A DNA stretch of 45,968 nucleotides from DHVE2 group archaeon (lineage in GTDB: Archaea > Thermoplasmatota > Thermoplasmata > Thermoplasmatales > Aciduliprofundaceae). Location: positions 1-45,968 of the forward strand of contig JALVVV010000024.1 of NCBI GenBank assembly GCA_027023265.1, written 5' to 3'. Below the pieces are notes generated by a model. It worked only from the letters and a program-made list of their open reading frames with translations, ran no database searches and was not told the DNA's origin. Of this stretch, positions 1-45,968 are shown one piece after another (positions within the stretch are counted from its first letter, which is position 1; each line of letters starts with the position of its first letter). The position numbers were made by a program, and so were the translations under genes.

Positions 1-479
1 TTGCTGGTATTGTGGCAGCTCAGTCAAATATGCACTGGGCTATATTCCTTCCTGTGTTTTTAATCGGTGCCATCGTTGCAGACATGGCACTTCAGGGAAT
101 GCTTATGGAGAAGCCATTTGATATACCTATAGCACCCCACGAGATAGCGACCGGCCCAATGGTGGAATTCGGGGGTAAGCATTTAGGTGCCCTCATGCTT
201 TACAAGATGATGGGTATAGTCGTAGAAACAACACTCTTTGTTGATTTGTTTCTTGGAGGGGGCGTGGTTCTTTCAGTAGCTCAGTACGGATGGCTTGCTT
301 ACGTTGTTAATTTCTTGGTGTGGTTTGGTTTGATTACTTTCGTGTTCTTCCTGGCTCTCCTGATAAACGCGGTGTTTCCAAGATTCAGGATTGAACAGGC
401 CCTCAAGTTCTACTGGAAATACGATGCTTTGGTTGCCCTGCTGATTCTAATATGGATATTTGTGGAGGTGAGTATATGA
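1..479 (+). CDS. mbxM: NuoH/HycD-like membrane subunit of Mbx-type complex (5' partial)
   Basis: The reading frame is open from base 3 at the window edge, so only the C-terminal ~159 residues are seen. They are hydrophobic, with at least three membrane helices and the charged loop EKPFDIPIAPHEIATGP, typical of the NuoH/EchB/MbhM family that anchors the hydrophilic arm to the ion-pumping membrane arm. The next four genes are NuoB-, NuoC-, NuoD- and NuoI-like, in the M-J-K-L-N order known for Thermococcales mbh and mbx operons. Family assignment is firm. The choice of Mbx over Mbh rests on the large subunit encoded downstream. The stop overlaps the region of the next gene's start, so the two genes are probably translationally coupled. 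Confidence 0.85.
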   Translation, partial: AGIVAAQSNMHWAIFLPVFLIGAIVADMALQGMLMEKPFDIPIAPHEIATGPMVEFGGKHLGALMLYKMMGIVVETTLFVDLFLGGGVVLSVAQYGWLAYVVNFLVWFGLITFVFFLALLINAVFPRFRIEQALKFYWKYDALVALLILIWIFVEVSI

Positions 480-1030
480 CTCTAAACCATGATGATTGGG
501 GTAAAGTAGCGAGAATGATGAGCAAGCGTTCCTTGTGGATGGTACACTTCTGTACAGGTTGCGGAGCCATGGAGATGCCTCCTGTTATGACATCTCGCTA
601 CGATATGGAGCGCTTTGGCATGCACGCCATGGCCACGCCCCGGCAAGCGGACGTGTTTTTGGTAACGGGATACCTCGCAGTTAAAACCCTTAAACGCGTG
701 GTGCAGGTTTACGAGCAGATGAGGGATCCAAAATACGTCATAGGATTCGGCTCTTGCACAATAAACGGTGGAATGTACTGGGATTCTTACAACACTATAA
801 AAGACCTGAGCAAATATATTCCCGTAGATGTGTACATAGCTGGCTGTATGCCGAGGCCAGAGGCGATAATAGATTCATTCCTGAAGCTTATGGACATGAT
901 TGACAAGGGAGAGGCTATTGGCTGGAAGAAGTATCATAAGTATTACGACCAGTATAAGAGAAACCAGCGCATGGCATATTCTTATCGCCTTGACGAAGTT
1001 GAGGATATAAAGGAGGATGATGCCAAATGA
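476..1030 (+). CDS. mbxJ: NuoB-like [4Fe-4S] small subunit of Mbx-type complex
   Basis: This is the 20-kDa electron-transfer subunit that carries the proximal [4Fe-4S] cluster next to the large-subunit site. Four cluster cysteines are visible: the pair in FCTGCGAME (residues 26 and 29), one in GSCTINGG and one in AGCMPRPEA, which is the NuoB pattern. I chose ATG 476 over an in-frame ATG at 452 because GGAGGTGAG lies just upstream (463-470) and the family starts here. The start overlaps the previous stop by 4 bases and the end overlaps the next start by 4 bases. The length of 184 residues is normal, with a Lys/Glu/Asp-rich tail. Confidence 0.9.
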   Translation: MTLNHDDWGKVARMMSKRSLWMVHFCTGCGAMEMPPVMTSRYDMERFGMHAMATPRQADVFLVTGYLAVKTLKRVVQVYEQMRDPKYVIGFGSCTINGGMYWDSYNTIKDLSKYIPVDVYIAGCMPRPEAIIDSFLKLMDMIDKGEAIGWKKYHKYYDQYKRNQRMAYSYRLDEVEDIKEDDAK

Positions 1031-1485
1031 TGGCAAAGGAGCTTTTTCCCGAAGCTCAGGAGCTTCGGAAGGGGCGCATTCGCATAGAAACCACAAAGGA
1101 CAAGGTTACTGAAATTGTTAAAAAACTGAAGGAAAACGGGTACGAGCATTTTGTCATGCTATCTTGCGTGGACTGGATAAAAGATGGAAAATTTGAGCTG
1201 GTTTACCATATGTGGTCTTACGAGTACAGGGAGCACGTTATGATTTCAATAAAGGTTGATCGTGATGGGGATAGCATGGTCACTCTTCGTGATTTGTTCC
1301 CGCAGATTGAAACATACGAGCGCGAGATTCACGAGATGTTCGGCGTGAATTTCGTTGGCAATCCCCGGCTTGGTGAGTTCATTCTCGAAGGCTGGCCGCA
1401 TATGCCCCCAATGCGCAAGGATTTCGACACGGAGAAGTTTGTTAATGAGATCTATTACAAAATTCCCGAGGTGAAGGAAGAATGA
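1027..1485 (+). CDS. mbxK: NuoC-like 30-kDa subunit of Mbx-type complex
   Basis: The protein has 152 residues and matches the respiratory-chain 30-kDa subunit family: the stretch TYEREIHEMFGVNFVGNPRL followed by a Pro/Met-rich segment ending in MRKDF is the family signature. The protein is peripheral and packs against the large subunit. It carries no cofactor residues, as usual for NuoC. ATG 1027 overlaps the previous stop (ATGA), and ATG 1030 is also possible. The C-terminus overlaps the start of the large subunit gene by 4 bases, so the operon is tightly coupled. Confidence 0.9.
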   Translation: MMAKELFPEAQELRKGRIRIETTKDKVTEIVKKLKENGYEHFVMLSCVDWIKDGKFELVYHMWSYEYREHVMISIKVDRDGDSMVTLRDLFPQIETYEREIHEMFGVNFVGNPRLGEFILEGWPHMPPMRKDFDTEKFVNEIYYKIPEVKEE

Positions 1486-2621
1486 AGCCTATTGTGAAAG
1501 AATACGAGTTGTTCATCGGTCCAAATCATCCTGGTGCAACAGGAAATATGAGCTATCATATCTGGGTTGAGGGAGACAAGGTTAAAAAAGCGGAAACTCG
1601 CGTGGGTTATCTTCACCGGGGATTTGAAAAGCTAATGGAGAAGAGAATATGGATGCAGAATGTACCTCTCGTTTGCCGTATTTGCGTTCCGGAGCCAGAT
1701 GTGAACGAGGCTGCCTATTCCATGGCTGTGGAAGACCTCATGGGCTGGGAAATTCCTGAGAGGGCGAAGTACATACGAACTATAATATTGGAAATGGCAA
1801 GACTAAGCGCTCACCTGCTTACAGTGGGAGGTATTGCAGCGTCGTTGGGTATTTACACTGCTGCGCAGTGGGGTGTTGGCGACAGGGACTATCTTCTGGA
1901 TGTTTTTGAGCAGATTACCGGGGCGAGAGTTTATCATATTTACATCTGGCCAGGCGGCGTGCGGTGGGATGTCCCGAAGAACACAAAGGAGCTTTTGACC
2001 AAGGTGTTAGATTACCTCGAGAAGCGCATGCCTCTTTACGAGGATTTGATAATCAAAAACAAGGTATTCATAAGGAGAGCTGCCGATGTGGGCGTGATTC
2101 CAAAAGACAAGGCTATTAAGTGGGGAGTTACTGGTCCAAACCTCAGGTCTGCTGGTTATCAGTTAGATTTCAGAAAATTGGAGCCTTATGCCGCGTATGA
2201 TAAAATAGATTTTGAGGTGCCGTACTATCCAAAGCTCGGAGAATACGAGGTTCTGTCAGAAGGCAGTGATATATATACGAGAACTGCCATAAGAATGCTT
2301 GAGATGCAGCAGAGCATAAACATCATACGACAGGCTCTCAAGGATATGCCTGAAGGAGATGTGCTTTTAAAGCACCCGCAGTGGTTTGCGTGGAAGGTGC
2401 CCGCAGGATATTCTTATGTTCGCGTTGAGAGTTCTAAGGGAGAGTTTGGATACTTTGTGGTTAGTGATGGTGGCAAAAAGCCGGTTCGCGTGCACGTACG
2501 TGGGCCATCATACACGCATGGTATAAATGTTATGGAAACCATTGCTAAGGGATTGAATGTGGCTGATTTTGCGCCCACTGCAATAAGTCTGGACGTGTGT
2601 CCTCCTGATATTGAGAGGTGA
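1482..2621 (+). CDS. mbxL: NuoD/[NiFe]-hydrogenase-like large subunit with half of the Ni ligands (Mbx/Mbs type)
   Basis: At 379 residues this is the 49-kDa/large subunit. True [NiFe] hydrogenases bind the metal site with two CxxC pairs, RxCGxCxxxH near the N-terminus and DPCxxC near the C-terminus. Here the first site reads RICVPEPDVN: C68 is kept and the second Cys is Glu71. The last residues read DVCPPDIER: C373 is kept and the second Cys is Asp376. Retention of one Cys per pair fits, as I recall, the Thermococcales Mbx/Mbs sulfane-sulfur reductase rather than H2-evolving Mbh, and differs from NuoD/FpoD, which lack all four. The protein ends right after the motif, with no extension for hydrogenase-type maturation cleavage. 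The inferred role is ferredoxin-driven polysulfide reduction coupled to ion pumping. Confidence 0.85.
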   Translation: MKPIVKEYELFIGPNHPGATGNMSYHIWVEGDKVKKAETRVGYLHRGFEKLMEKRIWMQNVPLVCRICVPEPDVNEAAYSMAVEDLMGWEIPERAKYIRTIILEMARLSAHLLTVGGIAASLGIYTAAQWGVGDRDYLLDVFEQITGARVYHIYIWPGGVRWDVPKNTKELLTKVLDYLEKRMPLYEDLIIKNKVFIRRAADVGVIPKDKAIKWGVTGPNLRSAGYQLDFRKLEPYAAYDKIDFEVPYYPKLGEYEVLSEGSDIYTRTAIRMLEMQQSINIIRQALKDMPEGDVLLKHPQWFAWKVPAGYSYVRVESSKGEFGYFVVSDGGKKPVRVHVRGPSYTHGINVMETIAKGLNVADFAPTAISLDVCPPDIER

Positions 2622-2626
2622 TATGA

Positions 2627-3223
2627 ATGGGTGGAAGTGTAACCAAACCATTTCATGCGCTTGTGCATCTGGTTCGCAAGCCCCACACTGTAAAGATACC
2701 TTACGAGAAGCATACAGATATGCTTGGGACAGAGCTACCTACGGAGAGGTATAGGGGCTATCACGTGAACGATATCGAAGCATGTATCGGTTGCGGATTT
2801 TGCGGTAGAATATGTATGAACGCTGCAATAACCTATGTGGAGATACCTGAACTGAAGGGCGTGACCAAGGGGTTACCAAAGAGACCCGTGGTGGATTACG
2901 GGCGCTGCTGCTTCTGCGGCCTGTGCACCGATGTGTGCCCTACCAAGTCATTAAAATTGGTTCCAAAGTACAATTACGTTGATGAGGATAAGAACACTTT
3001 CAAAGTTATCGCATCGCCACTTTTGAAAAAGAATGATGGGGTAAAAATAAGCAGGGATTATCTTGTTTTCAGCATTGATGACTTGCACGAAAAACTCGGG
3101 GATTACATAGACGAGATTATAAGGAAGAAGGAAGAAGAGAAGAAAAAGAAAGCTGCTGAAAAGGCCAAGGCCAAAAAAGAGAATGCAAAGGAAGAAGATA
3201 AATCAAAGCAGGAAAAAAGTTAG
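2627..3223 (+). CDS. mbxN: NuoI-like 2x[4Fe-4S] ferredoxin subunit of Mbx-type complex
   Basis: The protein has 198 residues with two classical [4Fe-4S] motifs, CIGCGFCGRICMNAA and CCFCGLCTDVCPTKS, as in NuoI/MbhN. It receives electrons from soluble ferredoxin and passes them to the J subunit. ATG 2627 follows the previous stop by 5 bases, with GAGAGGTGAT as SD. ATG 2623 is out of frame. The last ~40 residues are almost all Lys, Glu and Ala, a charged tail not needed for the clusters. This is the last gene of the operon: the next gene has its own TATA box. Confidence 0.9.
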   Translation: MGGSVTKPFHALVHLVRKPHTVKIPYEKHTDMLGTELPTERYRGYHVNDIEACIGCGFCGRICMNAAITYVEIPELKGVTKGLPKRPVVDYGRCCFCGLCTDVCPTKSLKLVPKYNYVDEDKNTFKVIASPLLKKNDGVKISRDYLVFSIDDLHEKLGDYIDEIIRKKEEEKKKKAAEKAKAKKENAKEEDKSKQEKS

Positions 3224-3234
3224 GGGGAATAAAC

Positions 3235-3251
3235 AAAGTTTTATAAACTTT
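3235..3251 (+). promoter_or_regulatory. TATA box inside a 17-bp palindrome
   Basis: The sequence AAAGTTT-TAT-AAACTTT is a perfect inverted repeat centred on the TATA element TTTATAAA. It lies about 26 bases before ATG 3269, the usual archaeal TATA-to-start distance for a leaderless transcript. The palindrome could also be a regulator site, but TATA boxes are partly self-complementary, so this is only suggestive. Confidence 0.5.
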
Positions 3252-3268
3252 CAAATCTTTATATGTTT

Positions 3269-3802
3269 ATGCGAGGCACATATCATATTGTATCCGGCGC
3301 TTTTTTGTTGATTTTGGCAATAATTCTTTTTGTAATTGATTTGCTCTCTTTGCGTTCTTATCTTCTAATTGCCTTTGCTCTCTTTGCCGTTTTCACCTCT
3401 TTTATGACGGGTAAGAAATTTGCCGCGTATTATCACGATATGAAATTAGCCTCTCTAAAGAAGTACAAGTTGGGTCCATCCATGTTCATATATTTGTGGC
3501 TCAGCATGTTTGTTTTGATGATTATCGTTTACACCCTGCTTAAAGTTACGTTGGGATATTTTGTGAACATTTTAATTTTTCCTCTGAGCGGGAAGTACAT
3601 GGGTATTGTTTACAATCTTCTGCTGATGCTTGGAGCGTACCTTGCGTATGAGGGTTTGTACTCGCGCAGAGATTCTTTTATAACCATGTGGGGTAAAATG
3701 GCAGAGCGCTCTGCAAAAATGACCAAACCCGTGGATAACCTCGTTGATAAGCCGATGTCTGCCGTAGGAAGCATGTCAAATGCGATGAGAAAGAAAAAGT
3801 AA
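3269..3802 (+). CDS. conserved-looking integral membrane protein, unknown function
   Basis: The protein has about 177 residues and is very hydrophobic, with four predicted membrane helices (roughly residues 8-25, 29-46, 70-90 and 105-128). A cytoplasmic basic tail ends in MRKKK. I recognise no family motif. ATG 3269 is chosen because it sits about 26 bases after the TATA box with no SD, as in a leaderless mRNA; an in-frame ATG at 3263 would add two residues. It is a single-gene unit between the Mbx operon and the GTPase gene. Its function is unknown. Confidence 0.65.
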   Translation: MRGTYHIVSGAFLLILAIILFVIDLLSLRSYLLIAFALFAVFTSFMTGKKFAAYYHDMKLASLKKYKLGPSMFIYLWLSMFVLMIIVYTLLKVTLGYFVNILIFPLSGKYMGIVYNLLLMLGAYLAYEGLYSRRDSFITMWGKMAERSAKMTKPVDNLVDKPMSAVGSMSNAMRKKK

Positions 3803-3844
3803 AATACCGTTTAAAGCAAGAAACGAAGAAAATATTTTAAGAAA

Positions 3845-4960
3845 TTGCAGAATACGGCAGTCGTGGACATAGAAAAGAGAATAAAAGAGATAGAAGACGA
3901 GCTCAAGATAACAAAGTACAACAAATCCACGGAGAAGCACATATTGAAGCTAAAAGCCAGACTTACATATTTAAGAAAGCAGTTAGATGAGCAGAAAAAA
4001 AGGGAGAAAAAGAGAATTTCCAAGGAAGGCGTGAAAAAGCAGGGCAATGCGAGAGTTTCTCTAATAGGGCCGCCGAGTGTGGGCAAGAGCATGCTTTTCA
4101 ATCGTCTTACAAACGCCAAGAGCGAGGTTGGTGATTATGCGTTTACCACTCTGGAAGTTCAGCCGGGCATTTTAAAATATAAGGGGGCAGAGATACAGAT
4201 TCTGGACATGCCTGGTCTCATAGAAGGTGCAGCTAAGGGGAGGGGCAATGGCAGGGAGATACTGAGCATAGCTCGAGATTCGGATTTAATACTTCTCCTG
4301 GTTGACGTTTATAATTACAATCTTGATATTATTATAAAAGAAATTCACGAATTTGGAATTAGGCTTAACAAGAAGAGACCAAAGATAAGCCTGAAAAGGA
4401 CAGAGAGGGGTGGAATAAAGATAGCGAGTACTGTCGAGCTGAAAGTAAGCGAGGAATCTCTCAGAGAAATTGCCTGGGAGTTTGGATATAGGAACGCTGA
4501 AATTCTAATAAAGGATGATATCACCGTTGAAGATTTTCTGGATTTTTTAGCTGGAAACAGGGTGTACATCCCGGCAGTGCTTGCCATTAACAAAGTTGAT
4601 ATAGCTGACGAAGACACAGTAAATTACCTAAAAAAAGAGTTTTCAGAATGGAATCCTATTTTCATATCTGCATCTGAGGGCACGAATCTGGATGCTTTAA
4701 AAGAAATGATTTTTGAAAAAATAGGTTTGATTCGGGTTTATCTCAAACCACAGAGCGGGAAGATTGACTACGATGCACCCCTGATTCTTCGCAGGGGAGC
4801 AACTGTGGAAGATGTTTGCAATTCAATACACCGTGATTTTTCCAAGAAATTCAGGTATGCTATGGTTTGGGGCAAGAGCGTGAAGTTTCCCGGCCAGCAT
4901 GTTGGACTGGAGCACCAGGTTGAAGATGAAGATGTCGTCCGTCTCGTCATAAGGAAATAA
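3845..4960 (+). CDS. DRG/Obg-family GTP-binding protein with C-terminal TGS domain
   Basis: This 371-residue protein is of the archaeal/eukaryotic DRG type. A coiled, charged N-terminus (about 1-60) is followed by a G domain with the P-loop GPPSVGKS, the switch II DMPGLIEGA, NKVD (G4) and a SAS (G5), with the DRG insert between G3 and G4. The C-terminal ~75 residues form a TGS domain ending in VEDEDVVRLVIRK. DRG proteins bind ribosomes and act in translation. The start is uncertain: TTG 3845 and GTG 3863 are both possible, neither with an SD. The upstream GTTTAAAG around 3808 could be the TATA box for a leaderless TTG start. Confidence 0.9.
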   Translation: MQNTAVVDIEKRIKEIEDELKITKYNKSTEKHILKLKARLTYLRKQLDEQKKREKKRISKEGVKKQGNARVSLIGPPSVGKSMLFNRLTNAKSEVGDYAFTTLEVQPGILKYKGAEIQILDMPGLIEGAAKGRGNGREILSIARDSDLILLLVDVYNYNLDIIIKEIHEFGIRLNKKRPKISLKRTERGGIKIASTVELKVSEESLREIAWEFGYRNAEILIKDDITVEDFLDFLAGNRVYIPAVLAINKVDIADEDTVNYLKKEFSEWNPIFISASEGTNLDALKEMIFEKIGLIRVYLKPQSGKIDYDAPLILRRGATVEDVCNSIHRDFSKKFRYAMVWGKSVKFPGQHVGLEHQVEDEDVVRLVIRK

Positions 4961-4963
4961 CCA

Positions 4964-4985
4964 TGTTTTTTGCTCTTTTTTTGGA
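4964..4985 (+). terminator. T-rich transcription terminator
   Basis: Two T runs (about 4966-4971 and 4976-4982) follow the GTPase stop and precede the TATA box of the next gene. Oligo-T tracts without a hairpin are the usual archaeal intrinsic terminators. Confidence 0.4.
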
Positions 4986-5000
4986 TATTATCTAAGATGA

Positions 5001-5010
5001 GTTTATATAT
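5001..5010 (+). promoter_or_regulatory. TATA box for the 5045 gene
   Basis: GTTTATATAT lies about 40 bases before ATG 5045. Transcription would begin near 5030, leaving a short leader that holds the GGTGAT SD site. Confidence 0.5.
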
Positions 5011-5044
5011 GATGGACATCTAATTACTTATTGTGGTGATAGGT

Positions 5045-5431
5045 ATGGAAGATGAGACCATACTGTATCTGGAAGAGCAGAAAAAGCGTAAAAGGAGAAC
5101 TGCTCTTGCAGTGATGTTCTTACTTGTGTGTGTTCTTGCAGTTATCAACGTGCTTTTCCTGATGATATTGGGGTTAATCCTTATGTTTGTGGGCGTGGTG
5201 ACTTCAATGAGTACCGGCAACTCGCTTCTTGAATGGCGCTACTATCACACCAACATGCGCTCAGGATTTGATGATGTTTTTAAAGTGGAGCGTAAAGACA
5301 GAATGGCCAATTTCGGGCAGGGCATGGTGATGTCCGTGTGTGGTTTGGTGTTGTTCATTGCAGGTATTTATCTTTACTCATCTGGGTGGATTGGCATAGT
5401 ATCTACACATGCTCTCATTTTTCAACTGTGA
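5045..5431 (+). CDS. small two/three-helix membrane protein, unknown function
   Basis: The protein has 128 residues: a charged, basic N-terminus (EEQKKRKRR), one long or two close membrane helices (about 20-57) and another near residues 98-115. I recognise no motif. ATG 5045 is preferred to the in-frame GTGs at 5033 and 5036 because GGTGAT (5035-5040) precedes it as SD. Its 3' end overlaps that of the convergent methyltransferase gene by 17 bases. Confidence 0.65.
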   Translation: MEDETILYLEEQKKRKRRTALAVMFLLVCVLAVINVLFLMILGLILMFVGVVTSMSTGNSLLEWRYYHTNMRSGFDDVFKVERKDRMANFGQGMVMSVCGLVLFIAGIYLYSSGWIGIVSTHALIFQL

Positions 5432-6062
5432 GCTCAGTGTACTGAAACAATCCCTTGACATATTCCCTCTTCTTTGTCATTTTGAACCCGTGCTCCGCGG
5501 CCTTTTCTTTTAAGGGGTACGTAAGGAATTTTTCAGCAAGGGGGCACTCAAATCTGTCGATTAAAATTTTGAAATAAAATGGAGCTTGCGAATAGTTCAT
5601 CTGGTTGTAATCCAGAATATAAAATCTCCCGCCGGGTTTCAAAATTTTTCTAACATTGTTAAATATCTTTTCTTTGTCATCATTGGTGAAGCCGTGGAAT
5701 GCCAGAGCAATTAGTGCAGCGTCAAAATAATTTTCGTATTTTTCCTCAAAATTTTCCCTTATATCTTTTTTCACTATTTTTATGTTCTTGTATTTTTCCG
5801 TCTTTTTTCTTGCCTTTTCAAGCATATCGGGGGATATATCGAATCCCACAACTTCTTTAACCCTTTTTGCGAGAAGAATTGCGTTTCTTCCGTTCCCAAC
5901 GCCCAGCTCTGCAACTCTGGAATCTGAATTAACTTTCGTCTCGTACCACATGAGATTTTTTATAAATTTGCCGTACTGGAATAGGGTTATGAGATCAAGT
6001 AATTCATCGTAGTATTTTGCCTCCCAACCTGTGATGACCACGCTGACTTTTGGATTGCCCAT
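5415..6062 (-). CDS. class I SAM-dependent methyltransferase
   Basis: This 215-residue Rossmann-fold methyltransferase shows motif I as VAELGVGNGRN (about residues 50-60), the acidic ribose-binding residue in GFDISPDMLEKA, and a post-motif region GGRFYILDYNQMN. That is the UbiE/BioC-like general pattern. The substrate cannot be read from the sequence. The gene stands alone and is convergent with the small membrane protein. ATG 6062 is the first start in frame and gives a normal family length. Confidence 0.8.
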   Translation of the reverse strand: MGNPKVSVVITGWEAKYYDELLDLITLFQYGKFIKNLMWYETKVNSDSRVAELGVGNGRNAILLAKRVKEVVGFDISPDMLEKARKKTEKYKNIKIVKKDIRENFEEKYENYFDAALIALAFHGFTNDDKEKIFNNVRKILKPGGRFYILDYNQMNYSQAPFYFKILIDRFECPLAEKFLTYPLKEKAAEHGFKMTKKREYVKGLFQYTELTVEK

Positions 6063-6081
6063 GTATTCTCACATGTGCGAA

Positions 6082-6090
6082 GTTTAATAT
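6082..6090 (+). promoter_or_regulatory. TATA box for rnhB
   Basis: GTTTAATAT is centred about 26 bases before ATG 6112, which has no SD, so the transcript is probably leaderless. Confidence 0.5.
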
Positions 6091-6111
6091 GCTTTTCTCT
6101 CATCTCGCCTT

Positions 6112-6750
6112 ATGTCTTGCGGTGTTGACGAAGCGGGCAGGGGCCCGGTTATTGGTCCCATGGTTATTGCCGGTGTTTGTGCAAACAGGGAGAAGTTAAT
6201 TGCCTTGGGGGTAAGGGATTCGAAGAAGCTGAGTCCAAAGAGAAGGGAATTTCTGGCGGGGGAAATAAAAAAAATAGCGGATAAGGTGTTTATTCGGGTC
6301 GTGGAGCCTGAAGAGATAGATGCAATGCGTGAAGAGATGACCATAAATGAATTGGAAGTACGCATATTCGCAGAAGTGATCGAAAAGCTGCGAGGTGAGG
6401 AGATATTCGTTGATGCTGCCGACGTGAACGAGGAGCGATTTGCCGCGGAGATTCTCTCTTTTCTCTCCTATTCTCCTAAAATTATTTCCAAGCACAAGGC
6501 CGACGATATCTACCCGGAGGTGAGCGCCGCTTCAATAGTTGCGAAGGTGGAGAGGGATAGATTAATAGAAAAAATTGCCGAGGAAATCGGGGAATTCGGC
6601 TCGGGCTATCCTGCGGACGAGCGTACGAAGGAGTTTTTGAAGGAGTATTACGATGAGCACGGTGAACTCCCTCCCCATGTTAGAAAATCGTGGAAAAGCG
6701 CAAAGAGATTGATTAAAGAGAAAAAGCAGAAGAGTCTGGATGTGTTTTAG
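6112..6750 (+). CDS. rnhB: ribonuclease HII
   Basis: The 212-residue enzyme cleaves RNA in RNA-DNA hybrids, including Okazaki primers and misincorporated ribonucleotides. The N-terminal CGVDEAGRGPVIGP carries the first Asp-Glu pair of the active site. FVDAADVN holds the third acidic residue, and HKADDIYPEVSAASIVAKV is the conserved RNase HII block. Length is typical for archaea. The stop overlaps that of the convergent cas6 by 4 bases. Confidence 0.96.
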   Translation: MSCGVDEAGRGPVIGPMVIAGVCANREKLIALGVRDSKKLSPKRREFLAGEIKKIADKVFIRVVEPEEIDAMREEMTINELEVRIFAEVIEKLRGEEIFVDAADVNEERFAAEILSFLSYSPKIISKHKADDIYPEVSAASIVAKVERDRLIEKIAEEIGEFGSGYPADERTKEFLKEYYDEHGELPPHVRKSWKSAKRLIKEKKQKSLDVF

Positions 6751-7466
6751 ACCCTCGCCACGCAGCCAAACCCCTGCGCGGTTCTTCTTCCAAATCCAGA
6801 TTGATATCCTAACTTTATTAACTCTGGGTCACCCTGCACTTCAAACTCCATCTTGAACGCAGTTACCGGGCCGGGTACGTTGTATCTCTTTGGCTTTGAC
6901 CAGAAGACCTTTATTTTTAGATCTTCGTTTTTTTCCTTTCCAAAAAACTGAATATATTTTTTCTTTAGGTTTTTGTTGAAGAATATGTACCACTCTTCAT
7001 CGTTAGGTAGTAAATCTTCTTTTTTGCCGTTTTCTACAGCAGTTCGGGAGGTGGAGACTACAATTGGGGATAGGGTTTTGAGTCGCATTCTGTCATTAAA
7101 TTCGGGCTCTCTTAATACTTTTATTTCTTTTACTGGAAAAATTTCCTTTTTTATTACCACGGAGCCCCTCGAGAGAACGCCAGTTACGAAAGCTTCCATA
7201 ATATCTTCTCGATGAGTGGTGAATATAAAATATCCAGAGTTATTATGAAGTTTTAATAAAGTTTCATTACCTTTATTTATGATTCTCCCGGGATTTTCAA
7301 TTTCTGAAAAACTGTAGGGCTTGTTGCCATCCATGTTATGAATTTCCGTGGCTAATTTTGGATTTGCGTTACCGATGGTTCTGTACACATAAGAATAGAG
7401 GTGATAATGATAGTCAACTGGAATTATGCGACCTTTCATTTTCTCTATATGAATCCTTACCCTCAT
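6747..7466 (-). CDS. cas6: CRISPR repeat endoribonuclease Cas6
   Basis: The 239-residue protein has two ferredoxin-like halves and ends in the Gly-rich loop GYQSGFGRRTAQGFGCV, the Cas6 hallmark. It would cut the array transcript within each repeat, leaving the ATTGAAAT-type 5' handle on crRNAs. His residues near the N-terminus (DYHYHLYSY) include the probable catalytic His. The gene sits beyond the trailer end of array 1, separate from the other cas genes, with its own TATA box 28 bases before ATG 7466, so it can be expressed independently. Confidence 0.9.
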   Translation of the reverse strand: MRVRIHIEKMKGRIIPVDYHYHLYSYVYRTIGNANPKLATEIHNMDGNKPYSFSEIENPGRIINKGNETLLKLHNNSGYFIFTTHREDIMEAFVTGVLSRGSVVIKKEIFPVKEIKVLREPEFNDRMRLKTLSPIVVSTSRTAVENGKKEDLLPNDEEWYIFFNKNLKKKYIQFFGKEKNEDLKIKVFWSKPKRYNVPGPVTAFKMEFEVQGDPELIKLGYQSGFGRRTAQGFGCVARV

Positions 7467-7489
7467 ACTTTTACTAATTGAGTAATGTC

Positions 7490-7498
7490 TATTTATAC
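7490..7498 (-). promoter_or_regulatory. TATA box for cas6
   Basis: On the minus strand GTATAAATA is centred about 28 bases before ATG 7466, and there is no SD. This implies a leaderless cas6 mRNA distinct from the array transcript. The remaining ~95 bases up to the array are AT-rich and show nothing else. Confidence 0.55.
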
Positions 7499-7595
7499 CT
7501 TTTTCCGAAGTTTTGAAATTTTCGTTAATTTTTGATCACAGTGAGGGGTTATTGTAAATATTGATTTCTTTCCTAATGGCGATGATGTTTTTTCA

Positions 7596-10500
7596 ATTTC
7601 AATCCCACCATGGTCTTATTTTAACTACTTGCATTCACAGGACACAACGGTGCAGACTTAACAGAATTTCAATCCCACCATGGTCTTATTTTAACATGAA
7701 AGATATAAAAATAATAAGGTTTTTGATTTTCTAATTTCAATCCCACCATGGTCTTATTTTAACCAGGGACAATTCCAAGCCCTATATTCACAGACCCAAA
7801 ATTTCAATCCCACCATGGTCTTATTTTAACGATGTAATAAGCGATATCATATATCTAAAAACAGTATCAAAATTTCAATCCCACCATGGTCTTATTTTAA
7901 CTTACGATAACATAGACGAACTAAAAAAACAGTTAATTTCAGATTTCAATCCCACCATGGTCTTATTTTAACTTCAAGAGCAAGAAGAGCTATGAGAAAT
8001 GGCTTCGTATTTCAATCCCACCATGGTCTTATTTTAACTCTGAAATCTTCACCTGCTTCTGCACGCCATTCCACAATTTCAATCCCACCATGGTCTTATT
8101 TTAACACGGGAGTAGAGGGCTCACTTCACTCCCGATTTTTTCCCATTTCAATCCCACCATGGTCTTATTTTAACAAGAACCGCTACCGCTCGACATTACA
8201 GAAGCATGACTTATTTCAATCCCACCATGGTCTTATTTTAACAATCTGAACGTATCCGCATATATGATATTCTATTATGGATTTCAATCCCACCATGGTC
8301 TTATTTTAACGATCTACGCCACACACCCGCACGGAGGCATAGTAATCAAATTTCAATCCCACCATGGTCTTATTTTAACGTGTGATGACTTCCGTGCGGA
8401 CTAAAAAGGGACTGGAGAATTTCAATCCCACCATGGTCTTATTTTAACTTTCTGGGATGAGAACCTCACCGGTCCGGGCAAAATCGATTTCAATCCCACC
8501 ATGGTCTTATTTTAACAAAGTAAAGGAAATAAAAGAATGGATCGCGGCTGATGACATTTCAATCCCACCATGGTCTTATTTTAACTGCCCTTCGAGATCC
8601 GCGGTGACTACGCAGTCGCCGATTTCAATCCCACCATGGTCTTATTTTAACGAGGGATACGGAAATATATACTCATACAGAGAGTTTGATTTCAATCCCA
8701 CCATGGTCTTATTTTAACATCTTCTAACATTTCCTTAACTTTATCGACCAATTTTTTATTTCAATCCCACCATGGTCTTATTTTAACCATATATACATCA
8801 CCATCCTGGTGAAGTTCGTATTTTAATTTCAATCCCACCATGGTCTTATTTTAACTCCACGATAAGAAAATGGAGTAACGGCACTATAAAAACCATTTCA
8901 ATCCCACCATGGTCTTATTTTAACTCCACGATAAGAAAATGGAGTAACGGCACTATAAAAACCATTTCAATCCCACCATGGTCTTATTTTAACCAGCACC
9001 AGAATTTGTGGAGGCCCTCAAAAGGGTAAGAGAATTTCAATCCCACCATGGTCTTATTTTAACCTGTACAGTTGTTTTCCCTTTTCGTCTGTAGACTTCC
9101 TCATTTCAATCCCACCATGGTCTTATTTTAACGACAGATTGGAAAGCTTCCGTATGGATATAGGAAAACAATTTCAATCCCACCATGGTCTTATTTTAAC
9201 ATAAATTCATAGAGGAGCATGGGCTGGCAGAGTTGTAATTTCAATCCCACCATGGTCTTATTTTAACGGTCATCCTCACGAATTCCTTGTTGAAGACATA
9301 ATCCACATTTCAATCCCACCATGGTCTTATTTTAACGGGCGGGATATGGAAATACACTACTCACGAGAAGCGAGATTTCAATCCCACCATGGTCTTATTT
9401 TAACATAAATTCATAGAGGAGCATGGGCTGGCAGAGTTGTAATTTCAATCCCACCATGGTCTTATTTTAACCTCAGGCCACGAGAGTATGATATGCTCCT
9501 TGAGGCAATCATTTCAATCCCACCATGGTCTTATTTTAACTCTTTCCTCTTCCTCTTTCTCCCTCGCCTTCTCATAGATTTCAATCCCACCATGGTCTTA
9601 TTTTAACTGTCTCGACTACATGGGCGTCGAAGTAAGCCTGTGGAGATTTCAATCCCACCATGGTCTTATTTTAACCGTTCACGTCTACAGTTCATAACAA
9701 CGCCACGGTGCTGGCATTTCAATCCCACCATGGTCTTATTTTAACGAAAGATGAATTTTATTCTAACCTTGCAAAAAAAAGAATTTCAATCCCACCATGG
9801 TCTTATTTTAACGGTCATCCTCACGAATTCCTTGTTGAAGACATAATCCACATTTCAATCCCACCATGGTCTTATTTTAACGGGCGGGATATGGAAATAC
9901 ACTACTCACGAGAAGCGAGATTTCAATCCCACCATGGTCTTATTTTAACCCTGCGCCGTGAGTGTACTGATATATTTCCAGCCTAAAATTTCAATCCCAC
10001 CATGGTCTTATTTTAACAAGGTTGTAAAAAATGCGTATATATATAGTGAAAGTTAACAATTTCAATCCCACCATGGTCTTATTTTAACCGATTATTTTTT
10101 TCATTGTTGCACCCCCTGAGCCTGATTTCAATCCCACCATGGTCTTATTTTAACTAAAAGAAAAGTTAACAAAAAAAGAGATAACAGATGATTTCAATCC
10201 CACCATGGTCTTATTTTAACTATATTGCCCAGTCCAGTGTTTCTACATCTACTTTTGCATTTCAATCCCACCATGGTCTTATTTTAACTCCAAGTCTGTG
10301 AGCTCGGAAAACTTCACAAGCACGTACATTTCAATCCCACCATGGTCTTATTTTAACCATAGCATATCTCTGCCTGCTTCTGTACACCACTCCACAATTT
10401 CAATCCCACCATGGTCTTATTTTAACGTGGATGGTGCCCCGAGCTGGTCAATGCTCGCACGCTAATTTCAATCCCACCATGGTCTTATTTTAACTACATC

Positions 10501-11458
10501 ATCTATGTAGTCTTTTGCCATTCTTATATTGAATTTCAATCCCACCATGGTCTTATTTTAACTTTCTCTTCCATAGCAATCACCAATTTAATCTTTCATA
10601 ATTTCAATCCCACCATGGTCTTATTTTAACGAATTATCAAATGCTTGTGGATACAATGATATAGAATAATTTCAATCCCACCATGGTCTTATTTTAACAA
10701 ACTTATCAATTCTCTTTATTTTATTGCGAGTAAAAATTTCAATCCCACCATGGTCTTATTTTAACTTAAGATTAAACCTCATTAATATCACCTCCACGCA
10801 TAGTAATTTCAATCCCACCATGGTCTTATTTTAACGATGATAAACGGCATCATTTGCCATATGGTCTTCGCATTTTCATTTCAATCCCACCATGGTCTTA
10901 TTTTAACACGCCTCAACTATTGCAAAAGTAAATTTTAAGGCAATATTTCAATCCCACCATGGTCTTATTTTAACACGCAGTCGCCGTGGAGAGCATCATC
11001 TCGTGAGGTGATATTTCAATCCCACCATGGTCTTATTTTAACCTGTTATATTCTTGTACCCTACTGCATTTATGGATACCATTTCAATCCCACCATGGTC
11101 TTATTTTAACGATTGGCTCACTTACTCGGGGTATATCTACGCCTGAGTTATTTCAATCCCACCATGGTCTTATTTTAACAGAAAAACATGGAGAAGATAC
11201 ATATATATGTATCATGGCATATTTCAATCCCACCATGGTCTTATTTTAACATGTTTTTCTCCAGTATAATTTTTCTCTTTTTCTTCATTATTTCAATCCC
11301 ACCATGGTCTTATTTTAACCGAAAGAAAATATTCCGTGAAAATGACCCATGGAAATGTAATTTCAATCCCACCATGGTCTTATTTTAACCTTTTTTTGTA
11401 GCAATTTCCACAGTCGCATACTTTCGCAATTTCAATCCCACCATGGTCTTATTTTAAC
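7596..11458 (-). CRISPR. CRISPR array 1: 57 identical 30-bp repeats, 56 spacers
   Basis: I counted 57 copies of a 30-bp repeat with no visible variation, separated by spacers of 36-42 bases. In the transcribed (minus) sense the repeat begins GTTAAAATAAGACC and ends TGGTGGGATTGAAAT. The ATTGAAAT end is the usual 5' handle of archaeal and clostridial type I-B crRNAs, so transcription runs from high to low coordinates and the newest spacers lie near 11458. The repeat holds the 8-bp palindrome ACCATGGT but no good hairpin. Several spacers are duplicated: spacers 19 and 20 are identical, and spacers 24, 25 and 26 recur as 27, 33 and 34 (numbered from the low end). ORFs reading ISIPPWSYFN or FQSHHGLILT here are translated repeats, not genes. 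Confidence 0.98.
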
Positions 11459-11614
11459 CAAGTAAATAATGGTAAATCATGTTAATAAATATTTTGGAAA
11501 AATCTTATTCTACAGAAAGTATGTTTTATCTTATCTCTCAAATATTTTGACGTTTGCGCGATGAGTGAAATGGTTTATAAAGAAACGTTAAAAAATTTGA
11601 AATAGAAAATAAAA
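11459..11614 (-). promoter_or_regulatory. leader of CRISPR array 1 with TATA box
   Basis: This 156-base AT-rich, gene-free stretch between the cas2 stop and the first transcribed repeat is where the leader is expected given the repeat orientation. TTTATAAA at 11574-11581 is about 116 bases from the repeat and is the best promoter candidate. Its palindromic form reads the same on both strands. The cas2 stop lies 33 bases beyond it. Confidence 0.7.
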
Positions 11615-11878
11615 TCACAAGATATTTCCTGTTTCTACCTTTGATTCACCCATTTCTTCGACTTTTAAGTATTTTCTATCTCTGACCGAATAAAAAATCA
11701 CGAAATCAAGATCTTTGTTAACTATTTCTTTTATTCCTTTTTTCACTCTTTCGTATTCCGCGGGAGTGAGCTCTCCTTCAAACACAGAGTTTTGCTTCCA
11801 CATCATATATTGCCTAAGGAATTTGCGCACGTTGTTCACCCTTTCCACGCCCACATCATAAACGATTATTACATACAT
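11615..11878 (-). CDS. cas2: CRISPR adaptation protein Cas2
   Basis: The 87-residue protein starts MYVIIVYDVGVERVNNVRKFLRQYM, the Cas2 beta-strand with the conserved Asp followed by the first helix. It bridges two Cas1 dimers in the spacer-integration complex. I chose ATG 11878, which starts directly after the cas1 stop, over an upstream in-frame ATG at 11893 because Cas2 proteins begin at this strand. The array leader follows immediately downstream. Confidence 0.95.
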   Translation of the reverse strand: MYVIIVYDVGVERVNNVRKFLRQYMMWKQNSVFEGELTPAEYERVKKGIKEIVNKDLDFVIFYSVRDRKYLKVEEMGESKVETGNIL

Positions 11879-11879
11879 T

Positions 11880-12851
11880 TTACCACCATGCAATTAGAGG
11901 TTTGTATTCCTCCGCACCGATTATGTGTTTGATTATTTTATAGCATTCGATTCTTATCATTCTCTGTATTGAAACTTTCCTGCCCAGTCCCCTATGAGTG
12001 ATGGTGGATTTCAATTTAGCGTTGTACTCCTGTAAGAATTTTCTGCGGCCAGAGTCACTTAATAGAACAGCATTGAGATCATCCCGAAAATCTTTCTCAT
12101 CGAGCATGCCTTTTCTCACCAACTTCAATATTATTCTATCAATAACGATTGGCTTGAAAATTTCTGCAATATCCAAAGAGAGAGAAAATCTGCGTTCAGA
12201 GGGCTCATGTAAAAAAGAAATCTCGGGATAAAGCTGAGTATTGTATATTTCGGATAGCACTGTTGTGTACATAAGTGAATTTCCGAAGCTGATTAGTGAG
12301 TTCATTTTATTATTGGGCGGCTGGCGTACTCGCTTGATCATCCTGTATTCTTCTGGCAGGATGGAATCTACCAAAGCATAATAGGTTTCTCTAATCTTTC
12401 CCTCCACTTCCATTAACTCTTGAACATTTCGAGTTGTTTCTATTTTTGCCCGGTACTCATCGATCTTTCCTCTGTCTATTTTCCACCTGCTCAGATTTCT
12501 TATGATATTCCCGGCAGCCCCATCTATAAATTTTTTTGCTAAATTCATTCTTTTTTTGTTGTCTAAGTAATGCTCTGCCTGCTTCACAACAACCAAACCT
12601 GATACGTACTTCTCTCTGGGATAAAAGGAGGATGTGTAAAATCCATACTTGTTAAAGAAATGCACTGGTATCTTGTTTTTAGCAAAATAGGAAATCACTC
12701 CTGAAGTTAATGTAATCTTGCCGTACGCATATATGGATGAGATTTTGTTAATGGGTAGTAAATGCTTCTCTCCGTCCATATCTATAAAGTAAATTGTGTT
12801 CTCTTTTCTGACCAGCTTGCCATGTTTTGTTATGTAAAAATTTTCTTTCAT
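11880..12851 (-). CDS. cas1: CRISPR integrase Cas1
   Basis: The 323-residue protein is of type I-B style. The N-terminal beta domain (about 1-75) is followed by the helical catalytic domain. The metal ligands are Glu150 in VEGKIRETYYALVD, His215 in ISFLHEPSERRF and Asp227 in SLSLDIAEIFKP. It integrates new spacers next to the leader together with Cas2. It overlaps cas4 by 4 bases upstream and is followed by cas2 with a 1-base gap, so cas4-cas1-cas2 form one translationally coupled adaptation module. Confidence 0.97.
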   Translation of the reverse strand: MKENFYITKHGKLVRKENTIYFIDMDGEKHLLPINKISSIYAYGKITLTSGVISYFAKNKIPVHFFNKYGFYTSSFYPREKYVSGLVVVKQAEHYLDNKKRMNLAKKFIDGAAGNIIRNLSRWKIDRGKIDEYRAKIETTRNVQELMEVEGKIRETYYALVDSILPEEYRMIKRVRQPPNNKMNSLISFGNSLMYTTVLSEIYNTQLYPEISFLHEPSERRFSLSLDIAEIFKPIVIDRIILKLVRKGMLDEKDFRDDLNAVLLSDSGRRKFLQEYNAKLKSTITHRGLGRKVSIQRMIRIECYKIIKHIIGAEEYKPLIAWW

Positions 12852-13438
12852 TCTTCATCTCCTCCAAAACAAAACTCGTAATATGCACATTTTTTGCATA
12901 TCTTCTTTCTTTTAGGATTTGGCATGGGTCCAGAGTTTATACGTTCTATTTCTTGCATTGCTTTTTCAATTTCTTTCTCGTATTCTTCCGTAAGCTCTAT
13001 CTCTTTTCTCTTTCGCATCTTTGGATAATCAATTATTCCCTTCGCCTCTATTCCTCGCCTTTTGAGATAATACAGATAATAAACAACCTGCATTATATGC
13101 GCCTTCTCCATGCTCCTGCTCTTCTTTATCTCGTGCACTTCAATCTCCTCCCCATGGCGAACAAAATCGATGGATATGTCCCCTATATTAACCTCCTTAT
13201 GCCCGGAATATGATGATTCATGGAGAAATCTTCCTAATTCGACATTCTCGTTCCCCCGCTCCATCGTTATGTCGTGGGAGAATAGCCATAGTTTGGTGTG
13301 GCAGATGTAATAGTACGCAATTTTCACCCCTGTTATGTGCATCTCGTGCATTCTTATCTTAATCCATTTGGCCATATAAACCTTTTTCGCTATACCAGTG
13401 ATAACAAATCCTTCGGTGTTAGGATTTCGATATGTCAC
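12848..13438 (-). CDS. cas4: Cas4 exonuclease (adaptation)
   Basis: This 196-residue RecB-like nuclease processes prespacers and helps select PAMs. The N-terminal cluster Cys lies in YYYICHTKLWLFSH. The C-terminal three are in CKKCAYYEFCFG, giving the four Cys for a [4Fe-4S] cluster. The PD-(D/E)xK core is visible as SIDFVRHGEEIEVHEIKKSR. The start is uncertain: GTG 13438 has no clear SD, while ATG 13375 or ATG 13351/13342 would begin closer to the usual ITG motif. The first ~30 residues may not be translated. Confidence 0.93.
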   Translation of the reverse strand: MTYRNPNTEGFVITGIAKKVYMAKWIKIRMHEMHITGVKIAYYYICHTKLWLFSHDITMERGNENVELGRFLHESSYSGHKEVNIGDISIDFVRHGEEIEVHEIKKSRSMEKAHIMQVVYYLYYLKRRGIEAKGIIDYPKMRKRKEIELTEEYEKEIEKAMQEIERINSGPMPNPKRKKICKKCAYYEFCFGGDEE

Positions 13439-13544
13439 TACCTTTTATTTTCATTTTAATGAATAATCTTTCTGCAGTAAAATCATCTGTCACTCCCTCA
13501 AATTTTTCGATATGTATGTGGAAAAATATTAATAATATTTCCTT
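13439..13544. promoter_or_regulatory. divergent promoter region between cas4 and the ATPase gene
   Basis: This 106-base AT-rich region serves two divergent genes. AAAAATATTAATAA (about 13522-13535) is a TATA candidate for the plus-strand ATPase. The 11-mer TTTCGATATGT occurs twice in the same orientation 80 bases apart (13425-13435, just inside cas4, and 13505-13515) and could be a repeated binding site. Confidence 0.35.
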
Positions 13545-14819
13545 ATGTATGTATCCATGGATAGGCGAGAACTGGAGATGTATGTCGAGGATAAGTACGA
13601 GATGCTTCGCTCTTTAAACATTTACGAGAGAAATATTGATATCAAAATGACAAAAAATTTTGTGTTGAGTTTAACAGGTCCGCGTAGGGCTGGGAAAACT
13701 TACAATCTTTATAATATAATAAAAGCAAACAATTATGAGAAATCTCTGTATCTGAATTTTGAAGATATTGAACTTGTAGATACAAACCCAAAAGATATTC
13801 TAAACATTGTGAAAAATTATGTTGAAATCTTTGGCAATGAACCGGATTATATACTCCTCGATGAAGTGCAGAATGTCCTGGGGTGGGAGAAGGTGGTTAG
13901 AGAATTACACGAATCTAAAAAATATCACATAGTTGTTACAGGCTCATCCTCCAAACTTCTCTCCAGGGAAATCTCCACTTCTCTGAGGGGGAGAAGCTTA
14001 ACCCATTTTATTATGCCACTTTCATTCACAGAATATCTCAAATTCAAAGATTTTCATATTCCATCTCATTTATCATCCACGCTGGTGAGCAAAATAAAAA
14101 ATCATCTTTCCAGATATTTCATGGGCAGTTTTCCAGATGTGGCACTTGAAGAATCACTCGCTCCAAGATTTTATGAGGATTTTGTAAATCTGGTTATTTT
14201 CAAGGATATTATGGAAAGGTATTCTATTCGCAATTCTTGGTTGATTAAATTCATGTTTAAATCTATGATTTCATCCACATCTAAGGAGTTCTCAATACAC
14301 AAACTATACAACACATTGAAAAGCAGGGGAGTTGATGTGGCTAAAAGGACCCTTTACCAGTATTCTGAGTACTTCAACGATGCTTTTATATTTTTCTTTG
14401 TGAAAAAATATTATCCATCATTGAGAAAAAGAGAACTCTCAATCCCGAAGATATATCCTGTGGATCCCGGCATCGCCCATCATTTTGGAATCCGAGATCG
14501 TGGAAGACTTCTTGAAAATGTTGTGTTTTTAGAACTCATACGCCGCTCTGGATACGAAAATGTATTCTACTGGAAAAATGGAGGCGAGGTAGATTTCATA
14601 GTGGTTAAGAATGATAAACCCGTTGAGGGAATACAGGTGACATTTGAGCTCAACGATGAAAACAGGAGCAGGGAAGTAAAGCCTCTTATAAGTTTCAGCA
14701 AAGCCACCTCCTGCAAAAAACTAAAAATCATAACATGGGATCAACGCAATGACCTCGTGGTGAATAACACAAAAATCTCAGTGGTGCCCCTCTGGGAGTG
14801 GATTATGACTAACCACTGA
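13545..14819 (+). CDS. AAA-type ATPase with DUF4143 C-terminal domain
   Basis: At 424 residues this matches the archaeal predicted ATPase family AAA_14/DUF4143. The Walker A motif is GPRRAGKT (about residues 45-52), Walker B is YILLDEVQN, and sensor 1 is VVTGSSSKLLS. The C-terminal part has a nuclease-like GGEVDFIVVKN...GIQVTFE strand pattern reminiscent of PD-(D/E)xK folds. Family members are common, often horizontally mobile, and of unknown role. It lies on the opposite strand between cas3 and cas4, splitting interference from adaptation genes. ATG 13557 (fifth codon) is an alternative start. I see no reason to call it a Cas protein beyond its location. Confidence 0.85.
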   Translation: MYVSMDRRELEMYVEDKYEMLRSLNIYERNIDIKMTKNFVLSLTGPRRAGKTYNLYNIIKANNYEKSLYLNFEDIELVDTNPKDILNIVKNYVEIFGNEPDYILLDEVQNVLGWEKVVRELHESKKYHIVVTGSSSKLLSREISTSLRGRSLTHFIMPLSFTEYLKFKDFHIPSHLSSTLVSKIKNHLSRYFMGSFPDVALEESLAPRFYEDFVNLVIFKDIMERYSIRNSWLIKFMFKSMISSTSKEFSIHKLYNTLKSRGVDVAKRTLYQYSEYFNDAFIFFFVKKYYPSLRKRELSIPKIYPVDPGIAHHFGIRDRGRLLENVVFLELIRRSGYENVFYWKNGGEVDFIVVKNDKPVEGIQVTFELNDENRSREVKPLISFSKATSCKKLKIITWDQRNDLVVNNTKISVVPLWEWIMTNH

Positions 14820-15005
14820 TGTTCGTTTTTTCTTCTATCTCGTTTATTTTTGTCGGGATTTTCTCTCTATAACTACTTAACATTTTTTCACATTTTTAAT
14901 AAAACCGTGGGTCACAGGCGTGTAACGGTTACGGAGTTATGAAATATTGATGTGTAATAAAAACCTTCTAAATTTCCTGCAACGCTAAGAAATATTCATA
15001 ATTCT
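14820..15005. other. gene-free spacer between convergent ATPase and cas3 ends
   Basis: This 186-base stretch is AT-rich with T tracts on both strands, suitable for bidirectional termination. It also holds a GC-richer island with the perfect palindrome GTAACGGTTAC (14922-14932), flanked by CCGTGGGTCACAGG. I see no ORF or RNA gene here. Confidence 0.4.
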
Positions 15006-17423
15006 CTAAATAATGAATTTAAAATCATTCTTTTTATCATAATCAAAACCAATATCGTAAGTATACGGGCAGTTACACACCCAATAGATTTTCTCTTTTC
15101 TTCCTCTCTTTTGAATATATTTATCAAAACAATATCCTCCCTCCTGTAAATCTTTTAATAGATATGTAATTGGAATTTTAGCCATGTTTTCAACTTTGAA
15201 AGCACTATCAACCTTTTTTTCAAGAATATTTTTTGGAATTACATCTATATGCTGTATTTTTTCATCTCTTACTTTAAACTTTAATCCTTCCTCACTCCCT
15301 GTAGAAATAACCCTCCAATGATCTCCAAAGATTGTGAACTTCCGGAAAAATTCTTCAAACAAACTTTTAGAAAGTTCGTAATCTGAATAAATTTCATCAC
15401 AAAATTTCTTGATATCAATATAAGAAATTGGGACGTCCTTCAAAGGGTTATTTTCTAAATAAATCTGGGTTTTTTCCAAAATATCTTTAGGATACGGATA
15501 AAAATTTTCTGGAGCGAATAAGTTTAGTAAGTATTCATAGGAATTATACCATTTCTCTCCTGCCCGGTTTAATCTTCCTGCACGTTGACCCAAAGCATCG
15601 GGTGGTGCTATTTCTGAAAACATTATATCGCAGGATATATCCAAAGAAATCTCAATCACCTGTGTTGCCACTAATATAAACGGCTTTTTTTGCATCCTAT
15701 TGATAATTTCTTTCTCTTTCTCTGCTCTATCTTTGTAAGTAAATTGTGAATGATACAACATAATATTAGGTTCATTTGTTGCATCCTTTAATCTACCCCT
15801 TAATGTGAGATAAAATTTCTTTGCTCTTTCTACAGTATTGAGAATTACAAATTGAGTAAGCCCTTTTTTATAGTTTTCTATAATATTGGTGAAAACAATA
15901 CTATCAAAAATTGTTGTTGAATATAACCTTATTTTGAAAGGTTTGAAAGCGACACCCTCATCATCTCTAATAAACTCGTAATATTTTAAGCGAGAAAGCA
16001 TAAATTCTGGGAATGTTCCGGACATAAGCAGGTGAGGTATATCCATTTTTCTTAGCGTGGAAAAGAGGGTGATTAAATGCTCTAGCGTTAATTTCTCATA
16101 GTAATGTACCTCATCAAAGATGATAACTGCGTTTTGTAAATTTCCACAAGCGAAATCTGCTTGAGAGAAACCTTTCACGAAAGAGTAAATAAGATGATCT
16201 ATAGTAGTCACTGTTACTGGTTTGAAGAATATGCTTCCTTTAAAATTCTCACTTTTAATATCCTCTGATGTTAGTTCTTCATCCATCTCCTCATCTATTT
16301 TTTCTTTTTCTTCTTTAAGTTTAATGAAAGATCTTCCATGATATATACCTACATTTTTTGAACCAAATATCTTTTTCAAACGCTCATACATCATATTACT
16401 AGTGGTTTGTGTCGGTAAGGCAAAGACGATTTTATTTCTATGATACTTTTTGAGCATTTCTAACGCCCAAATCAAGGCACCTTCGGTTTTGCCTCGTCCA
16501 CAGGGTGCAAACAGAGCTACATACTTACTGCTATTTGAAAGCCTTTTTTGAAATGAATAGGGTTCTTTATTCTTTAAAACTACTTTGAAGGGAGAATTTA
16601 CTTTAAGCCGTAGCACAAATTTCTTAGGATCTTCTATTACATCATCAAGTATTCTACTATTTCCCATGTATTTCTTAACATATTCAGTAAAATTGGCACT
16701 GGAATAATCATCACAGAGTTTTAAGATTGAGAACATAAAGGTATAGATAGATTTTATTTTTTTCCACTCTCTTTTTTCGTCTATTTGAGTGTTAATATAA
16801 ACAAAGAAACTATTCCTTTGTGTCTCTATCCATCTAAGAATTTTGATTTTATTCCTTTCATCTAATATGGGCAATTCTACAGGTTTTTTCTCTAAATTAA
16901 ACCATGTATTAAACCCTAAATGAAGGTATGTTCTATGAACATCCTCTATAAACTTAAGAATCTCTTCCTTAAGAAATGTAGGGGGTTCAAAGAGGTTTTT
17001 ATCTGAATATAGTGAATCCCATAATTGAGTGTGGTGACCCAACACAGCAGCAACTTCTAATGGGATTCCTTCAATAACATATTCATCTAATATTTGCCAA
17101 AATAGTAAGGCTCCATACAACGCATGAGGGTATCTTTGAGATTTTCTATTTGTTTTAATATTTTCCTGAAATTCTTTGGTGAGTTTTCCAATGTCGTGGT
17201 AATATATAACCAAATAAAGATTTCTTAAAAATTTTTCATTATTTAGTGCCCACCTATTACAAAATTGCTGAATAACATCATAGTTCTGGATTATATATTC
17301 CTTCAAAATTTTGAGAGCATCTGTAGTGTGACCATCCAGTGTTTGAAAATATTTTTTTTCGTCATCTGATACATATAATTTTCCGATGGGTTTACCTTTC
17401 AAGCATTTCACCTTTGACCGCAT
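15006..17423 (-). CDS. cas3: Cas3 HD nuclease-helicase
   Basis: This 805-residue fused HD-helicase degrades target DNA after Cascade binding. The HD nuclease residues are visible as GHTTDALK (residue 32), YYHDIGK (75-80), the HALYGA His100 and LGHHTQLW (129-134). The helicase part has Walker A APCGRGKT (307-313), DEVH (437-440), SGT (468-470) and QRAGRLNR (motif VI). The annotated ATG overlaps the end of the upstream gene by 32 bases. A TTG at 17402 preceded by AAAGGTGAAA looks like a better SD-led start and would drop seven residues. It is the last gene of the interference operon. Confidence 0.96.
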   Translation of the reverse strand: MRSKVKCLKGKPIGKLYVSDDEKKYFQTLDGHTTDALKILKEYIIQNYDVIQQFCNRWALNNEKFLRNLYLVIYYHDIGKLTKEFQENIKTNRKSQRYPHALYGALLFWQILDEYVIEGIPLEVAAVLGHHTQLWDSLYSDKNLFEPPTFLKEEILKFIEDVHRTYLHLGFNTWFNLEKKPVELPILDERNKIKILRWIETQRNSFFVYINTQIDEKREWKKIKSIYTFMFSILKLCDDYSSANFTEYVKKYMGNSRILDDVIEDPKKFVLRLKVNSPFKVVLKNKEPYSFQKRLSNSSKYVALFAPCGRGKTEGALIWALEMLKKYHRNKIVFALPTQTTSNMMYERLKKIFGSKNVGIYHGRSFIKLKEEKEKIDEEMDEELTSEDIKSENFKGSIFFKPVTVTTIDHLIYSFVKGFSQADFACGNLQNAVIIFDEVHYYEKLTLEHLITLFSTLRKMDIPHLLMSGTFPEFMLSRLKYYEFIRDDEGVAFKPFKIRLYSTTIFDSIVFTNIIENYKKGLTQFVILNTVERAKKFYLTLRGRLKDATNEPNIMLYHSQFTYKDRAEKEKEIINRMQKKPFILVATQVIEISLDISCDIMFSEIAPPDALGQRAGRLNRAGEKWYNSYEYLLNLFAPENFYPYPKDILEKTQIYLENNPLKDVPISYIDIKKFCDEIYSDYELSKSLFEEFFRKFTIFGDHWRVISTGSEEGLKFKVRDEKIQHIDVIPKNILEKKVDSAFKVENMAKIPITYLLKDLQEGGYCFDKYIQKRGRKEKIYWVCNCPYTYDIGFDYDKKNDFKFII

Positions 17424-18144
17424 CTATTTTTTTTAGGAAATCTAAGCAGTTCTCTAATATTTTAAATTGATATTCAGTATAATACCAATTCTCATTTGGA
17501 GGTGGGGGATAATCCAAATTCGAGACTTCTTTCAGGTAAAGTTGTGCTCTTTTTACCTGTTCATATTTATCTGAATCATGGGCTACCATATTCCTAACAT
17601 CTTTTAACCCTCTATAAAAATCAACTTCCAACTCCCTAGAAATCCCTTTAACTTTATCAAGAAACAAACCATTGATTCCCTCTAACACTACTTTATGAAG
17701 ATCTACGATAAAGGCATTAAAAATGGATTCCTCCATACATAATTTTCCCTGCCATTTCATGGATATTTGGAGTGTTGTAGAAGTAGTGCGAAACAGTGGC
17801 TCTCTTTGTCTTCCTCGAAAATATTCATCTATTTTACATCTCTGATTAATGATATCTTTCCACAACTTGGTCTGACTCTTTTCATAAGCTGGTAGAAGTA
17901 CTTCAAGGGCTTTTTCGGGAGAGATTTCAAAACCTTCCATAATCCACAAGTCCTCTTTTATTTTATTAAACCCCAAATCTACCAGAATCTCACTATGGGA
18001 ATCTTCTATGTTCCCACAATATAAATAAGTATATCCTTCCCCACCAGATTCTATTTTGCCATAATCATAAATCTCCATATTCAATAAATGCTTAAGATGG
18101 CCTTCTGTTAGTTCCTCAATATTGGTTGGAATTATGTTACCCAC
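17392..18144 (-). CDS. uncharacterised Cas-operon protein with HEPN-like RxxxxH motif
   Basis: I do not recognise this 250-residue protein as any named Cas family. Its second half is predicted helical and contains GLKDVRNMVAHDSDKYEQVKRA: R184-N-M-V-A-H189 fits the Rx4-6H motif that ends HEPN ribonuclease domains, and the preceding helix (about 135-180) has the usual spacing. The N-terminal ~110 residues look alpha/beta and unrelated. GTG 18144 overlaps cas5 by 13 bases and has GGAGGAGAG as SD. Its 3' end overlaps cas3, so the protein is co-translated between the two. Inference: a HEPN RNase or RNA-binding accessory of this I-B system. A loose small-subunit role cannot be excluded. Confidence 0.7.
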   Translation of the reverse strand: MGNIIPTNIEELTEGHLKHLLNMEIYDYGKIESGGEGYTYLYCGNIEDSHSEILVDLGFNKIKEDLWIMEGFEISPEKALEVLLPAYEKSQTKLWKDIINQRCKIDEYFRGRQREPLFRTTSTTLQISMKWQGKLCMEESIFNAFIVDLHKVVLEGINGLFLDKVKGISRELEVDFYRGLKDVRNMVAHDSDKYEQVKRAQLYLKEVSNLDYPPPPNENWYYTEYQFKILENCLDFLKKIDAVKGEMLER

Positions 18145-18782
18145 ACTTTCTCTCCTCCATCAAACTCAACCAAGTTTAGTTTATCTTTTATAGGTTCTTT
18201 TGTAGGTATAGAGACTATTTTATACTCTAGTTCAATATTTTTACCTCGTTTATTGAATTTATAGGGGATCCTTTCCACTATGCAGCCAGCGTGAAGTCCT
18301 TCTACTATGCTCCATGTTTCGTCAGACTGAACATCCTTTACTTTAGAAGGCTTTTCTACGATTAGATCTATTAAATCGTCTGAGATACCTAAATATAAAG
18401 GTCTATAGGGCATTAGAAATGCAGAATGTATTTTTTCTATGATTTCTTTATTCCCTACTAAAAATATTTGATATTGTGGCTTTGCTATAAACTCTCTGAA
18501 CATAGGCGCCGATGGAAAACCCCTTGTGTATCTTTTTCCTGATCCTTTCAGTTTTAAAATTTTTGCTAATTCTCTGTTTTTATTAGACTTTACTAGTTTT
18601 ATGCCAATCTTGAACCAATCTTGTATTTCAAAATAATCTCGCGGAAGTCCCAACGCGTTAGCAATAAGCCCTCTGATAGTTGTGTATGGTGGAATACTGT
18701 AACTCAAAATAATAGAAGTGGTTGTGGGGTGGCGAAAACTGGTAAAATAGGGCGCATCCAATGTTACTTTTAGTCCCCACAT
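18132..18782 (-). CDS. cas5: Cascade subunit Cas5
   Basis: The 216-residue RAMP protein binds the 5' handle of the crRNA in the type I-B Cascade. The N-terminal strand VTLDAPYFTSFRHP and the block PPYTTIRGLIANALGLP are diagnostic of Cas5. The rest (FPSAPMFREFIAKPQYQIFLVG...PYRPLYLGISDD) follows the Cas5 pattern of type I-B. It starts 6 bases after the cas7 stop, with a weak SD, and overlaps the downstream HEPN-like gene by 13 bases. Confidence 0.93.
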   Translation of the reverse strand: MWGLKVTLDAPYFTSFRHPTTTSIILSYSIPPYTTIRGLIANALGLPRDYFEIQDWFKIGIKLVKSNKNRELAKILKLKGSGKRYTRGFPSAPMFREFIAKPQYQIFLVGNKEIIEKIHSAFLMPYRPLYLGISDDLIDLIVEKPSKVKDVQSDETWSIVEGLHAGCIVERIPYKFNKRGKNIELEYKIVSIPTKEPIKDKLNLVEFDGGEKVWVT

Positions 18783-18788
18783 TGGAGA

Positions 18789-19703
18789 TCACTCTATTTT
18801 TACTTTCTTTAGATACTCTATGGCATTTTCAAGTGCATTATTAGGTGTTGTTACTTCGATACCTTTGCTCTTCAAGGTAGCTTTTACTTTCTCTTCGTTC
18901 TCTATAGTCCCTGATAATATACCTCCAAAAATTTTACTGCTATATTCTCCTACATCATCTAAGATGTTTTCTAATCTTTGGATATCAATACTTTTTCCAT
19001 TTAACTTAAATGCTTTCTGTAATCTATGAGAGTATTTGTTCTGGAAACTTATTAAGATCACATCAGGAGTAAAGTCTGTGAGCAACCTAGCCTGTTTTGA
19101 ATAATCAGATAGGTATCTTAACGCTTCCAATACTTTGACGATTCTATTTTTTCTCTCATTTGCATCAATGTAGTGTTCGATTTCTACAGTTCTATTTTCT
19201 GTTATTTTTTCTTCTCCTCCGACTCTGAGAGCATCTATAGCAATGCCACATTTATAGAGATTTACGCCGATTTCGACATTTACTATATCCCCTTCCATCT
19301 CACCCTTTTCCATCCTATGTTTTCTTGTTAAAAAGTCTACTACAGAATTATCTTCAAGGGGGAATAATCCGATAGCTGGGGACACCTTCACGGGTGAAAC
19401 TCTAGTAACCGCCCCTTTGCCTTTTATTGTTGTCATAAATCCAAATAGATCACATCCAATACATCTTTTTATATCGCCGCATGTTTCTCCTTTGTCGTTT
19501 GGTACGCACATGTATTCATTAGAATTCAGATTCCTTCTTATTGATTCCCTCAGATAGTGTCTCATAGCTTGGCCGGAGACATATGGGTATTCCACGCCGT
19601 CTACCTTGTACTTTTTCAGGTCTATAAAATTCGCTTCGCCCTCACCTGCGTTCAGGTTTGTCAAATCAGTTCGGGATAACCACACAATTCCTATAGCTTT
19701 CAT
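18789..19703 (-). CDS. cas7: Cascade backbone Cas7 (Cst2/DevR family)
   Basis: The 304-residue protein forms the helical crRNA-binding backbone. The motif [19 protein letters not shown] (about residues 39-57) is the conserved core of the Cst2/DevR branch of Cas7. A cysteine cluster C66-C75-C81-C84 (ending CIGCDLFGF) could bind zinc in the thumb insertion. ATG 19703 has a perfect SD GGAGGTGAT. The Cst2 type together with the CxxC-CxxC Cas8 upstream places the system in the I-B Tneap/Cst group. Confidence 0.93.
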
Positions 19704-19705
19704 AT

Positions 19706-21247
19706 TTAATCACCTCCATTTTTTTGTTTTTGTATTTTGCTTAGTGAATAGTACATCGCTGCATAAATAACAATTAAATCTCTGATTTCTTTCCATGCAT
19801 CTTTGTTTGTTTCTACTAATTCTTTTGTTAGTACTATGACTTCATCTAATGATGAAGGTCTAATTTTTCCTAATTGTTTATCTTTTAAGTTCGGTAATTT
19901 CCTTGCAATTTCTCTCATAACACTCCAAAACTCCTCAATGGTTCTAGTTTTATCCATTTTGTATAGCAGAGACACATTACTCTCGCATATTTTTGAGATT
20001 ATATTTCCAACACTTCTTATACTCTCTAATTTTTCTTTTGGTACGCCCATTTTTTTCCACCTCCATGTATATACAAGATCCTCAAAATATTTTTGGGTAT
20101 ATCTTCGGTCAAAAAAAGATACATAACCGCCTTTTCTTGGTAGCAGATAATAGACAAAGGACTTGAAATCATTATACAAAAACAACTGTGAAAGTTTTTC
20201 TTGTATACCACGTGTGATCTCCCAATCAATGGTTTTTTTCTGTGAAGAATAAAAAAAGATTTTTTTAAACAAATCGGTATATACTCTTTCCACTAAACCT
20301 TCTTCTTTGAGGTCTTTAATGATTTGGAGAATTCCTTCATTGATATCTATTGAATCAATCCTTATGTTTTTAACTGCACCAAATGGAATCTTTATAACTG
20401 CCCATTTCTTGGCAATATTTACATTAGTGGCATTTTCTATGAATTTTTCATAAAAACAGAGCAAAGTAGAATACTCACCAGGTGTATTTTCAACCTCCTC
20501 AGCATCTATATGTACTCTTATATTAGAATATCTGGAATCCTTATTAATCAGTCCTGCATATATCAGATAATTTTTAAAATTATGTAAGTCTTTCAAATTA
20601 TCAAAGATGGGCATAAAAAGAAGAGAAAAATCTCCGGGGAAAGTTCTATATATAACACCTTCATCTGTCCACTCTAAAATACCCAATAGATAACATAAGG
20701 GACACACATTATCATAATAGTCTTTCAAAGATAGTTTGATGCCGTCTTTATATGATCTAACTCCACTGAGAGACGAAATTTTAGTTACCATAGGATAACT
20801 TGCTTGCTGAAGATTCTTAATTTTATATTCATAAGTTCTGCCACAGAGAATGCATTGATTTTTTTCTTTTCCTAATAACGATTTCATTATATAAGCAATA
20901 ATTTCTTTGGTTTTTTCAGGCTTATATATGTTCTCTTTAAACGCAACTTTGCCACCAATCTTTTTATCTTCTTGGATCATTATATAATCTTTCTTTATTT
21001 CTTTTTTAGTTCCTGTTTTTTTGTCTTCTTCTATGACTAACATATTCTCTCTTTTTACTAAAATTTTTAGTGTTAGTTCGTTAATGAATTCCTGAATATC
21101 AGTAATATTTATCTTAAGGGAATCTTTGTGAATCGTTACTTCGCAAGAGGTCATACCTCTTAATATTCGATAGAAATTCTCAATGGCATTGTCCATCCAT
21201 ACGTCGTTATATAGTGAAATATCAAAATTTGTTTGAGAATTTGTCAA
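19706..21247 (-). CDS. cas8b: Cascade large subunit Cas8 (Cst1, CxxC-CxxC type), main part
   Basis: The 513-residue frame carries the two zinc-like pairs CILCG (C132, C135) and CPLCY (C182, C185) that define the Cst1 family. The large subunit recognises the PAM. The frame starts at TTG 21247 with GGGGGTGA as SD. Its N-terminus lacks the NWFxDAG-type opening I expect for this family, and that opening lies in a separate 44-codon ORF directly upstream in another frame (21244-21378). One added G in the G5 run at 21256-21260 would fuse the two. The real product may therefore be a longer fusion (about 557 residues), or two coupled products. Confidence 0.88.
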
Positions 21248-21378
21248 TTGTTCACCCCCTCAGTAGTATCTTCAGACCCCAAAATCCCCGCATCGATAAA
21301 CCAATTTCCCGCGAACTCCAACCTCGCCGCTCCTGCGCCCGTTGGAACAACTTCACTAAACTCCTTTTTACCCATCAT
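21244..21378 (-). CDS. 44-codon ORF holding the probable N-terminus of Cas8
   Basis: ATG 21378 begins MMGKKEFSEVVPTGAG and continues to FAGNWFIDAGILGSED before TGA 21246-21244. The second part resembles the opening of Cst1/Cas8 proteins. A TATA box sits 23-27 bases upstream with no SD, so the cas operon mRNA most likely starts at this ATG. The stop overlaps the TTG start of cas8 by 3 bases. Either it is a frameshifted cas8 5' end (indel or slippage at G5), or a true small protein that couples translation to cas8. The promoter position strongly supports that it is translated. Confidence 0.75.
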   Translation of the reverse strand: MMGKKEFSEVVPTGAGAARLEFAGNWFIDAGILGSEDTTEGVNN

Positions 21379-21397
21379 TTAACAAAATAGTATAAGA

Positions 21398-21405
21398 TAT
21401 TTAAA
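21398..21405 (-). promoter_or_regulatory. TATA box of the cas interference operon
   Basis: On the minus strand TTTAAATA is centred about 23-27 bases before ATG 21378, ideal for a leaderless transcript. The divergent helicase gene has its own ATTTAACT near 21451-21458. The regulatory space between the two genes is only 95 bases. Confidence 0.6.
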
Positions 21406-21473
21406 ATTTCCTGCGAAGCTTCGTCACAATCTCTATTTCCACAGAAAACCATTTAACTCTTCTTAGATACGGT

Positions 21474-24155
21474 ATGGCTATGCTCTCCCGGCTCAGCGAC
21501 GAAATAATTCGAACTTTGGAGGAAAAAGGGATAAGGGAGCCCACGGAAATTCAGAAAAAAGCAATTCCGGAAATTTTAGCCGGTAAAAATTTGCTCATTA
21601 TCTCGCCAACAGGCAGCGGGAAAACCGAGGCCGCAATGCTACCCATAATGCACATGATAGTGGAAGAAAAGAAGAGGAGTGGCGGAAAGGGGATTAAGTG
21701 CATATACATCACCCCTTTGAGGGCCTTAAACAGGGATATGCTTTTTCGTCTGAATTATTTCGGAAAGCGGTTAAATTTGAAGGTTGCCGTGCGACACGGG
21801 GACACATCCAAATCCGAGCGCAGGAAGCAGTCTCTCAATCCTCCGGATATCCTGATAACTACTCCCGAGACATTCCAGATACTGTTTCTGGGTAAGCGAT
21901 TGCGTGAATCTCTTAAAAATGTGAATTTTGTTGTTATTGATGAGGTTCACGAGTTGGCCGGGGACGAGAGGGGTGCGCAAATGTCTGTTGCTCTTGAAAG
22001 ACTTAGAAATATTGCCGAGTTTCAGGTAATCGGACTTTCTGCTACAGTGGGGAATCCAGAGGAGGTGGCCAGGTTCCTGTCTCCTGTGAAAGAAGTGGAT
22101 ATTGTGGAGGTCAAAGAAGGCAGAAACCTTGATGTTGAGATACGGGCACCATCAGTGCTTAGGGAGGATATAGCAGCTACCATGGGCTGCGATGTTAATT
22201 ATGCCTCATCGCTCGTGGAGATGTGGGAGGAGGCGAGCAAGCACCGGGCCACGCTACTTTTCGTGAACACGCGATGCACCGCAGAAGATATTGCCATGAG
22301 GTACAACATATGGCTCAAAAATCCTCCTGTGGAGGTGCATCACGGCTCCCTTAGCAAGGAGCACCGGGTTCGCGTGGAGGAAGAGTTCAAGGCAGGTAAA
22401 AAGAAGATGCTGGTTTGCACCTCTTCGCTGGAGCTGGGAATTGACGTGGGTATAGTCGATTTGGCGCTTCAGTACAATTCACCCCGTCAGGTGACCAAGC
22501 TTGTGCAGAGAATCGGCCGGGCCGGGCACAGCAAATCGGAGGTCTCTCACGGTATAATTTACTGCGATAACCCTGTGGAAATCTGGGAGGCCGGGGCCAT
22601 ATTGTCTCTGGTTAAAAGGGGGTGGGTTGAGAGCGTGAAAATAAGAAAGAAGCCGATTATAGTGCTGTACAACCAGATTGTTGCCATGGCAAACACCTGC
22701 TCAAAAGTTAGCGCTAAATTTGCTTACGATACCGTCAAGAGAGCTTATGTTTTCAACGATCTTACGTGGGATGAGTTTGAAGAAGTGCTCCTGTTTGCAA
22801 AAGAGTCAGGGAAGATATGGTACGATGGCCTGGAATTCGGGAAAAGCCGCTCAGGATTGATGTTCTTTTACGATAATATATCAATGATACCTGATGAGAA
22901 ATCGTACCGGGTGGTAAGCACTGCCAATAAGTACATAGGTGTTCTGGACGAGAGATTTGTTTCTTCTTTGAACATTGGGGATACCTTCGTTATTGCCGGA
23001 AAAACCTGGCGTGTTCTTAGCATAGAAAATGATAAGATAGTGGTGGAGTATATAATGGACATAGCCATGCCCCCCTCCTGGCTTGGGGAAGAAATACCTG
23101 TGCCTTATGAAATAGCAGTGGAAAAACCATCTTATGGAGAAATGAATGCCGCGGCTGTTGAGAAGCTCAGGGATTTTGAGATGTGGGGTAGTGATGAAGT
23201 GAGAATAGAGAAGGGTACGGGTTTTGTGTTTGTGGGTATAAGACTCGGGACGAAGGGAAACTACACCCTAGGTTTAATTCTTTCTTCAATACTTTCACAA
23301 AAGATAGGGGAGTCTGTGGAGTTTAGCGTCACTCCTTACAGCGTTGCTCTTTTCAACCCGAATGTTCTCTCTGATGATGTTGAGTTTCTCCTGAAAAACA
23401 TTAAGAATGCAAGGGGAATACTGACTATAGTTGCCCGTAACTCGCGGCTGTTCAAATATACTTTTATCCACGTAGCCAAAAAAATGGGGGTGATAAAAAA
23501 AGATGCAAGCGTTACAGGTGGGCGCGTGGATAAGATTGCCGAATATTACAAAAACACGATTTTATACCGTGAGGTTGTTGAAAAATTAGCGCATGATTAC
23601 ATGGACATAGAGCATGTTGAAGAGTTTTTGAAAGATTTGAATGTTGGGAAAATAAAAATAAGTAAGGGCAAGTTGAGTGACCTTGCCCGTGTGCTGTTAG
23701 AGGCAAAGGGTGACATGGCATCTCCGATTGTTGCCACGCGGCCGGTGTTAGAGGCGGTCCATCGCAGGCTTCTTGAGGAGAACATGATTATGGTTTGTCT
23801 CTCATGTGGCAGGAGCCTTCACATAAAAGTAAAAGATTTCACGCGTCCTGTTTGCCCGTTTTGCGGGAGCATCCGCGTTGCCCTCGTTAAACCGTACGAG
23901 GAGGAGCTTGTGGATAAATTAAGGCGCGGGAAAATAAATGAACTTCGAAAGCAGGACCTCGATAGGTTGATGGGAATATCTCACTTGCTCAGGCGGCACA
24001 GGAGAATGGGTGCGCTGGTTCTTGCAGGGCGCGGAATCGGGCTCAGCACCGCCGCGAGGATTTTGAGCATACCCTACAATGACGAGCTTGATGTGGTCAG
24101 GCGAGTATTGAAAGAGGAGCTAAAATACGCTAAAAACCGGCAGTTCTGGGATTGA
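21474..24155 (+). CDS. Lhr-type DEAD/DEAH superfamily 2 helicase
   Basis: The 893-residue ATPase has the order of archaeal Lhr proteins: Q-motif region IREPTEIQKKAIP, Walker A SPTGSGKTEAA (about 43-52), TPLRALNRD (Ia), DEVHEL (II), LSATVGNPEE (III) and QRIGRAGHS (VI). A winged-helix and Lhr-core region follow. Near the C-terminus a four-Cys zinc site CLSCGR...CPFCGS is seen. Lhr enzymes act in DNA repair or recombination. The gene lies between the cas operon and array 2, but the family is a housekeeping one and I see no reason to call it a Cas protein. ATG 21474 or 21480 are both possible, leaderless. Confidence 0.9.
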   Translation: MAMLSRLSDEIIRTLEEKGIREPTEIQKKAIPEILAGKNLLIISPTGSGKTEAAMLPIMHMIVEEKKRSGGKGIKCIYITPLRALNRDMLFRLNYFGKRLNLKVAVRHGDTSKSERRKQSLNPPDILITTPETFQILFLGKRLRESLKNVNFVVIDEVHELAGDERGAQMSVALERLRNIAEFQVIGLSATVGNPEEVARFLSPVKEVDIVEVKEGRNLDVEIRAPSVLREDIAATMGCDVNYASSLVEMWEEASKHRATLLFVNTRCTAEDIAMRYNIWLKNPPVEVHHGSLSKEHRVRVEEEFKAGKKKMLVCTSSLELGIDVGIVDLALQYNSPRQVTKLVQRIGRAGHSKSEVSHGIIYCDNPVEIWEAGAILSLVKRGWVESVKIRKKPIIVLYNQIVAMANTCSKVSAKFAYDTVKRAYVFNDLTWDEFEEVLLFAKESGKIWYDGLEFGKSRSGLMFFYDNISMIPDEKSYRVVSTANKYIGVLDERFVSSLNIGDTFVIAGKTWRVLSIENDKIVVEYIMDIAMPPSWLGEEIPVPYEIAVEKPSYGEMNAAAVEKLRDFEMWGSDEVRIEKGTGFVFVGIRLGTKGNYTLGLILSSILSQKIGESVEFSVTPYSVALFNPNVLSDDVEFLLKNIKNARGILTIVARNSRLFKYTFIHVAKKMGVIKKDASVTGGRVDKIAEYYKNTILYREVVEKLAHDYMDIEHVEEFLKDLNVGKIKISKGKLSDLARVLLEAKGDMASPIVATRPVLEAVHRRLLEENMIMVCLSCGRSLHIKVKDFTRPVCPFCGSIRVALVKPYEEELVDKLRRGKINELRKQDLDRLMGISHLLRRHRRMGALVLAGRGIGLSTAARILSIPYNDELDVVRRVLKEELKYAKNRQFWD

Positions 24156-24193
24156 CGCGTTTTTATTCGCATTTGTTCCCTAACTTTAAAACA

Positions 24194-24283
24194 TCACAGC
24201 GATGTGAATATAAAGTAGCCGCCAATAATGAAGCATACTATTGCGCCGATTAACCAAATTATTTTAACATCCACAGATACCAT
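24194..24283 (-). CDS. candidate 29-residue single-helix membrane protein
   Basis: An ORF of 30 codons on the minus strand encodes MVSVDVKIIWLIGAIV followed by CFIIGGYFIFTSL, a single transmembrane helix with a Gly-Gly kink. GGGAG lies directly at the ATG, and a GTG three codons later would have better spacing to this SD. It sits between the helicase stop and the trailer end of array 2. It is short, so chance cannot be ruled out, but hydrophobicity and a near SD favour a real small protein. Confidence 0.4.
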   Translation of the reverse strand: MVSVDVKIIWLIGAIVCFIIGGYFIFTSL

Positions 24284-24303
24284 CTCCCGAATATGCCTTT
24301 TGT

Positions 24304-25395
24304 GAAGTCATACTACTAAGTTCTCCTGAAACAGATGTGTGCCCAGGGAATGTTGTTGAGGGCACTGAATTTCCATACTACTAAGTTCTCCTGAAACGTT
24401 GGAGATTTTACAAAATATGAGGCAATACCGTTTCCATTTCCATACTACTAAGTTCTCCTGAAACATCTCCCTTTTTATTATAGCAGAGCAGGACCGGCAT
24501 AATTTCCATACTACTAAGTTCTCCTGAAACAAAGTCTCCATAAACAGAAAATCAAGGAATGAAATTGATTTCCATACTACTAAGTTCTCCTGAAACTGCT
24601 GCTTTTCTCCCTGCTAAGTATGCTGCATATTCATTTCCATACTACTAAGTTCTCCTGAAACAATCTTAGGGCATTCTGGAATTCCCTATGTATCTTCTTA
24701 TTTCCATACTACTAAGTTCTCCTGAAACTGTCTTTATGCCCTTTTACCCAAGCATTGCCTTCATCATTTCCATACTACTAAGTTCTCCTGAAACTATGTA
24801 AAACGCTTCTGTTCTTCCCCCTCGGTATGAATATTTCCATACTACTAAGTTCTCCTGAAACTTCCATTTCTTATTCGCTTGCTCAATTAAAATCTCAATT
24901 TCCATACTACTAAGTTCTCCTGAAACTAGAATTCTGGGATTGGCTGTACGACTATGCAGTCAACGCTATTTCCATACTACTAAGTTCTCCTGAAACATAT
25001 CCAGTTGAATTATATAATGGAAGTGTTAGTTGGATTTCCATACTACTAAGTTCTCCTGAAACTAAAATTACCATTTCGCTGATTGCCGTCATGCTACTTC
25101 GCCAATTTCCATACTACTAAGTTCTCCTGAAACCATTACTCCATTTTCTTATTGTGGATGGGGTAACTGATTTCCATACTACTAAGTTCTCCTGAAACCT
25201 ATGAGGGCCGGCCGCTCTACGAGCGCCTACAGGTTAATTTCCATACTACTAAGTTCTCCTGAAACACATCTCCACAATATAGGTATATGCACGAAGGTAT
25301 TATTTCCATACTACTAAGTTCTCCTGAAACGAACTCTCCAAATTCAGGCGTGGATATGCCTTTTGCATTTCCATACTACTAAGTTCTCCTGAAAC
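24304..25395 (-). CRISPR. CRISPR array 2: 17 repeats of 29 bp, unrelated to array 1
   Basis: Sixteen identical 29-bp repeats plus one degenerate copy (24304-24332) flank 16 spacers of 36-42 bases. In the inferred transcribed (minus) sense the repeat begins GTTTCAGGAGAACTT and ends AGTAGTATGGAAAT. The degenerate copy is at the low end and has lost the GGAAAT end, as expected for the trailer, so the leader is beyond 25395. The repeat shares only its GAAAT end with array 1, and no cas genes adjoin it. It may be served by a second Cas set elsewhere or by Cas6 from array 1. Spacer 13 (25134-25169) matches the target of array 1 spacers 19 and 20. Confidence 0.97.
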
Positions 25396-25487
25396 CCGAT
25401 TTACAGAATAGGTATATGACTTATCCTTAAAAAAATTTTGCACTTGAAATAATGAGTCACCCTCCAATTCTGCAATTCATTTATAAA
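25396..25487 (-). promoter_or_regulatory. leader of CRISPR array 2 with TATA box
   Basis: This AT-rich stretch lies next to the youngest repeat. TTTATAAA at 25480-25487 is the same element found in the leader of array 1 and lies about 85 bases from the first transcribed repeat. I see no other similarity between the leaders by eye. From 25488 to 25647 I see only a TATA candidate (TTTTTTAAACG, about 25608-25618) for the aIF2-beta gene. Confidence 0.55.
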
Positions 25488-25647
25488 CCCTTACCGACTT
25501 TTTTGCCCGTGGGTGCATGAAGGCGATTTAATTTAGCATTCCTTTTATTTGAGCAATTATCATTATGCGTTTTTCTATTTTTGTAGTTTGCAGTCTGCGA
25601 TAAAAAGTTTTTTAAACGTTCACACAATCATCGCTTGGTGTTAAAAA

Positions 25648-26265
25648 ATGACCGAGTTGTATGATTACGATTATCTACTGCAAAGAGTTCGGGACGCCTT
25701 GCCCGACACGATAAAACATCACGAGAGATTTGAAATTCCAAAGGCAGAGGTTCTTCACGAGGGTAAAAACACAATAATTCGCAATTTTGTGAGCATTGCC
25801 AAGAGAATTAACAGGGACCCAATGCACGTTTACAAGTACCTGATGAGGGAGCTGGGTACTGCCGGAACGATTCAGGGTGAGCGTTTGGTTTTGAAAGGCC
25901 GCATATCTCCGTCTCTTGTGCAGAGGCGTATTGAGAGGTATGTCAATACCTATGTTTTGTGTTCAGAGTGCGGCTCACCGGATACGGAACTTCGCAAGGA
26001 GGGCCGCGTGGAATTGCTCGTCTGCAAGGCATGCGGTGCTGTCAGGCCGGTACAGGCAAAGATAGACGTTAGAACCGCCACGGAAAATCTTAAAGAGGGT
26101 AAGATTTACGAGGTAGAGATAACCGATCTGAGCAGGGACGGCGATGGCATAGCCAAGTATGGGAATTACGTGGTTTACGTGCCCGGCGCTCGCAAGGGCC
26201 AGAGCGTAAAGGTGAAAATTCTCAAGATAAAGAAAAATGCCGCGTTTGCGGAAGTAGTGAGTTAG
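25648..26265 (+). CDS. eif2b: translation initiation factor aIF2 beta with C-terminal TRAM domain
   Basis: The 205-residue protein is part of the heterotrimeric aIF2 that brings initiator tRNA to the ribosome. Residues 1-100 hold the eIF2B/eIF5 fold with KHHERFEIPKAEV and KNTIIRNF. The zinc ribbon is CSECGSPDT...CKACGA. From about residue 147 a TRAM RNA-binding domain follows (GKIYEVEITDLSRDGDGIAKY...GQSVKVKILKIKKNAAFAEVV). This fusion occurs in some euryarchaeal lineages. It is followed after 1 base by the PIN gene. Confidence 0.95.
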   Translation: MTELYDYDYLLQRVRDALPDTIKHHERFEIPKAEVLHEGKNTIIRNFVSIAKRINRDPMHVYKYLMRELGTAGTIQGERLVLKGRISPSLVQRRIERYVNTYVLCSECGSPDTELRKEGRVELLVCKACGAVRPVQAKIDVRTATENLKEGKIYEVEITDLSRDGDGIAKYGNYVVYVPGARKGQSVKVKILKIKKNAAFAEVVS

Positions 26266-26266
26266 G

Positions 26267-26647
26267 ATGAACGTGGTTCTGGACACCAACGCGCTCATGA
26301 TGCCGTTTGAGTACCGCATAAATATTGATTTGGAGTTAGAGAGATTGCTTGGCAGCCCAGAGGTATATGTGCCATCCTGCGTGGGTGGTGAGTTAGAGCG
26401 TTTGGCTAAAAAGCACCGGGCTGCTAAAGCGGCTCTACAGCTTATGAAGAAATATAAACTGGTGTCTGTGGAAAAGTTGGGTGATGATGGCGTTATTGAG
26501 GCTGGAAAGAGCCTGAATGCTTACGTGGTTACCGCGGATAGAGGGTTGATGTATCGGTTGATTAAAGAAAATATTGGTGTTATTACTCTGAGCAACAATC
26601 ACCTGGTGATTAAATATGAGAAGCAGTATGATAGAATCACTTCTTAA
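26267..26647 (+). CDS. PIN-domain ribonuclease-like protein
   Basis: The 126-residue protein begins MNVVLDTNALMMPFEY, with the first catalytic Asp of the PIN fold. It continues with GGELERLAKK (Glu) and ends with VVTADRGLMYRL (Asp), completing the acidic triad. The Fcf1/VapC9-like single-domain type is common in archaea and often linked to translation genes. No antitoxin gene is adjacent; it lies between aIF2-beta (1-base gap) and riboflavin kinase (overlap). A housekeeping rRNA or tRNA processing role is therefore more likely than a toxin, but this is inference. Confidence 0.85.
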   Translation: MNVVLDTNALMMPFEYRINIDLELERLLGSPEVYVPSCVGGELERLAKKHRAAKAALQLMKKYKLVSVEKLGDDGVIEAGKSLNAYVVTADRGLMYRLIKENIGVITLSNNHLVIKYEKQYDRITS

Positions 26648-27275
26648 AGAACTGGCTCTTCACGGGGCCATTAACAGGTACATACTCGTTACCACTTCTC
26701 AAATTGGAGCAAGCTTGGGCATAAGTCAACAAAGTGCCTCACGCTGGATTTCAAAAACAGCAGAGATGGGACTGATCAGAAAGGAGTCTGTGGGTAGAAA
26801 CATAAAGGTGAAGATAACCAGAGAGGGATTAAATATTCTCAAATATGAGTTTTTCAGATACCTGATTCTTTTTGGTAGTCCCACTATTATCACTTTGAAA
26901 GGCATTGTTATAAGTGGACTTGGAGAGGGAAAATACTACGTTATGAAGGGAGGATATCGCACACAAATTCACCAGAAACTATTTTTTGATCCGTATCCGG
27001 GGACTTTAAATGTCAAGCTTTATCCCGAGTACATTGAAAAGTTTGGTGCGATTCTGGAACACGAGCCGGTTATACTTGACGGTTTCAGCGAGGGCGATAG
27101 AAATTACGGGAGAGTTTTTTCCTATTTTGCCACTCTGAATGGTACCCCCGGCGCGTTGATTGTTCCGGAGATGACGCAGTACAGGGATACTGTTGAGATA
27201 ATCTCGGAGTATTCCCTCAGAGAAAAACACAGGTTAAAAGATGGGACAAATGTGGAGATAAAAGTGTACCTTTAA
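26616..27275 (+). CDS. ribK: CTP-dependent riboflavin kinase with N-terminal HTH
   Basis: The 219-residue protein has two parts. Residues 1-85 form a winged-helix domain (TTSQIGASLGISQQSASRWI). Residues 90-219 are the archaeal CTP-dependent kinase (ISGLGEGKYYVMKGGY, then PYPGTLNVKL) that makes FMN from riboflavin. The fusion suggests self- or riboflavin-linked regulation of transcription, as known for RbkR proteins. The 5' end overlaps the PIN gene by 32 bases. ATG 26628, four codons in, is an equally possible start. The stop overlaps convergent pyrI by 4 bases. Confidence 0.92.
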   Translation: MRSSMIESLLKELALHGAINRYILVTTSQIGASLGISQQSASRWISKTAEMGLIRKESVGRNIKVKITREGLNILKYEFFRYLILFGSPTIITLKGIVISGLGEGKYYVMKGGYRTQIHQKLFFDPYPGTLNVKLYPEYIEKFGAILEHEPVILDGFSEGDRNYGRVFSYFATLNGTPGALIVPEMTQYRDTVEIISEYSLREKHRLKDGTNVEIKVYL

Positions 27276-27736
27276 ATTATGTTTTCCACTATGTCCTCTC
27301 CGCTCATCTCGCGTCCGCAGTACTTGCACTTTATGACAATTGGCTCAGTTGATATTGTTTTGAATTCCGGCTCGATGGGCTCTCTCTGATTTGTTATGCA
27401 TCTCGGATTCATGCACTTTACTATGCCCTTTACTATCTCTGGAACTTTGACACGATGTTTCCTTATAACTTTGTAATCCTCCACAATGTTAACCGTTGCA
27501 TTCGGGGCAATTAGTGCGATTTTGTCAATTTCCCTGTCATCCAGATACCTGTCCTCTATTTTTACTATATCTTTCCATCCGTGCTTGCTCTTTACATGCA
27601 TTGCGATGGTTAATGTTGAACCCACATCTCCTTCTATCCCAAGGATTTTCAGCACTTTTAGAGCCATTCCGCAAGGGATATGGTCAATCACTATGCCATT
27701 CTTTATTTTTTGAACTTTCAAAACCTGGTCATCCAT
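27272..27736 (-). CDS. pyrI: aspartate carbamoyltransferase regulatory chain
   Basis: The 154-residue protein has the nucleotide-binding domain (KIKNGIVIDHIPCGMALKVLKILG) and a C-terminal zinc domain with four Cys (CMNPRC...CKYCGRE) that contacts PyrB. It gives allosteric control to the first committed step of pyrimidine synthesis. Its ATG directly follows the pyrB stop, with SD GGGGTGAT inside the end of pyrB, so the two are translationally coupled. Confidence 0.96.
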   Translation of the reverse strand: MDDQVLKVQKIKNGIVIDHIPCGMALKVLKILGIEGDVGSTLTIAMHVKSKHGWKDIVKIEDRYLDDREIDKIALIAPNATVNIVEDYKVIRKHRVKVPEIVKGIVKCMNPRCITNQREPIEPEFKTISTEPIVIKCKYCGREMSGEDIVENII

Positions 27737-28651
27737 TTAAATCACCCCTAAAACGAGAGCCAGAATTGCCATTCTTATCGGTACTCCGTAAAATGCTTGC
27801 TTGAAGTACCTTGCATGGGGCGTGAAGTCAACATCAGGGGTTATTTCATTTACCCTGGGCAATGGGTGCATTATTATTGCATCCTTCTTCATTTTTTTAA
27901 CGGTATCTCCGGTTATTGCGTAAGAACCCGCAACCTTTATGTATTCAGTAGGGTCCGGAAAGCGTTCCTTTTGTATTCTGGTCACGTAGAACACATCGGT
28001 ATCGCTTATCACTTCGTCTATCTGTTCATGAATCTCGGGCTTGCTTTTCATTTCTCTCAAAACATGCTTGGGTATTTTAAGAGACCTCGGAGATAGAAGA
28101 TGCACATCAGCACCCAAAAAGCTAAGTGCCACTGCGAGGGAATGAACAGTTCTTCCGTATCTCAGGTCCCCCATTAACGTTACTTTCAACCCTTCAATAT
28201 GCCCGAACTCTTCCACCATGGTAAATAAGTCAAGCAGCGTCTGGGTCGGGTGTTGTCCCGCCCCGTCCCCCGCGTTGATTACAGGCACCTCGGCGAATTC
28301 TGCAGCCAGACGCGCCGCGCCTTCTAAGGGGTGTCTGATTACTATAACATCACTGTAAGCATCAATCATCCTGATAGTATCTGCAAGGGTCTCTCCTTTT
28401 GTTAGCGAGGTGGCAGAGGGGTTTGTAAATCCTAAAATGCTTCCACCAAGCCTGAGCATTGCCGTTTCAAAAGAAAGGCGTGTTCTTGTTGAAGGTTCGA
28501 AGAATAAATTGGCAAGAATGTACCCGTCCAAAAGCTTGCTTTTTTTCTCTCCTTTTGCAATGGGTATCATGTCTCTTGCGACTTCAAAAATTCTATCAAT
28601 GTGCTCCTTTGTCAGATCACTAATGGATACAATATCTTTTCCCTTAAACAT
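27737..28651 (-). CDS. pyrB: aspartate carbamoyltransferase catalytic chain
   Basis: The 304-residue enzyme joins carbamoyl phosphate and aspartate. The carbamoyl-phosphate loop FFEPSTRTRLSFE (about 51-63), HPLEGAARLA, GDGAGQHPTQTLLD, DLRYGRTVHSL and HPLPRVNEI are all present, so the enzyme should be active. It forms a two-gene unit with pyrI. The start ATG 28651 is the first in frame and gives the usual N-terminus (KDIVSISDLTKE). Confidence 0.97.
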   Translation of the reverse strand: MFKGKDIVSISDLTKEHIDRIFEVARDMIPIAKGEKKSKLLDGYILANLFFEPSTRTRLSFETAMLRLGGSILGFTNPSATSLTKGETLADTIRMIDAYSDVIVIRHPLEGAARLAAEFAEVPVINAGDGAGQHPTQTLLDLFTMVEEFGHIEGLKVTLMGDLRYGRTVHSLAVALSFLGADVHLLSPRSLKIPKHVLREMKSKPEIHEQIDEVISDTDVFYVTRIQKERFPDPTEYIKVAGSYAITGDTVKKMKKDAIIMHPLPRVNEITPDVDFTPHARYFKQAFYGVPIRMAILALVLGVI

Positions 28652-28697
28652 CGTGGGTATATTGGAGAAGGATATAAAAAGTTACCTAAGATGCTAC

Positions 28698-29267
28698 TCA
28701 CACCTCTTTGTCCTTTCCACTGCACAGCTTTTTAAAATGTTTCACAGAATTCAGAGGTCCTTTTGCTATGAGTATATCCCCGGCTAATATTTTAGTCTCT
28801 TCAGTAGGCCCAAATATCCATCTCTTTTCTCGCTTGATGGCAATTACCCACATGCCTGTCTCGCTTGCAAGGTTCAGTTCCCCCAAGGTTTTGTTAGCAA
28901 GCACGCTGTTCTCAGAGACTTTAGCAAGGGTGATTGTTATGTCACTCTCTTTTATGCTTTCTCTAATTATCGGATGGGGTTCGACTCCCCGCAGTACCAC
29001 GTTTGCAATCTGCACTGCCGAGTCAGAAATGGCTTCTATGCTTGTGGCGAGCCTTATTATGATAACGGCATTGGCCGAGTTTCCGTCTTCTATGGCTTGT
29101 TCTATGGCTTCATTCTCTATCATGTAATATGTTTCGTCGATTTTCTCTTCTAAGTAAATGACTTCTTCGGCAATCTCTTTGTTGTTGTATATTAGTGATG
29201 AGTACGCCAGATCAATCATAAGCTCGGAGATGTTTTTCATTTCAATGAGCTTCTCGCCTAATCCCAA
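28698..29267 (-). CDS. PhoU-like / TrkA-C (RCK_C) domain protein, copy 2
   Basis: The 189-residue protein has an N-terminal helical PhoU-like half (about 1-95: ISELMIDLAYSSLIYNNKEIAEEV) and a C-terminal TrkA-C half (about 105-175: LGELNLASETGMWVIAIKREKRWIFGP, GDILIAKG). Such proteins are thought to regulate ion or phosphate transporters by ligand binding. It is the second of a tandem pair, overlapping the first by 10 bases. The two are clear paralogues. No transporter gene is adjacent in the same direction. Confidence 0.85.
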   Translation of the reverse strand: MGLGEKLIEMKNISELMIDLAYSSLIYNNKEIAEEVIYLEEKIDETYYMIENEAIEQAIEDGNSANAVIIIRLATSIEAISDSAVQIANVVLRGVEPHPIIRESIKESDITITLAKVSENSVLANKTLGELNLASETGMWVIAIKREKRWIFGPTEETKILAGDILIAKGPLNSVKHFKKLCSGKDKEV

Positions 29268-29830
29268 CTTTCTTCACCCCTTGCTACTTTATCTAAAAAC
29301 TGGTAACCATCTTCCGTGCCGCGAATTATGAGAACATCGTCCTCTTTTATGCGGACATCTCCCTCGGGGTCGTATATCCATTTCTTACCGCGTTTTATGG
29401 CAATTACCCTGACCCCAGTTTCTGCCTCTATGTTAAGCTCCCCTATTCTTCTGTTAACTATGCTGGAATCCTTGCTAACTATAACGACGTGCAACTTCTC
29501 GTCAGCCTGGCTCAGCAAGCTGGGCAGGAATGGACGCATTGTAATATCCATGTCCAATATGTACACAATGTCCGTTGCCGCGTTAGCTATGTTCTTTGCT
29601 GCGTCAGCCACCTGCAAAATTCCTGATAGCTGTTCTGCCTCTTCGTAATTGTTGGCCGCCAGCATAGTTTTTATTCTTATTTTGTACACTAACTCGTCCA
29701 TTTCCTTTTCCAGTTTTTCTACTTCCTGAGCCATGTCCTCGCTATCGAATATCAAAGCTGAGTACGCGAGGTCAACGATTAACTCTGATTTTTCTTTGAT
29801 CTCCACTAAGAGGTCTTTGACGGATTCCAT
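29258..29830 (-). CDS. PhoU-like / TrkA-C (RCK_C) domain protein, copy 1
   Basis: The 190-residue paralogue of the downstream gene has the same order: a PhoU-like helical half (EIKEKSELIVDLAYSALIFDSEDMAQEVEK), then TrkA-C (IGELNIEAETGVRVIAIKRGKKWIYDPEGD, DDVLIIRG). I chose ATG 29830, preceded by AGGTAAAGGT as SD. A longer frame to 29926 would run into the divergent MFS promoter. A minus-strand TATA candidate lies near 29851-29865. Confidence 0.85.
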   Translation of the reverse strand: MESVKDLLVEIKEKSELIVDLAYSALIFDSEDMAQEVEKLEKEMDELVYKIRIKTMLAANNYEEAEQLSGILQVADAAKNIANAATDIVYILDMDITMRPFLPSLLSQADEKLHVVIVSKDSSIVNRRIGELNIEAETGVRVIAIKRGKKWIYDPEGDVRIKEDDVLIIRGTEDGYQFLDKVARGEESWD

Positions 29831-29983
29831 CAATACCTTTACCTGCAATACGGATATAATGTTTTCGTTCTCCAAGCCGTTTGGAATTTGCAGGAGATAA
29901 GAGGATATGTGGAAAAAGTATCTCAAAAAGCAGGGATATTACAATTCGTTGTGTATTATGTGTATTTAAAAACTCCCCGCAAA

Positions 29984-29993
29984 AATTTAATAG
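29984..29993 (+). promoter_or_regulatory. TATA box for the MFS gene
   Basis: AAAATTTAAT is centred about 24 bases before GTG 30013, for which no SD is visible, supporting a leaderless GTG start. Confidence 0.4.
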
Positions 29994-30012
29994 GTACCGG
30001 ATATGCACACGG

Positions 30013-31215
30013 GTGAACCGCAAGTTGCTCTTGCTTTCTTCCAGTTTTTTGCTCGCAAATATGGGCTGGGGTATGGCCTGGCCGTACTTGCCTAACTACA
30101 TTCGATTAGTGGGGGGAAGCATGGTTTTTGTTGCGCTCCTTTCTGTACTTTTTAATCTCACCTCAACTTTCGGGCAGTATTTCTGGGGTAAGGAATCAGA
30201 TGCACTTCAGAGAAGAAAACCATTTATTCTTGCCGGATTGATAACTTCCGGATTGTTTTTTGTTGCAATAGGTCTGGTTGAAAATGCAGTGGCAGTGGTC
30301 ACCCTGCGAGCGTTTCAGGGATTTTTCTCGTCTGCTCAAACTCCAGCGATAAGCGCTTTGATTTCGGAGCTCTCAGAAAATGTGGGCAGGGGTTTTGGGA
30401 TATTCAACATGTTTTCAAATGCAGGTTTCATGATTGGAAATTTTATGGGTGGTTATCTCCTAAATTACTATCCCATCAACTACGTGTTTATATTTTCAAT
30501 TCTTCCAATACTGGGTGCTTTTTCCATAATTCTCCTGTTCAAGGAGGAAATAAAAACTCCGGTGGATTTTCGATTTCTCTTTCGCTATGACCGTCCCGGG
30601 AGAACCTTTTTTAGATGGCAAAACTCCAAGGCTTTTTTGAAGAAGAACAGGAATATACTCATGTTCACCCTTGCCACATTTATTCTAATGACTTCCTCGG
30701 GTATGGTTTACTCTTACCTTTCCCTTCTTTTAGGTGCGAGGTTTGGGAGCAATTTTGTTGGTTATTATTACGGGATTGACGGGCTGTTCTCGGCGTTTAT
30801 GATATACCCCTTCGGATATCTTGCGGACAAATATGGTAGCAAAATCATAATAATTTATGGCTCTGTAATGTATATTCTCACTTTCGTAATGTATGCTTTT
30901 TCCACAACTTTGGTAATGATTCTCATTGCCGCTGCTATATCTGGAAGCAAGTGGGCGTCTTACTTCAATTCAATAAATGTTTACGTGGCCAAAATGAGCG
31001 AAAAGAACGAGCGTGCCACGGCTCTTGGTATAATGAACAGTGGTATAGCTGCTGGTTGGGTTGTTGGACCGTTAATAGGTGCATTTATTGCAATTAATTT
31101 GGGCATAGCAAACATGATTCTTTTAGCCACAATTCCCTTAGCAATTAGTCTTGGAATACTGGTTCTTTTCACAGAAAACGACCGTGGATACGCTGATGGA
31201 AGAAAAGTTAATTAA
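30013..31215 (+). CDS. major facilitator superfamily transporter
   Basis: The 400-residue protein has about 12 membrane helices in two halves. The helix 2-3 loop reads GKESDALQRRKPFILAG, a variant of the MFS G-x-x-x-D-R-x-G-R-R motif, and the second-half counterpart is GYLADKYGSKIIII. The substrate cannot be predicted; the fold fits drug/sugar-efflux-like MFS. I chose GTG 30013 over an upstream frame to 29881 because the extra 44 residues are not hydrophobic and overlap the promoter of the divergent gene. Confidence 0.85.
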   Translation: MNRKLLLLSSSFLLANMGWGMAWPYLPNYIRLVGGSMVFVALLSVLFNLTSTFGQYFWGKESDALQRRKPFILAGLITSGLFFVAIGLVENAVAVVTLRAFQGFFSSAQTPAISALISELSENVGRGFGIFNMFSNAGFMIGNFMGGYLLNYYPINYVFIFSILPILGAFSIILLFKEEIKTPVDFRFLFRYDRPGRTFFRWQNSKAFLKKNRNILMFTLATFILMTSSGMVYSYLSLLLGARFGSNFVGYYYGIDGLFSAFMIYPFGYLADKYGSKIIIIYGSVMYILTFVMYAFSTTLVMILIAAAISGSKWASYFNSINVYVAKMSEKNERATALGIMNSGIAAGWVVGPLIGAFIAINLGIANMILLATIPLAISLGILVLFTENDRGYADGRKVN

Positions 31216-31235
31216 CTGGGTGCAAATAACAGGCT

Positions 31236-31517
31236 ATGAAATATTCCATGGCTTCCAAGTGTATTTACAACAGAGGGGGAATGTGCTATTTTCTGGTATC
31301 AGACCCAAAGCCATGCACCCTTTGCGTGAATTTCGTTTCTGCAGATCCCTCTCTAAAAAAAGAGGGTAAAAGCTCAAAACCCCTAGTTACGTTCTACGAT
31401 CTGGTACTGCACGATCCGCGCTACCGTGCGATGTTTCCCCGCAGCGGTACCGAGATTCAGTTAAGCCTTTCAAATTCTGGGTCCTATGAACTGCCAGATG
31501 ATGAGACACAGGATTAG
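31236..31517 (+). CDS. small cysteine-rich protein, unknown function
   Basis: The 93-residue ORF has a compact Cys pattern in its first 30 residues (CIYNRGGMC, then PKPCTLCVNF), suggesting a metal site or disulfides. The rest is soluble and ends in DDETQD. GTTAATTAAC (about 31209-31218) is a TATA candidate 23 bases upstream; ATG 31248 is an alternative start. Its 3' end overlaps the convergent protease gene by 48 bases, which lowers confidence, but the Cys-rich start looks like real protein. Confidence 0.55.
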   Translation: MKYSMASKCIYNRGGMCYFLVSDPKPCTLCVNFVSADPSLKKEGKSSKPLVTFYDLVLHDPRYRAMFPRSGTEIQLSLSNSGSYELPDDETQD

Positions 31518-33005
31518 CAGGCTTATAAACAGTGAAATCTGATCGGCTCCCTTTTCCACATTTTTCAGTTTAAGGCGCTCTCCCAACGAGTTAAGGGCAT
31601 CTTTGAATATGTATCCTCCATCTAATGGTACCGCAGGTAATAAGTTTGTGAGCCCGAGCATCAGGTTTAGCCAGAATATCCAGTACAGAGAGTTCACCAG
31701 TATCCAGTATCCGCTGAATGGCACTGAGAACATATGCTCGTACGCTGTGGGAAATGGCATCAAATGAAGGAAAGGTAGGGCTATTAGCGTCATCGTTCCG
31801 TGAAATATAGCATTCGGAGAATTGGCGTTGTGATACGGGTTTGCGATTACTGTTTTAAGCATGTTGGGGTCGCCAACGGAGGCTCCAAGATATGCTGCTC
31901 CCACACCCAGGAACCCCTTCCCTCTGTACCACTCTTTGTTTAGCGATGGAGAGTACTTTTCGTAATAGGAGTACTTGTCTGCAAGGGTCACGGTCACGTT
32001 TATCATGCTCATGTTCAGGTCAAGCATGGCTATTTTTATTTTCTCACCTGCTCTTGTTTCGTTAAGAACCCTGTAAAAATCTGCATTGTTCCTTATTATC
32101 GTTCCGTTTATGCTGTAAAATATCCATCCTGGCTTTATTCCGGCTTTGTAGGCTGGATATCCTTTGAGCACGCTCATGGTAACAACGCCGCTAACTGCAT
32201 GCACGGTGGTGAAACCATTCCTGTATACTGTGATATTAACCGTTTTGCCTGGCAATGGAGCATTTACATTCATAAAATCATTCACGCTTTCTATTTCCGT
32301 GCCATTTACAGCAGTTATTAAATCTCCAAGTTGCAGTGTATGTCCGTTAATATCGCCAATGCCCGCAACATAAACCCCTGGATGTACGGGAGTTACGGCC
32401 ATCATGGATGCCGAAAACATGAACAGGAACAAAATAGCCAGTATCATGTTGGTGGTTGGCCCCGCGGCGAACACGTGCATTCTCTTAATTCTATCTGCTT
32501 TCATAAGTTCTTCCTCGTCTGGCTCCACAAAAGCGCCAATTGGTACTATGAATAGCAAGACCCCTAGGGATAGTATTTTCATTTTGTGATACGCTACCAG
32601 GAATCCGTGAGAAAACTCATGGAGAACGATGGCCACAATCAGTCCAAGTATCCCGTACCATATGGGGATAATTGGATTTATACCTGGGATTCCCAGCGCC
32701 TCTATTGGCGATGGCGCGTTATTGGGCGGTATTGTGGTTACAAGATAAGCCTGCCAGATCAACATGGTGAAGACTGCAAACATAAGAAATAGGGAGAGAA
32801 AAAGACCAAGGTACCCGTAGATTTCCCAGACTTTGTGCTTACCCACTTTTTCAATCCATTTTTTTCCTCGTGAGGTTTTTAGCATTATTGCGGGCCCAAA
32901 GAGGGATATGTTTCCTTCCTTTTTCACGTATCCTTTTTTGAATAGGTAATAAACAATTGCGAGCCAGATTATCGTTAGTATGAGGGCAATTAACCAACCA
33001 TTCAT
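31470..33005 (-). CDS. site-2 protease family intramembrane metalloprotease (M50) with PDZ domains
   Basis: The 511-residue polytopic protein has the zinc motif HEFSH (H129, E130, H133) in a membrane helix. A distal LLPAVPLDGG supplies the third ligand Asp near residue 463. Between them lie two PDZ-like segments (YVAGIGDINGHTLQLGDLITAVNGT and SVLKGYPAYKAGIKPGWIFYSINGT). It would cleave membrane-bound substrates within the bilayer, for example regulated transcription factors or signal-peptide remnants. The substrate is unknown. ATG 33005 lies in the divergent region shared with the VAT gene. Confidence 0.92.
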   Translation of the reverse strand: MNGWLIALILTIIWLAIVYYLFKKGYVKKEGNISLFGPAIMLKTSRGKKWIEKVGKHKVWEIYGYLGLFLSLFLMFAVFTMLIWQAYLVTTIPPNNAPSPIEALGIPGINPIIPIWYGILGLIVAIVLHEFSHGFLVAYHKMKILSLGVLLFIVPIGAFVEPDEEELMKADRIKRMHVFAAGPTTNMILAILFLFMFSASMMAVTPVHPGVYVAGIGDINGHTLQLGDLITAVNGTEIESVNDFMNVNAPLPGKTVNITVYRNGFTTVHAVSGVVTMSVLKGYPAYKAGIKPGWIFYSINGTIIRNNADFYRVLNETRAGEKIKIAMLDLNMSMINVTVTLADKYSYYEKYSPSLNKEWYRGKGFLGVGAAYLGASVGDPNMLKTVIANPYHNANSPNAIFHGTMTLIALPFLHLMPFPTAYEHMFSVPFSGYWILVNSLYWIFWLNLMLGLTNLLPAVPLDGGYIFKDALNSLGERLKLKNVEKGADQISLFISLLILCLIIWQFIGPRI

Positions 33006-33073
33006 ACCCGAAGGATAACATGAACCTTAAAAATTGTTTGGTTTGACAATTTTAAACCGGGATTTTGCGAAAG

Positions 33074-35323
<2,250 letters not shown>

Positions 35324-35340
35324 GCCCCTCTCCTTATTCC

Positions 35341-35352
35341 AGTATTTTTTTC
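35341..35352 (+). terminator. oligo-T terminator after the VAT gene
   Basis: A run of seven T follows the stop by about 20 bases, the usual archaeal terminator form. It lies just beyond the convergent small gene's end. Confidence 0.4.
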
Positions 35353-35354
35353 AA

Positions 35355-35609
35355 TTAGCCCACATGTTTTTTTAGTGTCTTTAGCTCCGCGGTCAGAGAT
35401 ATAAACCACAGTTCTATGCCTGTCAATTTACCCTCTGTGGCTCTATGAAAAATCCTGTCATTTGTACCCTTGTTCTTACTCGGCACCATAAACCAGCCCA
35501 CCGCTGTGCCGATGCCCCACGAGATACCAATCATGGCGCCTAATCCTCGAGATGTGTTATCTCTCTCCTCCTTTTCCAGCACATCTTTGAGCTCATTCAC
35601 ATTGTTCAT
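35355..35609 (-). CDS. small protein with one Gly-rich helix, unknown function
   Basis: The 84-residue ORF has a charged N-terminus (ELKDVLEKEERDN), then the Gly/Ile/Trp-rich hydrophobic stretch GLGAMIGISWGIGTAVGWFMV (a membrane helix or glycine-zipper-like segment), then a soluble tail with TAELKTLKKH. AAGGAT precedes ATG 35609 as SD, and a TATA box (CTTTATATTC on the minus strand, about 35641-35650) is at the right distance. Promoter plus SD support a real gene. I recognise no family. Confidence 0.6.
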   Translation of the reverse strand: MNNVNELKDVLEKEERDNTSRGLGAMIGISWGIGTAVGWFMVPSKNKGTNDRIFHRATEGKLTGIELWFISLTAELKTLKKHVG

Positions 35610-35668
35610 TCTAATATCCTTGTTACATATATCCTCCCCGAATATAAAGCGGGATGTTTCTCTGAATT

Positions 35669-36595
35669 TCAGAATACGAGTTGAGAGTAATTTCGAAGTT
35701 GCTCCAGCGCGTCTTTTATCTCATTTCCCCTCATTTTGCGCGGGTAATTGTAAATTATGCCCCCCGGTCTCTCGTTGTAAAACGGTCTATTGCAACCAGG
35801 ACACCCGGAGGTTAGGAAGGGCAATCCCCTTTCCACGCTCTTTTTTTCCCTCTCAGGCACCATTATTTTCGATATTTTCCCACCTGTCAATTCGAGAAAA
35901 TCCTCGTAACCGCGGTAAATTAGAAATCTGGCTAACTGTATCACCCTGTACCTCCCCACATCCGGCTGAGCCCCGCCCTGCACCGGGGTGAAGGAGAATA
36001 GCGCAGTCGTTATATTCTCTTTTTTTAATGAGAGCATAACCTTCACTAAATCCTCGTCGCTCTCCCCCAATCCAACAATTAGATGAGTATTTGCCGTGCC
36101 AAAAATTGAAATCACATCTCTCAGCGCTTTCCAATGACCTTTCCATGTGAATCTGTTGCCCACTCCCGCGCCTTTCACCTTTGTGAATATTTCCTCGTTG
36201 GCAGCGTCCAATGCGATGCTGATAATTTGAACTCCCGCATTTTTCAATTTCACCATATCTTCTCTCGGAATCGGAACGATTGAGACGGAAACGGGAATAT
36301 TAGTAATCATTGGGAGAATGACGAGGAGGTCATCCACAACGTTCTCGTAATCAAGAGTTTGGAAACAAATGCGCGAGAATCCATTTATTTCTTTTAGCAC
36401 TTCTACAGAATACTCCGGCCAGATTATCCGCGAGAGATAATTCTCTTTTCTCGCATCTCTTCTCTGCGCGCAGAAGGAGCAGTTGGACTTGCAGGTTTCC
36501 CCTAACATCACGTAAGCGGTGGTGGGCTCGGCGAGCATCTTTCCCCGGTGTAAGCCCATCTTAACCGCGGTGCCGTAAGATAACCGGATCTTCAT
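35669..36595 (-). CDS. radical SAM protein (biotin-synthase-related type)
   Basis: The 308-residue protein has the cluster motif CKSNCSFCAQRR (CxxxCxxC, about residues 36-43) and a partial TIM barrel (IVGLGESDEDLVKV). The C-terminal segment GCPGCNRPFYNERPGG has two more Cys. This resembles the archaeal 'biotin synthase-related' radical SAM group of unknown substrate. It overlaps the upstream trmY by 4 bases, so the unit srp54-trmY-radical SAM is co-translated, suggesting an RNA- or translation-linked role (inference). Confidence 0.87.
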   Translation of the reverse strand: MKIRLSYGTAVKMGLHRGKMLAEPTTAYVMLGETCKSNCSFCAQRRDARKENYLSRIIWPEYSVEVLKEINGFSRICFQTLDYENVVDDLLVILPMITNIPVSVSIVPIPREDMVKLKNAGVQIISIALDAANEEIFTKVKGAGVGNRFTWKGHWKALRDVISIFGTANTHLIVGLGESDEDLVKVMLSLKKENITTALFSFTPVQGGAQPDVGRYRVIQLARFLIYRGYEDFLELTGGKISKIMVPEREKKSVERGLPFLTSGCPGCNRPFYNERPGGIIYNYPRKMRGNEIKDALEQLRNYSQLVF

Positions 36596-37158
36596 AGCCC
36601 TCGCCTGTCCAGTTCATTATTTACGATGGTTATGGCATGAGATGCCAGAATTATTTTAGGGGATACGGAAATTTTTTTCTCGGCTAATTCTTCAATTTTC
36701 ATCTCTTCCTCTTCGCTCAGATTCACGCTGTCGCTGAGCAGGAAAACTGGATTTTTGGAAATATTAACATCTCTTATATCTTCTCCGTCCTCGTGCAAAT
36801 AGTAAATCTTGCCCATTCCTTTTAATTCTTTCAGAAACTCATCAAAGCTCAAATTTCTGGAAAAAAATCCCGGCGAAGTCTCTTCTCGCTCGCCCATTTT
36901 CAATATTGCATTCCTTATCAGTGCCGCTGTGCTTCTCTCGTCAGGGTTAAGGTACTTCACTTTAGACGAATCTATTTTTATACGAACCTGTATGTTTGGG
37001 GCAAAAAATGAAAATACAACGTCTCTGCGTATATCGTGAGATAGGAATATCGAAGAGTTTATGCATCTTGCTATCACATCCACGCGACCTGAGCCGGGTA
37101 AGTCATTTAAGTTGATTTCTCCTTTGAACTTGTGCGCTATTACTGCAAATGTCTTCAT
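36592..37158 (-). CDS. trmY: tRNA pseudouridine-54 N1-methyltransferase TrmY
   Basis: The 188-residue SPOUT-class protein starts MKTFAVIAHKFKGEINLNDLPGSG and shows RVDVIARCINSSIFLSHDIRRD, conserved in the TrmY/DUF358 family. The SAM-binding knot region is near LHEDGEDI and PVFLLSDSVNLSEEEE. It methylates pseudouridine 54 in the T loop of archaeal tRNAs. It overlaps srp54 by 4 bases upstream and the radical SAM gene by 4 bases downstream. Confidence 0.9.
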   Translation of the reverse strand: MKTFAVIAHKFKGEINLNDLPGSGRVDVIARCINSSIFLSHDIRRDVVFSFFAPNIQVRIKIDSSKVKYLNPDERSTAALIRNAILKMGEREETSPGFFSRNLSFDEFLKELKGMGKIYYLHEDGEDIRDVNISKNPVFLLSDSVNLSEEEEMKIEELAEKKISVSPKIILASHAITIVNNELDRRGL

Positions 37159-38507
37159 GTGAATCCCGTCATGTCAAATGAGCCGTTTTTCATGCTTTTT
37201 CTAAGGGAGCGCATAAGCTTGCGGTTCCCTCGCATCTGTTTCATCATTTTCTTCATCTTTTTGTACTCTTTGAGTAAAGAGCGGACTTCCTCCTCAGGTC
37301 TGCCGCTACCTCTGGCAATTCTCTTGATTCTGGAGCTTTTTATGATTTCAGGTTTTTCCAGTTCTTCGTAGGTCATTGAGTCCATGACCACGCGGTATTT
37401 CCTTAGTTTTTCCTGGCTCTCCTCCACAATGTTTTTATCCATTTCAGCGCCCATCTTTGCCCATGGAAGTGCGGAAAGAATCCTTTGCATTATCCCCGGC
37501 TTTGCCATTTGCTCCCAAATCTCGTACATGTCTTTCAGGTTAAATTTGCCGCTCATCATGCGGTCCATTACCTTTTCCGCCTCTTCCTCGTCCATCTCTA
37601 TCTCTTTTGCAGCCTCTAACAGCGTTTCAAGGTCACCTATGCCCAGCAGTCGAGAAATGAACCGCGTGGGGTTGAAATGCTCCAAATCGTTGAGATGTTC
37701 TCCGGTACCTATGAAAACAACGGGAGCACCGGTTGCTGCAACTGCGCTGAGTGCGCCTCCTCCTTTTGCGGAGCCGTCCATTTTTGTTATGATCACACCA
37801 GTGATTCCCACAGCGTCGTGGAACGCCTTGGCCTGCTTACCTGCCTGCTGCCCCACGGTTGCGTCCAGAACGAGAAATATCTCGTCTGGTTCTATGATAT
37901 TTTTCAAATCTTTAATCTCTTCTATGAGCTCATCTTCTAAAGAGTGTCGTCCAGAGGTATCAAAAATCTTTACCTGATAATCTCGAATCTTCTTCATTGC
38001 TTCTGAGGCTATTTTTCTCGCATCTTTCTCTCCGGGTATGCCGAACACCGGCACGTTTATTTGTTCGCCCAACTGCTTTAACTGGTCATAAGCAGCGGGT
38101 CTGTGAACATCGCAAGCAATTAAGGCAACGCTCAAACCCTTTTTGACGAAAAATTTTGCCAGCTTTCCCGCGGTGGTTGTTTTACCTTGGCCATAGAGAC
38201 CAACTAACATTATTTTCTGGGGTTTGAGCTCCACGCTCTTTTCCTCGCCCAAAATGGCAACAAGTTCATCGTATATGATTTTAATCAGGAAATCGCGATG
38301 GCTCATCCCGCTTGGAGGCTTTTCCTCAAGTGCACGTTTTTCCACGTTTTTTGATAATTTCAGAGCGAGATGAACCTCCACGTCTGCTTTCAGCAACGCT
38401 CTTTGTATGTCCCGCACGACCTCTTTCACTAAATTCTTGTCCACATACCCTGCCTTGGAAATCTTGCGTATGGTGTTTCTCAATGACTCTCCCAGCGAAT
38501 CAAGCAT
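37155..38507 (-). CDS. srp54: signal recognition particle 54-kDa protein
   Basis: The 450-residue protein has the N domain (about 1-90), the G domain with GLYGQGKTTTAGKLA (P-loop, about 107-121), IACDVHRPAAYDQL, DTSGRHSLEDELI and TKMDGSAKGGGALS, and a Met-rich M domain from about residue 300. It binds signal peptides and 7S RNA for co-translational membrane targeting. It is the first gene of a three-gene minus-strand unit. Confidence 0.97.
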   Translation of the reverse strand: MLDSLGESLRNTIRKISKAGYVDKNLVKEVVRDIQRALLKADVEVHLALKLSKNVEKRALEEKPPSGMSHRDFLIKIIYDELVAILGEEKSVELKPQKIMLVGLYGQGKTTTAGKLAKFFVKKGLSVALIACDVHRPAAYDQLKQLGEQINVPVFGIPGEKDARKIASEAMKKIRDYQVKIFDTSGRHSLEDELIEEIKDLKNIIEPDEIFLVLDATVGQQAGKQAKAFHDAVGITGVIITKMDGSAKGGGALSAVAATGAPVVFIGTGEHLNDLEHFNPTRFISRLLGIGDLETLLEAAKEIEMDEEEAEKVMDRMMSGKFNLKDMYEIWEQMAKPGIMQRILSALPWAKMGAEMDKNIVEESQEKLRKYRVVMDSMTYEELEKPEIIKSSRIKRIARGSGRPEEEVRSLLKEYKKMKKMMKQMRGNRKLMRSLRKSMKNGSFDMTGFT

Positions 38508-38732
38508 AATTGCTTTAATGCCTTTTCATTTAATATCATTTTCCTTTTTTTAAAGGGGGTGAAAATGAATGCGAAAAATTTCTTTTTTTATTCGAGTTTT
38601 TAAGGGATGGAGAGAGATGTTTGCACCATTGAATGATATGATTCATATGTGATGTTGAATTTCGTCAAAAACGGAATCTTTTATGAGCGATAATATTAAA
38701 TTCTTCACTCATATTTCCCTGAGCGATGCCTT
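38508..38732. other. 225-base intergenic region with mini-ORF, palindrome and TATA box
   Basis: This region holds three items. A 12-codon ORF (38565-38603, MNAKNFFFYSSF) is preceded by the very strong SD AAAGGGGGTGA. A perfect 13-bp palindrome ATATGA-T-TCATAT (38636-38648) is operator-like. A TATA element (TAATATTAAA, about 38692-38701) lies about 35 bases before ATG 38733. The mini-ORF may be a leader peptide or the remnant of a lost gene. Confidence 0.4.
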
Positions 38733-41035
<2,303 letters not shown>

Positions 41036-41047
41036 TTCTGGCTTAAC

Positions 41048-41078
41048 CTTGCTTTTTCCCTATTTTCTTCTATTTTGA
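41048..41078. terminator. T-rich region between convergent genes
   Basis: Several T tracts follow the oxidoreductase stop and precede the end of the convergent pseudogene. They are a likely transcription end for the 38733-41035 unit. Confidence 0.35.
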
Positions 41079-41597
41079 TCATTTACAATGTGTTTCTACG
41101 CCCTTTACCTTGATTCCGCTGTTGAGTATTATCCTTTTTTCATTTCTGACGTATTCTCTGTATTTATCTTTATCATTCAATATTTTAAAAGACTCCGGGT
41201 AATTTTGAGCAAGCCAATCTCTAAACTCCTTTCCGCTTGCCCTCATGTTCAGAAATTCGAACAAGTAAAAATCAGCGTGTTCCTTCGTTTCATGTATAAT
41301 TTCCTCTGTATCTACGATTATGGGTATTATGGGCGATATGAAAGCGTAATTTTTTATGCCGAAATCGTGGAGTGCTTTCAGCGCATCTGTCCTTTTTTTG
41401 TGCTCTGGCGCGCGCGGCTCAATTTCCTCTCTAATCCTTCTGTCGAACCCATTTACGGTGAGCTCCACTTCTATGTTCTCAAATTTTTTCAGGATATCCA
41501 CATCTCTAAGAACTAAGTTTGATTTTGTCAGTATGCTCAGCTCTACGCTTTTATTCATGTTTTCCAAAATTCTCCGGGGGAGTCCATTATTTATTTT
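41079..41597 (-). pseudogene. 5'-truncated radical SAM (spore photoproduct lyase-like) gene remnant
   Basis: The visible frame encodes the C-terminal ~170 residues of an SplB-like radical SAM protein: ILTKSNLVLRDVDILKKF, VELTVNGFDRRIREEIEPRAPEHKKR and FLNMRASGKEFRDW are family-like blocks. The CxxxCxxC cluster half is missing. Family-like residues (NNGLPRRILENM) continue upstream of the first possible start (TTG 41567) to an in-frame TGA at 41598-41600, showing decay rather than a short gene. No further homologous frame is visible upstream to 41678. Confidence 0.75.
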
Positions 41598-41678
41598 TCA
41601 TTTATCATCTCTGGATAAATAGCGCACTTTTTTCAAATGCTGGTAAAAAATAAAAGATTATTTTAATATGGTTTTTGA

Positions 41679-42392
41679 TTAAATCACATCAAGATACACG
41701 TATTTGTGCGTTCCTCCGAGCATGTCTTTATGGTGTTCAAATATCCACCATCCACTAACCACTTTCCAGCTTATAATCTGTGCTTTTACATAATGTGTGC
41801 TTGTCCCAAAGTGAAATGCAGCACCTATAGTTGCTTGATCCCATGTACCCTCTTCTCCACCTTCATAGTTATGATTTACCCAATGATATGTTCCCGAACT
41901 ACCAGTATTCACAAGCCAATCGTCGTATTTCATATGGGTGGATACGTCTACATATGCCCCCGAAGTTGAGCCTATGTCGTTATGGATATCATTAGGGGTG
42001 TTATCATATCCACTACCTCCGTTTCTAGGATAGGGACTGAATGTACCGTAATCATTTACGTTTAAGGGATATTCTCCGTTATATGCCATTATCGTCTGTT
42101 GGTACCCTGCACTATCTATTCTCTAATCGCCATTCTTCTTTATAAGTTGTATGAATATTACATAATCTCCAAGTACGTCATTTATTCTTTGGAACACATA
42201 TGCTCTGGCAACTCCCACGGAGTTATCAACTATCTCTTTGTAGTCGTATCCATTCTGTGGTACCACTTGGTAGTTAGCCACTTTGAATCCACCACTTTTA
42301 TCTACATTATCTCCAGATACGAGGTTTGCTGGCATCACTGCGAGCATTATAAAGCTTGCCACAATCAGTACTCCAAATACTCCTTTTTTCAT
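41679..42392 (-). pseudogene. secreted protein gene interrupted by one in-frame TAG
   Basis: Two frames in the same phase read as one 237-residue protein if TAG 42125-42123 is ignored. The first 89 residues start with a clear signal peptide (MKKGVFGVLIVASFIMLAV, then AML-type cleavage region near LVSGDN). The second part (from about residue 91) is rich in Gly, Asn, Tyr and Trp (NGEYPLNVNDYGTF, EEGTWDQATIGAAFHFG). No frame change occurs and no SD precedes the second part. SD GAGGTGG precedes ATG 42392. Either a recent nonsense mutation or stop-codon read-through. I recognise no family. It diverges from the ABC operon. Confidence 0.65.
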
Positions 42393-42423
42393 TATTCCAC
42401 CTCAATCATACAATATGCGAAAG

Positions 42424-42440
42424 ATATATGTATATATATT
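42424..42440. promoter_or_regulatory. shared divergent TATA region of the secreted-protein gene and ABC operon
   Basis: An alternating AT tract (ATATATGTATATATATT) lies 18-34 bases before ATG 42458 and 32-48 bases before ATG 42392 on the other strand. It can act as TATA box for both genes, so they may be co-regulated. Confidence 0.45.
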
Positions 42441-42457
42441 ACGGTTACCCAGATATT

Positions 42458-43333
42458 ATGATATCAAAAACCATAGTCCTTATCTCAATCGCACTTTTGC
42501 TATTTAGTTTAGGCGTGTACAAGATATCATATATTGGATCAAGCGAAGATATTTATCAAACAAAGGATTTTAACATATTTTATAATACTAACGCCACACC
42601 TAAAACATTTGAAGACCTCTTTTTACCGAACTGGCTCGAAAATTGCAGTCTGAGTTTCAAAGTACCTGAATATATGCATTATTTTAATCTGGCTTTTGCA
42701 ACTACTTGGGCTAAGGCATATCAATACGGATATGAGACAGGGAGAGAGGCAAACATAACAATTGCCGACAATGATGGTAATGTATATCTTGCTGCAAACA
42801 ACAGTGCGGCTGGAGTCCCGGTAGGGGGTGCTGGCCGGTACAATGGACCGATTAAAGGAGATGTGCTCTTCATCAATGTGACCGGCAAAATCCATTTACA
42901 GCTGGGTGTTTGGGGGGAGTGGACGGAGAATATTCTGAGTGGTGGAACCTACAAGATAAATTTCACTGGAAGCAAAATAGCGCTGTATATGTATTATTAC
43001 AAACCCTCAACTATAAACACTTTTTATTTCAAATCGTCAAAACCAGTGTATGCCTCTCTGATTAGTGCAGATGGAGCGTTTCAGAGCAAAGTAGCCAAAC
43101 CAACAACGAAAGGAGCTTTGAAGATGAAGTATGACGGTAGTTTTTTGACGTTTGAAAAACCCAACGGGGTTGAAGGAAACATCACTATCCAGTTCTGGGC
43201 AGGGTACGAGGAGAAGAAAAGCGATCCTACGGGTGCATTGTTTGTGGTGGCTATTATGGGAGTTGCATTGATAGGTGCATACATTTATTCTAAAAAATCC
43301 ACATACGGACCAAAGAGGAGGAATAAAAAGTGA
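42458..43333 (+). CDS. membrane-anchored exported protein of ABC operon, unknown function
   Basis: The 291-residue protein begins with a signal or anchor helix (MISKTIVLISIALLLFSLGV). It has an extracellular beta-rich domain (about 25-255) with several N-x-S/T sites, and a C-terminal helix (TGALFVVAIMGVALIGAYIY) followed by a basic cytoplasmic tail (KKSTYGPKRRNKK). I chose ATG 42458 because it lies 24 bases after the TATA box and begins at the signal helix; the longer frame to 42356 crosses the divergent promoter. It is the first gene of a four-gene operon with 4-base overlaps. It is likely a substrate-binding or accessory ectodomain. No family recognised. Confidence 0.8.
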   Translation: MISKTIVLISIALLLFSLGVYKISYIGSSEDIYQTKDFNIFYNTNATPKTFEDLFLPNWLENCSLSFKVPEYMHYFNLAFATTWAKAYQYGYETGREANITIADNDGNVYLAANNSAAGVPVGGAGRYNGPIKGDVLFINVTGKIHLQLGVWGEWTENILSGGTYKINFTGSKIALYMYYYKPSTINTFYFKSSKPVYASLISADGAFQSKVAKPTTKGALKMKYDGSFLTFEKPNGVEGNITIQFWAGYEEKKSDPTGALFVVAIMGVALIGAYIYSKKSTYGPKRRNKK

Positions 43334-44205
43334 ATGCCATGAAAATCACGAATCTGAACGTATGGTACGGCAAATTCCAAGCCTTGAAAGATGTTAGTTT
43401 TGTAGTACCCAAGGGAAAGATTGTGGGGCTTATAGGGCCAAACGGAGCTGGTAAAACTACAATTATTAAGAGCATACTCGGCATGATTTCATACGATGGT
43501 TCAATAGAATTCGGCAGTGAATCCATAAGCAATAAAAGCATAGGTTATGTAAGCGAAAACGAGGGATACTATGAATGGCTTACCGCAAGAGAATATTTGA
43601 AGTTCTATCTAGAATTGTACGGAGAAAAGGATGAAGGTAGAGTAAACTTCATTCTCAATAAGATTGGATTATACGATAGGGCAGACATGGCGATAAAGAA
43701 ATTTTCCAATGGAATGAAAAGGAGATTGGGAATTGCGAGGGCATTGATTCACGATCCTGATATTATTATAATGGACGAACCATTAAGCGGAGTAGACCCA
43801 AAAATTAAGGGGGAAATAAAGAACATGATCCTTGATTTCGCGGAGGAGTCCAAGACCTTTTTGATTTCTTCCCATCAACTGAGTGACATTGAAAGCATAT
43901 GTGACTGGCTGGTTATGATAAATGAAGGCAAGATTCTGAGTTATGGATCTCCGGAGAAGATAATAAAGAAAATAAACCCTCTTCGGGAGATTATTATATA
44001 TGTTGGGGATATGGCGAAGTTATCCATTGATTATTTAAAGGCCATCCCCGGCGTGAAAGAAGTAAACGTGAGGAACAATAATTTAACCATATTGTACCAA
44101 GGAGACGATGATAGTGTTATTTTTAAGTATTTCATAGATAATAAAATCAAATTCACCTTAAAGAGCGATACTCTCTCATCTATATACAGGGGTGCGTACA
44201 AATGA
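43330..44205 (+). CDS. ABC transporter ATP-binding protein
   Basis: The 291-residue ATPase has Walker A GPNGAGKTT (about 36-44), a Q-loop variant YVSENEGYYEW, signature FSNGMKRRLG in place of LSGGQ, Walker B IIIMDEPLSGVDP, and switch His in SSHQLS. The C-terminal ~80 residues match the extra domain of drug/peptide-type (CcmA/NatA) ATPases. GTG 43330 overlaps the previous stop and has SD GAGGAGGAA. It powers the permease encoded next. The CcmA-like type points to export. Confidence 0.93.
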   Translation: MNAMKITNLNVWYGKFQALKDVSFVVPKGKIVGLIGPNGAGKTTIIKSILGMISYDGSIEFGSESISNKSIGYVSENEGYYEWLTAREYLKFYLELYGEKDEGRVNFILNKIGLYDRADMAIKKFSNGMKRRLGIARALIHDPDIIIMDEPLSGVDPKIKGEIKNMILDFAEESKTFLISSHQLSDIESICDWLVMINEGKILSYGSPEKIIKKINPLREIIIYVGDMAKLSIDYLKAIPGVKEVNVRNNNLTILYQGDDDSVIFKYFIDNKIKFTLKSDTLSSIYRGAYK

Positions 44206-44945
44206 GCGCTAAAGTAATAATTCGGGAACATCTACGTTCCGTATTTTTTGATTATTCATTCACCACACTTATAATTTTTTTATTGTTATTAAACGAGGCT
44301 ATCCTGCTAAAATTCAACTTTTTTGGAGATGGCATTGATTTTTATACACTATGGGTCATCTTTCTTTTCAATGGTTTAGCACTGACCGCCTACGGGGGTT
44401 ATGTCGGATCAAAATTTTTTGCTAAAGAGTTTGAAAACAATATCTTGGTATCACTGATTGTTACACCATTGAAACGTTTCGGAGTCTTCATGGGCAAAAC
44501 TATAGCTACCGTTCTGATAGGATTTCTCTCTGTGCTCATAATATTTCTCCAAGTTATCTTATCACTGCTTTACTATGGTACCGTACCATATCTGTTTATT
44601 TACTGGAGCAGTGTTTACGCTTATCTTGCTTTTCTTTCATATATGTTTTCTTTTTTCCTCACTGTAAGCGTTGGTGTACTTACAAGAAAAAATGGGTTGA
44701 CTATGCTTCTTTCCTCCATATACACCATTACTTCGTTTTTTGTTTTAGCATTCCTCCCTATGAATTATATTATAGATAATCGCTTTTACTACTCATTGTT
44801 TTTTCCGATGATCGGTATCTGGTATTCTCATTTGCTGATTGATTTTTACGCAGTCATATCTAATATAGTTTACATTGTTCCAACAGTAGGGGTACTCTGG
44901 ATTTTATTACTATCTTTTCTCCTATTCAAGGGGGTGAAAATGTGA
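44202..44945 (+). CDS. ABC-2-type permease
   Basis: The 247-residue protein has six predicted membrane helices and the ABC-2 pattern, including FFAKEFENNILVSLIVTPLKRFGVFMGKTIA before helix 3. It overlaps the ATPase gene and the last gene by 4 bases each. It would form a homodimeric exporter channel with the ATPase. The substrate is unknown. Confidence 0.88.
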   Translation: MSAKVIIREHLRSVFFDYSFTTLIIFLLLLNEAILLKFNFFGDGIDFYTLWVIFLFNGLALTAYGGYVGSKFFAKEFENNILVSLIVTPLKRFGVFMGKTIATVLIGFLSVLIIFLQVILSLLYYGTVPYLFIYWSSVYAYLAFLSYMFSFFLTVSVGVLTRKNGLTMLLSSIYTITSFFVLAFLPMNYIIDNRFYYSLFFPMIGIWYSHLLIDFYAVISNIVYIVPTVGVLWILLLSFLLFKGVKM

Positions 44946-45682
44946 ACCTCAAAATTCTCGTAATACTTGTGATGTTATCAGTGTTATTAATAGAGATGGG
45001 AACATCTGTGTATCCTGTCAAACAACAAATCAATAGTGAATATGGGAAAAACAAAAGTTATGAAGAGAATTTTAATTACGAAGATTTCATTCAGTATTTT
45101 TATCCGAGTGATCGTTTCTGTATTATGATGACTTTTTACTCAACAAATAATATTAATAAAACACCATACAGTAAAGTAACAATATCTGCCGGTGAATCAT
45201 ACACGGTAAACTTAGAGGTTACAAAGATAAATATGAGCTTCCATCCTGATTTTTATCTGAGAGCCATCCTTGTTAATGGAGGATGGACTCCTTTAAACAG
45301 ACCTACCGAAAATACAATGAATTTAATGGGAAATTTAAAAAAGTATAATGAGTGGCTTAATACCTCTCTACCATTGACCAAAAATGAGTATAATATTAGA
45401 GCCAAAATTCTACATTTTTCGGCCAATTCTACAACAATGTCAGAGAATATAACCTTTGCGATAAATAACTGGGACTCTAGATGGGGACTTGTCGTACTGG
45501 TACGGCCTGCGAACGGATCCTTATGGGTTCCCGTGGAAAGCCTTGCCATAAAAGTTGTACATACCGCCAATATCAATGATTTTCTGCATATCATATATTT
45601 AATAACAACATCCGCTCTACTAATAATAGTTAACGTAGTAATTAGGTTGAGAATAAAGGTTCTGAGACATATAAGAAAATAA
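44942..45682 (+). CDS. second membrane-anchored exported protein of ABC operon
   Basis: The 246-residue protein has an N-terminal signal or anchor (MNLKILVILVMLSVLLIEMG). It has an extracellular domain rich in Asn, Tyr and N-x-S/T, and a C-terminal helix (IIYLITTSALLIIVNVVIRL) with a basic tail. GTG 44942 has SD GGGGTGA. Its topology mirrors that of the operon's first gene, though I see no clear sequence similarity. No family recognised. Confidence 0.8.
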   Translation: MNLKILVILVMLSVLLIEMGTSVYPVKQQINSEYGKNKSYEENFNYEDFIQYFYPSDRFCIMMTFYSTNNINKTPYSKVTISAGESYTVNLEVTKINMSFHPDFYLRAILVNGGWTPLNRPTENTMNLMGNLKKYNEWLNTSLPLTKNEYNIRAKILHFSANSTTMSENITFAINNWDSRWGLVVLVRPANGSLWVPVESLAIKVVHTANINDFLHIIYLITTSALLIIVNVVIRLRIKVLRHIRK

Positions 45683-45852
45683 AGGTGAATACCCACATTA
45701 AATAGGACTGTTACATCAACATCTATTAAATCAGCATTCATTGTTATTTCCATTAATTCTCCAATTCTTTTTTTAGTTTTTAGAATTGCTTATTCGAGGG
45801 GGTTCACAATAAAATTAAATAAATCATTCCTATTACTTCCAAAGGTGATTTA
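45683..45852. other. 170-base gene-free region with promoter for the last gene
   Basis: AT-rich sequence with no ORF or repeat that I can support. AAAATTAAATAAATC (about 45810-45824) is a TATA candidate for the gene starting at 45853. Confidence 0.4.
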
Positions 45853-45968
45853 ATGAGGCTCGAAGAGCACCCTGTGATTGATTTCAGCAGAAAAAGAGGG
45901 AAGAAGGTGACGATTTATTTCGAGGGAAAGCCCATAGAGGCTTATGAAGGTGAGCCGATTGCTGAAGC
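45853..45968 (+). CDS. 2Fe-2S-domain oxidoreductase subunit (3' partial)
   Basis: Only the first 38 residues are inside the window. After a short lead they read KKVTIYFEGKPIEAYEGEPIAEA, the opening strand pair of a 2Fe-2S ferredoxin-like domain (Fer2_4), as in the N-terminus of sarcosine/proline dehydrogenase or formate-dehydrogenase-like alpha subunits. SD GGTGAT precedes ATG 45853. The rest lies outside the window, so the exact enzyme is unknown. Confidence 0.65.
   Translation, partial: MRLEEHPVIDFSRKRGKKVTIYFEGKPIEAYEGEPIAE

Follow-up and report, generated by a model that had tools for sequence, protein, structure and literature searches.

Two type I-B CRISPR-Cas systems

The window, by which we mean the whole stretch of 45,968 nucleotides that was analysed, is contig C24 of a 1.64-Mb assembly in 59 contigs. 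It contains two CRISPR arrays with unrelated repeats and several cas genes, and a third array lies on contig C23.

6747–7466, minus strand: cas6
7596–11458, probably minus strand: CRISPR array 1, 57 repeats (ATTTCAATCCCACCATGGTCTTATTTTAAC as written on the plus strand)
11615–13438, minus strand: cas2, cas1 and cas4
15006–21247, minus strand: cas3, an unassigned ORF, cas5, cas7 and cas8b (subtype I-B)
24304–25395, minus strand: CRISPR array 2, one degenerate and 16 perfect repeats (ATTTCCATACTACTAAGTTCTCCTGAAAC), leader at the right
25396–25498, minus strand: array 2 leader, 103 bp identical to the array 3 leader on contig C23
C23, 12437–13261, minus strand: CRISPR array 3, same repeat as array 2

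PADLOC identified Cas8b (E = 1e-174), Cas7b, Cas5, Cas3b, Cas6, Cas4, Cas1 and Cas2 in the array 1 operon. This system is of type I-B, with cas8b accompanied by cas7, cas5, cas3, cas6 and cas4-cas1-cas2. Contig C23 carries an operon encoding Cas6b, Cas8b (E = 2e-56), Cas7b, Cas5, Cas3b, Cas4 and Cas1 about 4.5 kb from array 3, and a putative cas2-like ORF (L219, 776–1048) completes this operon. The system of arrays 2 and 3 is also of type I-B, as full effector and adaptation genes lie near an array with the same repeat, and the common repeat and leader suggest that array 2 is paired with the operon on contig C23. For each of the two repeat families there is a separate, complete I-B cas operon, and the earlier view that two CRISPR types are present has to be replaced by one of two systems of the same subtype.

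Two further ORFs lie among the cas genes of the window. In the I-B operon, a 250-aa ORF (17392–18144, minus strand) overlaps cas3 as well as cas5 and contains an RNMVAH (Rx4H) motif; its only profile match was a weak one to Apea-like HEPN (E 0.04), and no homologue was found in 120 relatives. The plus strand between cas4 and cas3 encodes, opposite to the cas genes, an AAA_14/DUF4143 ATPase (13545–14819) that matches the PADLOC candidate system PDC-S01.

Arrays 2 and 3 have an identical 103-bp leader to their right and nothing in common to their left. Because the shared leader lies to the right only, we conclude that both arrays are read on the minus strand with the newest spacers at the right. 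Array 1 is probably transcribed on the minus strand as well, since the reversed repeat ends in ...ATTGAAAT with an ATTGAAA 3' motif and cas2 and cas1 lie to the right of the array. The predicted crRNA 5' handles are ATTGAAAT and ATGGAAAT. Within array 1, spacer blocks are repeated between 9237 and 9949 (spacers 24/27 and 25–26/33–34), which is evidence of internal recombination.

Spacers of arrays 1 and 2 match one another

Three spacers are involved in the match that we followed up.

8856–8894, minus strand: array 1 spacer 19, member of the matched pair
8925–8963, minus strand: array 1 spacer 20, exact tandem copy of spacer 19
25134–25169, minus strand: matched spacer of array 2, fourth from the leader and number 12 among the perfect repeats

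The preliminary description called spacers 19 and 20 identical, and they are identical 39-mers; however, the second is a local tandem duplication within array 1, so that the two represent one event rather than two and count once. The array 2 spacer had been numbered 13, which holds when the degenerate first repeat (24304–24332) is counted and otherwise becomes 12. Alignment of spacer 19/20 with the reverse complement of the array 2 spacer reproduced exactly the 25 aligned bases and two mismatches that had been described, at the same coordinates. Positions 6 (G/A) and 24 (C/T) distinguish the two versions, TCCACGATAAGAAAATGGAGTAACG and TCCACAATAAGAAAATGGAGTAATG, and both changes are transitions. 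When the 79 unique spacers of the genome were all compared with one another, without gaps and on both strands, the pair scored 20 points, compared to 10–15 in 20 shuffled sets; it was the second-best match and lay above every shuffle. When a 25-base window was used instead, 23 of 25 bases matched, compared to 17–20 in 25 shuffled sets (best 20/25).

Copying does occur inside array 1, as seen from the duplicates 19/20, 24/27 and 25–26/33–34, but chance similarity, or a copy shifted between the arrays by recombination, is ruled out by a score far above the shuffles and by the geometry of the pair. The alleles differ, the crRNAs are on opposite strands and the end points differ; therefore the spacers were not copied from each other. 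Thus, the description of two arrays with unrelated repeats that sampled homologous, slightly diverged DNA stands.

In the crRNA sense, spacer 19 reads GGTTTTTATAGTGCCGTTACTCCATTTTCTTATCGTGGA and the array 2 spacer reads CAGTTACCCCATCCACAATAAGAAAATGGAGTAATG. The two crRNAs would face each other on opposite strands and together span a 50-bp segment (CAGTTACCCCATCCACRATAAGAAAATGGAGTAAYGGCACTATAAAAACC), an arrangement that depends on the predicted orientation of array 1. The overlap covers crRNA positions 15–39 of spacer 19 and 12–36 of the array 2 spacer, such that the seeds of both crRNAs lie outside of it. The mismatches fall at positions 34 and 16 of spacer 19 and at positions 17 and 35 of the array 2 spacer. 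As these are outside the seeds, the shared part alone would not block cross-recognition.

Other related spacers in the genome

Spacers of this genome draw on the same or related targets in four cases, the matched pair among them. The spacers of the other three cases are as follows.

24927–24967, minus strand: array 2 spacer 9, whose right 36 bases equal array 3 spacer 4 (C23, 12662–12697; L020, 12662–12697)
8039–8075, minus strand: array 1 spacer 7, diverged homologue of array 1 spacer 41
10358–10396, minus strand: array 1 spacer 41, partner of spacer 7
8586–8621, minus strand: array 1 spacer 15, overlapping array 1 spacer 50 (10975–11012)

The strongest case is the 36-base spacer sequence that is identical in array 2 and in array 3 on the other contig. 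All of spacer 4 of array 3 lies within spacer 9 of array 2 (41 bases); the two share the leader-side end, and spacer 9 has five additional leader-distal bases. The reading is EFWDWLYDYAVNA. Archaeal acquisition is reported to use an imprecise ruler, such that spacer length varies away from the PAM end (PMC4390879). Because PAM-end-anchored variable length has been reported in archaea, this pair looks like a double acquisition, which suggests two acquisitions from one protospacer. Spacers 7 and 41 of array 1 share their leader-side end and align from there over 24 bases with three mismatches; their readings are VEWRAEAGEDFR and VEWCTEAGRDML, respectively. Spacers 15 and 50 of array 1 have an end-to-start overlap of exactly 12 bases; when joined, they read PFEIRGDYAVAVESIIS followed by a stop.

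Searches for the invader

A single spacer of the genome has an identifiable target.

7973–8008, minus strand: array 1 spacer 6, which reads FKSKKSYEKWLR

Viral elements of two relatives, G012 and G004, encode a small basic protein to which the peptide FKSKKSYEKWLR is homologous. Spacer 6 aligned over 32 of 36 bases (91%) with an integrase-bearing viral element of G012, a member of the same family, and also matched a viral fragment of G004, a genome of the same genus (target loci L100, 1990–2202, and L174, about 984–1151). Spacer 6 matches a viral gene of close relatives, which shows that viruses of this lineage are indeed sampled by the arrays. Further viruses with the spacer 6 target protein were distant relatives only and had no additional spacer matches. 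The target of the matched pair was not found on the G012 and G004 viral elements.

It had been proposed that both spacers be searched against virus and plasmid sequences, and this search (IMG/VR and phage and plasmid collections) returned no protospacer. The 25-mer covering both alleles gave no genuine protospacer in IMG/VR, nor did it give one among 200 relatives when up to three mismatches were allowed. All spacers were also compared with phage and plasmid collections, in which no genuine protospacer was identified, and with 121 relatives, among which spacer 6 alone gave a convincing match. Peptide searches had the same outcome: the degenerate peptides TIRKWSNGT and STIRKWSNG in IMG/VR and STIRKWSNG in 85,000 genomes yielded no genuine protospacer, FWDWLYDYAVN had no genuine match in IMG/VR, and the peptides had none in the phage and plasmid collections. 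The matches to TIRKWSNGT and STIRKWSNG in IMG/VR were rejected because they lay in the wrong frame, in very small ORFs, or in phage proteins that were either unrelated or XRE-like. A six-frame scan for self-targets, covering the first 20 kb of each contig and short contigs in full, revealed none that was convincing.

The preliminary description took the pair as evidence of one recurring invader. The part of this claim that two arrays sampled homologous DNA is borne out, whereas the protospacer was not found in these searches and the argument reaches as far as an element family. The invader was likely a virus or mobile element; that both spacers came from the same element, and that it was a virus, is what we infer. 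The pair records repeated contact of this heat-loving, Thermoplasmata-related archaeon, probably a member of the Aciduliprofundaceae (order Thermoplasmatales, broadly defined), with an element family that is absent from the collections searched, and it supplies about 50 bp of the invader for recruiting related sequences from metagenomes.

Candidate target gene

The peptides previously given for the two spacers were correct, and VTPSTIRKWSNGTIKT resembles a recognition helix, making a helix-turn-helix (HTH) reading of the target plausible. We consider it possible, though short of probable, that the recognition helix of a viral or plasmid-borne regulator of the XRE/Cro-CI type is encoded in the shared segment. 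Two residues separate W and G in the spacer peptide, and its S-T-I-x-K-W-x-N-G spacing fits the ST[IV]xx[WI]xxG pattern of XRE recognition helices, as judged by comparison with L229, L188 and the XRE proteins of the host; archaeal XRE proteins of the same family read STIAKIENG. Unbiased motif scans of 85,000 genomes and IMG/VR yielded four long ORFs with the motif. One, a regulator of the Cro/CI type, exceeded the Pfam HTH_3 cut-off (STISKWWNGEIVPGP) and another had a weaker HTH_3 match (TTISKWRNGQRK), while the remaining two were an ORF with no Pfam hit and an unrelated enzyme-like ORF. Against this reading, only 16 residues are available, and the padded 16-residue peptide, which is short for profile filters, returned no Pfam hit at E ≤ 10 and nothing from PHROGs or the PDB. 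Moreover, its ungapped similarity to IS607 helices exceeds that to the host's own XRE proteins.

The gene might lie on the other strand, where it would encode a membrane-like peptide (VFIVPLLHFLIVDGVT), and the HTH reading would then be accidental. Spacer 19 has three open frames. Both differences were described as synonymous, and they are silent in the HTH frame; however, the antisense frame with matching wobble positions leaves both silent too, so they do not point to the strand of the gene. Their use as proof of the frame was overstated, because 30% of random transition pairs in the 25-mer are silent in some open frame. The silent changes mildly support coding DNA. Only 5% of such pairs are silent in the HTH frame compared to 18% in the antisense frame, and therefore the observed pair favours the HTH frame by about 3.7 to 1. 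Host codon usage did not select a frame and gave the sense frame no advantage (log-likelihood 0.8–1.4 lower). The HTH-like motif is coherent, whereas no long viral ORF containing LLHFLIVDG was found and the antisense peptide had no genuine match in IMG/VR. Its single match in the PDB, to a TNF leader, was attributed to chance. On balance an antisense gene seems unlikely, and we lean towards the HTH sense frame as the gene frame.

That the segment belongs to an IS607-type serine recombinase with a MerR-like HTH, such that the recurring target is a transposon, is doubtful and somewhat less probable still. Thermoplasmata IS607 domains, which match Pfam MerR/HTH_17, contain VNPFTLRRWDNEG and IDPTTLRKWDKEG, and these resemble the left half of VTPSTIRKWSN (BLOSUM62 scores of 38–41). 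However, W and G are three residues apart in all MerR-type domains that we examined, with three residues lying between them, and the N-terminal MerR-like HTH of IS607 TnpA is marked by W-x-x-x-G where the spacer peptide has W-x-x-G. The IS607 hits were also biased, because the query that drew in these loci bore an added IS607-like tail; the bare peptide had no homologue in 150 relatives. In the only serine recombinase found in the genome (contig C19) the HTH is at the other end and the motif is absent. The assignment to IS607 or MerR proteins made earlier therefore holds for a plausible HTH with an IS607-like left half, while the W-to-G spacing fits XRE/Cro-CI instead. Of these two candidates, an XRE-kind regulator appears no less likely than an IS607 transposase. 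Contig C19 itself (L119; 3,245 bp) encodes the serine recombinase and a P-loop protein, and may be a small mobile element from this host.

Probable acquisition by two systems and comparison with known systems

The most likely explanation for the matched pair, in which we have high confidence, is that the two I-B systems independently took overlapping protospacers from one element family. Two adaptation events, one per system, would have occurred in the same archaeon, drawing on a homologous region in two slightly diverged copies of one mobile-DNA family, probably viral. The PAMs would sit at opposite ends of the 50-bp segment, and each crRNA would bring its own Cascade-Cas3 to the site. The pair is real and represents ordinary CRISPR behaviour, arising by an ordinary mechanism. 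Cross-system priming, in which recognition by the crRNA of one I-B system spurred acquisition by the other from the opposite strand of the same site, is very improbable, and no datum here requires it. If it did occur, two systems with different repeats would train each other on one locus, which, once shown, would be relevant to cooperation between type I systems that reside in one cell.

The candidate target shares the P-[ST]-T-[IL]-R-[KR]-W segment with the HTH of IS607 TnpA and MerR proteins but has one residue fewer between W and G, as read from the roughly 50 bp of the target at hand. With XRE/Cro-CI domains it shares the ST-I-x-K-W-x-N-G spacing, a likeness that rests on 16 residues and for which the profile family search gave no hit. 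As with the overlapping protospacers of Sulfolobales (PMC4390879), several spacers come from one region, and one end is kept while the length varies away from it (array 2 spacer 9 with array 3 spacer 4, and array 1 spacers 7 and 41). The Sulfolobales study followed de novo acquisition from a known plasmid, whereas the present analysis reads the arrays of subtype I-B systems with no known target. Finally, like other archaea with multiple type I systems and separate arrays, this organism has two complete cas operons that are associated with separate repeat families; what differs here is that both are I-B, that their repeats are unrelated, and that their arrays hold overlapping spacers of one locus.
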